Shown here: one piece after another, positions 1 through 64,000 of the stretch
How positions within the stretch are numbered: position 1 is the stretch's first letter
How the letters are laid out: each line of letters starts with the position of its first letter
Source of the DNA: Bradyrhizobium japonicum USDA 6
Lineage (GTDB): Bacteria; Pseudomonadota; Alphaproteobacteria; Rhizobiales; Xanthobacteraceae
Direction of reading: 5' to 3'
DNA: 64,000 nucleotides
Assembly: GCF_000284375.1 (NCBI RefSeq)
Contig: NC_017249.1
Span: 3,946,001-4,010,000 of the forward strand
Program-made: the position numbers and the translations under genes
Notes under the pieces: generated by a model
Seen by the model: only the letters and a program-made list of their open reading frames with translations
What the model was told of the DNA's origin: nothing
Databases searched by the model: none

Positions 1-371
<371 letters not shown>

Positions 372-478
372 CGGCACCGGGTCCGGCAGGCAATGCCCCA
401 TGTTTCTGGTGCTGGAACCGTTCGCGAAATCGCCGTAGTCTGCGGCCATTGCAGTGGCGGCTTAGCAAGGTGATCATA

Positions 479-1084
479 ATGCGGACTCTCTTTTCCAGCT
501 TTCGGCTGCGCTCGCTCCTCGCGCTCGCTCTCGCGCTGACGCTTGGCGCGGTTGGGCCGGTAGCCGCACAGGCGCAGCAGCCAACCGCCGCGGGTCTTTG
601 GCAGAAGATCGAGGACGGCAAGACGGTGGGATGGTTTCTCTTCGTCGACCACAACGGCATCTTCGAAGGCGTGATCGCAAAAACCTTTCCGCGCCCCGGC
701 GACGACCCGAACGAGGTCTGTGCGAAATGCACGGATGATCGCAAGAACGCGCCGGTGCTCGGGCTCTCTTTCATCCGCGACATGAAGCGCGAGGGCTTGA
801 AGTATGACGGCGGCAACGTGGTCAATCCGCGCGACGGCAACATCTGGAAGGCCAAGATGTCGGTCAGCCCGGACGGGCAGACGCTGACCATGCGCGGCTT
901 CCTCGGCATTTCCCTGTTCGGCAAGGACGAAACCTGGACGCGTCTCCCCGACGCCTACATCGCCCAGGTCGATCCTGCCATCGTCGCCAAATATCTTCCG
1001 GCACAGGCGACCGCCGCGACGACGAAGCCTGCGCCCGCAGCGAAGAAGGGCGGCGCCACGATGGCGCCGGCGCCGAAGCAGTAG
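479..1084 (+). CDS. DUF2147 domain protein, exported
   Basis: 201 residues. The ATG at 479 is chosen because AAGG lies just upstream and a clean signal peptide follows (Arg-rich start, Leu/Ala core, cleavage near AQAQQ at ~30). The mature part opens with [14 protein letters not shown] and contains two Cys in 'EVCAKC' and the 'W...[20 protein letters not shown]' pattern of DUF2147, a lipocalin-like periplasmic family of unknown function. The C-terminus is an Ala/Pro/Lys-rich tail. It stands alone, co-directional with the reductase upstream. No function can be given beyond the domain. Confidence 0.8.
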
Positions 1085-1119
1085 GGCCCCTCCGTATCCT
1101 CGCGTTGTCTCTGGAATAG

Positions 1120-1149
1120 TGGATCGCCCGATCAAGTCGGGCGATGACA
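1120..1149. repeat. Short intergenic hairpin repeat
   Basis: GGATCGCCCGATCAAGTCGG continues into a GCGATGAC end, forming a hairpin with arms CGCCCGA/TCGGGCG. It sits between convergent genes and is one arm of the 'TGGAT-GCCCGGTCAAGCCGGGC-ATGACA' repeat seen again near 14.5 kb and 49.1 kb. Confidence 0.5.
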
Positions 1150-1199
1150 GTCGAGTGTGTGGCTCGGGCCTGCCTCAGCAACGACTGTCTTGACGACCG

Positions 1200-2345
1200 T
1201 CAATAGGTCCGTGCCTTCTTGCAAGGCGCGTAGAACGTGCCGTTGCCGGCGACGACCCGCTCGAGGCATTGACGGGGATCGGTGATCTCGCCGTCGACCT
1301 GGAAATAATAGGCCTGCGATCCCAGGCTCAGGACGTAATGTCCCGGCGCAAGCTCGAGCCCTGAATCGCCGGTGTGAAGCTCGTACATCTCGGGCTTCCC
1401 CGGGATCGGCGACACCCGGAACGGATAGGAGAAGTTTCGGATCACCCCGACATCTTCTCCGCCGCCCAGATTTTTGCCTGCAGCGTCGGTCGAAAACTCC
1501 CTGGCGATCTTCGCGACGACCCGAACCTCGACGCGCTCCGGGATCACGTTCGCGGCGTCACGCCGAAACACGATGAATTTGACGCGGCCGTTCGGCAGAT
1601 GCGGACGATCGGGCTTCTTGAACTCCGGTGAAATCGCGATGCGCATGTCCGGCGCCATCACGCCGGTCGCATTCAACTCCGCCAGCGATTTGTCGTCGAT
1701 CAATGCGTAGATGCCGTAGTCGGTTGGCAATACGCGCGTCGGGGGAGGCGGGGCAGGGGTGACCAACTCCGGCTTGGCGACCGTGATCGTCGTCTCCGGC
1801 TTGGGCAATACCTGCGCGATCTCCTGGGCCTGGGACGAAATCTGCCGGCGCAGCGCGGCGATGTTGTCTCGCTGCGAGACGATCAGGATGACTGCGCCAA
1901 CGGCAAGCAGGATGGCCGCCGTACGCTTGATCACCGGTAGGAGCGGGCCCGAGATCGCAGGCAGCTTGCTGCGGGATATCTCGATCCTCGATCGCAAAAC
2001 GGTCGCGTCGCCGGACACCAGAAGACCGCCTGTCTCAGTCGCCTTTGACGACGTGAGCTGTTGTGACGGCAGGCGCTCCAGCGGCGCCTCGTCGCGCGAG
2101 AATTTTTCGACCTCCTCGATCGCGACCTCGAGCGCCCGCTTCATCTGGTCGATGTTCCTGGCGTCGGCGTAGGTGAACTGCTCCTGGAGCTTGTAGCGGG
2201 CAAGGTCGTAGACCATCTGCCGCCTGGCGTCCGCGTCGTCCTTCACCGTCTCGAGCATGCGTGAAATCACGAGCGCAAACTGCACTTCGCTTGCGGGCAA
2301 GTCGGTCGAATCCTGCTGGCCAGGAAGCAACTCTCTCGAACTCAT
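1200..2345 (-). CDS. Conserved protein of unknown function with one membrane segment
   Basis: 381 residues, not recognised as a named family. Residues ~20-90 are charged and helical, with 'ADARRQMVYDLARYKLQEQ' and 'MKRALEVAIEEVEKF'. One hydrophobic helix (AAILLAVGAVILIV) lies near residues 143-158, followed by a short coiled coil, a Pro-rich linker (PAPPPPTR) and a C-terminal domain of ~170 residues rich in beta strands. The arrangement suggests a single-pass inner-membrane protein with a cytoplasmic N-terminus and a periplasmic C-terminal domain. It converges on the DUF2147 gene and is monocistronic. Confidence 0.7.
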   Translation of the reverse strand: MSSRELLPGQQDSTDLPASEVQFALVISRMLETVKDDADARRQMVYDLARYKLQEQFTYADARNIDQMKRALEVAIEEVEKFSRDEAPLERLPSQQLTSSKATETGGLLVSGDATVLRSRIEISRSKLPAISGPLLPVIKRTAAILLAVGAVILIVSQRDNIAALRRQISSQAQEIAQVLPKPETTITVAKPELVTPAPPPPTRVLPTDYGIYALIDDKSLAELNATGVMAPDMRIAISPEFKKPDRPHLPNGRVKFIVFRRDAANVIPERVEVRVVAKIAREFSTDAAGKNLGGGEDVGVIRNFSYPFRVSPIPGKPEMYELHTGDSGLELAPGHYVLSLGSQAYYFQVDGEITDPRQCLERVVAGNGTFYAPCKKARTY

Positions 2346-2699
2346 AGCGCTGACGGTCCAATGCCAGTCACGCCAACACCTGATTTCTCTAATTGAAACA
2401 GTTGATTAAACGATGCGGCCCGCGTCCGCGGCCGTTTCGTACACGTCCTCGCGGAACAAGGAAAGCCTCCAAAGCGGCTGCGGCAAATTGCCGGCGCGTT
2501 GGACATGCAGGACGTGCACGCCGGCCGGCGCAACACCGTGCGGCCGTAGTTCTCCGGAATGCGCGCTGGCGCCGGATTTGCATAGCTGTCGCAAAGCCGC
2601 TGGGGAGCGAGTCGCCGTCTCCACGCCTGCCGCCATCGCGCGGAAGGCGGACGGCGGTGTCTGTCCCTCGCGGCGCTGATCGCGATCCGCGGAGACGAT
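2346..2699. other. Intergenic region without a supported gene
   Basis: This gap of ~350 bases separates two divergent genes and presumably holds both promoters. Several overlapping ORFs occur on both strands, but all are Arg/Ala/Pro-rich, as expected for high-GC noncoding frames, and none has a convincing start or family resemblance. An AT-richer stretch (CTAATTGAAACAGTTGATTAAA) at ~2387-2408 is the likeliest promoter area for the minus-strand gene. Confidence 0.4.
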
Positions 2700-3047
2700 A
2701 TGCGACTTGCCAGACTATGTGCGGCGGCGCTGATGGCGCTGCTTGCGACCTCGGCACTGGCGCGCGACGACGGCCGCTATGCCAACTCGCCGCTAAAACC
2801 CTGGTTCGAGAGCTTGCACAGCCAATACGGGCAATGCTGCTCGGATGCCGACGGCTACGTCATAGCCGACGTCGACTGGGAATCCGATAGCGGCCACTAC
2901 CGGGTGCGCATCGACGACGAATGGGTCGTCGTGCCCGACGGCGCCGTGATCACTGAGCCGAACAAGATCGGTCGCACCATGGTGTGGAAGCACTATGTCG
3001 ACGGCCATCCGCGCGTGCGCTGCTTCATGCCCGGCAGCATGACCTAG
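2700..3047 (+). CDS. Small exported protein of unknown function
   Basis: 115 residues starting with a clear signal peptide (MRLARLCAAALMALLATSALA, cleavage near residue 21). The mature ~94 residues contain a vicinal Cys pair in 'YGQCCSDADGY' and a third Cys in 'RCFMPG' near the C-terminus, which would allow disulfide formation in the periplasm. A run of Asp/Glu/Trp residues (DVDWESDSGHYRVRIDDEW) suggests a compact beta domain. Not recognised as a named family. The next gene converges on it. Confidence 0.7.
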   Translation: MRLARLCAAALMALLATSALARDDGRYANSPLKPWFESLHSQYGQCCSDADGYVIADVDWESDSGHYRVRIDDEWVVVPDGAVITEPNKIGRTMVWKHYVDGHPRVRCFMPGSMT

Positions 3048-3056
3048 CGGTCGTGG

Positions 3057-5333
3057 CTAGAATTTGTACGTCACGCTGCCGAGCACCGTGCGGCCGAGAC
3101 CGAGAAAGCAGTCGCCGCGCGCCAGGCACGTGGTGACGTGACGCTTGTCGAAGAGATTGCTGGCATTGACCTGAAGCCGCCAGGAACCGGTCTCGTAACG
3201 AACCATGGCGTCGAACAACGTGTAGTCGGGTGTGCGGAGGGTGTCGGTGCCGTCCCAGGAGGTGCCGATGTAGCGCACGCCGCCGCCGAGCGTGACCTCG
3301 GGCAAGCCGAGCAGGGACAGACGGTACTTCGCCCAGAGCGAGGCCTGGTGATCCGGCACGGTCTCGACATGCTTGCCGGAATTGTCGCCGCTTTCCACGC
3401 GGGCATCGAGATAGGTATAGGCGCCGATCAGGTCGAGCTCCGGCGTGACGCGCGCAAGCACCTCGAGCTCCGCGCCGCGGATGCGCACCTTCCCGGTCTG
3501 GATCGAGAAGCGGTCATCATTGGGGTCGCTGGCCAGCCGATTCCGTTCGGTGGTGTCGAATATCGCGCCGTTGATCGCATTGCCCGGTGTCGGATTGTAC
3601 TTGAAGCCGAGCTCCACCATCTCGCCGCGCTGCGGCGCGCACACCGTGGCGCAGACGCCGCTGCCGAACACCGGGTTGAACGACTGCGCATAGGTCACGT
3701 AGGGCGTGACGCCGAACGGCAACTCGTACATCAGCGCGGCGCGGCCGGTGGTCGCCTGGTAGTTTTCGACCGGCGAGCCCTGCGTGTCACTGGTGACGTA
3801 GTCGTGGCGCAGCCCAAGCACGGCGAGCCACGGTCCGAGGCGCAACTGGTCCTGAGCGTAAAGACCGAGCTGGGTCTGGCGCAGGTCCGGTTCGGGCGAC
3901 ATGGTCGGCGCGGGTACGCCGCGGTAGACCGGGGCGTAGAGATCGAACGGCGTCGGGTCTGTGGTGAAGCCTGATTGCGCGTGTTCCCTGAACTCACGGT
4001 AGTCGGTGCCGAACAACACCTTGTGTGCGACCGGTCCGGTGTGCAATTTCAGCTCGGCATTGCTGTCCGAGGTCAGGTTGTCCTTGACCGTCTCGCGGCT
4101 CCATACGCTGCGCGCCACGGTGCGTCGGCCGGGATCGAGAAATGGATAGTTCGGATCGCTTGGATCGACGAAGTTCAGGTCCGGCCACGTCGACCGGTAG
4201 ATGCCCTCGACATGGGCGTAACGCAGGTTTTGCCGGATCTTCAGGGTGTCGCTGAAGCTGTGCTCGAACAGGCTGCTGATCGCGCCGGTCTCGGTCTGGT
4301 ACTTGTCGAAGCCGGGCTCGCCGGCGAAGCGCTGCACCGGAATGTAGCCGTTGGGTCCGGCGAACAATGTGCCCTCGTGCGGCAGGAAGGCCGTGGAGGA
4401 TCCCGTGGTGTCCTTCTGATAGGTGCCGAGCACCGTCCAGCTGGTGTTGTTGGTCGGCCGCCAGGTCAGTGACGGCGCGAGCACGATGCGATCGTCCTTG
4501 ACGTAGTCGGTCTGGGTGTTGCTGTCGCGGAACACGCCGATGAAGCGATAGAGCCACTCGCCGTCCTTGGTCAGCTTTCCCGTGGAGTCGAGCTGCACCT
4601 GCTTACGGTTGAAGCTGCCATATTGCACGCCGATCTCATTGGCGGATTCGGCCTGCGGGCGCTTCGAGATCAGGTTCAACAGGCCGGCGGTCGAGGTGTC
4701 GCCGTAGAGCACGGATGAGGGGCCGCGCAAGACCTCGATACGCTCCAGCGTGTACGGCTCCGGCCGCCATTCGTTGAAGTTGTTGGTGTTCGCCATGCGA
4801 GTGCCGTCGAGATAGATATTCGGGTCCTGGCCGCGGATGCGCGGATAGTCGCCGCGCGAGTCCGCGCCGTAGGCGTCGGCGAACACGCCGGGGACATAGC
4901 GCAACGCCTCCTGAACGGTGGTCGCGCCCTGGTCGATGATGCGGTCGGCGGTGACCACGCTGATCGATTGCGGCGTCTCGCGCAGCGGCGTGTCGGTCTT
5001 CGTGCCGGTGCCGCTGCGGGTCGCGACGTAGCCGCGGACGGGGCCTGTCGCGGTCTCCGCGCCCGTGCTCGCGCCCGCCTGTGTATCGGCGTTCGATGGT
5101 GCGCGCTCGGCCTGACGACGGCGGCTTGCCGCCTGTGCGGCCTGACGGGAGCGAGATGGACGTGTGCGCGCTGCCGGCCGCGACGATTGCTCGACCACGA
5201 CGGCGGGCAATTCCTGCGACGATGATTGCGCCTCGGCCGGCATCGCATCCATCAGGCCTGCCAATAGCGGCAGCGCGCCGCCGATCAATCCTGCCGTCGT
5301 TCTGAGATATGTAGTCATTCGCGACCCCATCAT
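3057..5333 (-). CDS. TonB-dependent siderophore receptor
   Basis: 758 residues from the first start; Met6 (base 5318), with GGGG seven bases upstream, is an equally good start. After the signal peptide (ending ~residue 35) comes a TonB-box-like LPAVVVEQ, then an unusual Arg/Ala/Gln-rich linker of ~60 residues. The plug follows (TPQSISVVTADRI, QEALRYVPGV, PRIRGQDPNIYLDG, RIEVLRGPSSVLYG), then a 22-strand barrel ending in the canonical terminal aromatic (VTYKF). The plug wording is that of ferric-siderophore receptors of the FhuA/FpvA type. There is no N-terminal STN signalling domain. The protein would import a ferric siderophore across the outer membrane; the ligand cannot be read from the sequence. 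Confidence 0.93.
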   Translation of the reverse strand: MMGSRMTTYLRTTAGLIGGALPLLAGLMDAMPAEAQSSSQELPAVVVEQSSRPAARTRPSRSRQAAQAASRRRQAERAPSNADTQAGASTGAETATGPVRGYVATRSGTGTKTDTPLRETPQSISVVTADRIIDQGATTVQEALRYVPGVFADAYGADSRGDYPRIRGQDPNIYLDGTRMANTNNFNEWRPEPYTLERIEVLRGPSSVLYGDTSTAGLLNLISKRPQAESANEIGVQYGSFNRKQVQLDSTGKLTKDGEWLYRFIGVFRDSNTQTDYVKDDRIVLAPSLTWRPTNNTSWTVLGTYQKDTTGSSTAFLPHEGTLFAGPNGYIPVQRFAGEPGFDKYQTETGAISSLFEHSFSDTLKIRQNLRYAHVEGIYRSTWPDLNFVDPSDPNYPFLDPGRRTVARSVWSRETVKDNLTSDSNAELKLHTGPVAHKVLFGTDYREFREHAQSGFTTDPTPFDLYAPVYRGVPAPTMSPEPDLRQTQLGLYAQDQLRLGPWLAVLGLRHDYVTSDTQGSPVENYQATTGRAALMYELPFGVTPYVTYAQSFNPVFGSGVCATVCAPQRGEMVELGFKYNPTPGNAINGAIFDTTERNRLASDPNDDRFSIQTGKVRIRGAELEVLARVTPELDLIGAYTYLDARVESGDNSGKHVETVPDHQASLWAKYRLSLLGLPEVTLGGGVRYIGTSWDGTDTLRTPDYTLFDAMVRYETGSWRLQVNASNLFDKRHVTTCLARGDCFLGLGRTVLGSVTYKF

Positions 5334-5510
5334 TTGCGGGGCGGACGACTAACAAGCGCAGTCGATGGCTTGAAGTGCGGGAGGGGCGCAATGGTCCCTC
5401 AATCATCAGATTTGGAATTAGTATTTATATAACCAGAGCGCGCGCCGCTTGATGGCGGCGCGCAGATCCGCAATTGTGAAGATGACGTAATGCGTCTGGC
5501 GTAGCGCCAA
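5334..5510. promoter_or_regulatory. Promoter region of the siderophore receptor (AT-rich)
   Basis: Between the receptor gene and the next minus-strand gene lies an AT-rich island (GATTTGGAATTAGTATTTAT, from ~5408) in an otherwise GC-rich context. This is where an iron-responsive operator would be expected. No clear Irr or RirA box could be recognised by eye. Confidence 0.3.
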
Positions 5511-5780
5511 TCAGCGTTCTTCGCTCGTGGCGTTGGCGCTCGCCAGCCGCTTGACGCGCGGCGACAGCACCGACACTTGCGCAGGCGAGGCGGGCATGCC
5601 GGCGACGATCATCGCGGGCGCAACCGACTGCTCCTCGACTCCGGCGCCGCCGAGAACCTGCACTTGCGTCGTCGAAATCGGAAACGACTTCACTTCGTAA
5701 GAGGGAAGCTCGCCGGCAAATGCACCGGCCGAGCTCGCAATCATAGCGCCGGCAACGGCAATCATTGAAAGAACGCGCAT
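5511..5780 (-). CDS. Small exported protein of unknown function
   Basis: 89 residues from the ATG at 5780, chosen because GGAG lies ten bases upstream and a signal peptide follows (MRVLSMIAVAGAMIASSAGAFA). A longer in-frame ORF extends upstream but is not needed. The mature ~67 residues contain 'ELPSYEVKSFPISTTQVQVLGG' broken here by family-typical small residues, and a basic C-terminus. It resembles short Bradyrhizobium exported proteins of unknown role. It lies upstream of and co-directional with the siderophore receptor, but the 177-base gap and promoter-like sequence argue against one transcript. Confidence 0.6.
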   Translation of the reverse strand: MRVLSMIAVAGAMIASSAGAFAGELPSYEVKSFPISTTQVQVLGGAGVEEQSVAPAMIVAGMPASPAQVSVLSPRVKRLASANATSEER

Positions 5781-6026
5781 TGGAAAATCTCCGTGGAAGA
5801 TGGCAATCGGAGGTTTGGTCGCGGCGATACCGCGCCAGGTTCGCTTGTGCGCGAACATTCGACCGCCACCGGTGGATCTTTTTGATTGCGTGATGCGACA
5901 GACGTGAAACGCGGAAGAAGTTTTGCGCGCCAATGTTTCCGGACGGTTTCGCCGAAGGCTCGAAACGACTCGTCAGCCCGTTTGCAGATCGAGGTGCGGC
6001 GATCTGGTCGTCGCGGTGGCCTCGGG

Positions 6027-6165
6027 AAAGCGCAAGCTCATCGTCGTCCCGCGGCCTGGTATCGCATCAATCCGCAGTGGGAAGTCCATGCCTATGTCGA
6101 GTACGAGAAGCTGCTGGGAGCGCAGCCTGCCGGTCACGCTCGGCGACATGCATCTGATCGATAGT
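6027..6165 (+). pseudogene. Remnant of a MipA/OmpV-family outer-membrane protein (C-terminal fragment)
   Basis: Frame 3 reads AWYRINPQWEVHAYVEYEKL followed by LG, then loses sense. After a frame change near 6118-6125 the sense continues as SLPVTLGDMHLIDSQW. The 'Y.INP.W....YVEYE.LLG' pattern followed by a '(S)P(L)VT..G' strand is characteristic of the last beta strands of MipA/OmpV proteins. No start, signal peptide or remaining body is present, so this is a decayed fragment. Recognition is by eye on about 40 residues. Confidence 0.4.
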
Positions 6166-6184
6166 CAGTGGAGCCGGCTGGCCC

Positions 6185-6217
6185 AAAGCGCGATGAGATT
6201 GGTCGTCATCGCGCTTT
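6185..6217. repeat. Intergenic palindrome, module A
   Basis: Perfect 12-base inverted arms AAAGCGCGATGA / TCATCGCGCTTT around a short loop. A diverged second copy, again directly in front of a module B palindrome, occurs at 27027-27064. Confidence 0.65.
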
Positions 6218-6229
6218 AGGTTATTGTTT

Positions 6230-6278
6230 GAGCATGATCGTTTCGGAAAACTTCTTCGCACGTTTCCGGATCATGCTC
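6230..6278. repeat. Intergenic palindrome, module B
   Basis: Inverted arms GAGCATGATC / GATCATGCTC enclose TTTCGGAAAAC...GTTTCCG, giving a long imperfect hairpin. The same element occurs at 9415-9459 and 27079-27132. Here it touches the stop codon of the sugar-acid dehydratase gene on the minus strand, so it may act as its transcript-end stem-loop. Confidence 0.7.
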
Positions 6279-7818
6279 AGGTCACCGGCGCCGGGTTGAA
6301 CAGCGTGAGGTCGTTGTGGATGCCCCAACGGTCCGACCACGGTTTCGTGCGGCCGGAGGCGACGTCGAGGATCAGGCGGAACAGGTCCCAGCCGGTTTCC
6401 TCGATGGTCTTCTCGCCGGTGGCGATGCCGCCCGCGTCGAAATCGATCAGGTCCTTCCAGCGGCGCGCGAGCTCGGTGCGGGTGGCAACCTTGATCACGG
6501 GCGCAGCCGCAAGACCGTAGGGCGTGCCGCGGCCGGTGGTGAACACCTGCAGCGTCATGCCGGAGGCGAGCTGCAGCGTGCCGCAGATGAAGTCGGAGGC
6601 GGGCGTTGCCGCGAACAGCATGCCCTTCTGGGTCGCCTTCTCGCCGGGCGAGAGCACGCCGGTGATGGCAGACGAGCCGGACTTGACGATCGAGCCGAGT
6701 GACTTTTCGACGATGTTGGCAAGGCCGCCCTTCTTGTTGCCGGGCGTGGTGTTGGCGCTGCGATCGGCGCCGCCGCGGGCGAGATAAGAGTCGTACCAGG
6801 CCATCTCGCGCACCAGTGCGCGGCCGACGTCCTCGTTGATGGCGCGGCGGGTGAGGAGCTGGATCGCGTCGCGGACTTCGGTGACCTCGGAGAACATCAC
6901 GGTCGCGCCGGCGCGCACCAGCAGGTCCGCGGCAAAGCCCAGCGCGGGGTTGGCGGTGACGCCGGAGAAGGCATCGCTGCCGCCGCATTGCAGGCCGATG
7001 ACGAGGTCGGAGGCCGGGCAGGTCTCGCGGGTGCGGGTGTTAAGGATTTTCAGGCGGGCTTCCGCCTGGGTCATGATCGCGTCGACGATGGCGCCAAAGC
7101 CGTCGAAGGCTTCGTCCTGCATGCGCACGATGGCATCGCTGATGCCTTCCGGCACCAGCCGCTCGGGCGCGAGCTTTTCGCATCCAAGGCTGATGACCAG
7201 AATCTCGCCGCCGAAATTCGGGTTCTGCGCGATGTTCTGCAGCGTGCGGATCGGCACCACCGCGTCGGGGGCATTGATGGCCACGCCGCAGCCATAGGCG
7301 TGCGTCAGCGGCACGACGTCGTCGACGTTCGGGTATTTCGGCAGCAGCTCGGCGCGGATGCGCTTGACGGCGTATTCCATCGTGCCCTTGACGCATTGCA
7401 CGGAGGAGGAGATGCCGAGGATGTTCTTGGTGCCGACCGAGCCGTCGGTGTTGCGAAAGCCTTCGAAGGTAAAGCCTTCAAGCGGCGGCAGCGGCGCGGG
7501 GACGGCGGTCGAGATTTCCAGCTTGTCGAGGGCAGGGGCCTCCGGCATGCGGATGCGCGCTTCATCGACCCACTCGCCGGCCAGGATCGGCGAGAGCGCA
7601 TAGCCGATGATCTCGCCATAGCGGACGATCGGCGCGTCTTGCGCGATGTCGACCAGCGCCGTCTTGTGCCCTTGCGGCACGAAGGCGCGCAGCGTCAGGC
7701 CGCTGGCGAAGCGGGAGCCGGCGGGAAGCCCAAAATCATTGACCACGATCGCGACATTGTCGCGCTCGTTGAGCTTGATGTAGCGGGGCTGCTCTTTTGC
7801 TGCGACGTCCTGGTCCAT
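6277..7818 (-). CDS. garD: Galactarate dehydratase (UxaA/GarD family)
   Basis: 513 residues from the ATG at 7818, which has GGAGGCG upstream; the longer in-frame extension is translated intergenic repeat and was discarded. An N-terminal SAF domain (~residues 10-95) is followed by the UxaA-type catalytic region. Conserved cysteines are visible in '[10 protein letters not shown]', 'ISLGCEKL' and '[12 protein letters not shown]', as in the iron-dependent altronate/galactarate dehydratases. Length matches E. coli GarD (523). GarD dehydrates galactarate to 5-dehydro-4-deoxyglucarate, the same intermediate GudD makes from glucarate, which fits the gudD and kdgD genes upstream in the same orientation. 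An altronate-specific enzyme is the main alternative. Confidence 0.85.
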
Positions 7819-7837
7819 CTGCGCTCGCCTCCGAAGT

Positions 7838-7926
7838 CGTAGGGTGGGCAAAGGCGCAACGTGCCGTGCCCACCATCTTTCCCGATTGAGACCTTGGTGG
7901 GCACGCTTCGCTTTGCCCACCCTACG
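7838..7926. repeat. Long intergenic inverted repeat
   Basis: CGTAGGGTGGGCAAAG at 7838-7853 is repeated perfectly inverted at 7911-7926, with a second inner pair (CGTGCCCACCA / TGGTGGGCACG). It fills the gap between the aldehyde dehydrogenase and GarD genes. This 'TAGGGTGGGCAAAG' type is common between genes in Bradyrhizobium. Confidence 0.75.
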
Positions 7927-7941
7927 ATATCTTCCCCGTGG

Positions 7942-9390
7942 TTAGCCCGGATAGGTATAGGCCGTCTTCACCGTGGTGTAGAACTCGCGGGCATACGAGC
8001 CCTGCTCGCGGGCGCCGTAGCTCGAACCCTTCCGGCCGCCGAACGGCACGTGATAGTCGACGCCGGCGGTCGGCAGATTGACCATCACCATGCCGGACTC
8101 GCTGTTGCGCTTGTAGTGCGAGGCGTATTTCAGGCTGGTGGTGCAGATGCCCGAGGCGAGGCCGAACTCGGTGTCGTTGGAGATCGCCAGCGCTTCCTCG
8201 TAGTTCTTGGCGCGGATGACGGCGGCGACGGGGCCGAAGATCTCCTCGCGCGCGATGCGCATGTTGTTGTTGGCTTCGGTGAACAGCGCCGGCTGGAGAT
8301 AGTGGCCGGGATTCTCGCGCTTGAGCAGCTCGCCGCCGAAGGCGAGCTTGGCGCCCTCGTCCTGGCCGATCTTGATGTAGCGCAGGTCCTGGTCGAGCTG
8401 GCTCTGATCGACCACGGGGCCGATATGCACGCCGGCCTTGAGTGCGTCGTCCACCGACAGGCCGTTCAGGCGCTCGGCCATCGCCGCAACGAAGCGGTCG
8501 TGGATGCCTTCGGTGACGATCAGGCGCGAGGACGCCGTGCAGCGCTGGCCGGTCGAGAAATAGGCGCCGTTGACGGCGACCTCGACGGCGGTCTTGAGGT
8601 CGGCGTCGTCGAGCACGACCAGCGGATTCTTGCCGCCCATCTCGAGCTGGAACTTCTTCATGGGGTTCGAGAGCACGCAGGCCTGCGCGATCTTGCGGCC
8701 GGTCTGCACCGAGCCGGTGAAGGAGATCGCGGCGACATCCGGGTGGTCGAGCAGGGTCTGGCCGACCACGGAGCCGGAGCCGACGACGAGGTTGAACACG
8801 CCGGCGGGAATGCCGGAGCGGGTGATGATCTCCGACAGCGCATGCGCCGAGCCGGGCACCAGCTCGGCCGGCTTGAACACCACGGTGTTGCCGTAGCAGA
8901 GCGCCGGCGCGATCTTCCAGGCGGGGATCGCGATCGGGAAATTCCAGGGGGTGATCATGCCGACGACGCCGACCGGCTCACGGGTGAGCTCGACGTCGAG
9001 GCCGGGACGCACCGAGGCGCCCTTCTCGCCGATCAGGCGCAGCGCTTCACCTGCAAAGAACGCAAAGATCTGGCCGGCGCGGGCGACCTCGCCGATACCT
9101 TCCGGCAGGGTCTTGCCTTCCTCGCGGGCGAGCAGGCGGCCGAGCTCTTCCTTGCGGGCAAGGATTTCAGTCGAGATCTTGTTGAGCGCGTCGTAGCGCA
9201 CCTGCGGGGTCGACTGCGCCCAGGCGGGGAAGGCGGCCTTGGCTGCGGCGATCGCCTTCTCGGTCTGCGCCTTGTCGGCCTTGGCGTATTCGCCGACCAG
9301 ATCGTTGGTGTTGGAGGGGTTGATGTTCTTGGTGACGCCGGAGCCGTCGACCCATTCGCCGCCGATGAAGTTCTTGAGGATCGCAGTCAT
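7942..9390 (-). CDS. Alpha-ketoglutaric semialdehyde dehydrogenase (aldehyde dehydrogenase family)
   Basis: 482 residues from the ATG at 9390, preceded by a strong AGGAGG. All aldehyde dehydrogenase signatures are present: 'FTGSVQTGRKI' (NAD-binding), the general base Glu in 'LEMGGKNPLVV', and the nucleophile Cys in 'STGQRCTASSRL'. In this operon the substrate should be 2,5-dioxopentanoate (alpha-ketoglutaric semialdehyde), the product of KdgD, oxidised to 2-oxoglutarate with NAD(P)+. Function is inferred from family plus context; succinate-semialdehyde-type activity cannot be excluded from sequence. Confidence 0.9.
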   Translation of the reverse strand: MTAILKNFIGGEWVDGSGVTKNINPSNTNDLVGEYAKADKAQTEKAIAAAKAAFPAWAQSTPQVRYDALNKISTEILARKEELGRLLAREEGKTLPEGIGEVARAGQIFAFFAGEALRLIGEKGASVRPGLDVELTREPVGVVGMITPWNFPIAIPAWKIAPALCYGNTVVFKPAELVPGSAHALSEIITRSGIPAGVFNLVVGSGSVVGQTLLDHPDVAAISFTGSVQTGRKIAQACVLSNPMKKFQLEMGGKNPLVVLDDADLKTAVEVAVNGAYFSTGQRCTASSRLIVTEGIHDRFVAAMAERLNGLSVDDALKAGVHIGPVVDQSQLDQDLRYIKIGQDEGAKLAFGGELLKRENPGHYLQPALFTEANNNMRIAREEIFGPVAAVIRAKNYEEALAISNDTEFGLASGICTTSLKYASHYKRNSESGMVMVNLPTAGVDYHVPFGGRKGSSYGAREQGSYAREFYTTVKTAYTYPG

Positions 9391-9414
9391 CTCTTTTTCC
9401 TCCTTGTTCAAGGG

Positions 9415-9459
9415 GCATGATCCTACGGAAAACCGGTGTCCACTTTTCCGGGATCATGC
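9415..9459. repeat. Intergenic palindrome, module B (second copy)
   Basis: Arms GCATGATCC / GGATCATGC enclose TACGGAAAACCGGTGTCCAC and TTTTCCG. It is the same family as 6230-6278 and 27079-27132 and lies between the gudD stop and the aldehyde dehydrogenase start. No module A accompanies this copy. Confidence 0.7.
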
Positions 9460-9469
9460 CTGAAGTATT

Positions 9470-10828
9470 TTAACGCACGAGGCAGGGACGCTTGTCGTCG
9501 AAGGTCCAGCCCGGGATCAGGTCCTGCATGGCCATAGCGTCATCTCGGGCGCCGAGTCCATGCTTCTTGTAGAGCTCATGCGCGGCCTCGATGGCGGCGC
9601 GATCGATCTCGATGCCGAGGCCCGGCCGCTCGGGCACGGCGATCTTGCCGCCCTTGATCTGGAGCGGCTCCTTGGTCAGCGCCTGGCCGTCCTGCCAGAT
9701 CCAGTGGGTGTCGATCGCGGTGACCTTGCCGGGCGCGGCGGCGCCGACATGGGTGAACATCGCGAGCGAAATGTCAAAGTGATTGTTGGAGTGAGAGCCC
9801 CAGGTCAGGCCGTTGTCACGGCAGGTCTGGGCGACGCGCACCGAGCCTTGCATGGTCCAGAAGTGGGGGTCGGCCAGCGGAATGTCCACCGCGCCGAGGC
9901 GCAGCGCGTGGAAGAGCTGGCGCCAGTCGGTCGCGATCATGTTGGTCGCGGTCGGCAGGCCGGTAGCGCGGCGGAACTCGGCCATGATCTCGCGGCCGGA
10001 GAAGCCGGCCTCGGCGCCGCAGGGATCCTCGGCATAGGCGAGAATGCCGTGCATGTCCTTGCAGAGGCTGATCGCCTCGTCGAGCGACCATGCGCCGTTG
10101 GGGTCGAGCGTGACGCGTGCGTTGGGGAAGCGCTTTGCGATGGCGGTGACGGCCTCGATCTCCTGCTCGCCGCGGAGCACGCCGCCCTTGAGCTTGAAGT
10201 CCGCGAAGCCATAGTGGTCGTGGGTGGCTTCCGCGAGCCGCACCACGGTCTCCGGCGTCATCGCCTCCTGGTGGCGCAGGTTGAACCATTCGGGCTTGCC
10301 GGTCTCGCCCTTGGTGTAATCGAGCTTCGACCTGCGGCGATCGCCGACGAAGAAGAGATAGCCGAGCGTCTCGACGCTCTTGCGCTGCTGGCCTTCGCCG
10401 AGCAGCGCCGCGACGGGCAGGTTGAGGTGCTGGCCGAGCAGGTCGAGCAGCGCGGACTCGATCGCCGTGACCGCATGGATCATCACGCGCAGGTCGAACG
10501 TCTGCTTGCCGCGGCCGCCGGCATCTCGGTCGGCGAACGCCGTGCGGACGTCGGCAAGGATGTTGTTCATCGCGCCGACGGTCTTGCCGATCACGAGGTC
10601 GCGGGCATCCTGGAGCGTCTGCCAGATCTTTTGCCCGCCCGGCACCTCGCCGACGCCGGTGTGTCCGGAATTGTCGGTGAGGATGACGATGTTGCGGGTG
10701 AAGAACGGCGCGTGCGCGCCGCTCAGATTGAGGAGCATGCTGTCGCGGCCCGCGACCGGGATCACCTGCATCGATGTGACGACCGGTGCGCCAGCGACTG
10801 GCGCGCCGGAAATCTCAGTCTGGGCCAT
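9470..10828 (-). CDS. gudD: Glucarate dehydratase
   Basis: 452 residues, normal GudD length. Enolase-superfamily landmarks are in order: the KxK base in 'DFKLKGGV', metal ligands Asp in 'TLDPNGAW', Glu in 'AYAEDPCG' and Asn in '[11 protein letters not shown]', and the His of the catalytic dyad in '[15 protein letters not shown]'. It dehydrates D-glucarate (and often L-idarate) to 5-dehydro-4-deoxy-D-glucarate. The start (AGGGAGGAG upstream) is well supported. It lies 26 bases downstream of kdgD and is probably on the same transcript. Confidence 0.95.
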
Positions 10829-10854
10829 CGCACGCTCCTCCCTGTTGTTGTCTG

Positions 10855-11799
10855 TTATTCTGCAGCCTGTTGTGACGATCGGATGGCGGGCAGATTCTTC
10901 ACCAGTGCGGTCAGTTCCGCCATCTCCTGCTCGGACAGATCGGTGAGCGGCGGGCGGACCGGGCCGGAATCGCGACCGATCACCTTCATGCCGGCCTTGA
11001 TGATCGAGACCGCATAGCCCTTCTTGCGGTTGCGGATTGCGATCAGCGGCAGGATGAAGTTCTTCAGGCCGGCATGGATCGTCTCATGGTCGCGCTTGCG
11101 CACCGCGGCGTAGAAGTTGGTGGCGAATTCCGGAACGAAATTGAACACGGCCGAGGAATAGGTCGTCACGCCCATGTCGAGATAGGGCAGCGCGAAGGTT
11201 TCCGCGGTCGGCAGGCCGCCGATATAGGTGAGGCGGTCGCCGAGCTTGGTATAGACGCGGGTCATCAGCTCGATGTCGCCGATGCCATCCTTGTAGCCGA
11301 CGAGGTTCGGGCAGCGCTCGGCGAGGCGGGCGAGCGTATCGGGCTGGAGGATGGCGTTGTCGCGGTTGTAGACGATGACGCCGATCTTCACGGCGGCGCA
11401 GATCGCTTCCACGTGGGCGGCAAGGCCGTCCTGCTCGGAATGGGTCAGATAAGGCGGCAGCAGCAGCAGGCCGTCGGCGCCGGCCTTTTCCGCACCGATT
11501 GCGATCTCGCGCGCGGTGGCGGTGCCGTAGCCGGTGCCGGCGAGCACGGGCACGCGGCCCTTGGTCTCGTCGACGGCGATCTTGACCACCTGCGGAACCT
11601 CGGTCGGCGTCAGCGAGAAGAACTCGCCGGTGCCGCCGGCGGCGAACAGGCCGGCGACGTCATAGCCGCACAGCCAGTCCATGTTGGCGCGGTAGGTCGC
11701 TTCATCGAAGGAATAGTCCGCCTTGAAGGGCGTGACGGGGAAGGACAGGAGGCCCGATCCGATCTTCTGGGCCATTTCCTGCGGGGTCATCTTGCTCAT
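10855..11799 (-). CDS. kdgD: 5-dehydro-4-deoxyglucarate dehydratase
   Basis: 314 residues of the DHDPS/NAL superfamily. Seen directly are the '[10 protein letters not shown]' phosphate-loop-like motif, the Tyr in '[10 protein letters not shown]', and the Schiff-base Lys in '[10 protein letters not shown]'. KdgD decarboxylates and dehydrates 5-dehydro-4-deoxyglucarate to 2,5-dioxopentanoate, linking GudD/GarD to the semialdehyde dehydrogenase encoded further downstream. It is the first catabolic gene after the LysR regulator, with 130 bases between them that could hold an operator. Confidence 0.93.
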
Positions 11800-11929
11800 G
11801 GGCGCTGCTCCCTTAATTGCGTGTTGTGGAGGACGCGGGCCGAAGCCTGCGCGTCCATGCGCCGTTGTTTAGGAGACCGTTCGATGCGCGTCCAAGCCAA
11901 AGCCTATATCGACCGATGCGGATTGAGCA

Positions 11930-12835
11930 TCAATCGTCCGCCACCTCCGCGGAGGACAATTCGCCTGCGATTTTGACCAGCGCGGAGAGCAGCGGATTCT
12001 CGTCGTCGCGGCGCCAGACCATGAACAGCTCGACGGGGACGCGCGTACGCAGCTTCAGCGGCCGCAACCGCACGTCGGAGATCTTCAGGCTTGCAGCCGC
12101 GGCCGGCACGATGGCAAGGCCGAGGCCGGCGCGGACCATGGCGAGGATCGAATGGATCTGGCTCAGATGCTGCACATAGCGCGGCAGCACGTCGGCGCGG
12201 GTGAACAGCGCCACCAGGAGATCGTGGAAATATCGGCTCTCATAGGGCGAGTACATCACGAAGGGCTGGTCGTCGAAGTCCTTGATGGTGATGGTCTCGG
12301 CATTCGCCAGCGGATGCTTCTTCGGGATCGCGGCGAGCAGGGGCTCGGCGACGACGCGGCGGCTGGTCAGCTCGGGGCGGGCGATCGGCGGCCTGAGCAG
12401 GCCGGCATCGATCTGACCCGAGGTCAGCGCCTCGAACTGGTCGCCCGAGACCATCTCCTTGAGCGAGAAGTCCACCTCGGGCAGCTTGGCGCGACAGGCC
12501 GCGACGAGCTCGGGGAGGAAGCCATAGGCGGCGGCCGCGGTGAAGCCGATCTTGACCGAGCCGGTCTTGCCGAGCGCGATGCGGCGGGCGACTTGCGAGG
12601 CGCTTTCCGCAAGCTTCAGGATGCGCCTTGCCTCCGGCAGGAAGCTGCGCCCCGCCGGCGTCAGGCGCACCGAGCGGCTGGTGCGCTCCAGCAGCGGCGC
12701 GTCGATGATGTGCTCAAGCACCTGGATCTGTCGCGACAGCGGTGGTTGGGTCATGTTCAGCCGCGCGGCGGCGCGGCCGAAGTGCAATTCTTCGGCCACC
12801 GTGACGAAACAGCGGAGCTGGTTGAGGTCGAACAT
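11930..12835 (-). CDS. LysR-family transcriptional regulator of the glucarate locus
   Basis: 301 residues from the ATG at 12835; the upstream in-frame Met is less likely because LysR proteins begin just before 'LNQLRCFVTVAEELHF'. The winged HTH occupies residues ~1-60 (FGRAAARLNMTQPPLSRQI), followed by the effector-binding domain (~90-295). It resembles CatR/BenM-like LysRs. Its position between the permease gene and kdgD, all co-directional, suggests it controls sugar-acid catabolism, with glucarate or a downstream ketoacid as inducer; that is inference from context. Confidence 0.88.
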   Translation of the reverse strand: MFDLNQLRCFVTVAEELHFGRAAARLNMTQPPLSRQIQVLEHIIDAPLLERTSRSVRLTPAGRSFLPEARRILKLAESASQVARRIALGKTGSVKIGFTAAAAYGFLPELVAACRAKLPEVDFSLKEMVSGDQFEALTSGQIDAGLLRPPIARPELTSRRVVAEPLLAAIPKKHPLANAETITIKDFDDQPFVMYSPYESRYFHDLLVALFTRADVLPRYVQHLSQIHSILAMVRAGLGLAIVPAAAASLKISDVRLRPLKLRTRVPVELFMVWRRDDENPLLSALVKIAGELSSAEVADD

Positions 12836-12891
12836 CGATACATGCCTTAGATGGATAAGGCGTTTCCCCGGCACTTCTAGCATCGATCATC

Positions 12892-12925
12892 CCCAAAACA
12901 AAGACGGCGGCTGAGGAGCCGCCGT
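12892..12925 (-). terminator. Terminator after the MFS permease gene
   Basis: Read on the minus strand, a 9-bp GC stem (ACGGCGGCT/AGCCGCCGT, GAGG-type loop) is followed by CTTTGTTTTG. It lies 33 bases past the permease stop and suggests that lysR has its own promoter. Confidence 0.6.
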
Positions 12926-12957
12926 TGAGTTGCCTGGTCAAGCTCCCGTGGGAGCCC

Positions 12958-14313
12958 TCAGGAGGAACGTTTGAGCACCACCCGCTCGATCTTGCCGACC
13001 ACCACGAGATAGGCGAAAGCGGCCACCAGCGCATTGGCGCCGACGAACAGCAGTGCGCCGTTGAATGAGCCGGTCGCGGCCAGGATGTAGCCGATCACGA
13101 TCGGGGTGCTGATCGAGGAGAGGTTGCCGAAGGTGTTGAACAGGCCGCCGGAGACGCCGCCGGCTTCCTTGGGCGATGTGTCGGAGACGACCGCCCAGCC
13201 GAGCGCGCCGATGCCCTTGCCGAAGAAGGCGAGCGCCATGAAGCCGACCACCAGCGCCTGTCCGTCGACATAGTTGCAGGCGATGATCGACATCGACAGC
13301 AGCATGCCGCCGACGATCGGGATCTTGCGCGCCATGGTGAGCGAACCGGTCTTGCGCAGGATGGCGTCGGAGATGACGCCGCCGAGCACGCCGCCGATGA
13401 AGCCGCACAGCGCCGGCAGCGTCGCGACGAAGCCGGCTTGCAGGATCGACAGGCCGCGCTCCTTGACGAGGTAGACCGGGAACCAGGTCAGAAAGAAATA
13501 GGTCAACGTATTGATGCAGTACTGGCCGAGATAGACGCCGAGCATCATGCGGTTGGAGAGCAACTGGCGGATGTGATCCCAGCCGGAGCCGGACTCGGGC
13601 GCACGCTCCTGCATCAGATCGTTTTTGGGCGCATCGAGATCGACCAGCGCGCCGCCTTCCTTGATGTAATCGAACTCGGCCTCGTTGATGCCTGGATGCT
13701 CCTTCGGGCCGTAGACGGTCTTGATCCAGACCAGGCCCATGATGACGCCGAGCCCACCCATCACGAAGAACACGAAGCGCCAGCCGTAATCATGCGCGAT
13801 CCAGCCCATCAGCGGCGCGAAGATCACGGTGGCGAAATACTGTCCGGAATTGAAGAAGGCCGACGCGGTGCCGCGCTCGTTGCCGGGAAACCAGGCCGCG
13901 ACGATGCGGGCATTGGCGGGGAAGGAGGGCGCTTCCGCGACGCCGACGAGGAGGCGAAGCGCGAACAGCACGATGACGGCAGCGCCGGCGCTGAGGAAAC
14001 CAACCCAGCCCTGCATCATCGTGAACAGCGACCAGACGATGATGCTGAAGGCATAGACGAGGCGCGAGCCGTAGCGGTCGAGCAGCCAGCCGCCCGGCAC
14101 CTGCGCCACGACATAGGACCAGCCGAAGGCCGAGAAGATCCAGCCCATGGCCACGGGATCGAGATGCAGTTCCTTGGAGAGCGCAGGGCCCGCGATCGAC
14201 AGCGTGGCGCGGTCGGCATAGTTCACGGTCGTGACCAGGAACAACATGGTCACGATGAACAGCCTGACGCGAGACCTCCTCACGTCCGCTGCGGATGACA
14301 CCACTGCGCTCAT
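12958..14313 (-). CDS. MFS transporter, probable glucarate/galactarate permease (ACS family)
   Basis: 451 residues from the ATG at 14313, which has AAGGAGGCG upstream; the ORF runs further upstream but without a ribosome-binding site. About 12 hydrophobic helices are visible, with the anion:cation symporter family pattern 'TTVNYADRATLSIAGPALSKEL' split by helix 1, 'VAQVPGGWLLDRYGSR', and 'FPGNERGTASAFFNSG'. This matches GudP/GarP-type hexuronate and glucarate symporters. It is the first gene of the sugar-acid locus and would bring the substrate across the inner membrane. Confidence 0.88.
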   Translation of the reverse strand: MSAVVSSAADVRRSRVRLFIVTMLFLVTTVNYADRATLSIAGPALSKELHLDPVAMGWIFSAFGWSYVVAQVPGGWLLDRYGSRLVYAFSIIVWSLFTMMQGWVGFLSAGAAVIVLFALRLLVGVAEAPSFPANARIVAAWFPGNERGTASAFFNSGQYFATVIFAPLMGWIAHDYGWRFVFFVMGGLGVIMGLVWIKTVYGPKEHPGINEAEFDYIKEGGALVDLDAPKNDLMQERAPESGSGWDHIRQLLSNRMMLGVYLGQYCINTLTYFFLTWFPVYLVKERGLSILQAGFVATLPALCGFIGGVLGGVISDAILRKTGSLTMARKIPIVGGMLLSMSIIACNYVDGQALVVGFMALAFFGKGIGALGWAVVSDTSPKEAGGVSGGLFNTFGNLSSISTPIVIGYILAATGSFNGALLFVGANALVAAFAYLVVVGKIERVVLKRSS

Positions 14314-14486
14314 CACGCGCCTCCTTAGAACTCGAAATGTTTCCTCACTGCGACTCCTAGAGGCGCGCGCGGCAAAGTGTCCAAGTTCAAGGGAGTATCG
14401 ATCGATGCCGTTTTTGGATTGATGGAACGGCAGGTGCGGGGAACGATATTGTCGCGACGAGAATGCGGGAGCGAGCAGGCGCCACA

Positions 14487-14608
14487 TACTCCGCTGTCAT
14501 TCCCTGCGAAGGCGGGGAATCCAGTACGCCGCGGCTTCTCGATTCAATCACTGCCGTCACGGAGTACTGGATCGCCCGCCTGCGCGGGCGATAACACCGA
14601 GTATGCGG
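14487..14608. repeat. Intergenic inverted repeat
   Basis: ACATACTCCG...GAATCCAGTACGCCGCGG is partly mirrored by GGAGTACTGGATCGCCCGCC...GAGTATGCGG. The core GAATCGAGAAGCCGCGGCGT followed by ACTGG (read on the minus strand) recurs at 49091-49115 on the plus strand, so these are copies of one repeat family. Confidence 0.65.
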
Positions 14609-14624
14609 AGAGTGCAAACCCAAT

Positions 14625-14705
14625 CGTCATTGCGAGCGCAGCGAAGCAATCCAGAAATCCCTCCGCGGAAAGATTCTGGATTGCTTCGCTGCGCTCGCAA
14701 TGACG
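14625..14705. repeat. Intergenic palindromic repeat (29-base arms)
   Basis: CGTCATTGCGAGCGCAGCGA continuing to AGCAATCCA (14625-14653) is perfectly inverted at 14677-14705. A slightly diverged copy is at 25827-25906. It would form a very stable hairpin between the permease gene and the SGNH hydrolase gene. Confidence 0.8.
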
Positions 14706-14729
14706 GTGTGGAGAGAGTTCGCTTTGCTT

Positions 14730-16679
14730 CTACTGCTGCGTGCCCAGCAGCGGCGCCAATAGTCCGCGCGTCACGCCGGGCGGCACCGCATCGAGGCCGA
14801 GCACGCTGCTCGCGGCCGGCAGTGCGGCGTCCGCCATCGCGGCGTGGCCTTCTGCGCTTGGATGCACGGCGCCGCCGTAGACGGCGGAGAGCACGCCCCA
14901 GGTGGCGTCGTGGATGTCGGTCGGCTGGCTCGCCGCCGGCAGACCTTGCGGATAGGTCATCGCGGCAAAATAGCTGTCATTGGCATCGCGGATCCAGCGC
15001 GCGCGCGGCAGGTAGGCGCGATATTCCGAGGCGCCGCGGCCGCACAGCATCGGCTGGCTCGCCGCGCTCACGATATCGGGATTGAAGCTCTGGCCGTTCT
15101 CGGCGAAGCACGTGCGGTCGAATTCGGGATCGTTGCCCGCATGGGCGCAGAAGCCGTGATCGGCGAACGCCGCCTGGTGCGAATCCACGAAGGTCATGCG
15201 GTCGGCTTCGGGATCGCGGCACAGCGCCCCGCGCGTGCAGGTGGCGAGCCCCTTCAGCTGCGGCAGGAATTCGGTGTCGACGAAGGTCGAGACGCGGGCC
15301 AGGCGCTGCGGATCGGCGTTGAAGGACGGATGGATGTCGAACCCGGCGCGGCCGCCGCGGCAGGGCACTCCGCCATCGGCGAGCGCGGGATTGGCGTAGG
15401 AGACATAGACCACGTGCGAGAGGTCGCCGCCGACGAGCGGCTTCAGCGCCTCGCGCAGCTTGACGAAATTCTGTGGCAGTTCGCGCGCCAGCGCATCGCG
15501 GGAATCGTCGACGCTCGCCATCACGCCGGAGCGGCGGAACAGCGCGCGCTCGGTCGCGGTGTCGACGATGACGTCGGCGACGAGGCCGGAGAAATAGACG
15601 TCATTGGCACCGACCGAGAGCAGCACGAGATCGAGCGTGCGGTCCGGCTGGCGCTTTTTTGCCGCGGTAAGCGCCTCGCGCAGCTCGGCGACCTGTGCGT
15701 TCACGCTGGTGTTGCAGACGCCGGTCTTGCCGGGCGGGCATTCGCGGGCGCGCTGCGAGCCCAGCAGTCCGTCGCCGATGCTGGCGCCGGTGCAGGCGAG
15801 CGGCAGAAAGGTCACCGCGATGTGGGTGTAGCGCACCGCGAGCGCGAGAGCCGTGCGGGCCTGGTAGCTGTAGAGCGAGCGGTGGCAGGGCGAGTTGAAC
15901 CAGAGCGCGCCGTAATGCTGCCAGTTGGCGAGCGTGTCGGGTGCCTCGCAGGCGCGGCCGCCTTTATAGCCGGCGCGGCTCGGCCGGTAGTACTGCGCAC
16001 CGGCGGTACCGAGATAGGAGCGGAAGCAGAAGCCCTCGTCCGATAGCGCCAGCGGCCGGTCCGGGTTGCCTTCGCCGGAGGCGATGCTGTCGCCGAGCCC
16101 GGCAACGAAGATGTCGCGGACCTGGATCTCGGCCTGGACGCGCTGGGTCGGATCGGAGCCGGAGGAGACGTCGACGCTCGCGACCGTCTGCTTGCCGTAG
16201 CGGACGCGCAGGTTGATCGGCTCGGCGCAATCGAAAGTCGAGGTCTGCGGCCCGTCGCCGTCGTCGAACGACCAGGCGCAGGTGGCGCCGACCGGCACCG
16301 CGCCGGTCAGGCGCACGGTCACCGGATGGTCGGTCGGGGTGATGTAGTTCTCTTTGACGTTATCGCGGGTGCAGGGCTGGTTGACCCGGCCCTGGAGGTC
16401 GATGCAGAGCCGGTTGACCATGTTGCGGGCCCAGCCGCGGCCCTCGCTCTGGAGCTCCAGCGATTGCTCTGCGGCGAGGATGCTGCGGTTCCGCGCGTTC
16501 TCGACATGGAGCAGGAAGTCGCGCTCCTCGCGGAACAGGCGGAAGCGGTTGCGCACCTCCCAGGATATTTGCATCGCACCGGCGCTCTGCGCGGCGGCGC
16601 GCTCGAGCGGCAAAGACGTCAGAATCCCGGCAAGCAGCAGGAGGCCTGCGGGAAGGGTACGAAAGGAAAAAGGGATCAT
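14730..16679 (-). CDS. SGNH/GDSL-family hydrolase, exported
   Basis: 649 residues from the ATG at 16679, followed by a signal peptide (IPFSFRTLPAGLLLLAGILT, cleavage near AAAQS). After ~180 residues of mainly beta structure with a PKD-like 'CAWSFDDGDG' motif comes the hydrolase domain: block I 'GLGDSIASGEG' (nucleophile Ser), block III 'SVGANDVYF' (Asn), and block V 'VHPSAEGHAAM' (His). It has many Cys (about 16), suggesting disulfides in the periplasm or outside the cell. Substrate is unknown; lipase/esterase or polysaccharide deacetylase activity is possible. It starts 86 bases after the UPF0104 gene and may be co-transcribed with it. Confidence 0.85.
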   Translation of the reverse strand: MIPFSFRTLPAGLLLLAGILTSLPLERAAAQSAGAMQISWEVRNRFRLFREERDFLLHVENARNRSILAAEQSLELQSEGRGWARNMVNRLCIDLQGRVNQPCTRDNVKENYITPTDHPVTVRLTGAVPVGATCAWSFDDGDGPQTSTFDCAEPINLRVRYGKQTVASVDVSSGSDPTQRVQAEIQVRDIFVAGLGDSIASGEGNPDRPLALSDEGFCFRSYLGTAGAQYYRPSRAGYKGGRACEAPDTLANWQHYGALWFNSPCHRSLYSYQARTALALAVRYTHIAVTFLPLACTGASIGDGLLGSQRARECPPGKTGVCNTSVNAQVAELREALTAAKKRQPDRTLDLVLLSVGANDVYFSGLVADVIVDTATERALFRRSGVMASVDDSRDALARELPQNFVKLREALKPLVGGDLSHVVYVSYANPALADGGVPCRGGRAGFDIHPSFNADPQRLARVSTFVDTEFLPQLKGLATCTRGALCRDPEADRMTFVDSHQAAFADHGFCAHAGNDPEFDRTCFAENGQSFNPDIVSAASQPMLCGRGASEYRAYLPRARWIRDANDSYFAAMTYPQGLPAASQPTDIHDATWGVLSAVYGGAVHPSAEGHAAMADAALPAASSVLGLDAVPPGVTRGLLAPLLGTQQ

Positions 16680-16765
16680 GGCCCGCGTGTTCAACGGCAA
16701 AGTTGAGGCGGAAATAAGAGAGCATTGCTGCCCCGCCCGCAACCTCTGGCTGACGGGCGCCCGCC

Positions 16766-17848
16766 TTACCGCTTGCTGGCCTGTCGCAACGACCGTTCGC
16801 GTTCCATCGCTGCGACCTGCTTGGGCAGGTTGGCTTGCGCGCAGGCCTCGGCCAGCCGCCGCCGCTCCTGCCAGGGCTCGACCACGTTCATCCAGAGCTC
16901 GCGCGCGCCCATGATGGAGATGGCGAGGCCGAACGGGATCACGAAATAGAGGATGCGGAAGACCAGCAGGGTCGCCAGAAGCTGCTCGCGGCCGAATTCG
17001 GGCAGCGCGACCAGCATGGCGACATCGAACACGCCGATCGAGCCGGGCGCGTGGCTGGCAAAGCCGATCAGCGTCGCCAGGATGAACACCACCGCCAGCG
17101 ACATGAAGTCGATGGGCGGATTGGCCGGCATCAGCAGGTACATCGCCGTCGCGCAGAAGCCGAGATCGACCACGCCGATCAGGATCTGGACCAGCGTCAG
17201 CGGCGCCGAGGGCAGCACCACCTTCCAGCCCTTCTGGCCGAGTTCGCGGCGCTTCTCGCCCATGCAGAGCCAGACCAGATAGGCGCCGATCGAGGCGAGG
17301 CCGCCGAGCCCGATCAGCCGGTTGATCGACGACGGGAGTTGATCCATCGATGAGGCGGCATCCGGATGGATGACCATGCCGATCGAGAGCACGAAGATGT
17401 TACCGAGCCAGAAGGTCAGGCCCGAGAGGAAGCAGATTTTCGCGACGTCGATCGCGTTCAGCCCGTAGTCCGAATAGATCCGGAAGCGGATCGCGCCGCC
17501 GGTAAAAACGGTGGCGCCGATGTTGTGGCCGATCGAATAGGACGTGAAGCTGGAGAGTGCTGCGATGCGATAGGGCACATGCTTCTTGCCGATCGTTCGC
17601 AGTGCAAAATAGTCGTAGAAGGTCAGCGTACAGAACGCGAAGACGACGCAGATCGCCGCCAACCCGATATTTCCGCGGGGAATCTCGGTCAACGCGGTCA
17701 GGATGACGCCGGTATCGATGTCCTTGAGAGTGCCCGCAAGTGTGGTGATCGCGAAGGCGATGATGAAGACGCTCGCAGCAACACCGAGCCGTCGCCAGCC
17801 GATCCATCTCTTGAAGCCGCGCTTCAGCGCGGGCAGCAGTCCGTGCAT
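16766..17848 (-). CDS. UPF0104 / lysylphosphatidylglycerol-synthase-like integral membrane protein
   Basis: 360 residues with about eight hydrophobic helices. The motifs 'SYSIGHNIGATVFTGGAIRFRIYSDYGL' (read across a helix boundary) and 'HAPGSIGVFDVAMLVAL' are hallmarks of the UPF0104/YbhN family, which is the membrane half of MprF-type aminoacyl-phosphatidylglycerol synthases without the catalytic soluble domain. Such proteins are proposed to move lipids between membrane leaflets; the substrate here is unknown. It is the first gene of a probable two-gene unit with the SGNH hydrolase. Confidence 0.85.
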   Translation of the reverse strand: MHGLLPALKRGFKRWIGWRRLGVAASVFIIAFAITTLAGTLKDIDTGVILTALTEIPRGNIGLAAICVVFAFCTLTFYDYFALRTIGKKHVPYRIAALSSFTSYSIGHNIGATVFTGGAIRFRIYSDYGLNAIDVAKICFLSGLTFWLGNIFVLSIGMVIHPDAASSMDQLPSSINRLIGLGGLASIGAYLVWLCMGEKRRELGQKGWKVVLPSAPLTLVQILIGVVDLGFCATAMYLLMPANPPIDFMSLAVVFILATLIGFASHAPGSIGVFDVAMLVALPEFGREQLLATLLVFRILYFVIPFGLAISIMGARELWMNVVEPWQERRRLAEACAQANLPKQVAAMERERSLRQASKR

Positions 17849-18176
17849 TCATCCTCCCGGCGGGGGGCAAGACCGATCGGCCAGACATTGGCCGGTCGGG
17901 TGCGATCACTGCCCGAAATGGGCTTCGACCGCTAGGCATGATGTAGCTCATTTAAGGCAAAAACAGCGTCTTGTGCAGCCCTTGACAACGATTGGTTCTG
18001 CGTTCGATCGATGGCTTCTGCGGTGGACCGCCGCTTTTGTCATATGTGGTTCACATCGGGCGCGCGTTAAGCATATGAGTCGAGGCACTTGCCTGGAACG
18101 CGCGTCCGCATCTTGACATGATTTCGTGTCCGCCCGCAGTCGGCATTGTTCCAGCGCGAGCGATGTGAGCTTTTTT

Positions 18177-18201
18177 GGAACGTCGGTACCTTGCGCCGGT
18201 T
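18177..18201 (+). promoter_or_regulatory. Candidate EcfG (general stress sigma factor) promoter
   Basis: GGAAC at 18177-18181 and GTT at 18199-18201 are separated by 17 bases, the GGAAC-N16/17-(C)GTT layout recognised by EcfG in alphaproteobacteria. It lies ~90 bases before the YciE-type ferritin-like gene, a member of a class often found in EcfG regulons. The rest of the 17849-18292 gap holds no supported gene. Confidence 0.5.
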
Positions 18202-18292
18202 AGCGCTCCATCAGCAATCGAACATGGCGGAATCATCGGCTTTTCGTGCGAGCCGACGCCTCCGTGTTCCCGAAACCGCGAGGATCGGAACG

Positions 18293-18799
18293 ATGGGACT
18301 GTTCACAAAAGACATCAAGACTATGAACGACCTGTTCGTGCACCAGCTTCAGGACATCTATTATGCCGAGCAGCAGCTCACCAAGGCGCTGCCGAAAATG
18401 GCAGATAAGGCCACCGATCCGCAGTTGAAGCAGGGCTTTTTGACGCACCTCGAAGAAACCAAGCAGCACGTCAAGCGGCTCGAGGAAGTATTCAAGATGC
18501 ACGGCGCGCAGGTGAAGGCGGTCGACTGCCCGGCCATCGACGGCATCATCGCGGAAGCCGACGAGACCGCCGGTGAAGTCGCCGACAAGGCGGTCCTGGA
18601 CGCCGCCCTGATCAATGCGGCCCAGGCCGCGGAGCATTACGAGATCGTCCGCTACGGCAGCCTGATCGCCTGGGCCAAACAGCTCGGCCGCAACGACTGC
18701 GCCACCGTGCTCGCCAAGACGCTGGAAGAAGAGAAGGCGACCGACAGGAAGCTGACCACGCTCGCCGAGAGCAAGGTCAACCTGCGCGCGGCGAGCTAG
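18293..18799 (+). CDS. Ferritin-like YciE/YciF family protein (DUF892)
   Basis: 168 residues from the ATG at 18293 (AGGATCGGAAC upstream). It begins 'MGLFTKDIKTMNDLFVHQLQDIYYAEQQL' (shown here as its family-typical start, with Glu/Tyr of helix A), followed by helices with 'HLEETKQHVKRLEEVF', 'AAEHYEIVRYGSL' and 'LEEEKATDRKL'. The repeated Glu/His positions make the four-helix di-iron core of the YciF family. Such proteins are linked to osmotic, oxidative and starvation stress. A GGAAC-N17-GTT element upstream suggests control by EcfG. Confidence 0.9.
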   Translation: MGLFTKDIKTMNDLFVHQLQDIYYAEQQLTKALPKMADKATDPQLKQGFLTHLEETKQHVKRLEEVFKMHGAQVKAVDCPAIDGIIAEADETAGEVADKAVLDAALINAAQAAEHYEIVRYGSLIAWAKQLGRNDCATVLAKTLEEEKATDRKLTTLAESKVNLRAAS

Positions 18800-18940
18800 G
18801 ACCCGGCGTTGTCGCGAAAGGCGTCGTGCGGTCATCCGCGCGGCGCTCGCGTATGACGCATCCATCATTCGGTCATTGTCGAAACATGACGGCGGGCTGG
18901 AAGCGTATGTTTCGCATGGGGCTGCAACCGAGGCGGCAGC

Positions 18941-20374
18941 ATGCGAGCCAGCACCATCAAATATGAACCTCTCGACGACCGCGCCGGCGCGCAGCGTGCC
19001 GGCTCGCGCCTTGCAACCTCCCTCACGCTCGCCGCGATGAGCCTCGGCTATGGTGTGGTCCAGCTCGACGTCACCATCGTCAACACCGCGTTGGATGCGA
19101 TGGGCAAAACGCTCGGCGGCGGCGTCGCCGAGTTGCAATGGGTGGTCAGCGCCTACACCGTCGCCTTCGCCGCTTTCATTCTGACCGCCGGTGCGCTCGG
19201 CGATCGGATCGGCGCCAAGCGCATCTTCATGGCGGGGTTCGCCATCTTCACCGCGGCCTCGCTCGCCTGCGCGATGTCGCCCAATGCGGACGTGCTGATC
19301 GCAGCGCGGCTGGTGCAGGGGCTGGCGGCGGCGATCCTGGTGCCGAATTCCCTGGCGCTGCTCAATCATGCCTATGCGGACGACCGCGCGCGTGGCCGCG
19401 CCGTGGCGGTCTGGGCCGCCGGAGCCAGCCTGGCGCTCACTGCCGGTCCCTTCGTCGGCGGCGCGCTGATCACGCTGGTCGGCTGGCGCGCGATCTTCCT
19501 GGTCAACCTGCCGATCGGTCTTACCGGCTTGTGGCTGAGCTGGCGCTACGCCAGCGAGACCACGCGGTCGCGTGCGCGTGAGATCGATCTGCCCGGCCAG
19601 CTCGCCGCGATCGGTGCGCTGGGCGCGCTCGCCGGCGCAATCATCGAAGCTGGCGCGCTCGGCTGGAGCCATCCAGCCGTGATCGCAGCATTCGTCGCCT
19701 CAGCCGCACTTGCAGTGCTCTTCGTCTGGTGCGAAAGCCGCACCGTGCAGCCGATGCTGCCGCTGTCGCTGTTCAGTCACCGGCTGTTTGCCTTGACCAC
19801 GATCGTCGGCCTCCTCGTCAACATCGCGATCTACGGCCTGATCTTCGTGCTGAGCCTGTATTTCCAAGGGATCAACGGGTTGTCGGCCTGGTGGACCGGG
19901 CTCGCCTTCGTGCCGATGATGGGGGCGGTGCTGCCCGTCAACCTGCTGGCGCCGCGTCTGGCCGAGCGCATCGGCTCGTGCCCGACCATCGTGGTCGGCG
20001 CCTGTATCTCGGCGCTCGGCTGTCTCGGGCTGCTCTGGACCGAAGCCGGGACCAGCTACTGGGCGATCTTTGCGCAGATGATCGCGATCAGCGGTGGACT
20101 TGGCCTGCTGGTGCCGCCGCTGACCTCCACCTTGCTTGGCAGCGTCGACAGGGCGCGCTCCGGCATCGCCGCCGGCGTCCTGAACGCGACGCGGCAAACC
20201 GGCAGCGTGCTCGGCGTCGCGCTGTTCGGCTCGCTGGTGGCTTCGGACAGCGCATTCATGACGGGCCTTCACCAGTCGCTAATCATATCGACGGCCGTCC
20301 TGCTGCTCGCCGCCGCCGTGATCGGCCTCGGCGCAAATGCACCCGACGCAAAGGCGCAAGGGCGCTCAATGTGA
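18941..20374 (+). CDS. MFS multidrug exporter, DHA2 (EmrB/QacA) family
   Basis: 477 residues with about 14 hydrophobic segments. 'LDVTIVNTALDAM' in helix 1 (motif D1), 'GALGDRIGAKRIFMAG' (motif A) and 'SLALTAGPFVGGALI' (antiporter motif C) are typical of DHA2 drug:H+ antiporters. It stands alone with no regulator or membrane-fusion partner nearby, so it probably acts as a single-component inner-membrane exporter. The substrate is unknown. Confidence 0.88.
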   Translation: MRASTIKYEPLDDRAGAQRAGSRLATSLTLAAMSLGYGVVQLDVTIVNTALDAMGKTLGGGVAELQWVVSAYTVAFAAFILTAGALGDRIGAKRIFMAGFAIFTAASLACAMSPNADVLIAARLVQGLAAAILVPNSLALLNHAYADDRARGRAVAVWAAGASLALTAGPFVGGALITLVGWRAIFLVNLPIGLTGLWLSWRYASETTRSRAREIDLPGQLAAIGALGALAGAIIEAGALGWSHPAVIAAFVASAALAVLFVWCESRTVQPMLPLSLFSHRLFALTTIVGLLVNIAIYGLIFVLSLYFQGINGLSAWWTGLAFVPMMGAVLPVNLLAPRLAERIGSCPTIVVGACISALGCLGLLWTEAGTSYWAIFAQMIAISGGLGLLVPPLTSTLLGSVDRARSGIAAGVLNATRQTGSVLGVALFGSLVASDSAFMTGLHQSLIISTAVLLLAAAVIGLGANAPDAKAQGRSM

Positions 20375-20478
20375 GCGAACCCACACATTCTCTGTTCACC
20401 ATTCCCGAAACCGGCGCATAGCCGGTTACCGACTGTCCATCTCTGCCGGCTCTAGTGCGGTTGGAATAGGGGCCGGCA

Positions 20479-22878
20479 ATGTATCAAGTTCTTTACTGCC
20501 TGACGGATCAGCACGACTGGCGTCTGGTCGCACTCGGCGGAGCGGTATGTCTGCTCGCCAGCGCGGCGGCGATCAGCCTGTTCCACCGCGCGCGTGCGGC
20601 GCGCGGGGGAGCTCGTGTATCGTGGGTCGCGCTTGATGCCGTCGTCGCCGGCAGCGGCATCTGGGCAACCCATTTCATCGCGATGCAGGCTTACGGGCCT
20701 GGTGCGGGCGGCGCCTACAATATTCCGTTGACGGTGCTCTCGCTGATCTTCGCGATCGCGGTCACCTTCATCGGGCTGAGCATCTCGGTGTCGGTGACGC
20801 GGGCGGGCCTGGTTGCGCTCGGCGGCGCCGTGGTTGGTGGCGGCGTTGCCGCCATGCATTACACCGGCATGATGGCGCTCGAGATTCCCGCGCACATCGG
20901 CTGGGCGACCGGCACAGTGACGGTCTCGATCGTGCTCGGCATCGTCCTCGGGTCGTTTGCCCTGGTCGTTGCGGGGCGGCGCGACACCCTCGCGGGCGCG
21001 CTCGGCGCGACGGTGCTGCTGACGCTTGCCATCGTCTCGCATCATTTCACCGCCATGGGCGCCGTGGAGCTGACGCCGGATCCTGCGGTCGTGATCAGCG
21101 GTCTGTCGATCCCGCCGGCCTCATTGTCCATCCTCACCGCCAGCGCCGCCGCTGCGATCATCGCGATCGCGCTCGCGGCGGCTCTGCTCGACCGCCGCGC
21201 CAAGGGCGAACTGGGACGCCAGCAAGTCGTGCTGGATACCGCGCTCGAGAACATGTCGCAGGGACTGTGCATGTTCGATGCGGACGGCAAGATCCAGCTC
21301 TTCAACGAGCGCTACGCAGCGATGCTCGGCCGCACCGACATTCCGCTCGCCGGCCGCCTGCTCGTCGACGTGTTGCGGGAAGAGCAGGCCAAGGGCCATT
21401 GGCAGGGCGATGCGGGCGAATTCTTCGCGCGCCTCGTGGCCGACGCGCGCGAGGGCCGCACGACCAGCCAGGTCGTCACCCGGTTCGGTCGCTCCATCCG
21501 CGTCGTCAACCAGCCGATGCAGGGCGGCGGCTGGGTCGCGACCTTCGAGGACATCACCGAATGGCTGGAGGCGCAGGCCAAGATCTCGCACATGGCGCGC
21601 CATGACGCGCTGACCAATCTGCCGAACCGCGTGCTGTTCCACGAGCAGCTCGAGCAGGGCCTGCGCCGGGCGAAGTCGGGCGACCAGCTCGCAGTGCTGT
21701 GCCTCGATCTCGATCACTTCAAGGACATCAACGACTCGCTCGGCCATCCCATCGGCGATGCTCTGCTCAAGGAAGTCGGCCGCAGGCTGAAGGCCACTGT
21801 CGGCGCGAGCGACACCGTGGCGCGGCTCGGTGGCGACGAGTTCGCCGTGGTCCAGATCGGGCGCTCCGAGGAAGCCGCGGCGCGAGCCCTTGCCGGCCGC
21901 CTCGTCGAGGTGATCTCCGCGCCTTACGAGATCGACGACCACCAGATCGTGATCGGCGTCTCGATCGGCATCTCGCTGTCGCCGCAGGACAGCGACAATC
22001 CGGACGAGCTGTTGAAGAACGCCGACCTCGCGCTGTACCGCGCCAAGGCAGACGGCCGCGGCACCTATCGCTTCTTCGAGACCGGCATGGATGCGCGCGC
22101 GCAGGCGCGGCGGCTGCTGGAGATGGACTTGCGTGCGGCGTTGCTGCGCGACGAGTTCGAGGCGTACTACCAGCCCATCCGCGACGTCGCCAGCGGCCGC
22201 GTCGTCGCCTTCGAGGCGCTGCTGCGCTGGAACCATCCGCAGCGTGGCCTGATCGCCCCCATCAACTTCATTCCGGTGGCCGAGGAGACCGGCCTCATCG
22301 TCCAGCTCGGCGAGTTCGTGCTGCGCAGCGCCTGCAGTGACGCCGCCACCTGGCCGGACGATGTCGATGTCGCCGTCAACCTGTCGCCGGTGCAGTTCAA
22401 GAGCCCGAACCTGATCGCATCCGTGACCGATGCGTTGGCCGCCTCGGGGCTCGCGGCGCGGCGGCTCGAGCTCGAGATCACCGAATCGGTGCTGCTCCAG
22501 AACAGCGAGGCGACGCTGACCACCCTGCACGAGCTGCGCGCCATGGGCGTGCGGATCTCGCTCGACGATTTCGGCACCGGCTATTCGTCGCTGAGCTACC
22601 TGCGCAGCTTCCCGTTCGACAAGATCAAGATCGACCGCTCCTTCGTGTCGGAGCTTGCGACGCGCGAGGATTCCATGGCGATCATCCGTGCCGTGACCGG
22701 CCTCGGGCGCAGCCTCGGAATCGTCACCACGGCGGAAGGCGTCGAGAACGACGCGCAGCTCGAGCTGCTGCGGCGCGAGGGCTGCACCCAGGCGCAGGGC
22801 TATCTTTTCAGCAAGCCGCGGCCCGCATCCGATGTCGCGTTGATGCTGAACCGGCCGCGGCTGCGCGTCTCGGCCTGA
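20479..22878 (+). CDS. MHYT-PAS-GGDEF-EAL protein (cyclic-di-GMP turnover)
   Basis: 799 residues. An N-terminal seven-helix MHYT sensor domain (~1-235) carries the metal-binding repeats 'ATHFIAM', 'MHYTGMM' and 'SHHFTAMGA'. A PAS-like segment (~245-365) is followed by GGDEF (~375-535, intact 'RLGGDEFAVV') and EAL (~550-795, with 'FEALLRW', 'NLSPVQF', 'EITESVLL', 'DDFGTGYSSL', 'KIDRSFV' and 'AEGVEN'). Both catalytic motifs look active, so it could make and degrade c-di-GMP. The RxxD inhibitory site before GGDEF reads GASD, so product inhibition may be lost. MHYT domains are proposed to sense O2, CO or NO through copper. Monocistronic. Confidence 0.93.
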   Translation: MYQVLYCLTDQHDWRLVALGGAVCLLASAAAISLFHRARAARGGARVSWVALDAVVAGSGIWATHFIAMQAYGPGAGGAYNIPLTVLSLIFAIAVTFIGLSISVSVTRAGLVALGGAVVGGGVAAMHYTGMMALEIPAHIGWATGTVTVSIVLGIVLGSFALVVAGRRDTLAGALGATVLLTLAIVSHHFTAMGAVELTPDPAVVISGLSIPPASLSILTASAAAAIIAIALAAALLDRRAKGELGRQQVVLDTALENMSQGLCMFDADGKIQLFNERYAAMLGRTDIPLAGRLLVDVLREEQAKGHWQGDAGEFFARLVADAREGRTTSQVVTRFGRSIRVVNQPMQGGGWVATFEDITEWLEAQAKISHMARHDALTNLPNRVLFHEQLEQGLRRAKSGDQLAVLCLDLDHFKDINDSLGHPIGDALLKEVGRRLKATVGASDTVARLGGDEFAVVQIGRSEEAAARALAGRLVEVISAPYEIDDHQIVIGVSIGISLSPQDSDNPDELLKNADLALYRAKADGRGTYRFFETGMDARAQARRLLEMDLRAALLRDEFEAYYQPIRDVASGRVVAFEALLRWNHPQRGLIAPINFIPVAEETGLIVQLGEFVLRSACSDAATWPDDVDVAVNLSPVQFKSPNLIASVTDALAASGLAARRLELEITESVLLQNSEATLTTLHELRAMGVRISLDDFGTGYSSLSYLRSFPFDKIKIDRSFVSELATREDSMAIIRAVTGLGRSLGIVTTAEGVENDAQLELLRREGCTQAQGYLFSKPRPASDVALMLNRPRLRVSA

Positions 22879-22881
22879 TGT

Positions 22882-23316
22882 CTAGCCGCGGCGCAGCGCG
22901 AAATGCGCGCCGCAAAACGCCATCACGGCGCCAAGACATAGCGCGGCGAGCCCGGCGAGCACGCCCGAGACGGACGGGATCGGGCTCGGCGCCGAGGCCA
23001 CCTGACCCGCACCGGCAAGCAGCAGCACGCCGACCGCGATCAGGAACTGCCGCATCCGCTGCGGGATCTGCCCGGAGACGGCGCTCTGCATCAATGTCGC
23101 GGTGAAATAGCCGCCGGAGAAACCGACCGTGGCAATCAGCCACCAGGCGATCGCTGCGCCCGCGGGTATGTATTCATGCGTGTCGGAATGCCAGAGCCCG
23201 CCGAGGTCGAGCCCGTAGCGTGCGCCCAGCATGTGCACTGCGAGCGCGAGCAGCACGCCGGAGATCACGGCGGCGCCGAGAATCAGGCGGCGCGGAAAAA
23301 AGGTCGTCTCAGCCAT
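22882..23316 (-). CDS. Small integral membrane protein of unknown function
   Basis: 144 residues from the ATG at 23316 (GCGGGGC upstream). The same frame stays open for kilobases upstream, opposite real genes, so the first Met after the divergent spacer was chosen. Four hydrophobic helices are visible (~10-30, 52-75, 90-107, 118-140). No family recognised. It is divergent from the gene at 23410 and converges on the MHYT protein gene with only 3 bases between stops. Confidence 0.65.
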   Translation of the reverse strand: MAETTFFPRRLILGAAVISGVLLALAVHMLGARYGLDLGGLWHSDTHEYIPAGAAIAWWLIATVGFSGGYFTATLMQSAVSGQIPQRMRQFLIAVGVLLLAGAGQVASAPSPIPSVSGVLAGLAALCLGAVMAFCGAHFALRRG

Positions 23317-23409
23317 GCCCCGCTTGTAGGATGGGCGAGGGCGATCGCGCAAGCCGATCGCAGGCGGGATTGCGCGGACGGGATTGCGCGGACGGGATTG
23401 ATTGTGGGG

Positions 23410-23997
23410 ATGCAGGTTTCGGGAGCGCAAGGCCCGTCGGTCACGAGCTACGCCTACAAGGCGTCTCTGATCGGCTCGGCGCATCGTTTCGAGCTGACGG
23501 ACGCGGGCCTGTCCTGGCACATCGCCGGCCGCGCCGGCCTGTGGCGCTATGACGAGATCTCGGCGGTCCGGCTGTCGTTTCGCCCGGTGTCGATGCAGCA
23601 GCACCGCTTTCGCGCCGATCTCAGCCACACCGGCGGCGGCCGCATCAGGATCCTGTCGACAAGCTGGCAGACCGCGGCGCTGATGGCGCCGCAAGATAAC
23701 GGTTTTCGCGATTTCATCATCGAATTGCACGCACGGATGGCGCAAGCCGGCAGCCACGCCGAATTGACTGCAGGCCTCGGTCGCAAAACCTATGCGGCGG
23801 TGCTGGCGTTTTTGGCGGTGCTGACGGTGGCCATGGCCGGGCTGTTGATCCGCGCGCTCCTGATCGGCGAATTCGCGGGTGCGCTGTTCATCATCGGCTT
23901 TGCCGCGCTGTTCGCCTGGCAGGTCGGCGGCTTCGTGCGGCGCAACCAGCCACACAGCTACAGTTTTGATCACGTACCGAAGGCGTTGCTGCCATAG
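23410..23997 (+). CDS. Membrane protein of unknown function with an N-terminal soluble domain
   Basis: 195 residues from the ATG at 23410; a GTG six bases earlier is an alternative. Residues ~1-125 form a soluble beta-rich part (ELTDAGLSWH, YDEISAVRLSFRP, RADLSHTGGGRIRILS), reminiscent of a PH-like fold. Two hydrophobic helices follow at ~135-180, and the tail is basic. No named family recognised. It converges on the MocR gene 8 bases away. Confidence 0.65.
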   Translation: MQVSGAQGPSVTSYAYKASLIGSAHRFELTDAGLSWHIAGRAGLWRYDEISAVRLSFRPVSMQQHRFRADLSHTGGGRIRILSTSWQTAALMAPQDNGFRDFIIELHARMAQAGSHAELTAGLGRKTYAAVLAFLAVLTVAMAGLLIRALLIGEFAGALFIIGFAALFAWQVGGFVRRNQPHSYSFDHVPKALLP

Positions 23998-24005
23998 ACG
24001 GATCT

Positions 24006-25349
24006 CTACTCCGTCGAGTCGAAATCCTCTTCCTTGGTGCCGAGCAGCGACACGAGCGTGCGCAGGCCGGAATCGAGCTGCTCGAGCGAGGGCGGGGCGA
24101 GCGCGAGCCGCACCGCGTTCGGTGCATGTCCGTGCGCAATTGCAAACGTCGAGGATGGCGTCAGTGCGATGCCGCGCCGGGCTGCCGCGGCGACGAAGGT
24201 CTGCGAGCGCCAGTGCGGCGGCAGCGTCAGCCACAAATGATAGGAGCGCGCGTCGGCCGCGATCTGGTAGCCGGCAAGCAGCCTTGCCGCGGTCTGCTGC
24301 CGGCGCGCAGCGTCGATCCGTTTCAGCCGCGTCAGCTCGGCGACGGTGCCGTCGGCCATCAGCCGCTGCCCGGACGCCAGCGCATGGCCCGAGGCGATCC
24401 AGCCGCCGGTCCGCACCGCGCTCATCACGCTCTCGCGCAGATGCGGCGGGGTCACGAGGATGCCGAGCGCGAGGCCCGGTGCGACCTTCTTGGACAGGCT
24501 GTCGATCACGATACAACGGTCCGGCCCGAGCGCCGCCAGCGGCGTATCGTCGGCGAGGAAGCCGTAGACGGCGTCCTCGATGATGGTGAGATCGAGCTTC
24601 TCGGCGACGCGCATGATGTCGGCGCGCCGCGTCGCGTTCATGGTGACGCCGAGCGGGTTCTGGATGATGGGCTGGAGATACAGCGCCGACAGATGCGCCT
24701 CGCGATGCGCCTTCTGGATCGCATCGGGCCTCGCGCCGTATTCGTCCATCGGAATCGGGACCAGCGTCACGCCGAGCCGCGCGGCGATGCTCTTGACGTA
24801 GGGGTAGGTCAGCGCCTCGACGCCGCAGCGGCCGCCGGTGGGAACGAGGGCGGCGAGCGCGGCGGCGAGCGACTGCTTGCCGTTGGCGGTGAAGACGATC
24901 TGCTCGGCCTGCGGCGTGAAATCCTTGCGCGCGAGATAGGCGACGGCCGCGTTGCGCGCGCTCTTGGTGCCGGTGCTGGTCGAGACGCGCAGGGCGGATT
25001 CGAGCGCATCGACGCGCTCGAGCCCGGCAAGGCTCTTGGCGATCATCGCCCATTGCTGCGGCAATAACGGATAATTGACCTCGAAATCGATCCGCGCGTC
25101 GCGCGGCTCGCTCAACGCCTCGACCTCGCGCTTGATGTCGCCGGAGATGAAGGTGCCGCGGCCGACCTCGCCGACGACGAGCCCGCGGCGAAGCAACTCC
25201 GTATAAACCCGGCTCGCGGTCGAGACCGCGATGCCGCGGTCATAGGCAAAATTGCGCTGTGGCGGCAGCCGGTCGCCGGGCCTTAACGTGCCTTTAGTGA
25301 TATCGGCCGCAATGGCATCGGCAAGCTTCACGTATTCGAACTTGGACAT
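24006..25349 (-). CDS. MocR/PdxR-type GntR regulator with aminotransferase domain
   Basis: 447 residues. A GntR winged helix at 1-70 (LRPGDRLPPQRNFAYDRGIAVSTASRVY split by the HTH turn) is joined by a linker to a fold-type-I aminotransferase domain (~85-440). The PLP lysine is in 'DSLSKKVAPGL', and Asp in 'IIEDAVYGF' would contact the cofactor. MocR proteins use PLP as a sensory ligand to control amino-acid, GABA or vitamin B6 genes. It is divergent from the DUF1127 gene, with an inverted repeat in the shared spacer, so autoregulation and control of that gene are plausible. The in vivo target is not known. Confidence 0.9.
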   Translation of the reverse strand: MSKFEYVKLADAIAADITKGTLRPGDRLPPQRNFAYDRGIAVSTASRVYTELLRRGLVVGEVGRGTFISGDIKREVEALSEPRDARIDFEVNYPLLPQQWAMIAKSLAGLERVDALESALRVSTSTGTKSARNAAVAYLARKDFTPQAEQIVFTANGKQSLAAALAALVPTGGRCGVEALTYPYVKSIAARLGVTLVPIPMDEYGARPDAIQKAHREAHLSALYLQPIIQNPLGVTMNATRRADIMRVAEKLDLTIIEDAVYGFLADDTPLAALGPDRCIVIDSLSKKVAPGLALGILVTPPHLRESVMSAVRTGGWIASGHALASGQRLMADGTVAELTRLKRIDAARRQQTAARLLAGYQIAADARSYHLWLTLPPHWRSQTFVAAAARRGIALTPSSTFAIAHGHAPNAVRLALAPPSLEQLDSGLRTLVSLLGTKEEDFDSTE

Positions 25350-25375
25350 TATTGCACCGAGAGCAATGTTTTACT

Positions 25376-25399
25376 TGCTCCGAGTAGTGTACTGGAGCA
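25376..25399. promoter_or_regulatory. Inverted repeat, candidate MocR operator
   Basis: TGCTCC-N12-GGAGCA, 27 bases upstream of the mocR start codon, within the spacer shared with the divergent DUF1127 gene. A partial third arm (GAGCA) lies at ~25361. GntR-type factors bind such arms. Confidence 0.45.
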
Positions 25400-25534
25400 T
25401 TTAAGTTCCATCAAGTTCCGCGATTGAGCCGAGGAGAGCGAGAGCAATCCGACGGCAAATGAGGTGCAGGCGCTCACGGCGTCCGCGCCAACGGCACCTG
25501 CTTCGCCGCGCGGACAATAGGCCGGAGAAGAAAA

Positions 25535-25771
25535 ATGACCACGATCTCGCAAACTGCCGGGCGGAGCTTACGCCCATCCTCGTCGGGCGGATTTTTCAGC
25601 ACGCTCGCCAACCTCGCTCATGCGCTGTTCGACCGCCTGGAGCGCCGCTCTGCCGTCAAGACGCTGAACGAGCTCGACGACCACGCCTTGCGCGACATCG
25701 GGATCACGCGCAGCCAGATCGAGGACGCCGTCTACGGGCAGTTCAAGGCCGAACTGACGCGGTATCTGTAA
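25535..25771 (+). CDS. DUF1127 domain protein
   Basis: 78 residues. The C-terminal half is a clear DUF1127 domain: 'LNELDDHALRDIGITRSQIEDAVYG' in outline, with the conserved L..LdD..L.DIGi.R..I. Small DUF1127 proteins of rhizobia affect phosphate and carbon metabolism and in some cases bind RNA. The ATG at 25535 has GGAGAAG upstream. It is divergent from the MocR regulator. Confidence 0.85.
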   Translation: MTTISQTAGRSLRPSSSGGFFSTLANLAHALFDRLERRSAVKTLNELDDHALRDIGITRSQIEDAVYGQFKAELTRYL

Positions 25772-25826
25772 GTTCATTCGGCTGCCACGCCCGGCAAGTC
25801 CGGGCGTGGTGACAATGCCTCCGCAT

Positions 25827-25906
25827 CGTCTTTGCGAGCGGAGCGAAGCAATCCAGGCTGCCAACGCGGAAAGACGCTGGAATGCTTCGCTGCGCTTGCA
25901 ATGACG
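25827..25906. repeat. Intergenic palindromic repeat (copy of the 14.6-kb element)
   Basis: CGTCTTTGCGAGCGGAGCGA with AGCAATCCA is mirrored by TGGAATGCTTCGCTGCGCTT with GCAATGACG, a diverged copy of 14625-14705. It sits between the convergent DUF1127 and universal stress protein genes. Confidence 0.75.
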
Positions 25907-25922
25907 GCGTTCGTTGTGACGA

Positions 25923-26348
25923 TCAGTGCCTGACCACCAGCACCGAGCACTTGGCGTAGCGCACGACGTGCCCGGCGTTGGAGCCGAGGAAATAGGTGCG
26001 CATCGCCGGCCGGTGCGAGGTCATCACGATCAGGTCGGCCTTCATGTGCACGGCTTCCTCCAGGATCTCGTGGTAGATGCCGCCCTGGCGCACCACGCTG
26101 GAAATGCGTCCTGCCTCGATGCCTGACTCCCGCGCGACGATGGCGAGCGCTTCCTCGGAGGTCTGGCGCTGCTGCTCGTCGAAATCGGCCGGCACGTATT
26201 CGGCGAGCATCACCGGCGTCATCGGCAGCACGTTGAGCAGCCGTATCGATCCGCTCCAGGTCTGCGACAGCGTTACCGCGGTCGCAAGCGCCGGCTTGGC
26301 CAGATCGGTGTCGGCGAGGTCGATGGGCACGAGGATGGACTTGAACAT
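25923..26348 (-). CDS. Universal stress protein (UspA family)
   Basis: 141 residues from the ATG at 26348, with GGAGGCG upstream; the 7-residue longer form is less likely. It opens with 'MFKSILVPIDLAD' and ends 'GSNAGHVVRYAKCSVLVVRH', the canonical first strand and last helix-strand of the Usp fold, with 'ADLIVMTSHRP' before. The glycine spacing resembles the ATP-binding G-x2-G-x9-G pattern only loosely. A cytoplasmic stress protein; partner unknown. It is 59 bases downstream of sixA and may share its transcript. Confidence 0.9.
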   Translation of the reverse strand: MFKSILVPIDLADTDLAKPALATAVTLSQTWSGSIRLLNVLPMTPVMLAEYVPADFDEQQRQTSEEALAIVARESGIEAGRISSVVRQGGIYHEILEEAVHMKADLIVMTSHRPAMRTYFLGSNAGHVVRYAKCSVLVVRH

Positions 26349-26407
26349 CTGCGCCTCCCAATTGACCAAGCTGGATCAACCGGTCGAAACGGCGCGCCCC
26401 GCGCGTC

Positions 26408-26944
26408 TCAACCCGATCGAAGCAGCTTGGGGCTGACGAACAGCACCAGTTTGCCGCGGCGGTAGGCCACGTCACCCCAATCCTTGACGTCAAAGTCGAA
26501 GATCGCAAGCCCCGACGTGGGCAGATTGTGAGCGAGCGCCTTGGCGCCGGCCGGATCGCCGCCGCCCATCAGCATCAGAGCGGCCTCGTGCATGCCGGGA
26601 TTGTGGCCCACCAGCAGCAACTGCTTCGGGTCGGCCGGAGCGGTTGCAGTGCGAATGGATTCCAGAATCTGGGCGGGATCGGCGCCGTAGAGTTCGGGCA
26701 GGACCTCCACCTTCGGCGCTGCGACGCGGTCCTTCATCGTCTCCCAGGCAATGTCCCAGGTCTGCCGGGCCCGGACGGCGTGCGACACCAGCACGGCCTT
26801 GAGGAAGGGGGGGTGGGTGGCGAGCCAATCCCCGATCTGCGCGGCGTCCTTGTGGCCGCGGTCGTCGAGGCGACGATCCTGGTCACGGCCGCTCGGCGCG
26901 TCAGTCTCGGTCTTGGCGTGACGCAGCAGCATCAAACGGCGCAT
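26408..26944 (-). CDS. SixA-type histidine phosphatase
   Basis: 178 residues. 'LMLLRHAKTE' at the N-terminus is the RHG-type catalytic motif of the histidine phosphatase superfamily, and 'LLVGHNPGMHEA' supplies the second catalytic His. The length fits SixA, which removes phosphate from histidine phosphotransfer proteins. The substrate here cannot be told from sequence. Confidence 0.85.
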   Translation of the reverse strand: MRRLMLLRHAKTETDAPSGRDQDRRLDDRGHKDAAQIGDWLATHPPFLKAVLVSHAVRARQTWDIAWETMKDRVAAPKVEVLPELYGADPAQILESIRTATAPADPKQLLLVGHNPGMHEAALMLMGGGDPAGAKALAHNLPTSGLAIFDFDVKDWGDVAYRRGKLVLFVSPKLLRSG

Positions 26945-27026
26945 GGCATTCTCGAATCGTTACGCGTCCAGAATAATCTACAGGCGCCGGTTGAGGACAA
27001 GGTGACAAGGGCCCGATCGGTCCTTT

Positions 27027-27132
27027 AAAGCGCGATGAGATTGGGACAAGTCCTCCTCGCGCTCTAAATTTTTGGTTTTGAGCATGATCTTTTCGGAAAA
27101 CCGCTGCACACTTTTTCCGGATCATGCTCTAA
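27027..27132. repeat. Composite intergenic repeat (modules A and B)
   Basis: AAAGCGCGATGAGATTGGGA...CGCGCT (module A, 27027-27064) is followed 14 bases later by TGAGCATGATC...GATCATGCTC (module B, 27079-27132). The same order and nearly the same spacing occur at 6185-6278, so the two modules travel together. Confidence 0.7.
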
Positions 27133-27141
27133 GAAAACGAC

Positions 27142-28599
27142 ATGAGCGAGACTTTCACAAGCGTGTCCCAGGAAGAAGCCGGCTTTCGTGAACGCACGCG
27201 ACTGTCGTTTGATCTCGATGCCGACATCTGCGTGATCGGGGCCGGGCTTGCCGGGCTCTCCATCGCGCTGGAGGCAGCCCGGCTCGGAGCCAGCGTCGCG
27301 GTGCTCGAGGGCCGCCATGTCGGCTGGAACGCCTCCGGAAACCAGCTCGGCACCGTGATGCCGGGCTTTGCGCTACCGCTGGCCGATTTGATCGAGCGCA
27401 TCGGCTTCGAGGACGCGCGCGAATTGTGGACGCTGGCGAAGGAGGGCGCCGAGTTCGTCCGGGCCAACGCCACCGAAGAGAACATGCCCGGCATTGGCCC
27501 GAGCGATGGCGTGCTGGAGGTCTCCAACGTCGATGCCGGCGACCGGCTGATCAGCCGGTTGCAGATGCTCGACGAGGATTTCGACACGGAGGTCGAGGGC
27601 TGGCAGGTGGATCGCGTCCGCGAGGTGCTCAAGACCGACCGTTACTTCCACGGCGTCTATTATCCCCGGGCGTTCCAGCTCGACGGCCGCAAATATGTGC
27701 ACGGCCTCGCAGCGCTGGCGCGGCGAGCGGGAGCGCGCATCTTCGAGGAGACGCCGGTCGTCAGCATCGATCATTCCGGCATCCGCAAGCGCATCGTCAC
27801 GCCCTCGGCGCGGCTGCGCGCCACCCACATCGTGCTCGCCGGCAACATCCACCTCGGCGCGCCCTTGAGGCGCCTGTCGGAGACGCTGCTGCCGGTCTGG
27901 CGCTATGCCGGGATTACCGCGCCGCTCGGCGAGCGCGTGCACGAGATCGTGGCGTTCAAGGGATCGGTGATGGATTCCGACGGGGTCGACCATTTCCGTG
28001 TCGTCGACGGCGACCGCCTGATGTGGGAAAGCCCCGAGACCACCTGGGCCGCGCGTCCGCAGCGCTTCGCGGGCGCGGTCAGGCGGCGGATCAGATCGAT
28101 TTTCCCCGAGTTCGGCGATGTCGAGATTACCGACATGTTCGGCGGTGCCACCGGCCAGACCGTGCACGGCATGCCGCAGATCGGCCAGTTGCGCAAAGGC
28201 CTGTGGGTGGCGAGCGGGTTCGGCCGCCAGGGCATGAACACCTCGGCCATGGCCGGGCAGCTGATCGCGCGCAGCATTTTGTGGGGCGACGACCGCTGGA
28301 AGCTGTTCTCGCCATTCGAGCTGGTCTGGGCAGGCGGCACGACCGGACGGGTCGCGGGCCAATTGGTGGGAGTTTGGGGCAGGGCGAGTTCCGCCGCCGC
28401 AGGCTCGCTCGCCCGCTACCGCGAGCGAGCCCGCGTCAAGGACCGGGAGCGCGAGGCGCGGCTGGCCGAAGCCAACCGGGCCGCCGGTACCGGTCCTCGC
28501 CGTCCGCCGCCCGGCGTCCGGCCGCGGCCGGCCCCTCCGCCGAAACCTGCGGCTGAGGGCATGGAACCGGCTTCGCACGAGGACATCGTCTCGCAATAA
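27142..28599 (+). CDS. FAD-dependent oxidoreductase (DAO family)
   Basis: 485 residues. After ~27 residues comes the dinucleotide-binding 'ICVIGAGLAGLSIALEAARLG' in its GxGxxG form, then the 'GWNASGNQLGTVMPG' segment typical of the glycine/D-amino-acid oxidase family. The C-terminal FAD motif is 'LWVASGFGRQGMNTSAMAG'. This pattern resembles gamma-glutamylputrescine oxidases. The last ~70 residues form a Pro/Arg/Ala-rich tail not usual in the family. The likely reaction is oxidation of an amine or amino acid; the substrate is unknown, and no polyamine genes lie nearby. Confidence 0.85.
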   Translation: MSETFTSVSQEEAGFRERTRLSFDLDADICVIGAGLAGLSIALEAARLGASVAVLEGRHVGWNASGNQLGTVMPGFALPLADLIERIGFEDARELWTLAKEGAEFVRANATEENMPGIGPSDGVLEVSNVDAGDRLISRLQMLDEDFDTEVEGWQVDRVREVLKTDRYFHGVYYPRAFQLDGRKYVHGLAALARRAGARIFEETPVVSIDHSGIRKRIVTPSARLRATHIVLAGNIHLGAPLRRLSETLLPVWRYAGITAPLGERVHEIVAFKGSVMDSDGVDHFRVVDGDRLMWESPETTWAARPQRFAGAVRRRIRSIFPEFGDVEITDMFGGATGQTVHGMPQIGQLRKGLWVASGFGRQGMNTSAMAGQLIARSILWGDDRWKLFSPFELVWAGGTTGRVAGQLVGVWGRASSAAAGSLARYRERARVKDREREARLAEANRAAGTGPRRPPPGVRPRPAPPPKPAAEGMEPASHEDIVSQ

Positions 28600-28685
28600 G
28601 TTGAGAAAAACCGCGCCCGGACGTGTAACGTCGGCCGTTAGAGCCCGTATCTCAGGGCGTGGACTCCCCGCGCACGGAGAATGAG

Positions 28686-29198
28686 ATGTTTGATCGCCGC
28701 ATCCTGCTGACGACTGTTGCCGGCCTGTTCGGCCTTTCGGCCTTCCGCTGGCTGAGAGGAACGCCTGCCGAGGCTGGAGAGAAGGCCACGCAAAAATTCG
28801 AGATCGAGAAGACCGACGCCGAGTGGCGCGCCCAGCTCACGCCGCAGCAATATGAAATCCTCCGCAGGGAGGGCACCGAGAGGCCGGGCTCCAGCCCGCT
28901 GCTCAAGGAGCACCGCAAGGGCATCTTCGCCTGCGCCGGCTGCGACCTGCCGTTGTTCTCGTCCGAGACCAAGTTCGAGAGCGGCACGGGTTGGCCGAGC
29001 TTCTATCAGCCGATCGAAGGCAATGTCGGCAAGACCGAGGACCGCACCTTCGGCATGGTGCGCACCGAAGTGCATTGCCGGCGTTGCGGCGGCCATCTCG
29101 GCCACGTCTTCGACGACGGTCCGAAGCCGACCGGATTGCGCTATTGCATCGACGGTTTCGGGCTGGTCTTCCATCCGGCCGCTGCCTCGGCCACGTAG
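28686..29198 (+). CDS. msrB: Methionine-R-sulfoxide reductase B, exported
   Basis: 170 residues from the ATG at 28686 (GGAG upstream). A Tat-like signal, '[19 protein letters not shown]', precedes the MsrB domain (~45-165). Two zinc CxxC pairs ('CAGC' and 'CRRC'), 'GTGWPSF', '[11 protein letters not shown]' and the catalytic Cys in 'RYCIDG' (usually RYCINS) are visible. The enzyme reduces methionine-R-sulfoxide in proteins; the signal suggests a periplasmic role, as in some other alphaproteobacteria. Monocistronic. Confidence 0.92.
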
Positions 29199-29211
29199 GT
29201 CTCGCTGGAGT

Positions 29212-29314
29212 CATTCCGGAGCGATGCGTGAGAATCGAATCCGGGATCTCGCGAATTCTCAGGTGCGCAATTGCGCACCTGAGTTCGGTCCCGCGGGCCG
29301 CCCCGGAATGACCC
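29212..29314. repeat. Intergenic inverted repeat
   Basis: GTCATTCCGG (29212-29221) pairs with CCGGAATGAC at 29303-29312, enclosing a perfect inner palindrome CAGGTGCGCAATTGCGCACC plus TG. It resembles the other hairpin repeats in the window and separates msrB from the flagellar island. Confidence 0.65.
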
Positions 29315-29410
29315 GATGCCCCGGCAATTGTTGCCGGCCCGGCAATTGTGCCCCGGTCATCGGACGGGGGCCTTCCCATTCAAGTCATTGATTTCCTGAG
29401 AATACCCGCA

Positions 29411-29427
29411 TTGGCATAGCCCTTGCG
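29411..29427 (+). promoter_or_regulatory. Sigma-54 (-24/-12) promoter of flgE-flgK-flgL
   Basis: TTGGCATAGCCCTTGCG matches TGGCAC-N5-TTGC, with GG and GC exactly 12 bases apart. It lies ~65 bases before flgE. In the Caulobacter-type flagellar hierarchy, hook genes are sigma-54/FlbD dependent. Confidence 0.7.
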
Positions 29428-29490
29428 ACTGTCTCTTCCGACTGCGGCCATGGTCGACCGGCCGCCGAGATCGGATCTGGAGACAAAGTT

Positions 29491-31767
29491 ATGGGTATCT
29501 TCGATGCAATGAACACCTCGGTGGGTGGCCTGCAGGCGCAGTCCTACGCGCTGCAGAACATTTCCGGCAACATCGCGAACTCATCCACCACCGGTTACAA
29601 GGGCATCGGCACCAGCTTCGTCGATCTCATTCCCGACGCCTCGGTGCCGAGCAAGCAGGTCGCGGGCGGCGTGACGGCCAACGCCAAGGCCACCATCACC
29701 ACGCAGGGCACGATCTCATCCTCCTCCGTCGCGACCAACATGGCGATCACCGGCGACGGCTTCTTCTCGATCCAGAAGGCGACTAGCGTCGTCGACAACT
29801 TGCCGCAGTTCAGCGGCGTCACCTACTACACCCGCCGCGGCGACTTCCAGCTCAATTCCAACGGCAATCTCGTCAATGGCGCCGGCTACTACCTGATGGG
29901 CGTCACGGTCGACCCCAAGACCGGCAACCCGACCGGCAATGTGGCGTCCGTCCTGAAATTCCAGAACAACTTCATCCCGGCACAGGCGACAACCTCGATC
30001 CAGTACGCCGCGAACCTGCCGAGCGTGCCGAACACGGCGGCGAGCTCGACCGCGGCGAGCGGCACGCTGCTGGCGGCCGGCGGCCTGAACCCGTCCGATT
30101 TCGCCGCCAACCCGCTGATCGTCGGCACGCCGCCGCCGCCCTATTCGAATGCGACGGTCTCCGGCGCAGCCGCCACCGGCAATCTGCGCTCGGCCTATAC
30201 GGCGACGACCGCGACTGGCTCGGTGGCGCTGCAGGACAACGCTTCGGCGGCGGCAACTGGCAGCACGTCTCTCGATGCCGGCCTGGGGACGCATCTCAAC
30301 ACCAGCCTTCTCACCAACCTGGCCGGCAAGTCGTTGACGGTCAACGGCCAGACAATCAACTTCGACAACACCGTCTCGGGCACTTCGACGGCTGCAGGCC
30401 CCCCTGTCGTCACCACGATTGGTCTGAAGTCGCCCACCAGCGCACTGATGTCGGATGTCCTCAGCGCGATCGCGTCAGGAGCCGGCGTCCCCACCACCAG
30501 TGTGACTCTGACCGCCAGCGGCAACATCCAGATCACGACCAGCACCACGGCCGACGTGACGATCGGCGGCACTGCGGCAGGATTGCTCGGCGTCAGCAGC
30601 GTGACGCGCGGCGGTAACGTGCTGTCCACCCCCGCGATTACGAGTGGTACACAGCTCGGCGGCACCGCGACGCCCGGCGGGCCGGAAGTGCTCTCGACGC
30701 CCTTCCAGGTCGGCAACACGATCCAGGTCAATGGCACGGGAGCCGCCAATACGATCACTTTCGTGGCCTCCGGTGCTGTCGCTCCGAACCAGATCAACAT
30801 CACTGACGACATCGCGACCTTGCTCCAGAGGATCGACACGCTCAGTGGTGCGAGCGGTTCTTCGATCAGCAACGGCGTGATCACCCTGAATACCGGTATC
30901 GCCAATCCCACCTTGACGGTGACCAGCAACAACTCCAGCGCCTTCGCCGCACTCGGCTTCACGTCGTCCATCTCCAAGAACCGTGGCGGTGGCGGCACGG
31001 CGGGCACCGGCGGCGTGATCGGCAACGACATCGCCACGTTCACCAAGGAATCGATCAGCGGCGGTGCGGTCACCGCCTACAACGCCGCGGGCACGCCGGT
31101 GAACCTGCAGCTGCGTTGGGCCAAGACCGACAGCGCCTCGCTGGGTACCGGCCATTCCGACACCTGGAACCTGTTCTACCAGACCGATCCGAATGCAACG
31201 GGCACGACGGTCGGCTGGGTCAACACCGGGCAGGCGTTCACCTTCGCCGCCGACGGCTCGCTGACCTCGCCGAGCGGATCGGGCATCACCATCAACAACG
31301 TCAGCGTCGGCGGCCAGTCGCTCGGCTCGGTCGCCTTCAACATGTCCTCGGGCGGGCTGACGCAATATGCCAGCACCAGCGGCGCGGTGACGATCAACAC
31401 CATCACGCAGAACGGCTACGCCGCCGGTCAGCTCCGCTCGGTTGCCGTCAACAACAGCGGCCTCGTGGTCGGCACCTTCTCCAACGGCCAGAACCTCAAC
31501 CTCGCACAGGTCTCGCTGTCGCACTTCAACGGCACCAATTACCTCAAGGCCCTCGACGGCGGCGCCTACGCGGCGACCGAACAGTCGGGCACAGCGATCG
31601 ACGGCGCGTCGGGCAGCATCAGCGGCTCGTCGCTGGAAGGCTCGAACACCGACATCGCCGACGAATTCACCAAGCTGATCGTGACCCAGCAGGCCTATTC
31701 GGCCAACACCAAGGTGATCACGACGGCGAATTCGATGGTGCAGGATCTCCTGAACGTGTTGCGCTGA
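29491..31767 (+). CDS. flgE: Flagellar hook protein
   Basis: 758 residues, much longer than enterobacterial FlgE (~400). The N-terminal rod-type motif 'NIANSSTTGYK' and the C-terminal 'EFTKLIVTQQAYSANTKVI' coiled-coil segment mark FlgE. The middle holds two copies of an ~85-90-residue Thr/Ser-rich module (30325-30600 and 30703-30960) that also occurs in FlgL and both flagellins of this cluster. It polymerises into the curved hook outside the cell. First gene of flgE-flgK-flgL, behind a -24/-12 promoter. Confidence 0.95.
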   Translation: MGIFDAMNTSVGGLQAQSYALQNISGNIANSSTTGYKGIGTSFVDLIPDASVPSKQVAGGVTANAKATITTQGTISSSSVATNMAITGDGFFSIQKATSVVDNLPQFSGVTYYTRRGDFQLNSNGNLVNGAGYYLMGVTVDPKTGNPTGNVASVLKFQNNFIPAQATTSIQYAANLPSVPNTAASSTAASGTLLAAGGLNPSDFAANPLIVGTPPPPYSNATVSGAAATGNLRSAYTATTATGSVALQDNASAAATGSTSLDAGLGTHLNTSLLTNLAGKSLTVNGQTINFDNTVSGTSTAAGPPVVTTIGLKSPTSALMSDVLSAIASGAGVPTTSVTLTASGNIQITTSTTADVTIGGTAAGLLGVSSVTRGGNVLSTPAITSGTQLGGTATPGGPEVLSTPFQVGNTIQVNGTGAANTITFVASGAVAPNQINITDDIATLLQRIDTLSGASGSSISNGVITLNTGIANPTLTVTSNNSSAFAALGFTSSISKNRGGGGTAGTGGVIGNDIATFTKESISGGAVTAYNAAGTPVNLQLRWAKTDSASLGTGHSDTWNLFYQTDPNATGTTVGWVNTGQAFTFAADGSLTSPSGSGITINNVSVGGQSLGSVAFNMSSGGLTQYASTSGAVTINTITQNGYAAGQLRSVAVNNSGLVVGTFSNGQNLNLAQVSLSHFNGTNYLKALDGGAYAATEQSGTAIDGASGSISGSSLEGSNTDIADEFTKLIVTQQAYSANTKVITTANSMVQDLLNVLR

Positions 31768-31801
31768 TCGGCGCGTGACGTAACCAAAGGCGGCCAGTGA
31801 T

Positions 31802-33685
31802 ATGGGTTTGAGTTCAGCCCTCGCCAGTGCGATGAGCGGTCTGCGTGCCAACCAGGCCGCGCTCTCGATCGTCTCCTCGAACGTCGCAAATTCGCAGACG
31901 CCGGGTTACGTCGTCCAGAGGCCGAACCAGATCGAGGTCACCACCGGCGATTTCGGCTCGACGGCGATGACGACCGGCGTCAGCCGGGAGCTCGACACCT
32001 TTGTGCAGAACCAGCTGCGCACCGAGACCGGCGGCAGCGGTTACGCCGACCAGATGGCCAACATCCTGAAGCAGCTTCAGAGTGTCTATGGCACGCCCGG
32101 CAACAGCGGCACGCTCGAAACCGCGCTGAACAATTTCACCACGGCGTTGCAGGCGCTGTCGACCAGCGCGGGCTCGTCGTCGGCGCAGACGGTTGCCCTC
32201 GGCGCGGCGCAGGCCCTGGCCCAGCAGCTCAACGTGACCACCAAGGGCATCCAGTCGCTGCGCTCCAATGTCGAGCAGGACCTCGGCACCTCGGCGCAGC
32301 AGGCCAACGCGGCGATGCAGCAGATCGCCGACATCAACACCAAGCTCCAGGGCCTGTCGGCCAACGATCCCTCGGCCGCGACGCTGATGGACCAACGCGA
32401 TCAGGCCATCAACACGCTGTCGAAATTCGTCGACGTGCGCGTCACCACCGACGGTTCGAACCAGGCCAACATCTACACCACGACCGGCGTCCAGCTGGTC
32501 GGCGCCGGGCTCGCCTCGCAATTCTCCTTTGCCTCTGCCGGCGCGCTGTCGGCGACCTCGCTCTACAACGCCGACCCGGCCAAGTCCGGCGTCGGCGCGC
32601 TCAACATCAAACTGCCGAACGGCTCGCAGGTCGACGTCGTCGCCAACAACGTGGTCTCGTCCGGCCGGATCGCGGCCGACCTGAAGCTGCGCGACCAGAC
32701 GCTGGTGCAGGCGCAGAACCAGATCGACCAGCTCGCAGCGACGATGTCGAGCGCGCTGTCGGACAAGACCACGGCCGGCAGCACGGTCTCGGGCCCGCCG
32801 GCCGGATTCGATCTCGACCTTGCCGGCGCCCAGCCGGGCAATACGGTCAACATCACCTACAAGGACACGGCGACCAACACCCAGCGCCAGATCACGCTCG
32901 TCAACGTGACCGACCCGGCGGCGCTGCCGCTCCAGAACGCCACCAATGCCAACCCGATGCGGGTGGGCGTCAATTTCTCCGGCGGCATGAGTGCGATCGC
33001 CGCTGCGCTCAACACCGCGCTCTCAGGTTCGCACCTGACGTTCTCCGCCGCTCCGTCGCCGGCGACGGCCACGACGCTGCGGGTGACCGATGACAATACC
33101 GGTCTTGCCAACGTCAATTCGGCCTCGACCACCAAGACGATCTCGTCGCTGACCTCGGGCAGCCCGCAGCTGGCGGTGTTCACCGACGGCGGGCAGGCGC
33201 TCTACACCGGTGCGATCACCGCCTCGGGCTCGCAGATAACCGGCCTTGCCGGGCGCATCGCCGTGAATACGCAGCTAGTCAGCGATCCCACGCGGCTGTC
33301 AGTCTACAACACCTCGCCGGTGACGCCCGCCGGCGATACCACGCGCTCGGACTATCTCTATTCGCAGCTCACCAATGCGGTGTTTTCCTATTCGCCGACG
33401 ACCGGCCTCGGCTCGGCGAACCAGCCCTTCACCGGCAGCGTCTCGAACTACCTGCAGCAGTTCCTCAGCATCCAGGCCAACGCCTCGACCCAGGCCACCC
33501 AGCTCCAGCAGGGCCAGAGCGTCGTGGTCTCGACGCTCCAGGCGAAGTTCGACTCGACCTCCAGCGTCAATCTGGACTCGGAGATGTCGAACCTGATCCA
33601 GCTCCAGAATGCCTATGCCGCCAACGCTCACGTGATGTCGGTGGTGCAGAGCATGATGAACACGTTGATCCAGGCTCAAGTGTAA
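31802..33685 (+). CDS. flgK: Flagellar hook-associated protein 1
   Basis: 627 residues. N-terminus 'LSIVSSNVANSQTPGYV' and C-terminus 'LIQLQNAYAANAHVMSVVQSMM' (rod/hook family ends) identify FlgK. It forms the first junction ring between hook and filament. The middle contains a Thr-rich insertion with 'GNTVNITYKD...SAIAAALNTALSG', distantly like the repeated module of the neighbouring axial proteins. It starts 34 bases after flgE with GGCCAGTGAT upstream and is co-transcribed. Confidence 0.94.
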   Translation: MGLSSALASAMSGLRANQAALSIVSSNVANSQTPGYVVQRPNQIEVTTGDFGSTAMTTGVSRELDTFVQNQLRTETGGSGYADQMANILKQLQSVYGTPGNSGTLETALNNFTTALQALSTSAGSSSAQTVALGAAQALAQQLNVTTKGIQSLRSNVEQDLGTSAQQANAAMQQIADINTKLQGLSANDPSAATLMDQRDQAINTLSKFVDVRVTTDGSNQANIYTTTGVQLVGAGLASQFSFASAGALSATSLYNADPAKSGVGALNIKLPNGSQVDVVANNVVSSGRIAADLKLRDQTLVQAQNQIDQLAATMSSALSDKTTAGSTVSGPPAGFDLDLAGAQPGNTVNITYKDTATNTQRQITLVNVTDPAALPLQNATNANPMRVGVNFSGGMSAIAAALNTALSGSHLTFSAAPSPATATTLRVTDDNTGLANVNSASTTKTISSLTSGSPQLAVFTDGGQALYTGAITASGSQITGLAGRIAVNTQLVSDPTRLSVYNTSPVTPAGDTTRSDYLYSQLTNAVFSYSPTTGLGSANQPFTGSVSNYLQQFLSIQANASTQATQLQQGQSVVVSTLQAKFDSTSSVNLDSEMSNLIQLQNAYAANAHVMSVVQSMMNTLIQAQV

Positions 33686-33706
33686 CAAGTAACAGGGTTC
33701 TGAAAG

Positions 33707-35575
33707 ATGTCGATCAGCAGCATCAACTACTCCTCGTCGGTTCTCGGCGCGCAGATCCGCAACATCAATCAGCAGCTCACCGACCTGTCGACGCAGCTCG
33801 CGACCGGCAAGCTGTCGCAGAACTATTCCGGGATGGGCACGAACGAGGGCTTTGCGATCGCCGGGCGCTCGCAGCTCTCCAACATCGCCGCCTATACCGA
33901 CACGATCACGAACGTGAACGTGAACATCAACCTCGCCAATACCGCGCTCCAGTCGCTCACGACGATCCGCAACACGGTGCAGACCGGCTCCGCGAGCACC
34001 GCGCAGGATCTCAACGTCAACGGACAGACCGTCGCGCAGAACACGGCCGCATCGCAGTTCGGCTCGATGGTCGGCGTTCTCAACACGCAGTCGGGCAACC
34101 GTTATCTGTTCTCCGGGACGGCGTTCAACACGCAGTCGGTTGCCAATGCCGGCGACATCATCAACGGCACGACCACGCAGGCGGGCTTCAAGACCGTCAT
34201 GGCGGAACGCCAGGCTGCCGACCTCGGTGCCAACGGCATGGGACGGCTGCTGCAGACGCAGCCGACGCCGAGCTCGGTGAGGGTGTCCGAGGACGTCGCC
34301 GGATCGCCGTTCGGAATGAAGATCGCGGCGGTGTCCTCGACGCTGACGGGTGCGACGGTCACCGGTCCGAGCGGCTCGCCGGTGTCGTTCTCGGTCGATC
34401 TCAACGGCCTCAACCCGAACGACGGCGACAAGCTGAGCGTCCAGTTCACGCTGCCGGACGGCTCGACCGAGCAGATCGTCTTGACCGCCTCGACTGCCAC
34501 GCCGACGCCGGCCGGCAGCTTCGCGATCGATACCACCACCCCTGCCAACACCGCCACCAACCTCAACGCCGCGCTGAACACCGCGATCACGAAGCTCGCC
34601 AACACTTCGCTGGTGGCGGCATCCGCCGTCACCGCAGGCGACAACTTCTTCAACACCGCGAGCTCGGCGATTGGCAGTGCCAAGACCAGCCAGGCGGCAA
34701 CACCGATAACGGGGGCGACCGCTCTGTCCGGCACGGCCCCCTCGGACTCGATCTCGCCGGGCTTCGCCGCCGGTGACACCATCACCGTGAACGGCACCAC
34801 GCTGACCTTCGTCAATTCGGGCGCGACCGGCAACCAGCTCAATGTCGGCGACAGCATCCAGACGCTGATGAGCAAGATCGACCAGATCACGGGCACGTCG
34901 AAGCCTTCGACCGTGCATGGCGGCTCGATCACGATCAACACGGACGACGCGGCGAGCCTCAGCATCACGACCTCGAACTCGGGCGCACTCAACGCGCTCG
35001 GCTTCGGCTCGACGCAGGTCACCGCGACGCAGCCGCCGCTGCGCGTCGGCTCGTCGCCGGCGAGCTCCGCGACGACGCTGGTCAACGGCTCGGCCAACAC
35101 CGTGAAATGGTACCAGGGCAATGATGGCCCCGGCTCGCCGCGCTCGACCGCAGTGGCGCGGGTCGACGATTCCGTGACGGTGCAGTATGGCGCGCAGGCC
35201 GACGAGGACGCGATCCGCCAGCAATTGCAGGCGATTGCTGTGTTCGGGACGTTCTCGACCTCGCCGACCAGCCAGTATGCGGGCGGGCAGGTCTCTGCGC
35301 TGAGCCTGCGGGTGACACAGTCGCTGACGAAGCAGCCCGGCCAGCAGCACATCGAGGACATCCAGACGGACCTCGCGATGGCCCAGAACACGATGAAGGA
35401 CGCCAGCACGCGCCAGACCCAGGCCAAGGCGCAGCTCCAGTCCATCATCGACCAGGCGGAATCGGCCTCGCCGGACCAGGTGGCGAGCGAGATCCTGTCG
35501 CTCCAGAACGCGCTTCAGGCGTCCTACCAGGTCACCTCGAACCTCGCGCAACTCTCGCTCGTCAAGTTCCTGTAA
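33707..35575 (+). CDS. flgL: Flagellar hook-associated protein 3
   Basis: 622 residues, about twice E. coli FlgL. The ends are flagellin-like ('RNINQQLTDLSTQLATGKL' and 'LQASYQVTSNLAQLSLVKFL'), as in FlgL. The middle has long beta-rich insertions, including a module at 34763-35005 homologous to those in FlgE and the flagellins. It makes the second junction layer between hook and filament. It follows flgK by 21 bases and ends the flgEKL operon. Confidence 0.92.
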   Translation: MSISSINYSSSVLGAQIRNINQQLTDLSTQLATGKLSQNYSGMGTNEGFAIAGRSQLSNIAAYTDTITNVNVNINLANTALQSLTTIRNTVQTGSASTAQDLNVNGQTVAQNTAASQFGSMVGVLNTQSGNRYLFSGTAFNTQSVANAGDIINGTTTQAGFKTVMAERQAADLGANGMGRLLQTQPTPSSVRVSEDVAGSPFGMKIAAVSSTLTGATVTGPSGSPVSFSVDLNGLNPNDGDKLSVQFTLPDGSTEQIVLTASTATPTPAGSFAIDTTTPANTATNLNAALNTAITKLANTSLVAASAVTAGDNFFNTASSAIGSAKTSQAATPITGATALSGTAPSDSISPGFAAGDTITVNGTTLTFVNSGATGNQLNVGDSIQTLMSKIDQITGTSKPSTVHGGSITINTDDAASLSITTSNSGALNALGFGSTQVTATQPPLRVGSSPASSATTLVNGSANTVKWYQGNDGPGSPRSTAVARVDDSVTVQYGAQADEDAIRQQLQAIAVFGTFSTSPTSQYAGGQVSALSLRVTQSLTKQPGQQHIEDIQTDLAMAQNTMKDASTRQTQAKAQLQSIIDQAESASPDQVASEILSLQNALQASYQVTSNLAQLSLVKFL

Positions 35576-35582
35576 CGGCGCA

Positions 35583-35601
35583 TTAAGACGCCGTTAACCA
35601 T
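35583..35601 (+). promoter_or_regulatory. CtrA-type box before the glycosyltransferase-PLP-ATP-grasp operon
   Basis: TTAAGACGCCGTTAACCAT is a perfect TTAA-N7-TTAA, with the second quartet also forming the TTAACCAT half-site. It lies 47 bases before the first gene of the four-gene operon. The same GCCGTTAACCAT string is present before fliX/flgI. Confidence 0.65.
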
Positions 35602-35647
35602 GCCTCTTTACCTTTTGGTGAGGAGTTAAGCGGGGCGGGGGCCGTCG

Positions 35648-36430
35648 ATGTCGGACAAGATGCAACTGGTGGTGGCCACGCCATGCTTCGGCCGGCAGGT
35701 GTCGACCATCTACGCGAGTTCGGTCTTCGCGCTCCAGCGCGCCGTGCACGGCGTGCCCAATCTCGAGCTCAAGGTGCTCCTGCGCGACGGCGACGCCCTG
35801 ATCACGCGCGCGCGGGCCAATCTGGTCGCGATGTTCCTGGATGATCCCAAGGCGACGCATTTCCTGTTCATCGATGCCGATATCGGCTTCAAGCCGGAGC
35901 AGGTGTTCCGGCTAATCGAATGCGGCGCGGACGTCGTCGCCGGCTGCTATCCGATCAAGCAGGTCAACTGGGACAAGGCCAGGCGCGCGATCCAGTCCGG
36001 CCAAGCCGACGTGCCTGCCGCCTCGCTCGACTACGTGCTCGAGATCGAGGATCCCGACCACATCGTGGTGGTCAACGGTTTTACCCGCGTGCGCTACGCC
36101 GGCACCGGCTTCCTGATGATCCGCCGCCACGTGCTGGAGGCGATGTGCCGCCATCCCAACTATGCGGCCTTGCAATTCTTCCGCGAGCATTCGCACGACA
36201 CGCTGGCGGGGAGCCAGAACCGCTTCGCGCTGTTCGAATGCATGATCGATCCGGCGACCGGGACGTATCTCTCCGAGGACTTCGCCTTCTGCAAGCGCTG
36301 GACCGACATCGGCGGCGAGATCTGGGCCGACATCGAGAGCTCGCTGGATCACGTCGGCCCGTCGGTATTCCACGGCGACATCGCCTCGCAATTCGCAGCC
36401 GCGCCTGCGGCAGCTGCCGATGCCGCGTGA
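35648..36430 (+). CDS. GT-A-fold glycosyltransferase-like protein
   Basis: 260 residues. It opens 'MQLVVATPCFGRQVSTIY' and has 'ALITRARANLVAMFLDDP' followed by 'HFLFIDADIGFKPEQVFRL', a DxD-type metal/sugar-nucleotide motif (DAD) in the position expected for GT-A enzymes. 'DVVAGCYPIKQVNW' and a late 'YLSEDFAFCKRW' also fit this class. No signal peptide or membrane helix, so cytoplasmic. It is the first gene of a four-gene unit between flgL and flbT; flagellin or small-molecule glycosylation is a reasonable guess but unproven. Confidence 0.7.
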   Translation: MSDKMQLVVATPCFGRQVSTIYASSVFALQRAVHGVPNLELKVLLRDGDALITRARANLVAMFLDDPKATHFLFIDADIGFKPEQVFRLIECGADVVAGCYPIKQVNWDKARRAIQSGQADVPAASLDYVLEIEDPDHIVVVNGFTRVRYAGTGFLMIRRHVLEAMCRHPNYAALQFFREHSHDTLAGSQNRFALFECMIDPATGTYLSEDFAFCKRWTDIGGEIWADIESSLDHVGPSVFHGDIASQFAAAPAAAADAA

Positions 36431-38069
36431 GCCTTCCGGGATGAGTGCCGGCGCATCCGGTCTGTCAATCCCCGAGCGCACATTCGATGGCGGCTCGCGC
36501 TACCGCTTGCGCGATCTCTTCACGCCGCTGGACACGCTTCTCGTCTCCGGCGGAGATCCGCGGCTGGCGCTCGACGCTGGGGATCGCGTCAACGCCTATG
36601 GCTGTGCGGCCTCGCCGGAACCGGAGATCTGGAATTTCGCCTCCTCGACGGCATCGACGATCTCGCAATTCGCCTATGACCGCGCCGCGCTGGCGCGCGA
36701 AGAGCTGATGCACAGGTGCCTGTTCGACGAGGTGGAGATCGCCTTCGATGCGCGCTGCGAGGGCATGCGCGAGGAGTTGCGCGGCCATCTCCAGCTCTCG
36801 CCGCGCGTCGACGTCGTGTTCTCGCCGTCCGGGACGGATTCTCAGCTCCACGCCCTGTTCCTGGCGCGTGCGGTGCTCGGCGCCCCGCCAGTGACGATCG
36901 TGGTCGGGGCCGACCAGACCGGTAGCGGCACGGCCCATACCGCCCGCGGTCACCATTTCAGCTCCATGACGGCGAGCGGCTTTGTGGTCCGCAAGGACGG
37001 CGCGGTTGCCGGGCTTGCCGGCGCCAGCGTGACGTTGCCGCTGCTTCGGGATGGGCCCGGGATCGCGATGCGCGCCGACACCGATGCCGCGGTGCTGGGG
37101 GCGATCGAAGCGACGATCGCGCAAGGTGCGTCCGTGCTGCTTCAGATCATGGATTCCTCGAAGCTCGGCTGGCGCGCGCCGAGCGTGGCCTGTCTCGACG
37201 AGATCGCGCGGCGCTGGCCGCGCAAGGTTCAGGTCGTCGTCGACGCCTGTCAGGCGCGGCTCGGCCGCCGCCGGCTGCGCTCCTATCTCGACCGCGGCTA
37301 TATGGTGCTGATCACCGGCTCGAAATTCTTCGGCGGCCCTGCCTTCAGCGGCGCGCTGCTGGTGCCGAAAGGGTTTTCGCGGTCGCTCGACCGGATTGAG
37401 GGGATTGCGCCGGGCTTCTTCGACTATGCCGGCCGCTGCGATTGGCCGGTGGCCTGGACGGCGCTGCGCTCACGTTTCGAGCGCCGGCCGAATTTCGGAC
37501 AATGGCTGCGCTGGGAGGCGGCGCTCGCGGAGATCGGCAGCTACTACGGCGTGCCCGGAGCTTTCCGCGTCAGGGTGCTGGCCGAGCTTGCCGCCGGCAT
37601 CGACAGCATGATCGCGCTGTCGCCGTCGCTTCAACCCGTTCCAACGGCGACCGAGAAGACTGCCGGGGACGACGAGGAGTTCGCGCACGCCACGATCTTT
37701 CCGTTCATGCTGCTGCGCGACGGCAAGCCGGTCTCGATGGCCGAGACCGGCGCCATCCATCGGGCGCTACGGCGTGACATGAACGACGAGATCAGCGGCA
37801 GCTCGGCGGACCGGGAGGTCGCCGTCCAGCGCAGCCTGATCGGCCAGCCGGTCCGGCTGGAGCGGCAGGACGATGCGCCGCAGGCCGTGCTGCGCCTCTG
37901 CGTCGGCGCCCGGCTCGTGACCGAGGCCTGGTCGCCGGATATGGCGCAGGCACAACGCAATGTGCAGCACCTGCTCGATCGCATCGCTCATGTCCTGGTG
38001 AAGATCGAGCTGCTGCTTGACCGCGGCGCCGCCGCAACCGCGCCGGAAAAGTCCGCCTTCGAGGTATGA
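36420..38069 (+). CDS. PLP-dependent aminotransferase-fold enzyme of unknown reaction
   Basis: 549 residues from the first ATG, which overlaps the previous stop by 11 bases; Met8 (base 36441) is an equally good start, and neither has a strong ribosome-binding site. Features of fold type I are visible: 'VVFSPSGTDSQLHALFLAR' (phosphate-binding turn), the Asp in 'VVVDACQARLG' and the Schiff-base Lys in 'ITGSKFFGGPAFSGALLVP'. The overall pattern is nearest class V aminotransferases, but the protein is ~150 residues longer. It belongs to a tight operon with ATP-grasp and PLP-decarboxylase genes, so it probably acts on an amino-acid-derived intermediate. Substrate unknown. Confidence 0.7.
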   Translation: MPREPSGMSAGASGLSIPERTFDGGSRYRLRDLFTPLDTLLVSGGDPRLALDAGDRVNAYGCAASPEPEIWNFASSTASTISQFAYDRAALAREELMHRCLFDEVEIAFDARCEGMREELRGHLQLSPRVDVVFSPSGTDSQLHALFLARAVLGAPPVTIVVGADQTGSGTAHTARGHHFSSMTASGFVVRKDGAVAGLAGASVTLPLLRDGPGIAMRADTDAAVLGAIEATIAQGASVLLQIMDSSKLGWRAPSVACLDEIARRWPRKVQVVVDACQARLGRRRLRSYLDRGYMVLITGSKFFGGPAFSGALLVPKGFSRSLDRIEGIAPGFFDYAGRCDWPVAWTALRSRFERRPNFGQWLRWEAALAEIGSYYGVPGAFRVRVLAELAAGIDSMIALSPSLQPVPTATEKTAGDDEEFAHATIFPFMLLRDGKPVSMAETGAIHRALRRDMNDEISGSSADREVAVQRSLIGQPVRLERQDDAPQAVLRLCVGARLVTEAWSPDMAQAQRNVQHLLDRIAHVLVKIELLLDRGAAATAPEKSAFEV

Positions 38070-38070
38070 G

Positions 38071-39324
38071 ATGCAGCATCCAGTTTCCGCGCCGATCGGC
38101 GTGACCGTGCCGAACTATGCCGACCGCATCGGCTTTGCGCAGCTGACGCGCCAGGCCTTCGAAGGTGTCGATCTGCAGCCACTGCGCGATCAGCTCGTCA
38201 CGCGGATCACGGAAGGAGCCGCACACGCGGGCGAAGGCCTTGACCTATCGCTGATCGTCCAGCTACTCGGCGACAAGGCGGCGGGGCTGGCAATCCAGTC
38301 GGAGGTACTGACCTTCCATCAATTGTTTCGCACGCCCGCTGCGGCTCCAAAGCCCGGCTTGCGCGTGCTTGCGTTAGCGGCCGACATCGACATGGGCGGC
38401 AACACGCCGATCGAATTCCTGCTCGAAGGCTCCGATTTCGAGCTGCTGACGCTCTACGTGACCAAGGATGTCGGCTTGCCTGAAACGTTGCCCGATCACG
38501 ACGTCGCCATCGTGGTTGCATCCGATTCCGAGGAATGCCGGGAACCGCTCGCCCTGATCGAAAAGGCGGCGCAGCGCTGGCCGCGGCCGCTGCTCAATCG
38601 CCCCGATCTCATCGGCAACCTCGATCGCGACAAGCTGTATCGGCTGCTGGCGGGCATCCCTGGTCTCGAGATTCCATCGACCATCCACGCGACGCGAGCG
38701 CAATTGACGGATCTCGCGCAGGGCCGGATCGCTTGTGAGGACATCGCCGGCGAATTACGCTTTCCGATGATCGCGCGGCCGCGCGGTACGCATGCCGGTG
38801 TCGGGCTTGCGAGGCTCGACGATGCGCCTGCCCTCGCGGCCTATCTCGCCGAGCGCGAGGAGCAGGATTTCTTCGTCGCGCGCTTCGTCGATTATGCGAG
38901 CCCCGACGGACTCTACCGCAAATACCGTCTCGCGATGGTCGACGGCAAGCCCTACGCCTGCCACATGGCGATCGCCGATCGCTGGGACATCTGGTATCTC
39001 AACGCCTACATGGCGTTCAGCGAGGAGAAGCGGGCTGAAGAGGCCGTCTTCATGCTGGACTTCGACCACGCCTTCGCCGCGCGCCACAAGACCGCGCTCG
39101 ACGAAATGAGCCGGCGCGTCGGTCTCGATTATTTCATCGTCGATTGCGCCGAGAACCAGGACCGCGAGCTGCTGGTCTTCGAAGCCGACAACACCGCCGT
39201 CGTGCACAACATGGATTCGCCGGTCGTGTTTCCGTACAAGCCGCCGCAGATGCGCAAGATCTTTGCCGCGTTCACGGCGATGCTGTCGCGGCACGCAAGA
39301 GAGGGCAAGGTGAGCGCAGCATGA
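38071..39324 (+). CDS. ATP-grasp ligase-like protein
   Basis: 417 residues from the ATG at 38071 (GAGG upstream), directly abutting the previous stop. An N-terminal ~170-residue region is followed by an ATP-grasp fold: 'NRPDLIGNLDRDKLYRLL', 'FPMIARPRGTHAGVGLARL' (ATP-binding Lys-like position occupied by Arg, then the Gly-rich loop), 'EEQDFFVARFVDY', and 'LLVFEADNTAVVHNM' (Glu/Asp-Asn metal ligands). These enzymes join a carboxylate to an amine or thiol using ATP. The C-terminus overlaps the decarboxylase start by 4 bases (ATGA), indicating translational coupling. Substrates unknown. Confidence 0.75.
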   Translation: MQHPVSAPIGVTVPNYADRIGFAQLTRQAFEGVDLQPLRDQLVTRITEGAAHAGEGLDLSLIVQLLGDKAAGLAIQSEVLTFHQLFRTPAAAPKPGLRVLALAADIDMGGNTPIEFLLEGSDFELLTLYVTKDVGLPETLPDHDVAIVVASDSEECREPLALIEKAAQRWPRPLLNRPDLIGNLDRDKLYRLLAGIPGLEIPSTIHATRAQLTDLAQGRIACEDIAGELRFPMIARPRGTHAGVGLARLDDAPALAAYLAEREEQDFFVARFVDYASPDGLYRKYRLAMVDGKPYACHMAIADRWDIWYLNAYMAFSEEKRAEEAVFMLDFDHAFAARHKTALDEMSRRVGLDYFIVDCAENQDRELLVFEADNTAVVHNMDSPVVFPYKPPQMRKIFAAFTAMLSRHAREGKVSAA

Positions 39325-40820
39325 ACGAGATCATCCGCAACGCGCAAAGCTCCGTCGCGCAGGCTTCGCTCGATCCGCAGGACTGGAGCGAATTTCGCAC
39401 GCTCGCCCATCGCATGCTGGACGAGGCGATCGACCGCATCGCCAATATTCGCGCGCGTCCGGTGTGGCAGCCGATCCCCGATGACGTCCGTGCGGCATTC
39501 AAGGCCGACGTGCCGCGCGAGGCGAGCGACCTTGCCGATGTCTATCGCGAATTCGCCGAGCACGTCGCGCCCTATGCGACCGGCAACGTCCATCCCGGGT
39601 TCATGGGCTGGGTGCATGGCGGCGGCACCGCGGTCGGCATGCTCGCGGAGATGCTCGCAGCTGGCCTCAATGCCAATCTCGGCGGACGCGATCACATGCC
39701 GATTGAAGTCGAACGCCAGATCGTCGCGTGGATGCGGCGCCTGTTTGATTTCCCGGAGAGTGCGAGCGGTATCTTCGTCACGGGCACGTCGATGGCCAAT
39801 TTGATGGCGGTGCTGGTGGCGCGCACGAGCGCGCTCGGTACGCTGGCGCGGCAGCACGGCGTCGGCAATGACGGCGCGCTGCTCACGGCCTACACGTCGC
39901 AGGCGGCGCATGGCTGTGTCTCCAGGGCGATGGACATTGCCGGGCTCGGCACCGATGCGCTGCGCAAGATCGATGTCGATGCCGATCATCGTATCGACGT
40001 CGCCGCGTTGCGCGCGCAGATCGCGATCGATCGCGAAGTCGGCTTCAAACCGTTCCTGGTGATCGCATCTGCCGGCACGGTCGATATCGGCGCGATCGAC
40101 GACCTCAAGGCCATCGCTGAACTGTGCCGCGAGGAGGGAATCTGGTTTCACGTCGATGGCGCCTTCGGGGCGCTGGCGATCTTCTCGCCCGAGCTCGCGC
40201 CCATGCTCGGCGGCATCGAGCTCGCCGATTCCATTGCGCTCGACTTCCACAAATGGGGGCAGGTGCCGTACGACGCCGGCTTCCTGCTGGTGCGCGACGG
40301 CGAACTGCACCGGCAGGCCTTTGCGCAGCCGGCGGCCTATCTGCGCCGCGAGGCGAGGGGGCTTGCGGCGGGCGCGGTCTGGCCCTGCGATCTCGGCCCC
40401 GACCTGTCGCGCGGCTTCCGCGCGCTGAAGACCTGGTTCACGCTGAAGACGTTCGGCACTGACAGGCTGGGCGCCGTGATCGCGCGAAGCTGCGCGCTGG
40501 CGAAATATCTGGAGACGCGCGTGCTGGCCGAGCCGCGGCTGGAATTGCTGGCGCCGGTGAACCTCAACATGGTCTGCTTCCGCTACCGCGCCGACGATGC
40601 GGTCAATCGCGAGATCGTCGCCGACGTCCAGGAATCCGGCGTTGCGGCGCCCTCGAGCACGACGCTGGACGGCAGGTTCGCGATCCGCGCTGCCATCGTC
40701 AATCACCGTACCGACGAGACGGACATCGACGCGCTTGTGGCTGCGGTGCTGGAGTTCGGCGCGCGGCGGACCGGCGGTGGTCTGATCGAGGTCGAGGCGC
40801 CGCCGCTGGCGGCGCAGTGA
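39321..40820 (+). CDS. PLP-dependent group II amino-acid decarboxylase
   Basis: 499 residues, starting in the ATGA overlap. 'NVHPGFMGWVHGGGT' near the N-terminus, 'GIFVTGTSMANLMAVLVAR', 'GIWFHVDGAFGALA' (Asp on the pyridine N) and the PLP Lys in 'IALDFHKWGQVPYDAG' identify the DDC/glutamate-decarboxylase family. Expected reaction: removal of CO2 from an aromatic or acidic amino acid to give an amine. As the last gene of the glycosyltransferase-PLP-ATP-grasp operon it may supply the amine that the ATP-grasp enzyme couples. A strong stem-loop follows the stop. Confidence 0.88.
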   Translation: MNEIIRNAQSSVAQASLDPQDWSEFRTLAHRMLDEAIDRIANIRARPVWQPIPDDVRAAFKADVPREASDLADVYREFAEHVAPYATGNVHPGFMGWVHGGGTAVGMLAEMLAAGLNANLGGRDHMPIEVERQIVAWMRRLFDFPESASGIFVTGTSMANLMAVLVARTSALGTLARQHGVGNDGALLTAYTSQAAHGCVSRAMDIAGLGTDALRKIDVDADHRIDVAALRAQIAIDREVGFKPFLVIASAGTVDIGAIDDLKAIAELCREEGIWFHVDGAFGALAIFSPELAPMLGGIELADSIALDFHKWGQVPYDAGFLLVRDGELHRQAFAQPAAYLRREARGLAAGAVWPCDLGPDLSRGFRALKTWFTLKTFGTDRLGAVIARSCALAKYLETRVLAEPRLELLAPVNLNMVCFRYRADDAVNREIVADVQESGVAAPSSTTLDGRFAIRAAIVNHRTDETDIDALVAAVLEFGARRTGGGLIEVEAPPLAAQ

Positions 40821-40837
40821 CCAGGAATGCAGGCGAA

Positions 40838-40876
40838 ACGACAACGGCCCCGGAGATGATCCGGGGCCGTTGTCAT
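40838..40876. terminator. Bidirectional terminator between the decarboxylase gene and flbT
   Basis: GACAACGGCCCCGG and CCGGGGCCGTTGTC form a perfect 14-bp stem around a 7-base loop, followed by ATTT. It lies between two convergent genes. Confidence 0.75.
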
Positions 40877-40899
40877 TTGGTCACGTTGATGCGTGCCGG

Positions 40900-41325
40900 T
40901 CAGGCGGCCGAGCTGACGTTGCCCTTGGGATGCGTCGCTTGGTACTGGTCCCGCAGCTTCTCTTCATAGGCGATCAGCTTGCGGGCATCCTTCAGTGCGC
41001 GGTAGAGATCGCCACTCATGATGTTGTTGTTGATGCTTTCGATGATCGGCCAGGCGCTCGGCACCGCAGTGATGATGTCGCGCACCAGGTTGAAGTAGGT
41101 GCCGTGCTGGCTCTGCGGATCCGGCGAGATGTACATGAGTTGGACCGCGAGATAGACGAGCTTGGCCGGCGTGTCGGCGGTCTCCGGCGTGAGGATGTCG
41201 CGCTCGCGCAGGATTGGCACGTTCTCGCCGTCGATCAGGAGGCGGGCGCGCTGGTCGGTGTTGGTGATCACCGAATTTCCGACGATGATGCGTTCGTGCG
41301 GTTTGAGCTCAACCTTGAGAGCCAT
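40900..41325 (-). CDS. flbT: Flagellar biosynthesis repressor FlbT
   Basis: 141 residues, full length for FlbT. It begins 'MALKVELKPHERIIVGNSVI' and contains 'RARLLIDGENVPILRE' and 'YRALKDARKLIAYEEKL', matching the family. In Caulobacter FlbT binds the 5' leader of flagellin mRNA and lowers its stability; in other rhizobia it can act positively. It is divergent from fliC1 and opposes FlaF, encoded just beyond the flagellins. A near-CtrA box lies in the shared 323-base spacer. Confidence 0.93.
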   Translation of the reverse strand: MALKVELKPHERIIVGNSVITNTDQRARLLIDGENVPILRERDILTPETADTPAKLVYLAVQLMYISPDPQSQHGTYFNLVRDIITAVPSAWPIIESINNNIMSGDLYRALKDARKLIAYEEKLRDQYQATHPKGNVSSAA

Positions 41326-41418
41326 GCCTGTTCTCCATCAACCCTTTTACAACGATCCGTCGCGGCGTTCGTGCGATGAGGGCGATCGTTCGTGATTTGG
41401 GGCCGATCCTTGCGCAAC

Positions 41419-41437
41419 ATGGTTAACAGGTCGTAAA
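41419..41437. promoter_or_regulatory. Near-CtrA box in the flbT-fliC1 spacer
   Basis: ATGGTTAACAGGTCGTAAA contains TTAA-N7-TAAA, one base off the TTAA-N7-TTAA consensus. On the minus strand it reads TTAACCAT. It lies ~95 bases before flbT and ~215 bases before fliC1. Confidence 0.4.
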
Positions 41438-41597
41438 CGACGGCGGCGGGGACGGAAAATGCAACAATTTCAAGGCCGATAGCGGCATTTCCAGCCGTCT
41501 GCCGCGGCCTCGAAGCGGCCTTTCAGCCTCGCGACGGAAAAAGCGCGGGTTTCATTTCACGGATTGTTAGAGGCTTGGACGCACGGTTCGGCGGTCG

Positions 41598-41617
41598 TCT
41601 GATCAATTATGGTCAGA
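41598..41617 (+). promoter_or_regulatory. Leader hairpin before fliC1
   Basis: TCTGATC AATTAT GGTCAGA can fold into a 7-bp stem with one mismatched pair, 31 bases before the flagellin start. It is a candidate FlbT or stability site in the mRNA leader; a short stem CCAGG-TCGG-CCTGG occurs similarly before fliC2 at 43443-43456. Confidence 0.35.
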
Positions 41618-41648
41618 TAGGACGCGTAGCTACCAGAAAGGTAACAGT

Positions 41649-43253
41649 ATGTCCGTCGTTCTCTCCGCATCGGTTCGCCAGAACCTGCTCTCCCTCCAGT
41701 CCACCGCCGACCTCCTCGCCACCACCCAGTCCCGTCTGTCGACTGGCAAGAAGGTGAACTCGGCTCTCGACAACCCCACCAACTTCTTCACCGCCCAGGG
41801 CCTCGACAACCGCGCCAACGACATCAGCAACCTGCTCGATGGCATCGGCAACGGCGTGCAGGTGCTCCAGGCTGCCAACACCGGCATCACCTCGCTGCAG
41901 AAGCTGGTGGACAGCGCCAAGTCGATCGCCAACCAGGTGCTGCAGAGCCCGACGGGCTACTCCACCAAGTCGACCGTGACCTCGACCGCCATCACCGGCG
42001 CGACCGCCAACAACCTGCTGGGTACCGGTTACACCAACAACACGGTTGCCGGCACTGCCGTGCTGAACGACAACACCGGCACTGCGGTCAACATCACGGC
42101 CTCCACCCAGCTGGTCGGTACCGCCGGTGCGGCTTCCGACAACCTCAGCACCGCCATCACAAACGGCTCGGTCCTGACGGTCAACGGCAAGACCATCACG
42201 TTCTCGACCGCGCAGACCACCTCGACCACGGACACCGCCGGCAACGTCACCATCGGCATCGGCACGGGCAGCACCTTGACGGTGCAGAGCGTGCTGAGTG
42301 CGATCGACGGCATCACCGGCACCGGCACCGCCTCGACCGTCGCGGCTGGTAAGCTCACGCTGAGCACCGGCACGACCTCGGATCTCACGATCGCGGGTTC
42401 GGGCAACGTGCTCGCCGCGCTCGGTCTCTCCGCCGGCACGACCGCCCGCGTCCCGCCCGCCATCTCGGGCCAGACGCTGACGATCGCAGCCACCGGCGGC
42501 GGCACGCCCACCAGCATCACCTTCGGCACCGGCACCGGCCAGATCTCGACGCTGAACGGGCTCAATTCGGCGCTGGCGGCCAACAACCTGCAGGCCTCGA
42601 TCGACTCGACCGGCGTGATCTCCATCACGACCACGAACGACGCGGCCTCCTCGACGATCGGCACGCTCGGCGGCTCGGCCTTTACGGCCACCGGTCCGTT
42701 CCACAGCGCCGCCATCGCGGCTCCGGTTGCCGATCCGACCTCGCAGAGCCAGCGTGCAGGCCTGGTTGCGCAGTACAACAACGTGCTCGCGCAGATCAAC
42801 ACGACCGCGCAGGATGCCTCCTTCAACGGCGTCAACCTGCTCAACGGCGACACGCTGAAGCTGACGTTCAACGAAACCGGCAAGTCGACGCTGAGCATCA
42901 CCGGTGTGACCTTCAACACCGCGGGTCTCAACATCTCGAGCCTCGCCTCGGGCACCGACTTCCTGGACAACGCTTCGGCCAACAAGGTCCTGACCTCGCT
43001 CAATGCCGCCAGCAGCACGCTGCGTTCGGAAGCATCGACGCTGGGTTCGAACCTGTCGGTCGTGCAGATCCGTCAGGACTTCAACAAGAACCTGATCAAC
43101 GTCCTGCAGACCGGTTCGTCCAACCTGACGCTGGCCGACACCAACGAGGAAGCGGCCAACAGCCAGGCGCTGTCGACCCGCCAGTCGATCGCGGTCTCGG
43201 CGCTGTCGCTGGCTAACCAGTCGCAGCAGAGCGTGTTGCAGCTCCTGCGCTGA
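41649..43253 (+). CDS. fliC: Flagellin 1 (thick polar flagellum)
   Basis: 534 residues. The conserved D0/D1 ends are intact: N-terminal 'SASVRQNLLSLQSTADLL' with 'RLSTGKKVNSALDNP', and C-terminal 'LANQSQQSVLQLLR'. The centre (~residues 100-370) is a Thr/Gly/Ala-rich surface region with modules homologous to those in FlgE and FlgL. The size suits the thick-filament flagellins of Bradyrhizobium. It is ~75% identical by eye to the next gene, so the pair arose by duplication. AAAGG precedes the start, and a rho-independent terminator follows. Confidence 0.95.
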   Translation: MSVVLSASVRQNLLSLQSTADLLATTQSRLSTGKKVNSALDNPTNFFTAQGLDNRANDISNLLDGIGNGVQVLQAANTGITSLQKLVDSAKSIANQVLQSPTGYSTKSTVTSTAITGATANNLLGTGYTNNTVAGTAVLNDNTGTAVNITASTQLVGTAGAASDNLSTAITNGSVLTVNGKTITFSTAQTTSTTDTAGNVTIGIGTGSTLTVQSVLSAIDGITGTGTASTVAAGKLTLSTGTTSDLTIAGSGNVLAALGLSAGTTARVPPAISGQTLTIAATGGGTPTSITFGTGTGQISTLNGLNSALAANNLQASIDSTGVISITTTNDAASSTIGTLGGSAFTATGPFHSAAIAAPVADPTSQSQRAGLVAQYNNVLAQINTTAQDASFNGVNLLNGDTLKLTFNETGKSTLSITGVTFNTAGLNISSLASGTDFLDNASANKVLTSLNAASSTLRSEASTLGSNLSVVQIRQDFNKNLINVLQTGSSNLTLADTNEEAANSQALSTRQSIAVSALSLANQSQQSVLQLLR

Positions 43254-43284
43254 TACGCGGCGAAAATCGTCAAACAAGGCATTA

Positions 43285-43313
43285 CGGCGGGGCTTTTGCC
43301 CCGCCGTTTTTTT
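43285..43313 (+). terminator. Rho-independent terminator of fliC1
   Basis: CGGCGGGGC-TTTT-GCCCCGCCG followed by seven T, 31 bases after the flagellin stop. The stem is perfect, so the second flagellin gene has its own promoter. Confidence 0.92.
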
Positions 43314-43357
43314 GCGCGTGATGCGGCGTGAGCCGGGTTGCAGGGAACCCTGGCCTG

Positions 43358-43407
43358 TTAATACCTTGTTAACCCTGTGGCTTAAGTGGCCATTAACCTT
43401 AATTTAA
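43358..43407 (+). promoter_or_regulatory. Array of CtrA-type boxes before fliC2
   Basis: Five TTAA quartets start at 43358, 43369, 43382, 43393 and 43404. They form TTAA-N7-TTAA at 43358-43372, 43382-43396 and 43393-43407, the last two sharing a quartet. All quartets but one step are 11 bases apart, on one face of the helix. The fliC2 start is 91 bases downstream. Confidence 0.65.
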
Positions 43408-43497
43408 AGGACAGGCTCTAAAACTGGACAAAAGCTCATCTGCCAGGTCGGCCTGGACCGATTCGTACAGCGTCGCGCTTCAAGAGGAAGATCCGCC

Positions 43498-45105
43498 ATG
43501 TCCAACATCGTTCTCTCGGCATCAGTTCGCCAGAACCTGTTGTCGCTGCAGTCGACGGCCGACCTGCTGGCCACCACGCAAGGACGCCTTTCGACCGGCA
43601 AGAAGGTGAACACGGCGCTGGATAACCCCACCAACTTCTTCACCGCCCAGGGGCTGGACAACCGCGCCAGCGACATCAGTAACCTCCTCGATGGCATCAG
43701 CAACGGCGTGCAGGTGCTGCAGGCCGCCAACACCGGCATCACCTCGCTGCAGAAGCTGGTCGACAGCGCCAAGTCGATCGCCAGCCAGGTGCTGCAGAGT
43801 CCGACGGGCTACTCGCCCAAGTCCAACGTGACATCGGCTGCGATCCCCGGTGCGACCGCTAACAACCTGCTGGGCACGGCATACACCAACAACACGGTCA
43901 CCGGCACCGTCGTCAACAATGACGATACGAGCGGCGCGGCGCCGATCACGGGCGCGACCAAGCTGGTCGGTACCGCCGGTGCGGGTTCGGACGATCTCGG
44001 TACGGCCATCACCAACGGTTCGGTCCTGACTGTCGACGGCAAGACGATCACCTTCTCGACCGCGCAAACCACCTCGACCACCGATTCCTTCGGCAACGTC
44101 ACGATCGGCATCGGTACCGGCAGCACACTCACCGTGCAGACGGTGCTGAGCGCGATCGACGGCATCACGGGTACGGGCACGGCCTCGACCATTTCCGGCG
44201 GCAAGCTCGTGCTCAGCACCGGCACTAGCCAGGATCTGGCGATCTCCGGCTCGGGCAACGTGCTCACGGCGCTCGGCCTCACTGCCGGCACCACCGCCCG
44301 CGTTCCGCCCCCGCTCAGCGGCAAGACGTTGACGATCGGTGCGACCGGCGGCGGCACCGCCACCAGCATCACGTTCGGCGCCGGCGCCGGGCAGGTTTCC
44401 ACGCTCAATCAGCTCAACGCGGCACTGGCGGCGAACAACCTGCAGGCGACGATCGACACGACCGGTCATCTCAACATCGTGACCTCCAACGACTCGGCGT
44501 CCTCGACGATCGGCGCAATCGGCGGCACGGCCGCGGCGAGCGGCCAGTTCTTCTATGGCCTGATCGCGCAGGCGCCCACCGTCGACCCGGATTCGCAAGC
44601 CACGCGCGCCAATCTGGTCGGGCAGTACAACAACGTGCTCGCGCAAATCAACACCACGGCGCAGGACTCTTCCTACAACGGCGTGAATCTGCTGAACGGC
44701 GATACGCTCAAGCTCGTGTTCAACGAAACCGGGCGTTCGACGCTGAACATTCAGGGCGTCACCTTCAACGACGCCGGCCTCAACCTTGCTCCCTTGACCT
44801 CGGGCGTTGATTTCCTGGACTCGAAATCGGCGAACGCCATTCTGACTTCGCTCAACTCGGCCAGCACCACGCTGCGTGCCGAGGCGTCGACGCTCGGTTC
44901 GAACCTGTCGATCGTGCAGATCCGTCAGGACTTCAGCAAGAACCTCATCAACGTGCTGCAGACCGGCTCTTCGAGCCTGACGCTTGCGGACACCAACGAG
45001 GAAGCGGCCAACAGCCAGGCGCTCTCGACGCGCCAGTCGATCGCAGTCTCCGCGCTGTCGCTCGCCAACCAGTCGCAGCAGAGCGTGCTTCAGCTCCTCC
45101 GCTAA
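43498..45105 (+). CDS. fliC: Flagellin 2 (thick polar flagellum)
   Basis: 535 residues with the same D0/D1 ends as flagellin 1 ('SASVRQNLLSLQSTADLL', 'LANQSQQSVLQLLR'). Differences concentrate in the surface-exposed centre, for example 'DDTSGAAPITGATKLVG' and 'FFYGLIAQAPTVDPDS'. AAGAGGAAG precedes the start. Unlike fliC1 it has a dense array of TTAA-N7-TTAA boxes upstream, so the two filament proteins are probably expressed at different times or levels. A terminator follows at 45139. Confidence 0.95.
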   Translation: MSNIVLSASVRQNLLSLQSTADLLATTQGRLSTGKKVNTALDNPTNFFTAQGLDNRASDISNLLDGISNGVQVLQAANTGITSLQKLVDSAKSIASQVLQSPTGYSPKSNVTSAAIPGATANNLLGTAYTNNTVTGTVVNNDDTSGAAPITGATKLVGTAGAGSDDLGTAITNGSVLTVDGKTITFSTAQTTSTTDSFGNVTIGIGTGSTLTVQTVLSAIDGITGTGTASTISGGKLVLSTGTSQDLAISGSGNVLTALGLTAGTTARVPPPLSGKTLTIGATGGGTATSITFGAGAGQVSTLNQLNAALAANNLQATIDTTGHLNIVTSNDSASSTIGAIGGTAAASGQFFYGLIAQAPTVDPDSQATRANLVGQYNNVLAQINTTAQDSSYNGVNLLNGDTLKLVFNETGRSTLNIQGVTFNDAGLNLAPLTSGVDFLDSKSANAILTSLNSASTTLRAEASTLGSNLSIVQIRQDFSKNLINVLQTGSSSLTLADTNEEAANSQALSTRQSIAVSALSLANQSQQSVLQLLR

Positions 45106-45138
45106 GCGCGACGCCGACGTACACGATGAGTCATTCAA

Positions 45139-45167
45139 CGGCGAAGCCTAGGCTTCGCCGCTGTTTT
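45139..45167 (+). terminator. Terminator of fliC2
   Basis: CGGCGAAGCC-TA-GGCTTCGCCG (10-bp stem) followed by CTGTTTT, 34 bases after the stop. Confidence 0.8.
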
Positions 45168-45395
45168 GAGCGAGATCGCTAACTGTCGATTAGCTCAGAT
45201 CAGCGCATGATGGATGCAATCGTTTACAGTGCGCGCACTCGGATTTAGCCTTGAGGTGAAGATGGATGCCGCGACCAGTAATTGTCCGGAGATCGTCGGC
45301 ACTCTCACGTAAGCAAATCTTAAGCGGTGCTGCCTAGGGTTGGGAAAGAAATCCTTAAGCCTGTACAACGGGCGAGGAAACCTCCAGGGTGATCG

Positions 45396-45764
45396 ATGTC
45401 GAGTTCTGCTGCTTCGGCCTACGCGCGTGTAGCCACGACCACTGCGTCTCCTCGCGATATCGAGGCGCAGACGCTCCTGAAGGCCGCCAACAAGCTGCAG
45501 GACGCCATCAACAGCGCCGATCCCTTCAACGAGCAGACGACGCAGGCGTTGATGTTCAACCGCAAGCTCTGGACCATCTTCCTGAGCGAGGCGATGCGAG
45601 ACACCAATCCGCAGCCGCTCGACGTTCGGCAGAGGATCGCCAACATCAGCGTGTTCGTGCTGAGCCAGACTGCGGCACTGCTGATGAGCCCGCAGCTCGA
45701 TCACTTCCGCCCGTTGATCGAGATCAATCGCAATATCGCCGCCGGTCTTTCGGGACGGTCGTAA
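45396..45764 (+). CDS. flaF: Flagellar biosynthesis regulator FlaF
   Basis: 122 residues; 'ASPRDIEAQTLLKAANKLQ' and 'FNRKLWTIFLSEAMRDTNPQPLDVRQ' (interrupted here for length) and 'LSQTAALLM' match FlaF. In Caulobacter FlaF is needed for flagellin translation and secretion and opposes FlbT. It stands downstream of both flagellins but after a terminator and a 290-base gap, so it is probably transcribed alone. The gap itself holds no recognisable promoter box. Confidence 0.9.
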   Translation: MSSSAASAYARVATTTASPRDIEAQTLLKAANKLQDAINSADPFNEQTTQALMFNRKLWTIFLSEAMRDTNPQPLDVRQRIANISVFVLSQTAALLMSPQLDHFRPLIEINRNIAAGLSGRS

Positions 45765-45817
45765 CGCGACCGGTTCGAACGACCTCGATACGGCCGTCGC
45801 GACACGCGGCGTGAACG

Positions 45818-46180
45818 TCAGGCGCTGCGATCGGTGCTGAGTGGACGCGGGGGCTCGGACTTCATGTCCAGTGCGTGGAAATAGGCTCGCCGCCGCAGCA
45901 TCGCTTCGTCCGGAAACTGATCGACAACCGCATCGGTCCTTTCGTTCACGATCTGGAACACGAAGGATGCGGCGGGCTGGTTGAATACGACCTGGCGTGA
46001 AACGCTGTCGTTGGTGCTCTGCAAATCATTGCGCGCAGCCGCGCTGGTATCGCTCGCGGCGACCGTCTGGCTCACCGGCAAATCAGTTTGCACGGCCTCG
46101 TTCGCCGCCGCATTGGACGTCGTTATGATCTGCACGGGGGCCGGTATCCCCACCGGCCTGATGCTGAAATCTGTACTCAT
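45818..46180 (-). CDS. Small FlaG-like flagellar protein
   Basis: 120 residues. The N-terminal ~75 residues are Ala/Thr/Ser/Gln-rich and look disordered. The C-terminal part, 'SFVFQIVNERTDAVVDQFPD' plus 'EAMLRRRAYFHALD', follows the FlaG pattern ('F.i.de.t.evi.qiP.e.ml'). FlaG proteins influence filament length or bind flagellins. It is convergent with flaF and stands between flaF and flgN in the island, which supports a flagellar role, but identity to FlaG is by eye only. Confidence 0.55.
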   Translation of the reverse strand: MSTDFSIRPVGIPAPVQIITTSNAAANEAVQTDLPVSQTVAASDTSAAARNDLQSTNDSVSRQVVFNQPAASFVFQIVNERTDAVVDQFPDEAMLRRRAYFHALDMKSEPPRPLSTDRSA

Positions 46181-46278
46181 GGCAGCCTCCTGGTTGCCTC
46201 GTCTGAGTCAAATCCCAACCCCTCTCAATACGCAACCATTGAACACCAGGATTGAAGACCGGGTAAGGAAACGTGACT

Positions 46279-46310
46279 AACCGCGCGACGATATCGCCGC
46301 GCGGTTTTTC
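46279..46310. terminator. Bidirectional terminator after flgN
   Basis: AACCGCGCG (46279-46287) pairs with CGCGCGGTT (46298-46306), followed by TTTTC on the plus strand. It lies 32 bases beyond the flgN stop on the minus strand and closes the flgI-flgJ-flgN operon. Confidence 0.65.
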
Positions 46311-46341
46311 GTAAAATTGCAGGTAGTTTTCGCGCGCGCGC

Positions 46342-46839
46342 TCAGAGCGAGCGACTGACCGCGAGCGGGGTGATGTGGCGTGGGCCCGGAGCCGCGCGGC
46401 GTCCCGCCGCCGTGTAGGTGTTGGGCACGTTGCGCTTCTGGATCTCGGCGTTGACGCCGCGCACCACGCTCTCGGAGACCGCGTGTGCGGTCGCGAGCAC
46501 GGTGAGATTGACCTGGAGCATCGCGCGGAACGCGTCGTGGTGCCGATGCAGCGTCGAGAGCAGCTCCGGCGCGGATTTCGCGAGCTGGGCCTGGTTCGTC
46601 TTCAACTCGCTGACGGCGCTGACATAGTTGCGCGACAGCTCCTGCTTCTTGCTCTCCAGCGTCATCGCTTCGCGGACCTGGCCGGCGCGAACGAGTTCGG
46701 TCTCGCGCTCGACCAGTCCGAGCAGGGCGTTCATCGCATCCATCAGCTGCTCGGCGACCTTGCGCGCCTCGGCGTTGCCGGGCGCGGTGTTCGGGCGCTG
46801 CGCTTGCCCCGGCTGACGTGAGGCGTTGAAGTGGTTCAT
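46342..46839 (-). CDS. flgN: Flagellar export chaperone FlgN-like protein
   Basis: 165 residues from the ATG at 46839, with AAGGTC upstream; the longer ORF overlaps flgJ and is a shadow. Helical coiled-coil residues dominate ('LMDAMNALLGLVERETELVRAG' in outline, 'EAMTLESKKQELSRNYV'), the signature of FlgN, the chaperone for FlgK and FlgL. It follows flgJ by 11 bases as the third gene of flgI-flgJ-flgN. Confidence 0.75.
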   Translation of the reverse strand: MNHFNASRQPGQAQRPNTAPGNAEARKVAEQLMDAMNALLGLVERETELVRAGQVREAMTLESKKQELSRNYVSAVSELKTNQAQLAKSAPELLSTLHRHHDAFRAMLQVNLTVLATAHAVSESVVRGVNAEIQKRNVPNTYTAAGRRAAPGPRHITPLAVSRSL

Positions 46840-46850
46840 CTCGGTTGACC

Positions 46851-47219
46851 TTATGCCGTGCGGATCGTTTTCGCCTGCTGCATGATGAGGGTGCGGTAGA
46901 CTTCGGTGGCGACACCGACGCCGCCCGCCTTGGCGAAGTTCTTGGAATATTGCTCGGTCAGCATCGAACGCCACACGCCGGTGCCCGGGGTGTCGCCGAA
47001 AGGGCCTTCGCCCTTCAGGCCCGAGGTCATCTGCGAGAACATGCTGTTGAGGAACATCGCCTCGAAATCGGTGGCCGTCTTCTGCGCCTTGGCCTGCTGC
47101 TGCGGCGAGACCTTCTGCAACGCGGCGGCAAGCTCGAAGTCGGGCCGGCCGTTGCGGCTCTCCACCGAGAAGGCCGAGGAGGTGACGATGTGCGGGGTGT
47201 TGATCATGCTGGTCTGCAT
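46851..47219 (-). CDS. flgJ: Rod-binding protein FlgJ (no muramidase domain)
   Basis: 122 residues from the ATG at 47219; its A overlaps the flgI stop by one base (TGATG). 'KTATDFEAMFLNSMFSQM' and 'GPFGDTPGTGVWRSMLTEQYS' match the rod-binding N-terminal half of FlgJ. The peptidoglycan-hydrolase half of gamma-proteobacterial FlgJ is absent, as usual in alphaproteobacteria, so another lytic enzyme must open the wall for the rod. Confidence 0.85.
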   Translation of the reverse strand: MQTSMINTPHIVTSSAFSVESRNGRPDFELAAALQKVSPQQQAKAQKTATDFEAMFLNSMFSQMTSGLKGEGPFGDTPGTGVWRSMLTEQYSKNFAKAGGVGVATEVYRTLIMQQAKTIRTA

Positions 47220-48343
47220 CACATCACCTCGATGTCGGCTTCAATCGCGCCGGCGGCCTTGATCGCCTGGAGGATGCTGATCATGTCGCGGGGGCCGATG
47301 CCGAGGCCATTGAGGCCGTCGACGAGCTGCTGCAGCGAGACACCGTCCTTGACGAGGGCAAGCTTCCTACCGTCCTCGGTGACGCTGACGCCGGTGCGCG
47401 GCGTGACCACGGTGCGCCCCCGTGACAGCGGGTTGGGCTGGCTGACCTGCGGGCTCTCGGAGATGGTGACGGTGAGGTTGCCTTGCGCCACCGCGACGGT
47501 GGCGACGCGAACGTCGCGGCCCATCACGATGATGCCGCTGCGTTCGTCGATGACGATCTTGGCGGCGAGATCGGGATCGACCTGGAGCTGCTCGATCTCG
47601 GTGAGGAAGGCGACGACGTTGCCCTTGAACTCCGGCGGGATCGCAAGCTGCACCGTCGAGGGATCGATCGGTTCGGCGGTCTTGACGCCGAGATAGTCGT
47701 TGATCGCCGCCGCGATCCGCTTGGCCGTCGTGAAGTCGGCGTTGCGCAGCGCGAGCCGCACGTTCGGCAGCCGATTGAGCGCGAACTCGATCTCGCGCTC
47801 AATGATGGCGCCGTTGGCGATGCGCCCGACGGTCGGAACGCCGCGCACGATTTTCGCCGCTTCGCCCTCGGCCTGGAAACCGGAGATCGCGAGCGAGCCC
47901 TGTCCGACCGCGTAGACATTGCCGTCGGCGCCGAGCAGGGGCGTGACCAGCAGGGTGCCGCCGCGCAGATCCTTGGCGTCGCCCAGCGCGGAGACGGTGA
48001 CGTCCATGCGCGTGCCCTGGGTGGCGAAGGCCGGCAGATTGCCCGTGACCATCACGGCGGCGACGTTGCCGGTGCGGATGGTGGCGCCGCGGATGTTGAC
48101 GCCCATGCGCTCGAGCATCGCTTGCAGCGACTGCTTGGTGAAGGGGATGTTGTTGAGGGTGTCGCCAGTGCCGTTGAGGCCGACGACGAGGCCGTAGCCG
48201 ATGAGCTGGTTCTGCCGCACGCCCTCGATATTGGCGAGGTCCTTGATGCGCGACGTCGCGCTTGCAGACGTGACCGAGAGCGCCAGCGCTGACAGCGCGG
48301 CGCAGGCCACCCCAACAATCCTCACCCAACGAACGCCTGGCAT
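47219..48343 (-). CDS. flgI: Flagellar P-ring protein
   Basis: 374 residues from the ATG at 48343 (GGAGCAGAGG upstream), with a signal peptide ending at TSASA. 'IKDLANIEGVRQNQLIGYGLVVGLNGTGD' (in its family form), 'GTRMDVTVSALGDAKDLRGG' and 'PRDMISILQAIKAAGAI' identify FlgI. It forms the periplasmic P ring around the rod. A sigma-54 promoter at 48420-48434 drives it, and it is divergent from fliX. Confidence 0.95.
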   Translation of the reverse strand: MPGVRWVRIVGVACAALSALALSVTSASATSRIKDLANIEGVRQNQLIGYGLVVGLNGTGDTLNNIPFTKQSLQAMLERMGVNIRGATIRTGNVAAVMVTGNLPAFATQGTRMDVTVSALGDAKDLRGGTLLVTPLLGADGNVYAVGQGSLAISGFQAEGEAAKIVRGVPTVGRIANGAIIEREIEFALNRLPNVRLALRNADFTTAKRIAAAINDYLGVKTAEPIDPSTVQLAIPPEFKGNVVAFLTEIEQLQVDPDLAAKIVIDERSGIIVMGRDVRVATVAVAQGNLTVTISESPQVSQPNPLSRGRTVVTPRTGVSVTEDGRKLALVKDGVSLQQLVDGLNGLGIGPRDMISILQAIKAAGAIEADIEVM

Positions 48344-48419
48344 CCTCTGCTCCCCGAGGCTCCTCACATCTCGGACCATCCACGACACTCCCATGACGAG
48401 CTGGTCCGACGCTTTCCTT

Positions 48420-48434
48420 GCGAGCGCTGTGCCA
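48420..48434 (-). promoter_or_regulatory. Sigma-54 (-24/-12) promoter of flgI-flgJ-flgN
   Basis: On the minus strand TGGCACAGCGCTCGC matches TGGCACG-N4-TTGC with GG and GC 12 bases apart and one mismatch in each element. It lies ~77 bases before the flgI start. Confidence 0.6.
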
Positions 48435-48552
48435 ACGCGGGGCAGCGGGGTTACGCGATTGAATAGGTTGAATAAACCTGTTTCCACCGGTGTCAGGGAG
48501 CGTTCTCCCTGAGGAGCGAAACTGCCGCCTGTCGGCAGATTTTGCCGGGCCG

Positions 48553-48571
48553 TTTACGCGCCGTTAACCAT
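48553..48571 (+). promoter_or_regulatory. Near-CtrA box between flgI and fliX
   Basis: TTTACGCGCCGTTAACCAT gives TTTA-N7-TTAA (one mismatch) plus the TTAACCAT half-site, 43 bases before fliX. It matches the box before the biosynthetic operon at 35583. Confidence 0.55.
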
Positions 48572-48613
48572 AAGACGGCGAAGGTGACGGCATCGATCAC
48601 CCGGATTCCTGCG

Positions 48614-49027
48614 ATGCGCATCTACGGACCGAACGGCACCACGCTTGGTACGCCGGCCAGCCAGGCCAGGCGGACGAGCTCCGGCACCTTCGTGCTGCCC
48701 GACACCTCGTCGGCGCAGGAGACGCGGGGCGCTGCCGCACCGAAGGCCGCCGCGAACATCGACGGGCTGCTCGCACTGCAAGGCATCGAGGAAGATCCGG
48801 TCGAGCGCCGCAAGCGCTCGGTCGCCCGCGGCAGGACCGCGCTCGACGTGCTCGACGATCTCAAGATGGGACTACTGTCCGGCAATCTCGACGCCTCGAC
48901 AGTGATGCGGCTGCGCGATGCCGCGGCGAACCTGAAATCGTCCTCGGGCGATCCCGGTTTGGATTCCGTGCTGTCCGAGATCGAGCTGCGCGTCGAGGTC
49001 GAGCTGGCCAAGGCCGGGCAGGCTTAG
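48614..49027 (+). CDS. fliX: Flagellar assembly regulator FliX
   Basis: 137 residues from the ATG at 48614; earlier in-frame Met codons would run through the CtrA-like box. It begins 'MRIYGPNGTTLG' and contains 'ALQGIEEDPVERRKRSVARG' and 'LDVLDDLKMGLLSGNL', all typical of FliX. In Caulobacter FliX couples basal-body assembly to activation of sigma-54 flagellar genes through FlbD. Divergent flgI/fliX order is the same as in Caulobacter. Confidence 0.9.
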   Translation: MRIYGPNGTTLGTPASQARRTSSGTFVLPDTSSAQETRGAAAPKAAANIDGLLALQGIEEDPVERRKRSVARGRTALDVLDDLKMGLLSGNLDASTVMRLRDAAANLKSSSGDPGLDSVLSEIELRVEVELAKAGQA

Positions 49028-49036
49028 CCGGGCAGG

Positions 49037-49145
49037 CTGTCGTCGCCCGGCTTGACCAGGCGACCCAGTATTCCAGAGACAGTCGTTATTGAATCGCGAG
49101 GCCGCGGCGTACTGGATGCCCCGGTCAAGCCGGGGCATGACAGCG
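49037..49145. repeat. Intergenic inverted repeat (14.5-kb family)
   Basis: CGCCCGGCTTGACCAGGCG...GAATCGCGAGGCCGCGGCGT...GCCCCGGTCAAGCCGGGGC with ATGACA. The middle stretch matches the element at 14487-14608 in inverted orientation. It marks the boundary between fliX and the redox/stress block. Confidence 0.65.
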
Positions 49146-49184
49146 GAGTTTGGCGTGGCGAGCAGCGCACTCTCGAGAGAGTGC

Positions 49185-49556
49185 CTACGCCGCTTCGTCC
49201 TTCAACTGCGCGTCGTAGCGGCGCTGGGCGGCGAGCACGTCTTTCAGATTCTGCTCGGCCCAATCGCGCAGGGGATCGACGGCGGCCGCGAGCGTCACCC
49301 CGAGCTGCGTGATCGAATACTCCACCGTCACCGGCACGGTTGCGATGGCGTGACGCTTGATCAGGCCGTCGCGCTCGAGCGACTTGAGAACCTGGCTCAA
49401 CATCTTCTGCGAAATGCCTTCAATCGTTCGGCGCAACTGATTGAAGCGCATCGACTCCTCGCGCAGCAGCAGCAGGATCAGCACCGCCCATTTGTCGCCG
49501 ACGCGGTCGAGGATCTGGCGCGTGGGGCAATTCGCTGAATAGACGTCTGGCTTCAT
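49185..49556 (-). CDS. HxlR-family transcriptional regulator
   Basis: 123 residues. 'CPTRQILDRVGDKWAVLIL' and 'MRFNQLRRTIEGISQKMLSQVLKSLE' (helix-turn-helix, interrupted) and 'VEYSITQLG' define HxlR. The single conserved N-terminal Cys (position 10) is the residue oxidised in redox- or electrophile-sensing members. It is divergent from the NAD(P)H-binding reductase gene at 49721, an arrangement like ytfH-qorB of E. coli. Confidence 0.9.
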   Translation of the reverse strand: MKPDVYSANCPTRQILDRVGDKWAVLILLLLREESMRFNQLRRTIEGISQKMLSQVLKSLERDGLIKRHAIATVPVTVEYSITQLGVTLAAAVDPLRDWAEQNLKDVLAAQRRYDAQLKDEAA

Positions 49557-49682
49557 CGTCGGCTCCTCACGATCCGTTTGGCCCCTTGCCGGCTCGCGCG
49601 CCGGTGACGGGTCCCGGTTACTCTTGCGTAATCAGGTAAGCACAAAGTGCTCTCTTAACACCAGCATCCTTCGCGATATCTA

Positions 49683-49697
49683 GTAACTGTTAGTTAC
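49683..49697. promoter_or_regulatory. Inverted repeat, candidate HxlR operator
   Basis: GTAACT-GTT-AGTTAC, a perfect 6-base arm repeat, 24 bases before the reductase start and in the spacer shared with hxlR. Confidence 0.55.
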
Positions 49698-49720
49698 CAA
49701 AAGAAGCAAAGGAACCATCA

Positions 49721-50332
49721 ATGAAAATCGCAGTCGCCGGCGCCTCGGGCCGGGCCGGGTCGGAGATCACCAAGGAACTGTCACGCCGCGGCCATGCGGT
49801 CACGGCGATCGCCCGGAACCCAGAGAAGATCGCGACCCTGCCGAACGTCACGCCCACGAAGGGCGACGTGCTCGACCAGGCTGGCCTTGCCAGATTGTGG
49901 GCGGGGCATGACGTTGCCGTGAGTTCCGTGCACTTCCTGGCCAGCGACCCGCTCAAGCTGATCGGCGCGGCGAAGGCGTCCGGCCTTGGTCGCTACCTCG
50001 TTGTTGGCGGTGCCGGCAGCCTGGAAGTCGCTCCCGGCGTCAAACTGGTTACAACCCCCGGTTTTCCTGCCCAATACAAGGCCGAAGCGGAGGCGGGCGG
50101 GGCTTTCCTTGACCTGCTGCGACAGGAAAAGGACATGAACTGGACCTTCATCTCGCCGTCGGCCCTCTTCATCGAGGGCGAGCGAACCGGCAAGTTCCGG
50201 CTCGGGACCGATCAGCTTCTCGCAGATGCGAACGGAAAAAGCTGGATCAGCTTCGCCGACTACGCCATTGCGCTCGCCGACGAGATCGAGCGGCCGGCCC
50301 ATCTAAGGCAGCGTTTCACGGTCGGTTACTAG
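49721..50332 (+). CDS. NAD(P)H-binding reductase (atypical SDR, NmrA/YwnB-like)
   Basis: 203 residues. It begins 'MKIAVAGASGRAGSEITKEL' (GxxGxxG nucleotide motif) and 'AIARNPEKI' for NADP(H) selectivity. 'YLVVGGAGSLEV' and 'NWTFISPSALF' fit the atypical SDR / NmrA-like group that includes quinone reductases. The divergent HxlR gene is the probable regulator. Substrate unknown; a quinone is plausible. Confidence 0.82.
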   Translation: MKIAVAGASGRAGSEITKELSRRGHAVTAIARNPEKIATLPNVTPTKGDVLDQAGLARLWAGHDVAVSSVHFLASDPLKLIGAAKASGLGRYLVVGGAGSLEVAPGVKLVTTPGFPAQYKAEAEAGGAFLDLLRQEKDMNWTFISPSALFIEGERTGKFRLGTDQLLADANGKSWISFADYAIALADEIERPAHLRQRFTVGY

Positions 50333-50500
50333 GCCTTCGGCCGCCCCCGGGCTCTCCAGGATAAACCTTCCTGTGCAAGGGCTTGGGGGCGCTAACCGAA
50401 CGATCAGGGAAATATTGTCTGTCACATGAGGCCACTATATAAGCCCGGCTTAACGGACCCGTTTCCGTTGCGAGTCGTTGCTTAGACAGATAGGCCGCCC

Positions 50501-50911
50501 TTGGAAAAGTTGAAAAACTACCGACCGACCGAAAAAGAGCCTTTCATGAACGACCGGCAGAAGGAGTACTTCCGTTTGAAGCTCCTCGCCTGGAAGGATG
50601 AGATCCTCAAAGAGTCCAAGCTCACGCTGCAGGCTCTGCAGGAGGAGAACGTGAACCACCCCGATCTCGCCGATCGGGCATCGTCCGAAACCGACCGCGC
50701 CATCGAACTCCGCGCCCGCGACCGCCAGCGCAAGTTGATCGCCAAGATTGACGCCGCGCTCCAGCGTATCGAGGACAACACCTACGGCTATTGCGAGGAC
50801 ACCGGCGAGCCGATCTCTTTGAAGCGGCTCGAAGCCCGGCCTATCGCAACGCTCTCGGTGGAAGCGCAGGAGCGCCACGAGAAACGCGAGAAGGTCTACC
50901 GCGACGAATAG
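50501..50911 (+). CDS. dksA: RNA polymerase-binding protein DksA (lacking the zinc-finger cysteines)
   Basis: 136 residues from a TTG start at 50501, or 121 from the ATG at 50546; the residues before Met16 ('EKLKNYRPTEKEPF') resemble DksA of related species, favouring TTG. The coiled coil with a 'DLADRASSETDRAIELRARDR' type tip (Asp/Ala residues conserved) is intact. The zinc finger reads 'YGYCEDTGEPI...ATLSVEAQ': only one of four Cys remains. It acts with ppGpp at promoters of stable RNA and biosynthesis genes. A good terminator follows. Confidence 0.9.
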   Translation: MEKLKNYRPTEKEPFMNDRQKEYFRLKLLAWKDEILKESKLTLQALQEENVNHPDLADRASSETDRAIELRARDRQRKLIAKIDAALQRIEDNTYGYCEDTGEPISLKRLEARPIATLSVEAQERHEKREKVYRDE

Positions 50912-50916
50912 AGTCC

Positions 50917-50945
50917 GAGCCGCAGCGATGCGGCTCTTTATTTTT
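50917..50945 (+). terminator. Rho-independent terminator of dksA
   Basis: GAGCCGCA-GCGA-TGCGGCTC followed by TTTATTTTT, 6 bases after the stop. Confidence 0.92.
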
Positions 50946-51185
50946 GGGCTCACGGTGCAGCTTGAGCGCCGTGACCAGCATTTTGTCTGCCGCTTGCCGC
51001 GATGCGCATCAGCGCAGGCGCGATCGCGAAAAATGAATCGCGATCAATGGGCTAGAGTCACTTCCTCCGAGCTCACGTAAGTTCGGATGAGGAACAGCCT
51101 TCACTTCAGGTGCCGGAGGTTTTGCGAGTCGCATCAACGAGATCGACTCGAATGCTGAGGCGCCGAGCCGGCAGCTTCACACATC

Positions 51186-51217
51186 GCTGCAATCAGGCTT
51201 GGCTGCAATCAGGCTTG
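51186..51217. repeat. Tandem 16-base duplication at the end of an hxlR gene
   Basis: GCTGCAATCAGGCTTG occurs twice head to tail. The hxlR stop codon (51209-51211) lies in the copy nearer the gene, so the second copy is outside the reading frame. Otherwise the 50946-51185 stretch shows no gene. Confidence 0.7.
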
Positions 51218-51607
51218 CTGCGACGCCACAAGGCGCGCATCGCCATAAAGCCTGGACCAGCTCAATATTTCCTTAAACGCCGGCAACAGGCCGTAGGCCG
51301 CATCCGTCAACTCGTACTCGACCCTCAAGGGCTTCTCCGCGAAGACGCTTCGCGACACCAGGCCGTCCTGCTCGAGCTCGCGCAGCTGCGTGGTCAGCAT
51401 GTGCTGGGTAATGCCGCCGATCGATCGTCGCAACGCGCCGAAACGAACGGCACCGTTCATCAACGCGAACAGGATCTCCAGCTTCCACTTGCCGCCGAGT
51501 GCATGGATGGCGCGCTTGAAGTCGGCGAGTAGGGCCGGGTCGGGGCTGCAATCGCAATCGCCGTCGCAAACGCTGGTCAGGTTTTCCATACCGGTCTCGA
51601 AATCCAT
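51209..51607 (-). CDS. HxlR-family transcriptional regulator (Cys-rich N-terminus)
   Basis: 132 residues from the ATG at 51607 (GGGGAAC upstream); the frame stays open far upstream but is antisense to the SDR gene there. 'ALGGKWKLEILFALMNGAVRF', 'GGITQHMLTTQLRELEQDGL' and 'RVEYELTDAAYGL' are the HxlR core (given in separate pieces). The N-terminus carries three cysteines in 'SVCDGDCDCSPD', more than usual, suggesting thiol-based or metal sensing. It is divergent from the epimerase/reductase gene at 51704. Confidence 0.88.
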   Translation of the reverse strand: MDFETGMENLTSVCDGDCDCSPDPALLADFKRAIHALGGKWKLEILFALMNGAVRFGALRRSIGGITQHMLTTQLRELEQDGLVSRSVFAEKPLRVEYELTDAAYGLLPAFKEILSWSRLYGDARLVASQQA

Positions 51608-51703
51608 TCTACTTGTTCCCCTGGGAGATAGTGACCAGATGCGACCTTGAGCAGGGTGGCGGAACCCAATTCGCCGGCTCGCGCAACGAGGGGAGTTTGG
51701 GCA

Positions 51704-52732
51704 ATGAGCACCGTTCTGGTCACCGGCGGGTCCGGCTTCGTCGGCATCCATGTCGTCCTGCAGCTTCTGGCCGCCGGCCATCAGGTGCGGACCACGGTGC
51801 GCCGCCCGGACCGGCAGGCCGATGTGCTGGCGATGCTGCGCGAGGGGGGAGCGGTTTCGCCCGAAAGCGTGTCCTTTTTCACCGCCGATCTCACCGCGGA
51901 CGACGGCTGGCGCGAGGCCGTCGCCGGCTGCGATTACGTGCTCCATGTCGCCTCGCCATTGTCGACCAGTGTTCCCAAGGACGAGAACGAGATGATCATT
52001 CCGGCCCGGGACGGCACGCTGCGGGTGCTGCGTGCCGCACACGAGGCCGGCGTCAGGCGGGTCGTCGTCACCTCGTCGCTGGGCGCGATCGGCTATGGCC
52101 ATCCGTCGCGCGACAGGCCGTTCGACGAGACCGACTGGACCAACCTCGACGGTGCCGACGTGCAGCCCTACATCAAATCCAAGACGCTGGCTGAGCGGGC
52201 GGCCTGGGATTTCATCGCGCGCGAGGGCAGCGGGCTCGAACTGTCCGTCGTCAATCCCGCCGGCATTTTGGGCCCCGTGCTGGGGCCGGACTTCTCCGGC
52301 TCGATCGAGATCGTCAAATCGCTGCTCGACGGCGCCATGCCGGCCGTGCCGCGGGTCTATTTCGGCGTGGTCGACGTGCGCGACGTGGCCGATTTGCACC
52401 TGCGCGCGATGATGGCGCCCGAAGCGAAAGGCGAGCGCTTCATCGCGGTCTCCGGTGAGACGATGTCGATCCTCGATATCGCCAGGGTGCTGCGGCGGGA
52501 ACTCGGACCCAGGGCGCGCCGGGTTCCGCGGCTCCAGGCCCCGGACTGGCTGGTGCGGCTGGCCGCGAACCGGATTCCGCTGCTGCGCGCGGTCGTGCCG
52601 ATGCTTGGAAGGGTTCGGCATTCCACCAGCGCCAAGGCGAGGTCGCTGCTCGGCTGGCGGGCCCGTTCGAACGACGAGGCGATCCTCGCGACGGCCGAGA
52701 GCCTGATCCGGCTCGGCCTCGTCAAGGGCTGA
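51704..52732 (+). CDS. NAD-dependent epimerase/reductase (extended SDR, dihydroflavonol-reductase-like)
   Basis: 342 residues from the ATG at 51704 (GAGGGGAG upstream). 'VLVTGGSGFVGIHVVLQLL' is the extended-SDR GxxGxxG, 'VVVTSSLGAIGYGH' holds the catalytic Ser, and 'YIKSKTLAERAAWDF' the YxxxK pair. 'NPAGILGPVLG' fits the DFR/aldehyde-reductase subgroup. Probably reduces an aldehyde or ketone with NADPH. Regulation by the divergent HxlR protein is likely. Confidence 0.88.
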   Translation: MSTVLVTGGSGFVGIHVVLQLLAAGHQVRTTVRRPDRQADVLAMLREGGAVSPESVSFFTADLTADDGWREAVAGCDYVLHVASPLSTSVPKDENEMIIPARDGTLRVLRAAHEAGVRRVVVTSSLGAIGYGHPSRDRPFDETDWTNLDGADVQPYIKSKTLAERAAWDFIAREGSGLELSVVNPAGILGPVLGPDFSGSIEIVKSLLDGAMPAVPRVYFGVVDVRDVADLHLRAMMAPEAKGERFIAVSGETMSILDIARVLRRELGPRARRVPRLQAPDWLVRLAANRIPLLRAVVPMLGRVRHSTSAKARSLLGWRARSNDEAILATAESLIRLGLVKG

Positions 52733-52820
52733 GGGCGCCCTGCTTTGGCCCGCGCTTGTCACGCCCCGGCGGGGATGCTGAAGTGCCGACCTCAATTGTG
52801 TAGCGTGGGAGCCGGCGCCG

Positions 52821-53600
52821 ATGGACAAAATTCTCAAAGCCGCAAAGGCGATTGCGCTCGCGCGCCGTAACCGCGCGCCGCTCGCGGCCCTGGACCATCC
52901 GCCCGCCGACGAGGCCGAGGGCTATCAGGTCCAGCGCGCGCTGCATGATCTGCTGCTGCCGCAAGTCGGGCCGCTGGTCGGCTATAAGATCGGCTGCACC
53001 AGCCAGGTGATGCAGGACTATATCGGCATCCCGCATCCCTGCGGCGGCAGCGTGTTCCAGAAGGGTGTGCACGAGAGCGGGGCCAAGCTCGCAGCTGCCG
53101 ACTACGTCCGTGTCGGCGTCGAGTGTGAGATCGCGGTGCGATTGAAGCGCGACCTCGCCGCCGGCGAGGCGCCGTTCACGGCCGAATGGGTCGGCGAGGC
53201 CGTCGAGGCCTATCATCCCGCGATCGAGATCGTCGACGACCGCTATGTGAAGTGGGAAACGATGGGCGCGCCGACGTTGATCGCCGACGATTTCTTCGCC
53301 GCCGGCTGCGTGCTGGGTGAGGCGGTGCCGCGCTCGTCGGTGCCGGACCTGAAGGCGGTCAAGGGCCGCGCCATCGTCAATGGCGAAGAGGTCAGCCACG
53401 GCACCGGCGCCGACGTGCTCGACCATCCCCACAACGCGCTCGCCTGGCTCGCCAACCACCTCGCCGCCGAAGGCAAGGGTCTGCATGCGGGGCAACTCGT
53501 GCTGACGGGGAGCCTGGTGAAGACGCTGTGGCTGAAGGCCGGGGACAAGGTGCGGATGGAGCTCGACGGGCTGGGGACGGTCGAGGCGGAGTTTACGTGA
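52821..53600 (+). CDS. 2-keto-4-pentenoate hydratase-like protein (FAH superfamily)
   Basis: 259 residues. 'GYKIGCTSQVMQDYIGI', 'VECEIAVRLKRDL' (metal-binding Glu pair E-x-E), 'AIEIVDDRYVKWE' and 'VLTGSLVKTLWLKAGD' are typical of MhpD/DmpE-type hydratases and of oxaloacetate/4-oxalocrotonate decarboxylases. It probably hydrates 2-hydroxypentadienoate-like intermediates of aromatic breakdown. No meta-cleavage genes lie nearby, so the pathway is uncertain. Confidence 0.82.
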   Translation: MDKILKAAKAIALARRNRAPLAALDHPPADEAEGYQVQRALHDLLLPQVGPLVGYKIGCTSQVMQDYIGIPHPCGGSVFQKGVHESGAKLAAADYVRVGVECEIAVRLKRDLAAGEAPFTAEWVGEAVEAYHPAIEIVDDRYVKWETMGAPTLIADDFFAAGCVLGEAVPRSSVPDLKAVKGRAIVNGEEVSHGTGADVLDHPHNALAWLANHLAAEGKGLHAGQLVLTGSLVKTLWLKAGDKVRMELDGLGTVEAEFT

Positions 53601-53641
53601 GGCTGCTACGGCAATCCCCGCCGTCAGTCGTCCCAATCAGC

Positions 53642-53688
53642 TTTACAAAATACATGCGGCCTCCGGCAGGGGAGCTACCGGAGGCCGC
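53642..53688 (-). terminator. Terminator of the flgF-flgG-flgA-flgH operon
   Basis: GCGGCCTCCGG and CCGGAGGCCGC form a perfect 11-bp stem; on the minus strand it is followed by ATGTATTTTGT. It lies 60 bases past the flgH stop. Confidence 0.7.
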
Positions 53689-53747
53689 GTAGTACATCGT
53701 CGTTCGCGCCTAGGTTCGCGAACACGATGTGGGAGCTCGGGAGAGAC

Positions 53748-54512
53748 TTAGAAGGGCAGCAGCACGTCCATGACTTGCTGGCCGTAGCGCGGCTGCTGCA
53801 CGTCCATGATCTGGCCGCGGCCGCCATAGGCGATGCGGGCCTGCGCGATCTTGGAGGAATCGATGGTGTTGTCGCTCTGGATGTCTTCGGGGCGGACGAT
53901 ACCGGCGACGATGAGTTCGCGGATCTCGTAGTTGACACGGATCTCCTGCTTGCCCTCGACGACGAGGTTGCCGTTCGGCAGTACCTGGGTCACGACCGCG
54001 GCGACGTTGGTCTGCAAGGCCTCCGTGCGATTGACCGAACCCTTGCCGTCGCTGGCGGCGGTGGAATCGGCGGTGAGGATGCGGCCGGGCAGGATCTTGA
54101 GCGGCTGCGTGATCGTCTGGGCGCCGATGAAGTCGCTGATACCCGAATTTTCCGAATTGGTGCGGCTGCGCTGGGTCTCGTTGGCGATGTTGGCCTTGTC
54201 GGTGATGTTCACGGTCACGGTCAGGAGGTCGCCGACATGGGTCGCGCGCTGGTCCTTGAAGAAGGCGCGGCTGCCGTTGCGCCACAACGAGTTCGGATTG
54301 TAGGAGGCGACTTCCGGCTTCGGCATCGGCATCTGCACCGGCTTGTAGCCGGGCTGCGTCGTCGGATTGTCGATTGCCGACAATTTCGGTTGCTCGCCGA
54401 TCTGCGACAGGCGGTCGATCGAGGAGCAGCCGCTCGCCAGCGCGCAAACTGCCAGCAGCAGACCAGAGATCGCGACGCGACGAAGACGGGAAGCCGAACT
54501 GAACGTGGACAT
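53748..54512 (-). CDS. flgH: Flagellar L-ring protein (lipoprotein)
   Basis: 254 residues. A lipoprotein signal with lipobox 'LASGC' places it in the outer membrane. 'GSRAFFKDQRATHVGDLLTV' and 'VLPNGNLVVEGKQEIRVNYE' are FlgH hallmarks. It forms the outer-membrane L ring. Last gene of flgF-flgG-flgA-flgH, 3 bases after flgA. Confidence 0.95.
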   Translation of the reverse strand: MSTFSSASRLRRVAISGLLLAVCALASGCSSIDRLSQIGEQPKLSAIDNPTTQPGYKPVQMPMPKPEVASYNPNSLWRNGSRAFFKDQRATHVGDLLTVTVNITDKANIANETQRSRTNSENSGISDFIGAQTITQPLKILPGRILTADSTAASDGKGSVNRTEALQTNVAAVVTQVLPNGNLVVEGKQEIRVNYEIRELIVAGIVRPEDIQSDNTIDSSKIAQARIAYGGRGQIMDVQQPRYGQQVMDVLLPF

Positions 54513-54515
54513 GAC

Positions 54516-55661
54516 TTACTCTGACTTGGCTGGAGCTTGCGGGACGCGAGTTTGAGGGATCTGGGCTTGGGCGACTTGAGCCTGCGATGCGGGGGGCTGG
54601 ACCAGGTTTCGGACCAAAGCTGCAGTGTCGACGGGTGCGGGTGCTTCGTCGCGCTTGAGCGAGGAGGTCTGCTCGACCGCGGGCGCCATCGGCGCGGACT
54701 GGCTCGCGCCCTGGACCGTTACCTGGCCGCGGCCGGTGACCACGCCGGTCAGCGTGCGCTTGGTCTGCAGGTTGAGCACGCTGACGGTGTCGCCCTCGGC
54801 GCCGCTCTCGATCGCCTTGCCACGCGTGGTGAGGTAAATCCCGGGGACCTGGTAGATGACGGTGACGCTCTGGTCGCGCGACACGAAGTCGGGCTTGACG
54901 ATGTCGGCGACGCGGATCGGCATGCCCGCCCGCATCGGCCGGCGCAGCTGCATGCCGATGCTACGGTCGCGCGAGGCGGGCTCGCCGGTGACCTCGGCCT
55001 TGGGCCGGCGCTCCAGCGCGATGTCGGAGGACTTCAGGAGATCGGCGCGGTCGATGTCGCGCGTCAGCACGGCAACTTCCACCGTCTCGATTGCGGTGCC
55101 GGTGAAGCGCAGCTTGGTCGGCGCCGGATTGCTCTCGTTGTTGATCTCGAAGGCGATGTCGAAACGGCCGTTGCGGACGTCATAGCGGGTGGCGACCGGC
55201 TGGAGCGCGCCGGTGTTGGAGGCATCGAGCCGCATGTCGGCAACGCCGCGGTCGAACGTGACGGCGATGTTGGCGGCTTCCCCAAGGCCGAAGCGGCGCT
55301 CGAGCGCCGAGGCCACCGCGGTTTCGAGGTCCTTGTTGGCGAGCGTGCGGGCGAGGCGGGTGACCTGGACTTCCTTGATGTCGCCGGTCATCACGCCGAT
55401 CACCTGCTTTGCGCGCAGCACCGACAGCACATGCGCGACCGGTAGCGCGCCGGTGGTGCCGAGATCGGGCGAGCGGTAGACCGGGATCAGCGCGGCCGAG
55501 CCCGCATTGTCGATGAGGTCGCCAACCCGCACCACGTCCGAGGTCACGGTAACGCTCGCGCGCAGCGTCGGCGCTGCGATGAAATCTTCGGCGGCCTGCG
55601 CCGGCAGCGCCAGCAGCAGAAGAGCGGAGATCGTGGCGAGGGTGGCGCGGATCATCGTCAT
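54516..55661 (-). CDS. flgA: Flagellar P-ring assembly chaperone FlgA
   Basis: About 381 residues; GTG at 55664 and ATG at 55655 (GAGG well placed) are alternative starts. A signal peptide (ALLLLALPAQA) is followed by the FlgA/SAF-type regions 'VRVGDLIDNAG', 'RPMRAGMPIRVADIVKPDFV' and 'VSVLNLQTKRTLTGVVTGRG'. FlgA helps the P ring assemble in the periplasm. It is longer than E. coli FlgA (219) and ends in a Pro/Gln/Ala-rich tail. It starts within a few bases of the flgG stop. Confidence 0.92.
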   Translation of the reverse strand: MTMIRATLATISALLLLALPAQAAEDFIAAPTLRASVTVTSDVVRVGDLIDNAGSAALIPVYRSPDLGTTGALPVAHVLSVLRAKQVIGVMTGDIKEVQVTRLARTLANKDLETAVASALERRFGLGEAANIAVTFDRGVADMRLDASNTGALQPVATRYDVRNGRFDIAFEINNESNPAPTKLRFTGTAIETVEVAVLTRDIDRADLLKSSDIALERRPKAEVTGEPASRDRSIGMQLRRPMRAGMPIRVADIVKPDFVSRDQSVTVIYQVPGIYLTTRGKAIESGAEGDTVSVLNLQTKRTLTGVVTGRGQVTVQGASQSAPMAPAVEQTSSLKRDEAPAPVDTAALVRNLVQPPASQAQVAQAQIPQTRVPQAPAKSE

Positions 55662-55665
55662 CACC

Positions 55666-56454
55666 TCAGCGGAACAACGCCGTGGTCGATTGCATCATCT
55701 GGTCGGCGGCGCTGATGACCTTGGCGTTCATCTCGTAGGCGCGCTGCGCGGCGATCAGGTCGCTCATCTCCGAGACGACGTCGACATTGGCCTGCTCCAG
55801 GCTGCCCTGCGTGACCTTGCCGTAGCCTTCGGAGTTCGCGGTGCCGTCCTGCGGCGGGCCGGAAGAGGGCGTCTCGACGAACTGATTGTTGCCGACGGGC
55901 TGGAGGCCCGCCTTGTTGATGAAGCGGGTCACGCCGATCTGGCCCTGAACGGCCGACGTCGACGAACCCGGCAGCGTCACCGAGACCTGGCCCTGCTCGT
56001 TGACGGCGAGGCCGGAAGCGTTGTTCGGGATGGTGATGGTCGGTTGCACCGGGTTGCCCTGCGCGGTGACGACGCGGCCCTGGTTGTCCATCTGGAAGGT
56101 GCCGTCGCGGGTGTATTGGAAGGTGCCGTCGGGCATCAGGATCTTGAAGAAGCCTTCGCCCGAGATCGCGAGGTCGAGGTCGTTGCCGGTCTGCGACAGT
56201 GTGCCCTGCGTCATGCTGCGCGGCGTGCCGACGGTCTTGACGCCGCCGCCGATGTCGACGCCGACAGGCACGATGGTGCCCTGGTCCGAGGCCTGCGCGC
56301 CGACGCGGCGGACGTGCTCGTAGATCAGGTCCTGGAACGCCGCCGTCTGCTTCTTGAAACCGGTGGTGCGCAGGTTGGCGATGTTGTTGGAGATGACCTG
56401 GACGTTGAGTTCCTGGGCCGCCATTCCGGTCGCAGCGGTGTGGAGCGCTTGCAT
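55666..56454 (-). CDS. flgG: Flagellar distal rod protein
   Basis: 262 residues, normal for FlgG. N-terminal 'NVQVISNNIANLRTTGFKK' and C-terminal 'EMSDLIAAQRAYEMNAKVI' are the rod-family ends, and 'GEGFFKILMPDGTFQYTRDG' is the FlgG signature. It builds the distal rod in the periplasm. It starts 16 bases after flgF. Confidence 0.96.
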   Translation of the reverse strand: MQALHTAATGMAAQELNVQVISNNIANLRTTGFKKQTAAFQDLIYEHVRRVGAQASDQGTIVPVGVDIGGGVKTVGTPRSMTQGTLSQTGNDLDLAISGEGFFKILMPDGTFQYTRDGTFQMDNQGRVVTAQGNPVQPTITIPNNASGLAVNEQGQVSVTLPGSSTSAVQGQIGVTRFINKAGLQPVGNNQFVETPSSGPPQDGTANSEGYGKVTQGSLEQANVDVVSEMSDLIAAQRAYEMNAKVISAADQMMQSTTALFR

Positions 56455-56470
56455 GTCAGTGATCCCCTAA

Positions 56471-57232
56471 TCAGGCCGGAACGTCGGCGAGCTTCTCGAT
56501 CGCCGATTTGTGGAGGTCGCTCTGCTGCTGGAGCAAGTTGGCGATGGCGGTGTAGCTGCGCATGACTTCGACCATGCGGCTCATCTCGCCGACCGAGTTC
56601 ACGTTGGACTTCTCGATGTAGCCCTGGCGCACGGTCGACTTGGTGGCGGCCTGCGGGGTCGCGGAGCCGACGTCGTAGAGGTTGGCGCCGAGCTTGGTCA
56701 GCTTCGCCGCATCGTCGAACGCAGCCATGCGGATCTTGCCGCGGATCGAGTCGGTCTTGGCGGTGCCCTCGAGCACCGTGACGGTGCCGTCGGGCGCGAC
56801 GTTGATGTCGTGGTCGGTGGGCTGGAAGGTGATCGGGCCGCCGGTGCCGAGCACGAGGCTGCCGTCGGAGGTGACGAGCTGGCCGGTGCTGTTGAGCGAG
56901 AACTTGCCGTCGCGGGTGTAGCGTTCGCCACCATTGGCCTGCACCGCGAAGAACGCGTTGCCGTCGATCGCCATGTCGAGCGGGTTGTTGGTCGGCTCCA
57001 TCGGCCCCTGGCCGACGTCGCGGAAGGTGCCGCGGTCCTGCACATAGGAGACCCGGCGGTCGGCCGCGATGAAATTGTCCTCACGCGCGTTCGAGTTGAG
57101 AAACTCCTCGAACAGCGAATGGTCGGCCTTGAAGCCGTTGGTGTTGGCATTGGCGACGTTGTTGGCGATGACATCCATCTGCCGTTCCAACGTCATCTGC
57201 CGTGACAAGCCGATCAGAAGCGCGTTCTGCAT
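56471..57232 (-). CDS. flgF: Flagellar proximal rod protein
   Basis: 253 residues from the ATG at 57232; the ORF extends upstream across the sigma-54 promoter, so longer starts are excluded. 'MDVIANNVANANTNGFKAD' and 'EMSRMVEVMRSYTAIANLL' are the family ends, and 'DGNAFFAVQANGGERYTRDG' is FlgF-like. First gene of flgF-flgG-flgA-flgH, divergent from fliL. Confidence 0.93.
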   Translation of the reverse strand: MQNALLIGLSRQMTLERQMDVIANNVANANTNGFKADHSLFEEFLNSNAREDNFIAADRRVSYVQDRGTFRDVGQGPMEPTNNPLDMAIDGNAFFAVQANGGERYTRDGKFSLNSTGQLVTSDGSLVLGTGGPITFQPTDHDINVAPDGTVTVLEGTAKTDSIRGKIRMAAFDDAAKLTKLGANLYDVGSATPQAATKSTVRQGYIEKSNVNSVGEMSRMVEVMRSYTAIANLLQQQSDLHKSAIEKLADVPA

Positions 57233-57342
57233 CGGAAATCTCCCCTGAGTGAGCCTGCCACCTCGCTCTCCCAAGCGCCTTGGCCGACCCGTGAACGAGA
57301 CCGCCAGGTTCTCCCAAACCCTCCGGCCTCGGTCCTCTCTCA

Positions 57343-57357
57343 GCGAAAGCCGTGCCA
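57343..57357 (-). promoter_or_regulatory. Sigma-54 (-24/-12) promoter of flgF operon
   Basis: On the minus strand TGGCACGGCTTTCGC fits TGGCACG-N4-TTGC with only one mismatch and exact 12-base GG-GC spacing. It lies ~110 bases before flgF, with T-rich sequence further upstream. Confidence 0.65.
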
Positions 57358-57485
57358 ACTAATAAAGTTGTGTAATGTCAATAGCTTGCTGATTTTTGAG
57401 CGGCGCGGGGAGGCGGCAGAAAGGTTCTGTTAGCCATGTTTGCCCGGCAGATTTTTCCTAGTGGAGGCCCAATCGAAAGATTCCG

Positions 57486-57550
57486 TTAACCATTATTACC
57501 GTAGCGTTTGCGTGTAAGTGGAGCGCACTGCGCTGGGGCATTTGTATCGC
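57486..57550 (+). promoter_or_regulatory. Promoter elements before fliL: CtrA half-site and weak -24/-12 candidate
   Basis: TTAACCAT at 57486-57493 is the CtrA half-site seen before fliX and the biosynthetic operon. Further down, GGGCATTTGTATCGC (57536-57550) has GG and GC 12 bases apart but poor agreement elsewhere. In Caulobacter fliLM is a CtrA-controlled class II operon, so the first element is the better candidate. Confidence 0.4.
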
Positions 57551-57613
57551 GTCACTGTCTGCCAGGAGGCTTCGCTCTTTCGACCCCTTATGAGATGAGC
57601 GAGCCTATCGACC

Positions 57614-58114
57614 ATGGCAGACAATGAAGCGGAAGGCGGCGCAACCGCCGAAGGCGCGGAAGCCGCTCCGCCGAAGAACAAGCTCAAGCTCATCATCATG
57701 GCCGTCGGCCTGCTCGCCGTCCTCGGCGGCGGTGCCGCGACCTGGTTCTTCTTCTTCCGTCATGGCGACGACGAGCATCACGCCGAGGCGGCGCCACCGC
57801 CGAAGCCGCCGGCCTTCGTCGACGTGCCCGACATCATGGTCAACCTCGCCGGCGCGCCCGGTGAGCGCGTGCAATATCTGAAGCTCAAGATCGTGCTGGA
57901 GCTGAAGGAAGAGAAGCAGATCGAGGCGATCAAGCCGACGATGCCGCGCGTGACCGACATCTTCCAGACCTATGTGCGCGAGCTGCGCTCCTCCGACCTC
58001 AACGGGTCCGCCGGCGTCTTTCGCCTCAAGGAAGAGCTGACCAAGCGCGTCAACGCGGCGGTCGCCCCGATCCAGGTCAGCGCGGTGCTGTTCAAGGAAG
58101 TCGTGATCCAGTGA
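57614..58114 (+). CDS. fliL: Flagellar basal body-associated protein FliL
   Basis: 166 residues. An N-terminal acidic tail, one membrane helix (LKLIIMAVGLLAVLGGGAAT), a charged linker with His/Glu, then the periplasmic FliL domain ('FVDVPDIMVNLAGAPGERVQ', 'RELRSSDLNGSAGVFRLKEE', 'VLFKEVVIQ'). FliL supports stator function near the motor. First gene of fliL-fliM-DUF6468-motE-like. Confidence 0.93.
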   Translation: MADNEAEGGATAEGAEAAPPKNKLKLIIMAVGLLAVLGGGAATWFFFFRHGDDEHHAEAAPPPKPPAFVDVPDIMVNLAGAPGERVQYLKLKIVLELKEEKQIEAIKPTMPRVTDIFQTYVRELRSSDLNGSAGVFRLKEELTKRVNAAVAPIQVSAVLFKEVVIQ

Positions 58115-58133
58115 GCATGACGGGCTAGGGATC

Positions 58134-59336
58134 ATGGCAGGCACCGACCAACCAGACCAGGATGCAATTGCCGCCCAATGGGAGGCCTCGCTTGATTCCG
58201 AGGATCCCGCGGAGGCCGCGAAGGCTGCTGCCGAAAACGAACTATCCGAGACCATGGCCCTGCAATGGGCGGCCATGGTCGAGGATGGCAGCCGTGATCT
58301 CGGCGCCGGCAAGAATTCCGGCGAGCGGGTGCTGTCACAGGAGGAGATCGACAATCTTCTCGGCTTCGCGGTCGGCGACGTCACGCTCGACGACCATTCC
58401 GGCATTCGCGCGATCATCGATTCAGCGATGGTCTCCTACGAGCGTCTGCCGATGCTCGAAATCGTCTTCGACCGCCTGGTGCGGTTGCTGACGACCTCTT
58501 TGCGCAATTTCACCTCCGACAACGTCGAAGTCTCGCTCGACCGCATCACCTCGGTGCGCTTCGGCGACTATATGAACTCGATCCCGCTGCCGGCCGTTCT
58601 CTCGGTGTTCAAGGCCGAGGAGTGGGAAAACTTCGGCATGGCGGTGGTCGATTCCAGCCTGATCTATTCGATGATCGATGTGCTGCTCGGCGGCCGCCGC
58701 GGCGCGAGCCAGCTCCGCATCGAGGGCCGGCCCTACACCACGATCGAGACCGAGCTGGTCAAGCGGCTGGTCGAGGTGGTGCTGGCCGACGCCGAGCAGG
58801 CGTTCCGGCCGCTGTCGCCGGTGACCTTCACGATCGACCGGCTCGAGACCAATCCGCGTTTCGCCGCGATCAGCCGTCCCGCCAACGCCGCGATCCTGGT
58901 GCGCCTGCGCATCGACATGGAAGATCGCGGCGGCAACATCGAGCTGCTGCTGCCTTACGCGACCATCGAGCCGATCCGGGGCGTCCTGCTCCAGATGTTC
59001 ATGGGCGAAAAATTCGGCCGCGACACGATCTGGGAGGGCCATTTCGCCACCGAGATCAACCAGGCCGAGATCGCAGTCGATGCCGTGCTCTACGAGGCCG
59101 AAATCCCGCTCAAGCAGCTGATGCGGCTCAAGGTCGGCGACACCCTGCCGCTCGACATGCGTGCGGATGCCAACGTGACCGTGCGTTGCGGCGACGTCAC
59201 CCTGACCGAGGGGCGGATGGGCCGGGTCGGAGACCGCGTCGCCATACGGGTGACGAAACCCCTGCGCAAGCCAAGTACGACACTTGCGATGTTCGAGAAG
59301 GTGGACGAGCAGAACAAGATGATGGAGGCCCCATGA
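58134..59336 (+). CDS. fliM: Flagellar motor switch protein FliM
   Basis: 400 residues. The CheY-P binding motif 'LSQEEIDNLLGF' is at residue ~63 instead of the very N-terminus. Before it lies a ~60-residue acidic extension with two similar 'QW' segments (AIAAQWEASLDSED and TMALQWAAMVEDG). The middle domain has 'RITSVRFGDYMNSIPLPAV' and 'DVLLGGRRG', and the C-terminal SPOA domain has 'EAEIPLKQLMRLKVGDTLPL'. It belongs to the C ring. It starts 19 bases after fliL and overlaps the next gene by 4 bases. Confidence 0.95.
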   Translation: MAGTDQPDQDAIAAQWEASLDSEDPAEAAKAAAENELSETMALQWAAMVEDGSRDLGAGKNSGERVLSQEEIDNLLGFAVGDVTLDDHSGIRAIIDSAMVSYERLPMLEIVFDRLVRLLTTSLRNFTSDNVEVSLDRITSVRFGDYMNSIPLPAVLSVFKAEEWENFGMAVVDSSLIYSMIDVLLGGRRGASQLRIEGRPYTTIETELVKRLVEVVLADAEQAFRPLSPVTFTIDRLETNPRFAAISRPANAAILVRLRIDMEDRGGNIELLLPYATIEPIRGVLLQMFMGEKFGRDTIWEGHFATEINQAEIAVDAVLYEAEIPLKQLMRLKVGDTLPLDMRADANVTVRCGDVTLTEGRMGRVGDRVAIRVTKPLRKPSTTLAMFEKVDEQNKMMEAP

Positions 59337-59779
59337 ACCACTCCCTGGGAATGGCGATCGAGACGCTGGTGGCTATCCTGCTGATGCTGACCATCGTCTA
59401 CTGTGTCATGCTCAACAAGCGGCTGACGCGGCTGAAGGCGGACGAGCATTCGCTAAAGGCGGTCATCGGCGAGCTGATCACCGCCACCGAGATCGCCGAG
59501 CGCGCGATTGGCGGGCTGAAGCTCGCGGTGCGGGACGTCAACGAGAACCTCGGCAGCCAGCTGGCGGCGGCGACGCAGATGTCGGACCAGCTCTACAAGC
59601 AGCTCGGCGAAGCCGACAACGTCGTGCGGCGCCTGTCCAAGATCGCGATCGCCGCGCGCCCCGCGGCGAGCCCGGAAACGGCCGCGGTACCCGCGGCCAA
59701 GCCCTCATCGGCGAAAGCGGTGGCGGCTGCGGCCGAAGCCTTCTCCGAGCGCCGACGATCCAACGGCCTTGCGGCATAA
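59333..59779 (+). CDS. DUF6468 protein of the fliL-fliM operon
   Basis: 148 residues. It starts in the ATGA overlap with fliM. One membrane helix near the N-terminus (MAIETLVAILLMLTIVYCVM) is followed by a coiled-coil region ('LKAVIGELITATEIAERAIG', 'QMSDQLYKQLGEADNVVRRL') and an Ala/Pro-rich tail. This layout matches DUF6468, found in alphaproteobacterial flagellar operons between fliM and a MotE-like gene. Function not established. Confidence 0.75.
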   Translation: MNHSLGMAIETLVAILLMLTIVYCVMLNKRLTRLKADEHSLKAVIGELITATEIAERAIGGLKLAVRDVNENLGSQLAAATQMSDQLYKQLGEADNVVRRLSKIAIAARPAASPETAAVPAAKPSSAKAVAAAAEAFSERRRSNGLAA

Positions 59780-59788
59780 AGTCAGGGT

Positions 59789-60550
59789 ATGAAATCCTTT
59801 CGTAACATCCGCGTCATTCCGGTCGTCCTGGTCGCCGTCGCGGGGCTCGCCACGCTCAAGGTCGTGGGCCTCGTGATCAATGGCGGCTATGTCTTCGACT
59901 ACCAGCCGAGCCAGATCAAGAAATCCTGGGCGCAGGAGAATCTGAACTTTCCGACGGGGCGGGAAGACCCCGATATCACGGGTTCTACCCACGGCGCGCC
60001 GAAGGAGGCGCCGAAGCCCGCCGCGCCCGAGACCAAGCCCGAGGGCACCGTGGTCAAGATGGACGAGGCCCAGCCGCAGGTCTCGGCCTCCGAGCGCGCG
60101 ATCCTGGAACGCTTGCAGGCACGCCGCCAGGAGATCGAGTCCCGCCAGCGCGAGATCGATATCCGCGAGAGCCTGCTGAAGTCGGCCGAGAAGCGCATCG
60201 AAAACAAGGTCGAGGAGATGAAGGCGGTGGAATCCCGCATCTCCGCGACCCAGGCCGAGCAGAAGGCCGCCGAAGCCCAGCGCATGAAGGGCCTCGTGAC
60301 CATGTATGAGGGCATGAAGCCCAAGGACGCCGCACGGGTGTTCGACCGGCTCGAGATGGGCGTGCTGATCGAGATCGCCTCGCAGATCGCGCCGCGAAAG
60401 ATGTCGGACATCATGGGCGTGATGTCGCCGGAGGCCGCCGAGCGGCTGACGGTCGAGATGGCTCGCCGGGCCAATGGCGGCGGCGATCAATCGGCCGCGG
60501 CGGGCGATCTCCCCAAGATCGACGGCAAGCCGACGCAAAAGCCGAATTGA
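59789..60550 (+). CDS. MotE-family protein (MgtE N-domain, motility)
   Basis: 253 residues. An N-terminal membrane helix (VIPVVLVAVAGLATLKVVGL), a Pro-rich linker, a coiled coil (~100-170: 'LERLQARRQEIESRQREIDI') and an MgtE-N-like C-terminal domain ('MYEGMKPKDAARVFDRLEM', 'IAPRKMSDIMGVMSPEAAER'). This is the architecture of rhizobial MotE, a periplasmic chaperone of the stator-associated MotC. It is last in fliL-fliM-DUF6468, 9 bases after the previous stop. Confidence 0.82.
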   Translation: MKSFRNIRVIPVVLVAVAGLATLKVVGLVINGGYVFDYQPSQIKKSWAQENLNFPTGREDPDITGSTHGAPKEAPKPAAPETKPEGTVVKMDEAQPQVSASERAILERLQARRQEIESRQREIDIRESLLKSAEKRIENKVEEMKAVESRISATQAEQKAAEAQRMKGLVTMYEGMKPKDAARVFDRLEMGVLIEIASQIAPRKMSDIMGVMSPEAAERLTVEMARRANGGGDQSAAAGDLPKIDGKPTQKPN

Positions 60551-60635
60551 GGGCCCCGGAGGCGCGACGCGCTGCGGCAGCCTGCGCGTAATCGCGCGGT
60601 CGTTCGGCCTGTACGCGGCTAGACGCCTTGCGCGT

Positions 60636-60875
60636 CTAGTGCGCGAACCGCTGTTGAACCCTGGGACCCGTCGCGCTCGGCGGCTTCTCGACGGGAAGGA
60701 GGGTCTCGCAGTGCTGCCTGATCAGCGCAGCCTTCGTCGTGCGAGTCACGAGATGAAGGGTGCTGTGGCAGCAAGAGCACTCGTATACCTTTAGTGCATA
60801 GCCCCGCGCGATTGGAAAGACGGCTACGACCGTTCTCGCCTGGCTACATACAATGCAGTTGGCTTCTCCGCTCAT
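60636..60875 (-). CDS. Small cysteine-pair protein of unknown function
   Basis: 79 residues from the ATG at 60875, with GGGGGAG upstream. Two Cys pairs, 'CIVC' (residues 7-10) and 'CSCC' (28-31 region, 'YECSCCHSTLHLV'), could form a single zinc ribbon. Similar short proteins are common in Bradyrhizobium. The stop overlaps a CTAGACGC/GCGTCTAG hairpin shared with the end of the convergent motE-like gene. Confidence 0.6.
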   Translation of the reverse strand: MSGEANCIVCSQARTVVAVFPIARGYALKVYECSCCHSTLHLVTRTTKAALIRQHCETLLPVEKPPSATGPRVQQRFAH

Positions 60876-61433
60876 TGATTGCTCCCCCAAAAAAGTTGAC
60901 CAATCGCATTCGCATCGCAATGATCACATTTGATTCAGAGTCGTTGATCGACCGCAACACCTCTGAGGTTGTGCGAGCCCACTTGGCAACCAAGTACGCA
61001 GATCAAACGCACCGGGGAGTGGGGTGATCGCCGCGAGCTTGACGACTTTGCCGCACGAAGCACGTCGGCTCGCGTTGCGGATGCAGCTGAAGCAGGCGGC
61101 ATCTTCTGAGGCTGCGATGAGTTGACGCGTGCAACTGTGAACTGGAGTACAGTGGTGCTGGAGAGTTCGTCCTAGGCTCCCGCCATCGGCAATCAGCCGC
61201 GCGGGCGGAAGCCATGAATTACTCGTCCGTAGCAGAACGCGCAATCGAAGCCGTCAATCGGCTGCTCATCGCGGCGATGACGTTGGCCTGGACATCCGCG
61301 CTTGACCATCAGCATGCATTGCCGCCGCAAGAAGAGGACGGCGACACTGACGATGCTTGTCCCGAGCGGGACAGCTCCGCCGCATCGGATGGCACTGGAA
61401 AACAGCACTGAAGATCCGGTTGCCCTGCGGACA
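60876..61433. other. Intergenic region with little recognisable content
   Basis: About 560 bases between two minus-strand genes. Apart from the weak small ORF at 61214 it shows nothing convincing. Minus-strand ORFs here are Arg/Ser/Cys-rich and lack plausible starts. The promoter of the small Cys-pair gene must lie in the AT-richer part at ~60885-60960 (AAAAAAGTTGACC, TTTGATTCAGAG). Confidence 0.4.
61214..61411 (+). CDS. Possible small protein of unknown function
   Basis: 65 residues, with GGCGGAAG before the ATG. An N-terminal amphipathic helix (AIEAVNRLLIAAMTLAW) is followed by an acidic C-terminus (EEDGDTDDACPERD). The amino-acid mix is less Arg/Pro-biased than shadow frames in this DNA, which favours a real gene, but there is no family match or context to support it. 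Confidence 0.35.
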   Translation: MNYSSVAERAIEAVNRLLIAAMTLAWTSALDHQHALPPQEEDGDTDDACPERDSSAASDGTGKQH

Positions 61434-64000
61434 TCACACGATCAGATCGTGCGGCACGTGGGCGTGAGCTGAGCCTGCGCCGTGAACCGGATCAATATGC
61501 GGCGGGGACGGTTCAGGCATCGACGCCGCCCTGAATCCGTGGGCGACGCCAGCATGTTCGTGATGACCGGACGGGTCCGAAGGATCGTCCCATCCTGCGC
61601 TGAGCTCTGAATGGTGGCCATGCAAAGCGCCATCCCTGATGGCGTAGGATTCGACCGCCGCGTGCCAGGGCGCGGGCGCAATGTCACCCGAACCGTCAGA
61701 GCCGTGCTGCTTGAAATGAAATGAGTCCCCGAGGTGAACCGAAGCACCTCGAGGAAGGCCGTTCTCGGCTATCGGGTCCCCATGATGATGCTCGCGCAGG
61801 TGATTTTCGTGGTGTGACGTCTCGATGGAGTCTGGGCTGGACTCGATGCTTGGATCGACCGTGGACGGTGCGACCGGGCCGCTGTCCTTGGAGGCCACAC
61901 TCTCCCGAGCGGGCTCGAACGGTGCCAACTTGTCGAATACGAACCTATTCTCCGCGACTGCCGTGGGATGAAGCTGGTTGACGGGCTGCACGTGGCTCAC
62001 CGCGGAGGCCACGTTCTCGCCGGTGGGCGCGTCCGACCGCGTGTTCGTATCGTCGGGCTGAACGAACTGGGTGTGCCTGACGAGGGCAATCCGGTCGCAA
62101 TCGGCATCGAGCCTGCACCCGCTCGCCTTCGCAGCTTGCCCGGGCCCGTCTCCGTCGATCAGGACGGTTCGCTCATGGACGATTTCGCCCGATGAGAGGC
62201 TGGTCACCGTCGTCGGGCTAATGGTCGCGTCCTTGTCCGCGCCCGGTTCGAGATTGGTCGGCTCGGCTGCCGTCGCATGACTCGACGTTTCCAGCGCGAG
62301 CATGAAATCCGACGTCTGGACGGTGGAGAAGCCATCGAGATGGACTTCCACCAGACTGGAATCGCCGATGCTCAGGCTTTGATCCGTCGGATTGACGTAA
62401 ACGATGGTCTGGTTCGCCGAGCTGTCGTAGAGCCAGGCGATCGTATGTGCGGGCACCGTCGTGCTGGAGGGGTCGAGTGCCAGAACGGAGAGGGTGAGCG
62501 CGCCGAGTGCCATCAGGTCGCTCCGCTCGGAGTCTGCCTTGAAGCCGGAGATGATATCAGGGCGCGCTGCACTGGAATTCGACGTCGAGGCAAAGACGAA
62601 ATGATCGTCTCTGGAGCCGCCAGCAAGAAGGGTCTGTTCGTGTCCGTCGTGAGAGGTGTCGCCACCGCCGCTTGCGCCGATCTTGCCGTGATCCGGACTT
62701 TCGGCGGAGACACGGATGCCACCCGTGTTCGCGTCATGGGTGCTCGCAGCCACCGTCGGACCGGCGGTAAAAGCTCGCGCAACCGCATTGTCTTCGGGGG
62801 GCGCGGCGGTGTGGGGCGGATCGGCGGCATCGAGAGCCGCCGCGTGGCCGAAATGGTCGCGATCGTCGGCGCCGTGGATTGTGATAGCTATGGTCTGTTC
62901 CGTCCCATCGATGGTCGTGACCGCAAAGGTGTCGGTCAAAGTCTCGCAGGAAGAAAGCGCCTGCACGGCACAGTTGGTGGTGTCGAGCGTGTAGGTCCAC
63001 ACACCGGCGGCGGTCATCGTGAAAGTGCCGTAGCCGCCCGCGCTCCGTGTCGCACAAGTGATCGGCGTGAATGTGTTCGGCGCGTTGTCGACGTCGGTGT
63101 CGGTCAGTCTGCCGCTCGCCGTCGGCTTGCCATGTTCCCTGCAATCGGGCTCGGTCACCGAGCCGGTGATGCAGCCGTGGATGATGGCCGGATCGTTCGT
63201 GCCGTGGATGGTGACCGTCACCACCTGCGCGGTGCCGTCGATGGTGGTCACGGTGAAGGTATCGGTCAGGGTGTCGCAGGCGTTCAGCGCCTGCACGACG
63301 CAATTGGTGTTATCGAGCGTGTAGGTCCAGACGCCGTCAGCCGTCATCCGGAAGCAGCCGTAACCGTGGTCGCTCGTCCTCGGCTCGGTCACCGGCGTGA
63401 AGCTGTCGGGAGTATTGTCGACATCCGCATCTGCAAGCTTGCCGGTCGCGATCGGAGTCCCGGGCTTCCAACATGCGGCTTCCGTCACGGTGCCGGTCGT
63501 CGCCCCGGAAATGATGGCAGCATCGTTGGCGCCATTGATCGTGATGGTAATCAATTGCGGGGTGCCGCCGATGCTGGTCACCGTGAAGGTGTCGGTCAGC
63601 GTCTTGCCGATGTTGAGAGCCTGCACTGCGCTGTTGGATTGATCGAGCGTGTAGCTCCAGACGCCGTCGGCGGTCATCGTGAAAGTGCCGTAGCCGTGTG
63701 CACTCTTCGTCGGGGAATTGACAGCCGTGAAAGTGTTGGCGGGGTCGTCGACGTCGATATCCGAAAGCTTGCCGGTTGTGACAGAGGGGCCGGATGCGGC
63801 ATTGGCGACTGCGGCATTGGCGACGCCGCCCAATTCGACTGACGTGCCGGTCGTCGTGCCGGAGATGATCGCCGCGTCGTCGGCCCCGTTGATGTTGATC
63901 GTGAAGGCTTGTTGAGTCGAAAGCGACCCGTCGGACACGGTGATCACAAAGCTATCGGTGGTCGGCGTCTTCAGCGCATTGATCGCGCCACTGTCGGGAA
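61434..64000 (-). CDS. Large VCBS-repeat surface or secreted protein (C-terminal part)
   Basis: The frame is open from the window end to the stop at 61434, ~855 residues; the N-terminus is outside. Four VCBS-type repeats of ~100 residues are seen ('GYGTFTMTADGVWSYTLD...TLTDTFTV...ITINGANDAAII'), the first partial. An RTX-like segment follows ('LLAGGSRDDHFVFAS', 'ISGFKADSERSDLMALG'), then a disordered ~230-residue His/Asp/Ser/Pro-rich tail ending 'HVPHDLIV'. Type I secretion is likely from the RTX-like block. Repeats 2-4 carry Cys at matching positions, rare in such proteins. Function probably adhesion or biofilm matrix; no transporter genes are in view. Confidence 0.85.
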   Translation of the reverse strand, partial: PDSGAINALKTPTTDSFVITVSDGSLSTQQAFTININGADDAAIISGTTTGTSVELGGVANAAVANAASGPSVTTGKLSDIDVDDPANTFTAVNSPTKSAHGYGTFTMTADGVWSYTLDQSNSAVQALNIGKTLTDTFTVTSIGGTPQLITITINGANDAAIISGATTGTVTEAACWKPGTPIATGKLADADVDNTPDSFTPVTEPRTSDHGYGCFRMTADGVWTYTLDNTNCVVQALNACDTLTDTFTVTTIDGTAQVVTVTIHGTNDPAIIHGCITGSVTEPDCREHGKPTASGRLTDTDVDNAPNTFTPITCATRSAGGYGTFTMTAAGVWTYTLDTTNCAVQALSSCETLTDTFAVTTIDGTEQTIAITIHGADDRDHFGHAAALDAADPPHTAAPPEDNAVARAFTAGPTVAASTHDANTGGIRVSAESPDHGKIGASGGGDTSHDGHEQTLLAGGSRDDHFVFASTSNSSAARPDIISGFKADSERSDLMALGALTLSVLALDPSSTTVPAHTIAWLYDSSANQTIVYVNPTDQSLSIGDSSLVEVHLDGFSTVQTSDFMLALETSSHATAAEPTNLEPGADKDATISPTTVTSLSSGEIVHERTVLIDGDGPGQAAKASGCRLDADCDRIALVRHTQFVQPDDTNTRSDAPTGENVASAVSHVQPVNQLHPTAVAENRFVFDKLAPFEPARESVASKDSGPVAPSTVDPSIESSPDSIETSHHENHLREHHHGDPIAENGLPRGASVHLGDSFHFKQHGSDGSGDIAPAPWHAAVESYAIRDGALHGHHSELSAGWDDPSDPSGHHEHAGVAHGFRAASMPEPSPPHIDPVHGAGSAHAHVPHDLIV

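Follow-up and report, generated by a model that had tools for sequence, protein, structure and literature searches.

Glycosylation islands that act on flagellin are the closest described relatives of the locus treated here. In Caulobacter, FlmG is reportedly a TPR glycosyltransferase that functions in flagellin glycosylation, and the type B flagellin glycan of Clostridioides difficile is said to be a sulfonated peptidylamido-glycan. A four-gene operon of Bradyrhizobium japonicum USDA 6 resembles the islands of the FlmG kind in that glycosyltransferase-type genes lie by flagellin, flbT and flaF, with TPR + GT9 proteins downstream of flgL in related islands, but it differs from them in encoding a pair of PLP enzymes together with a candidate ATP-grasp ligase, and no sugar-synthesis family in Pfam or NCBIfam is matched by any of its four products. 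The product proposed below would be closer to the C. difficile glycan, which reportedly has amino-acid-derived amides on a flagellin sugar and its genes beside flagellin, although we know of no PLP pair like that of the present operon in the C. difficile type B locus. A narrow literature search returned nothing on point, with no paper on bll5847 to bll5852, and novelty is judged mainly from sequence libraries.

The operon, its borders and its promoter box

The stretch of DNA analysed, hereafter the window, covers 64,000 nt (NC_017249.1, positions 3,946,001-4,010,000), and all coordinates are given within it; genes called by script follow a GC-bias rule, which overextends some starts. The operon consists of G1 (35648-36430, 260 aa), a candidate GT-A-like glycosyltransferase, G2 (36420-38069, 549 aa), a fold-type-I PLP enzyme that is probably class V-like, G3 (38071-39324, 417 aa), a candidate ATP-grasp ligase, and G4 (39321-40820, 499 aa), a group II PLP decarboxylase, all on the forward strand. 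G1 and G2 overlap by 11 bases, or are separated by 10 bases if G2 starts at the later ATG at 36441 (542 aa); a single base separates G2 from G3, and G3 and G4 overlap at ATGA. The open reading frames thus agree exactly with the four co-directional, coupled genes described in the sequence-only reading, and the neighbours bear out its placement of them between flgL and flbT. Upstream lies a flgL-type gene for the hook-filament junction (33707-35575, forward strand), the next gene after flgK (the latter recognised by Pfam FlgK_D1); it has no Pfam match, and its NCBIfam matches, to the FlgL and flagellin models, stay below the cut-offs. Downstream, flbT (40900-41325, reverse strand) converges on G4 and scores 231.8 bits with the NCBIfam FlbT model (cut-off 153).

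Between these convergent genes, a stem-loop with a perfect 15-bp stem (40840-40874, forward strand) has a folding energy of -40.5 kcal/mol and a z-score of -6.5, equalled by 0 of 200 shuffles, in keeping with the strong closing structure proposed earlier. It is probably a terminator, even though it was not picked up when the sequence was scanned for terminators with a T-tail. A sigma-70 scan found no promoter. The promoter box noted before is present in the flgL-G1 gap, ahead of G1, as TTAA-N7-TTAAC without mismatch (35583-35598, forward strand), and a box of the same type with one mismatch lies upstream of flbT (41422-41437, reverse strand). This motif, like TTAACCAT, is what we take to be the CtrA consensus. 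Across 13 aligned flgL-G1 gaps, the second half-site TTAAC is invariant and the first nearly so; with up to one mismatch allowed, the window holds 13 strand-wise matches against 0.47 expected, several of them being both strands of one palindromic site.

The box is also found away from flagellar islands, since 20 of 35 non-flagellar copies of the G2-G3-G4 core have a TTAACCAT-type box upstream, against 16 of 301 neighbouring genes, a comparison in which the background is anchored at called gene starts and the core at the first aligned residue, and in which L055, with 2 bases upstream, is scored as a miss (it was left out of the follow-up count). Outside the Rhodopseudomonas group, 9 of 24 copies are boxed. 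Together with the perfect site at 35583, this enrichment makes CtrA, under the presumed consensus, a putative regulator of the operon.

The four predicted enzymes

The decarboxylase call made earlier for G4 holds, and by its sequence the protein is clearly a group II PLP decarboxylase. It matches the whole of PF00282, the domain of aromatic amino acid (AADC), tryptophan and diaminobutyrate decarboxylases, with 222.6 bits (curated cut-off 27), and H310-K311, which supplies the PLP lysine, is nearly invariant. Its best solved relative by sequence is a tryptophan decarboxylase (4obu, E 3e-62) and its best NCBIfam model a diaminobutyrate decarboxylase; unlike the named members of the family, it falls below all NCBIfam equivalog cut-offs, that of the L-2,4-diaminobutyrate decarboxylase RhbB included (186.4 vs 900 bits), and belongs to a sub-branch frequently encoded alongside G3 and G2. 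Some relatives, 43-45% identical to G4, adjoin CysK-like genes, which is a lead only, towards cysteate or diaminopropionate; taurine was dropped as a named product, as direct evidence for it was absent. A defence system was also set aside, PADLOC having returned weak cysteine-desulfurase-type matches of G4 and nothing else.

The PLP-enzyme assignment of G2 has good support from its predicted fold and from an invariant lysine that is correctly placed for fold type I, given the presumed residue roles. G2 has no Pfam (E<=1) or NCBIfam match, and its PDB sequence matches are at chance level. For its model, VIA-align favours alanine-glyoxylate aminotransferase (AGT), NifS and C-DES, the fold that we take to be class V, whereas Foldseek ranks the group II decarboxylases AADC and GAD at the top; on these divided rankings, a class V-like enzyme is at best the probable assignment.

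For G3 and G1, the families named in the sequence-only reading are retained at candidate level, with moderate to weak support in each case. G3 is linked to the ATP-grasp ligases by a profile match to D-Ala-D-Ala ligase in the PDB, at an E-value of only 0.003, by a weak NCBIfam match to rimK_fam (E 0.03), and by the invariant residues D358 and E371, acidic and of the ligand type that such enzymes keep; it differs from RimK and D-Ala-D-Ala ligases in matching no Pfam family at E<=1, TPR included. The source annotation uses the names 'ATP-grasp' and 'RimK family'. G1 likewise has no Pfam match at E<=1 and chance-level PDB sequence matches, and its predicted model is of low confidence (pLDDT 53). 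The Foldseek matches of that model are mostly glycosyltransferases of what is presumably the GT-A fold (top E 3.4e-4, TM-scores only 0.2-0.4), and a DAD motif at residues 76-78 is invariant in 8 homologues. The transferase of the operon would accordingly be GT-A-like, as far as this model can be trusted.

Distribution of the set and its tie to motility

All three core genes, G2, G3 and G4, are present at 73 loci out of the best 80 of 273 confirmed ones, a share that describes these 80 and not all carriers. Of the seven exceptions, contig ends truncate four and the end of the fetched stretch truncates L068, while L062 and L065 each lack one core gene. Four gene orders were seen: G2-G3-G4 is that of the window operon, G4-G2-G3 is found in two copies in a Chthonomonadaceae MAG, G3-G4-G2 in L067, and G3-G2-G4 on a plasmid of R. 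tumorigenes; L061 and L063 are two copies from one genome. Because the three genes recur together in four orders, the core is probably a functional unit. Its carriers are mainly Alphaproteobacteria, with further cases in the Chthonomonadaceae MAG (presumably Armatimonadota) and in an Acidobacteriales MAG. G1 accompanies the core in 53 of the best 80 of 273 loci, those of the flagellar Bradyrhizobium type, so that the idea of one four-gene set stands for the core and not for G1. Nor is G2 always needed, since 7 of 58 class A genomes (defined below) have no match to it near flgL among the matches listed, two of them being less than 90% complete, and in G557 it is reduced to a remnant.

Within Bradyrhizobium, the set follows the type of FlgL. 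Among the matches listed for 89 genomes, with the best FlgL match taken per genome and with weaker ATP-grasp matches (<434 bits), second FlgL pieces and matches to a second G1 paralogue left out, all 58 genomes whose FlgL is at least 56% identical to that of the window (class A) keep G1 and/or G3 near flgL; 51 of them match G1, G2 and G3, and 57 have G4 near flgL. None of the 31 genomes with FlgL at 53% or below (class B) has G1, G2 or G3 near flgL, and their single G4 match is distant and lies elsewhere in the genome (G601). The 56/53% boundary was picked after the gap was visible, and a fragmented FlgL is represented by the identity of its best piece. Five islands that lack the set average 49-59% identity to the window in FlgE, FlgK, FlgL and FliC and 89% in FlgI (n=4), but divergence of filament genes is also seen inside class A, with FlgL at 59% and FlgK at 67% in far islands; this blurs the argument from filament type, and the split may reflect phylogeny and nothing more. 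A replacement system in class B islands was considered and rejected, since in four of five flgL is directly followed by convergent flbT. The fifth, L144, has a TPR protein 40% like the TPR + GT9 ones, which matches Pfam TPR and no glycosyltransferase. Eight related islands have TPR proteins following flgL, two of them TPR + GT9 by domain scan.

Flagellar filament genes adjoin the set in the Bradyrhizobium islands, and flagellar neighbours are found also at L035 (in G331) and at L051/L053, in a Rhodospirillales MAG. Flagellin-type genes are present in 30 of 31 hand-chosen genomes, all of them carriers and with any type of flagellum counted, two of which (G014 and G147) have G3 and G4 only; in G147 the match falls short of the family cut-off, while G679 gave none. 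The refuting outcome named in the sequence-only reading did not arise: the genes were found neither mostly apart nor, among these 31 carriers, in genomes generally lacking flagellin-type genes. The link to the flagellum that had been proposed gains support from the FlgL split, the box and these flagellin-type genes, which tie the core to motility and suggest that the set decorates the flagellum or makes a motility-related small molecule.

Proposed function and its alternatives

G2, G3 and G4 would form a small joint pathway, in which G2 would prepare or alter an amino acid, G4 would produce an amine by decarboxylating an amino acid, and G3 would form an amide between an amine or amino group and a carboxylate at the expense of ATP. 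On the Bradyrhizobium island, the sugar bearing this group would be transferred by G1, the target being the filament, that is flagellin and perhaps FlgK/FlgL, while the CtrA-type box would switch the operon on with the flagellar genes and the stem-loop would close it. We infer the order of the reactions, the amide, the sugar, the filament target and the role of CtrA. That the flagellar filament is decorated with an amine or amide derived from an amino acid, with a sugar from G1 and CtrA-type timing, is put at just under an even chance. The fuller claim is more tentative and stands clearly below even: that an unnamed three-enzyme system builds an amine-bearing amide decoration of filaments and, in Bradyrhizobium, is joined to a dedicated glycosyltransferase, is timed by CtrA and is inherited with one filament type. 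Further observations count against a filament role: at 22 loci among the best 80 of 273 the fetched stretch shows no flagellar gene, 15 of the 35 non-flagellar copies (L046 among them) have no box, and of the 20 boxed copies 11 are closely related to one another.

The main rival is a free small molecule, such as a signal, a chemoeffector or a protective metabolite, that the core would produce for export from genes merely timed with motility. Such a molecule would suit the EamA-like transporters that adjoin L057, L059 and L066 (28.6, 32.8 and 35.0 bits, cut-off 28.2), the MFS transporter beside L054 and the NRPS genes beside distant relatives of G2. It would suit equally the chemoreceptor with Cache and MCP domains directly upstream of the core in the Rhodopseudomonas-type L037, to which proteins upstream of several other copies are look-alikes by appearance, not by domain scan. 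The Bradyrhizobium operon, however, has no transporter gene, it is precisely there that a GT-A-like gene has been added, and there the set follows one FlgL type among the matches listed; on this balance a free product is a serious but rather doubtful reading. It is unlikely that G3 ligates an amino acid or amine directly onto a flagellar protein in the manner of RimK, while the group itself would come from G2 and G4 and G1 would serve a separate glycosylation: several wider G3 relatives are TPR + ATP-grasp-like proteins, one pair of them beside a TPR + GT41 protein (L200), which suits protein substrates, and there are weak RimK and CofF matches, but the G3 of the window lacks the TPR part in Pfam. 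Least probable, and very much so, is a passenger metabolic cassette that came by chance to lie in a variable flagellar region and has no role in motility. Many copies do lie elsewhere, and the flgL-flbT gap takes TPR-GT-type genes in other islands (L144, L148) or none (L141-L143, L145), but the enrichment of the box away from flagellar islands, the flagellar neighbours in separate lineages and the FlgL split of 58/58 vs 0/31 among the matches listed all argue against chance.

Under any shared role, three enzyme families, of which those of G2 and G3 have no Pfam match, would gain a common function. Flagellin is perceived by the plant host, and if the filament is the target, the set would represent new flagellin chemistry in plant-associated rhizobia, and the association of its genes with one FlgL type would be explained. 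If the product is free, it would be a motility-timed metabolite.

The operon and its flagellar setting in Bradyrhizobium

Re-reading of the open reading frames bore out the coordinates, overlaps and gaps that a sequence-only reading had given for four coupled, co-directional genes between flgL and flbT (35648-40820), as well as the strong stem-loop 3' of the last one. They encode a GT-A-like glycosyltransferase candidate (G1), a fold-type-I PLP enzyme (G2), an ATP-grasp ligase candidate (G3) and a group II PLP decarboxylase (G4), the last three being called here the core. The operon, carried by a 9.2-Mb single-contig genome, is real and unusual, and its flagellar setting had been guessed well. 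The neighbours FlbT, FlaF, FliX and FlgI were confirmed with NCBIfam, and FlgE, FlgK, both flagellins and FliL with Pfam. The flgL gene had no Pfam match, the FlgL and flagellin matches both being sub-threshold, and is so named because of these matches, its position after flgK and the earlier call.

The core and G1 co-occur with one FlgL type, which is new here. Searching 89 Bradyrhizobium genomes with FlgL and G1 to G4, and splitting them by FlgL identity to the window protein alone, gave 58 genomes at ≥56% (class A) and 31 at ≤53% (class B). The set was found near flgL (same contig, ≤25 kb), wholly or partly, in 58/58 class A genomes vs 0/31 of class B, where neither G1, G2 nor G3 lies near flgL. 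All three match in 51/58 class A genomes, the others having G1 and G3 (five), G1 only (one) or G3 only (one), and the order flgL-G1-G2-G3 holds in 48 of the 51. Among these, G1 matches are partial or split in G595, G611 and G654, the G2 match is split in G652, and G2 is only a remnant in G557 (9356-9484 of locus L050), with G1, G3 and G4 still near full length. For G4, 57/58 class A genomes have a match no more than 25 kb from flgL (the exception, G616, is 80% complete), and the single class B match, in G601, is distant and lies at another site. FlgE, FlgK, FlgL and FliC of five class B islands average 49-59% identity to the window proteins, and FlgI 89% (n=4). Far class A islands diverge too (FlgL 59%, FlgK 67%, FliC 68%), which counts against a clean filament-type reading, and the FlgL split may simply follow species phylogeny.

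Downstream of flgL, eight islands encode a TPR protein. Seven of these proteins belong to a single family (L068, L072, L083, L146-L149), in which the four compared share 74-77% identity with the L083 protein. The eighth, from class B island L144, shows 40% identity, and its scan gave TPR only. The L072 and L083 proteins combine TPR and Glyco_transf_9 domains; FlmG, too, is a TPR and glycosyltransferase protein. At L072, L083, L146, L147 and L149, two different G3-type ATP-grasp genes flank a TPR-GT-type gene.

Spread and gene order of the core

Among 120 listed G2 relatives, every named organism is Bradyrhizobium, and two entries are titled 'Bll5850 protein'. Relatives occur in 3/289 class-level and 38/296 family-level genomes, counting the host itself. 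Scanning named genomes yielded 273 confirmed stretches; in the best 80 of these, G2, G3 and G4 are all present at 73 loci, G1 at 53, and a flagellar gene within the fetched stretch at 58 (none in 22). The proposed four-gene set holds as a three-gene core plus G1, which is not a constant member. The seven incomplete cores comprise four cut at contig ends (L066, L075, L080, L086), one stopping at the end of the fetched stretch (L068), L062, without G3, and L065, without G4.

The core extends beyond Bradyrhizobium, also new here, to Rhodopseudomonas, Rhodospirillales MAGs, one Acidobacteriales MAG, a Chthonomonadaceae MAG (two copies, ordered G4-G2-G3) and a Rhizobium tumorigenes plasmid (G3-G2-G4; its G2 is 31% identical to that of the window). 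Partial sets are G2-G4 without G3 (L062, L046, L049), G2-G3 without G4 (L035, L065), and, without G2, adjacent G3-G4 in G014 and G3 and G4 on separate contigs in G147. Outside Bradyrhizobium, flagellins and flbT also neighbour the core, whole or partial, in G331 (L035; order flaF, one small gene, G2, G3, flbT, with G4 not seen at the locus) and at L051/L053 of a Rhodospirillales MAG. Since the order is shuffled and the partners are retained, there is good evidence from gene arrangement that G2, G3 and G4 function jointly.

A flagellin N-domain match was found in 30/31 chosen carrier genomes and passes the cut-off in 29. The Chthonomonadaceae MAG is one of the 30, and the Acidobacteriales MAG gave no match; this count, of carriers alone, supports a motility link and does not prove it.

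Relatives elsewhere have other neighbours. On S. medicae pSMED03 (L203, 18025-19560), a distant G2 relative overlaps a very large NRPS gene at its end, near a SagB-type dehydrogenase and a phosphopantetheinyl transferase, and another follows an NRPS with thioesterase in G599 (L156, 3-7904). G4 relatives (43-45%) adjoin CysK-like cysteine synthase genes (L192, 9005-11593; L193, 9304-11983), a G3 relative on a Paraburkholderia plasmid (L207, 8941-11306) overlaps a gene whose annotation is serC and which thereby also encodes a PLP enzyme, and G1 paralogues (35-36%) at L151-L154 each follow a similar-looking 202-206-codon gene. At L200 (2-6250), a TPR and GT41 protein adjoins two ATP-grasp-like proteins, the one scanned having TPRs, a pairing that suggests protein-directed ligases. 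At L199 (8674-10974), a single protein with an ATP-grasp-like end also contains TPR and a TauD-type dioxygenase, and genes resembling, by appearance, a secretion system lie next to it.

A CtrA-type box upstream of the core

The promoter box noticed earlier before G1 is a perfect TTAA-N7-TTAAC, a pattern which, with TTAACCAT, we take to be the CtrA consensus. It recurs without mismatch twice before the second flagellin gene (43358-43373 and 43382-43397), and with one mismatch before flbT, before fliX, beside one flagellin site and at 50439, where there is no flagellar gene. GTTAACCAT occurs four times in the window vs 0.06 expected, upstream of G1, flbT, fliX and fliL.

Up to 350 upstream bases were scanned at 35 loci with the core or part of it outside flagellar islands. 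TTAACCAT with ≤1 mismatch precedes 20/35 loci vs 16/301 neighbouring genes (Fisher p 1e-13, related genomes not being independent); Rhodopseudomonas-type relatives supply 11 of the 20, and the rest give 9/24. No such box was found within this distance at L046, L048, L049, L052, L057-L059, L061-L063, L066, L118, L155 and L156; L055, which has 2 upstream bases, counts as a miss among the 35 and is left out of the full-pattern counts. The full pattern with ≤1 mismatch precedes 14/34 loci vs 8/301 neighbouring genes. With Rhodopseudomonas-type relatives removed, it precedes 3/23 (p 0.036), and with ≤2 mismatches 13/23 vs 38/301 (p 3e-6). A putative CtrA-type box upstream of the core even away from flagellar genes is new here.

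Proposed filament decoration, or possibly a small molecule

The observations are that the genes stay linked, accompany one FlgL type, are preceded by the box and retain residues. In the mechanism proposed, G2 would act on an amino acid, G4 would produce an amine, G3 would form an amide and G1 would attach a carrier sugar, the candidate target of decoration being the filament. That the core instead makes a small molecule is a real alternative: EamA-like and MFS transporter genes flank some copies, a Cache-domain chemoreceptor precedes the core at the Rhodopseudomonas-type L037, with look-alikes at several other loci, and distant G2 relatives come after NRPS genes. Filament decoration and a small molecule can both be right, each in different lineages. 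Flagellin modification is already known as a kind of process; the G1-G4 enzyme set, if used for it, would be a new form of it.
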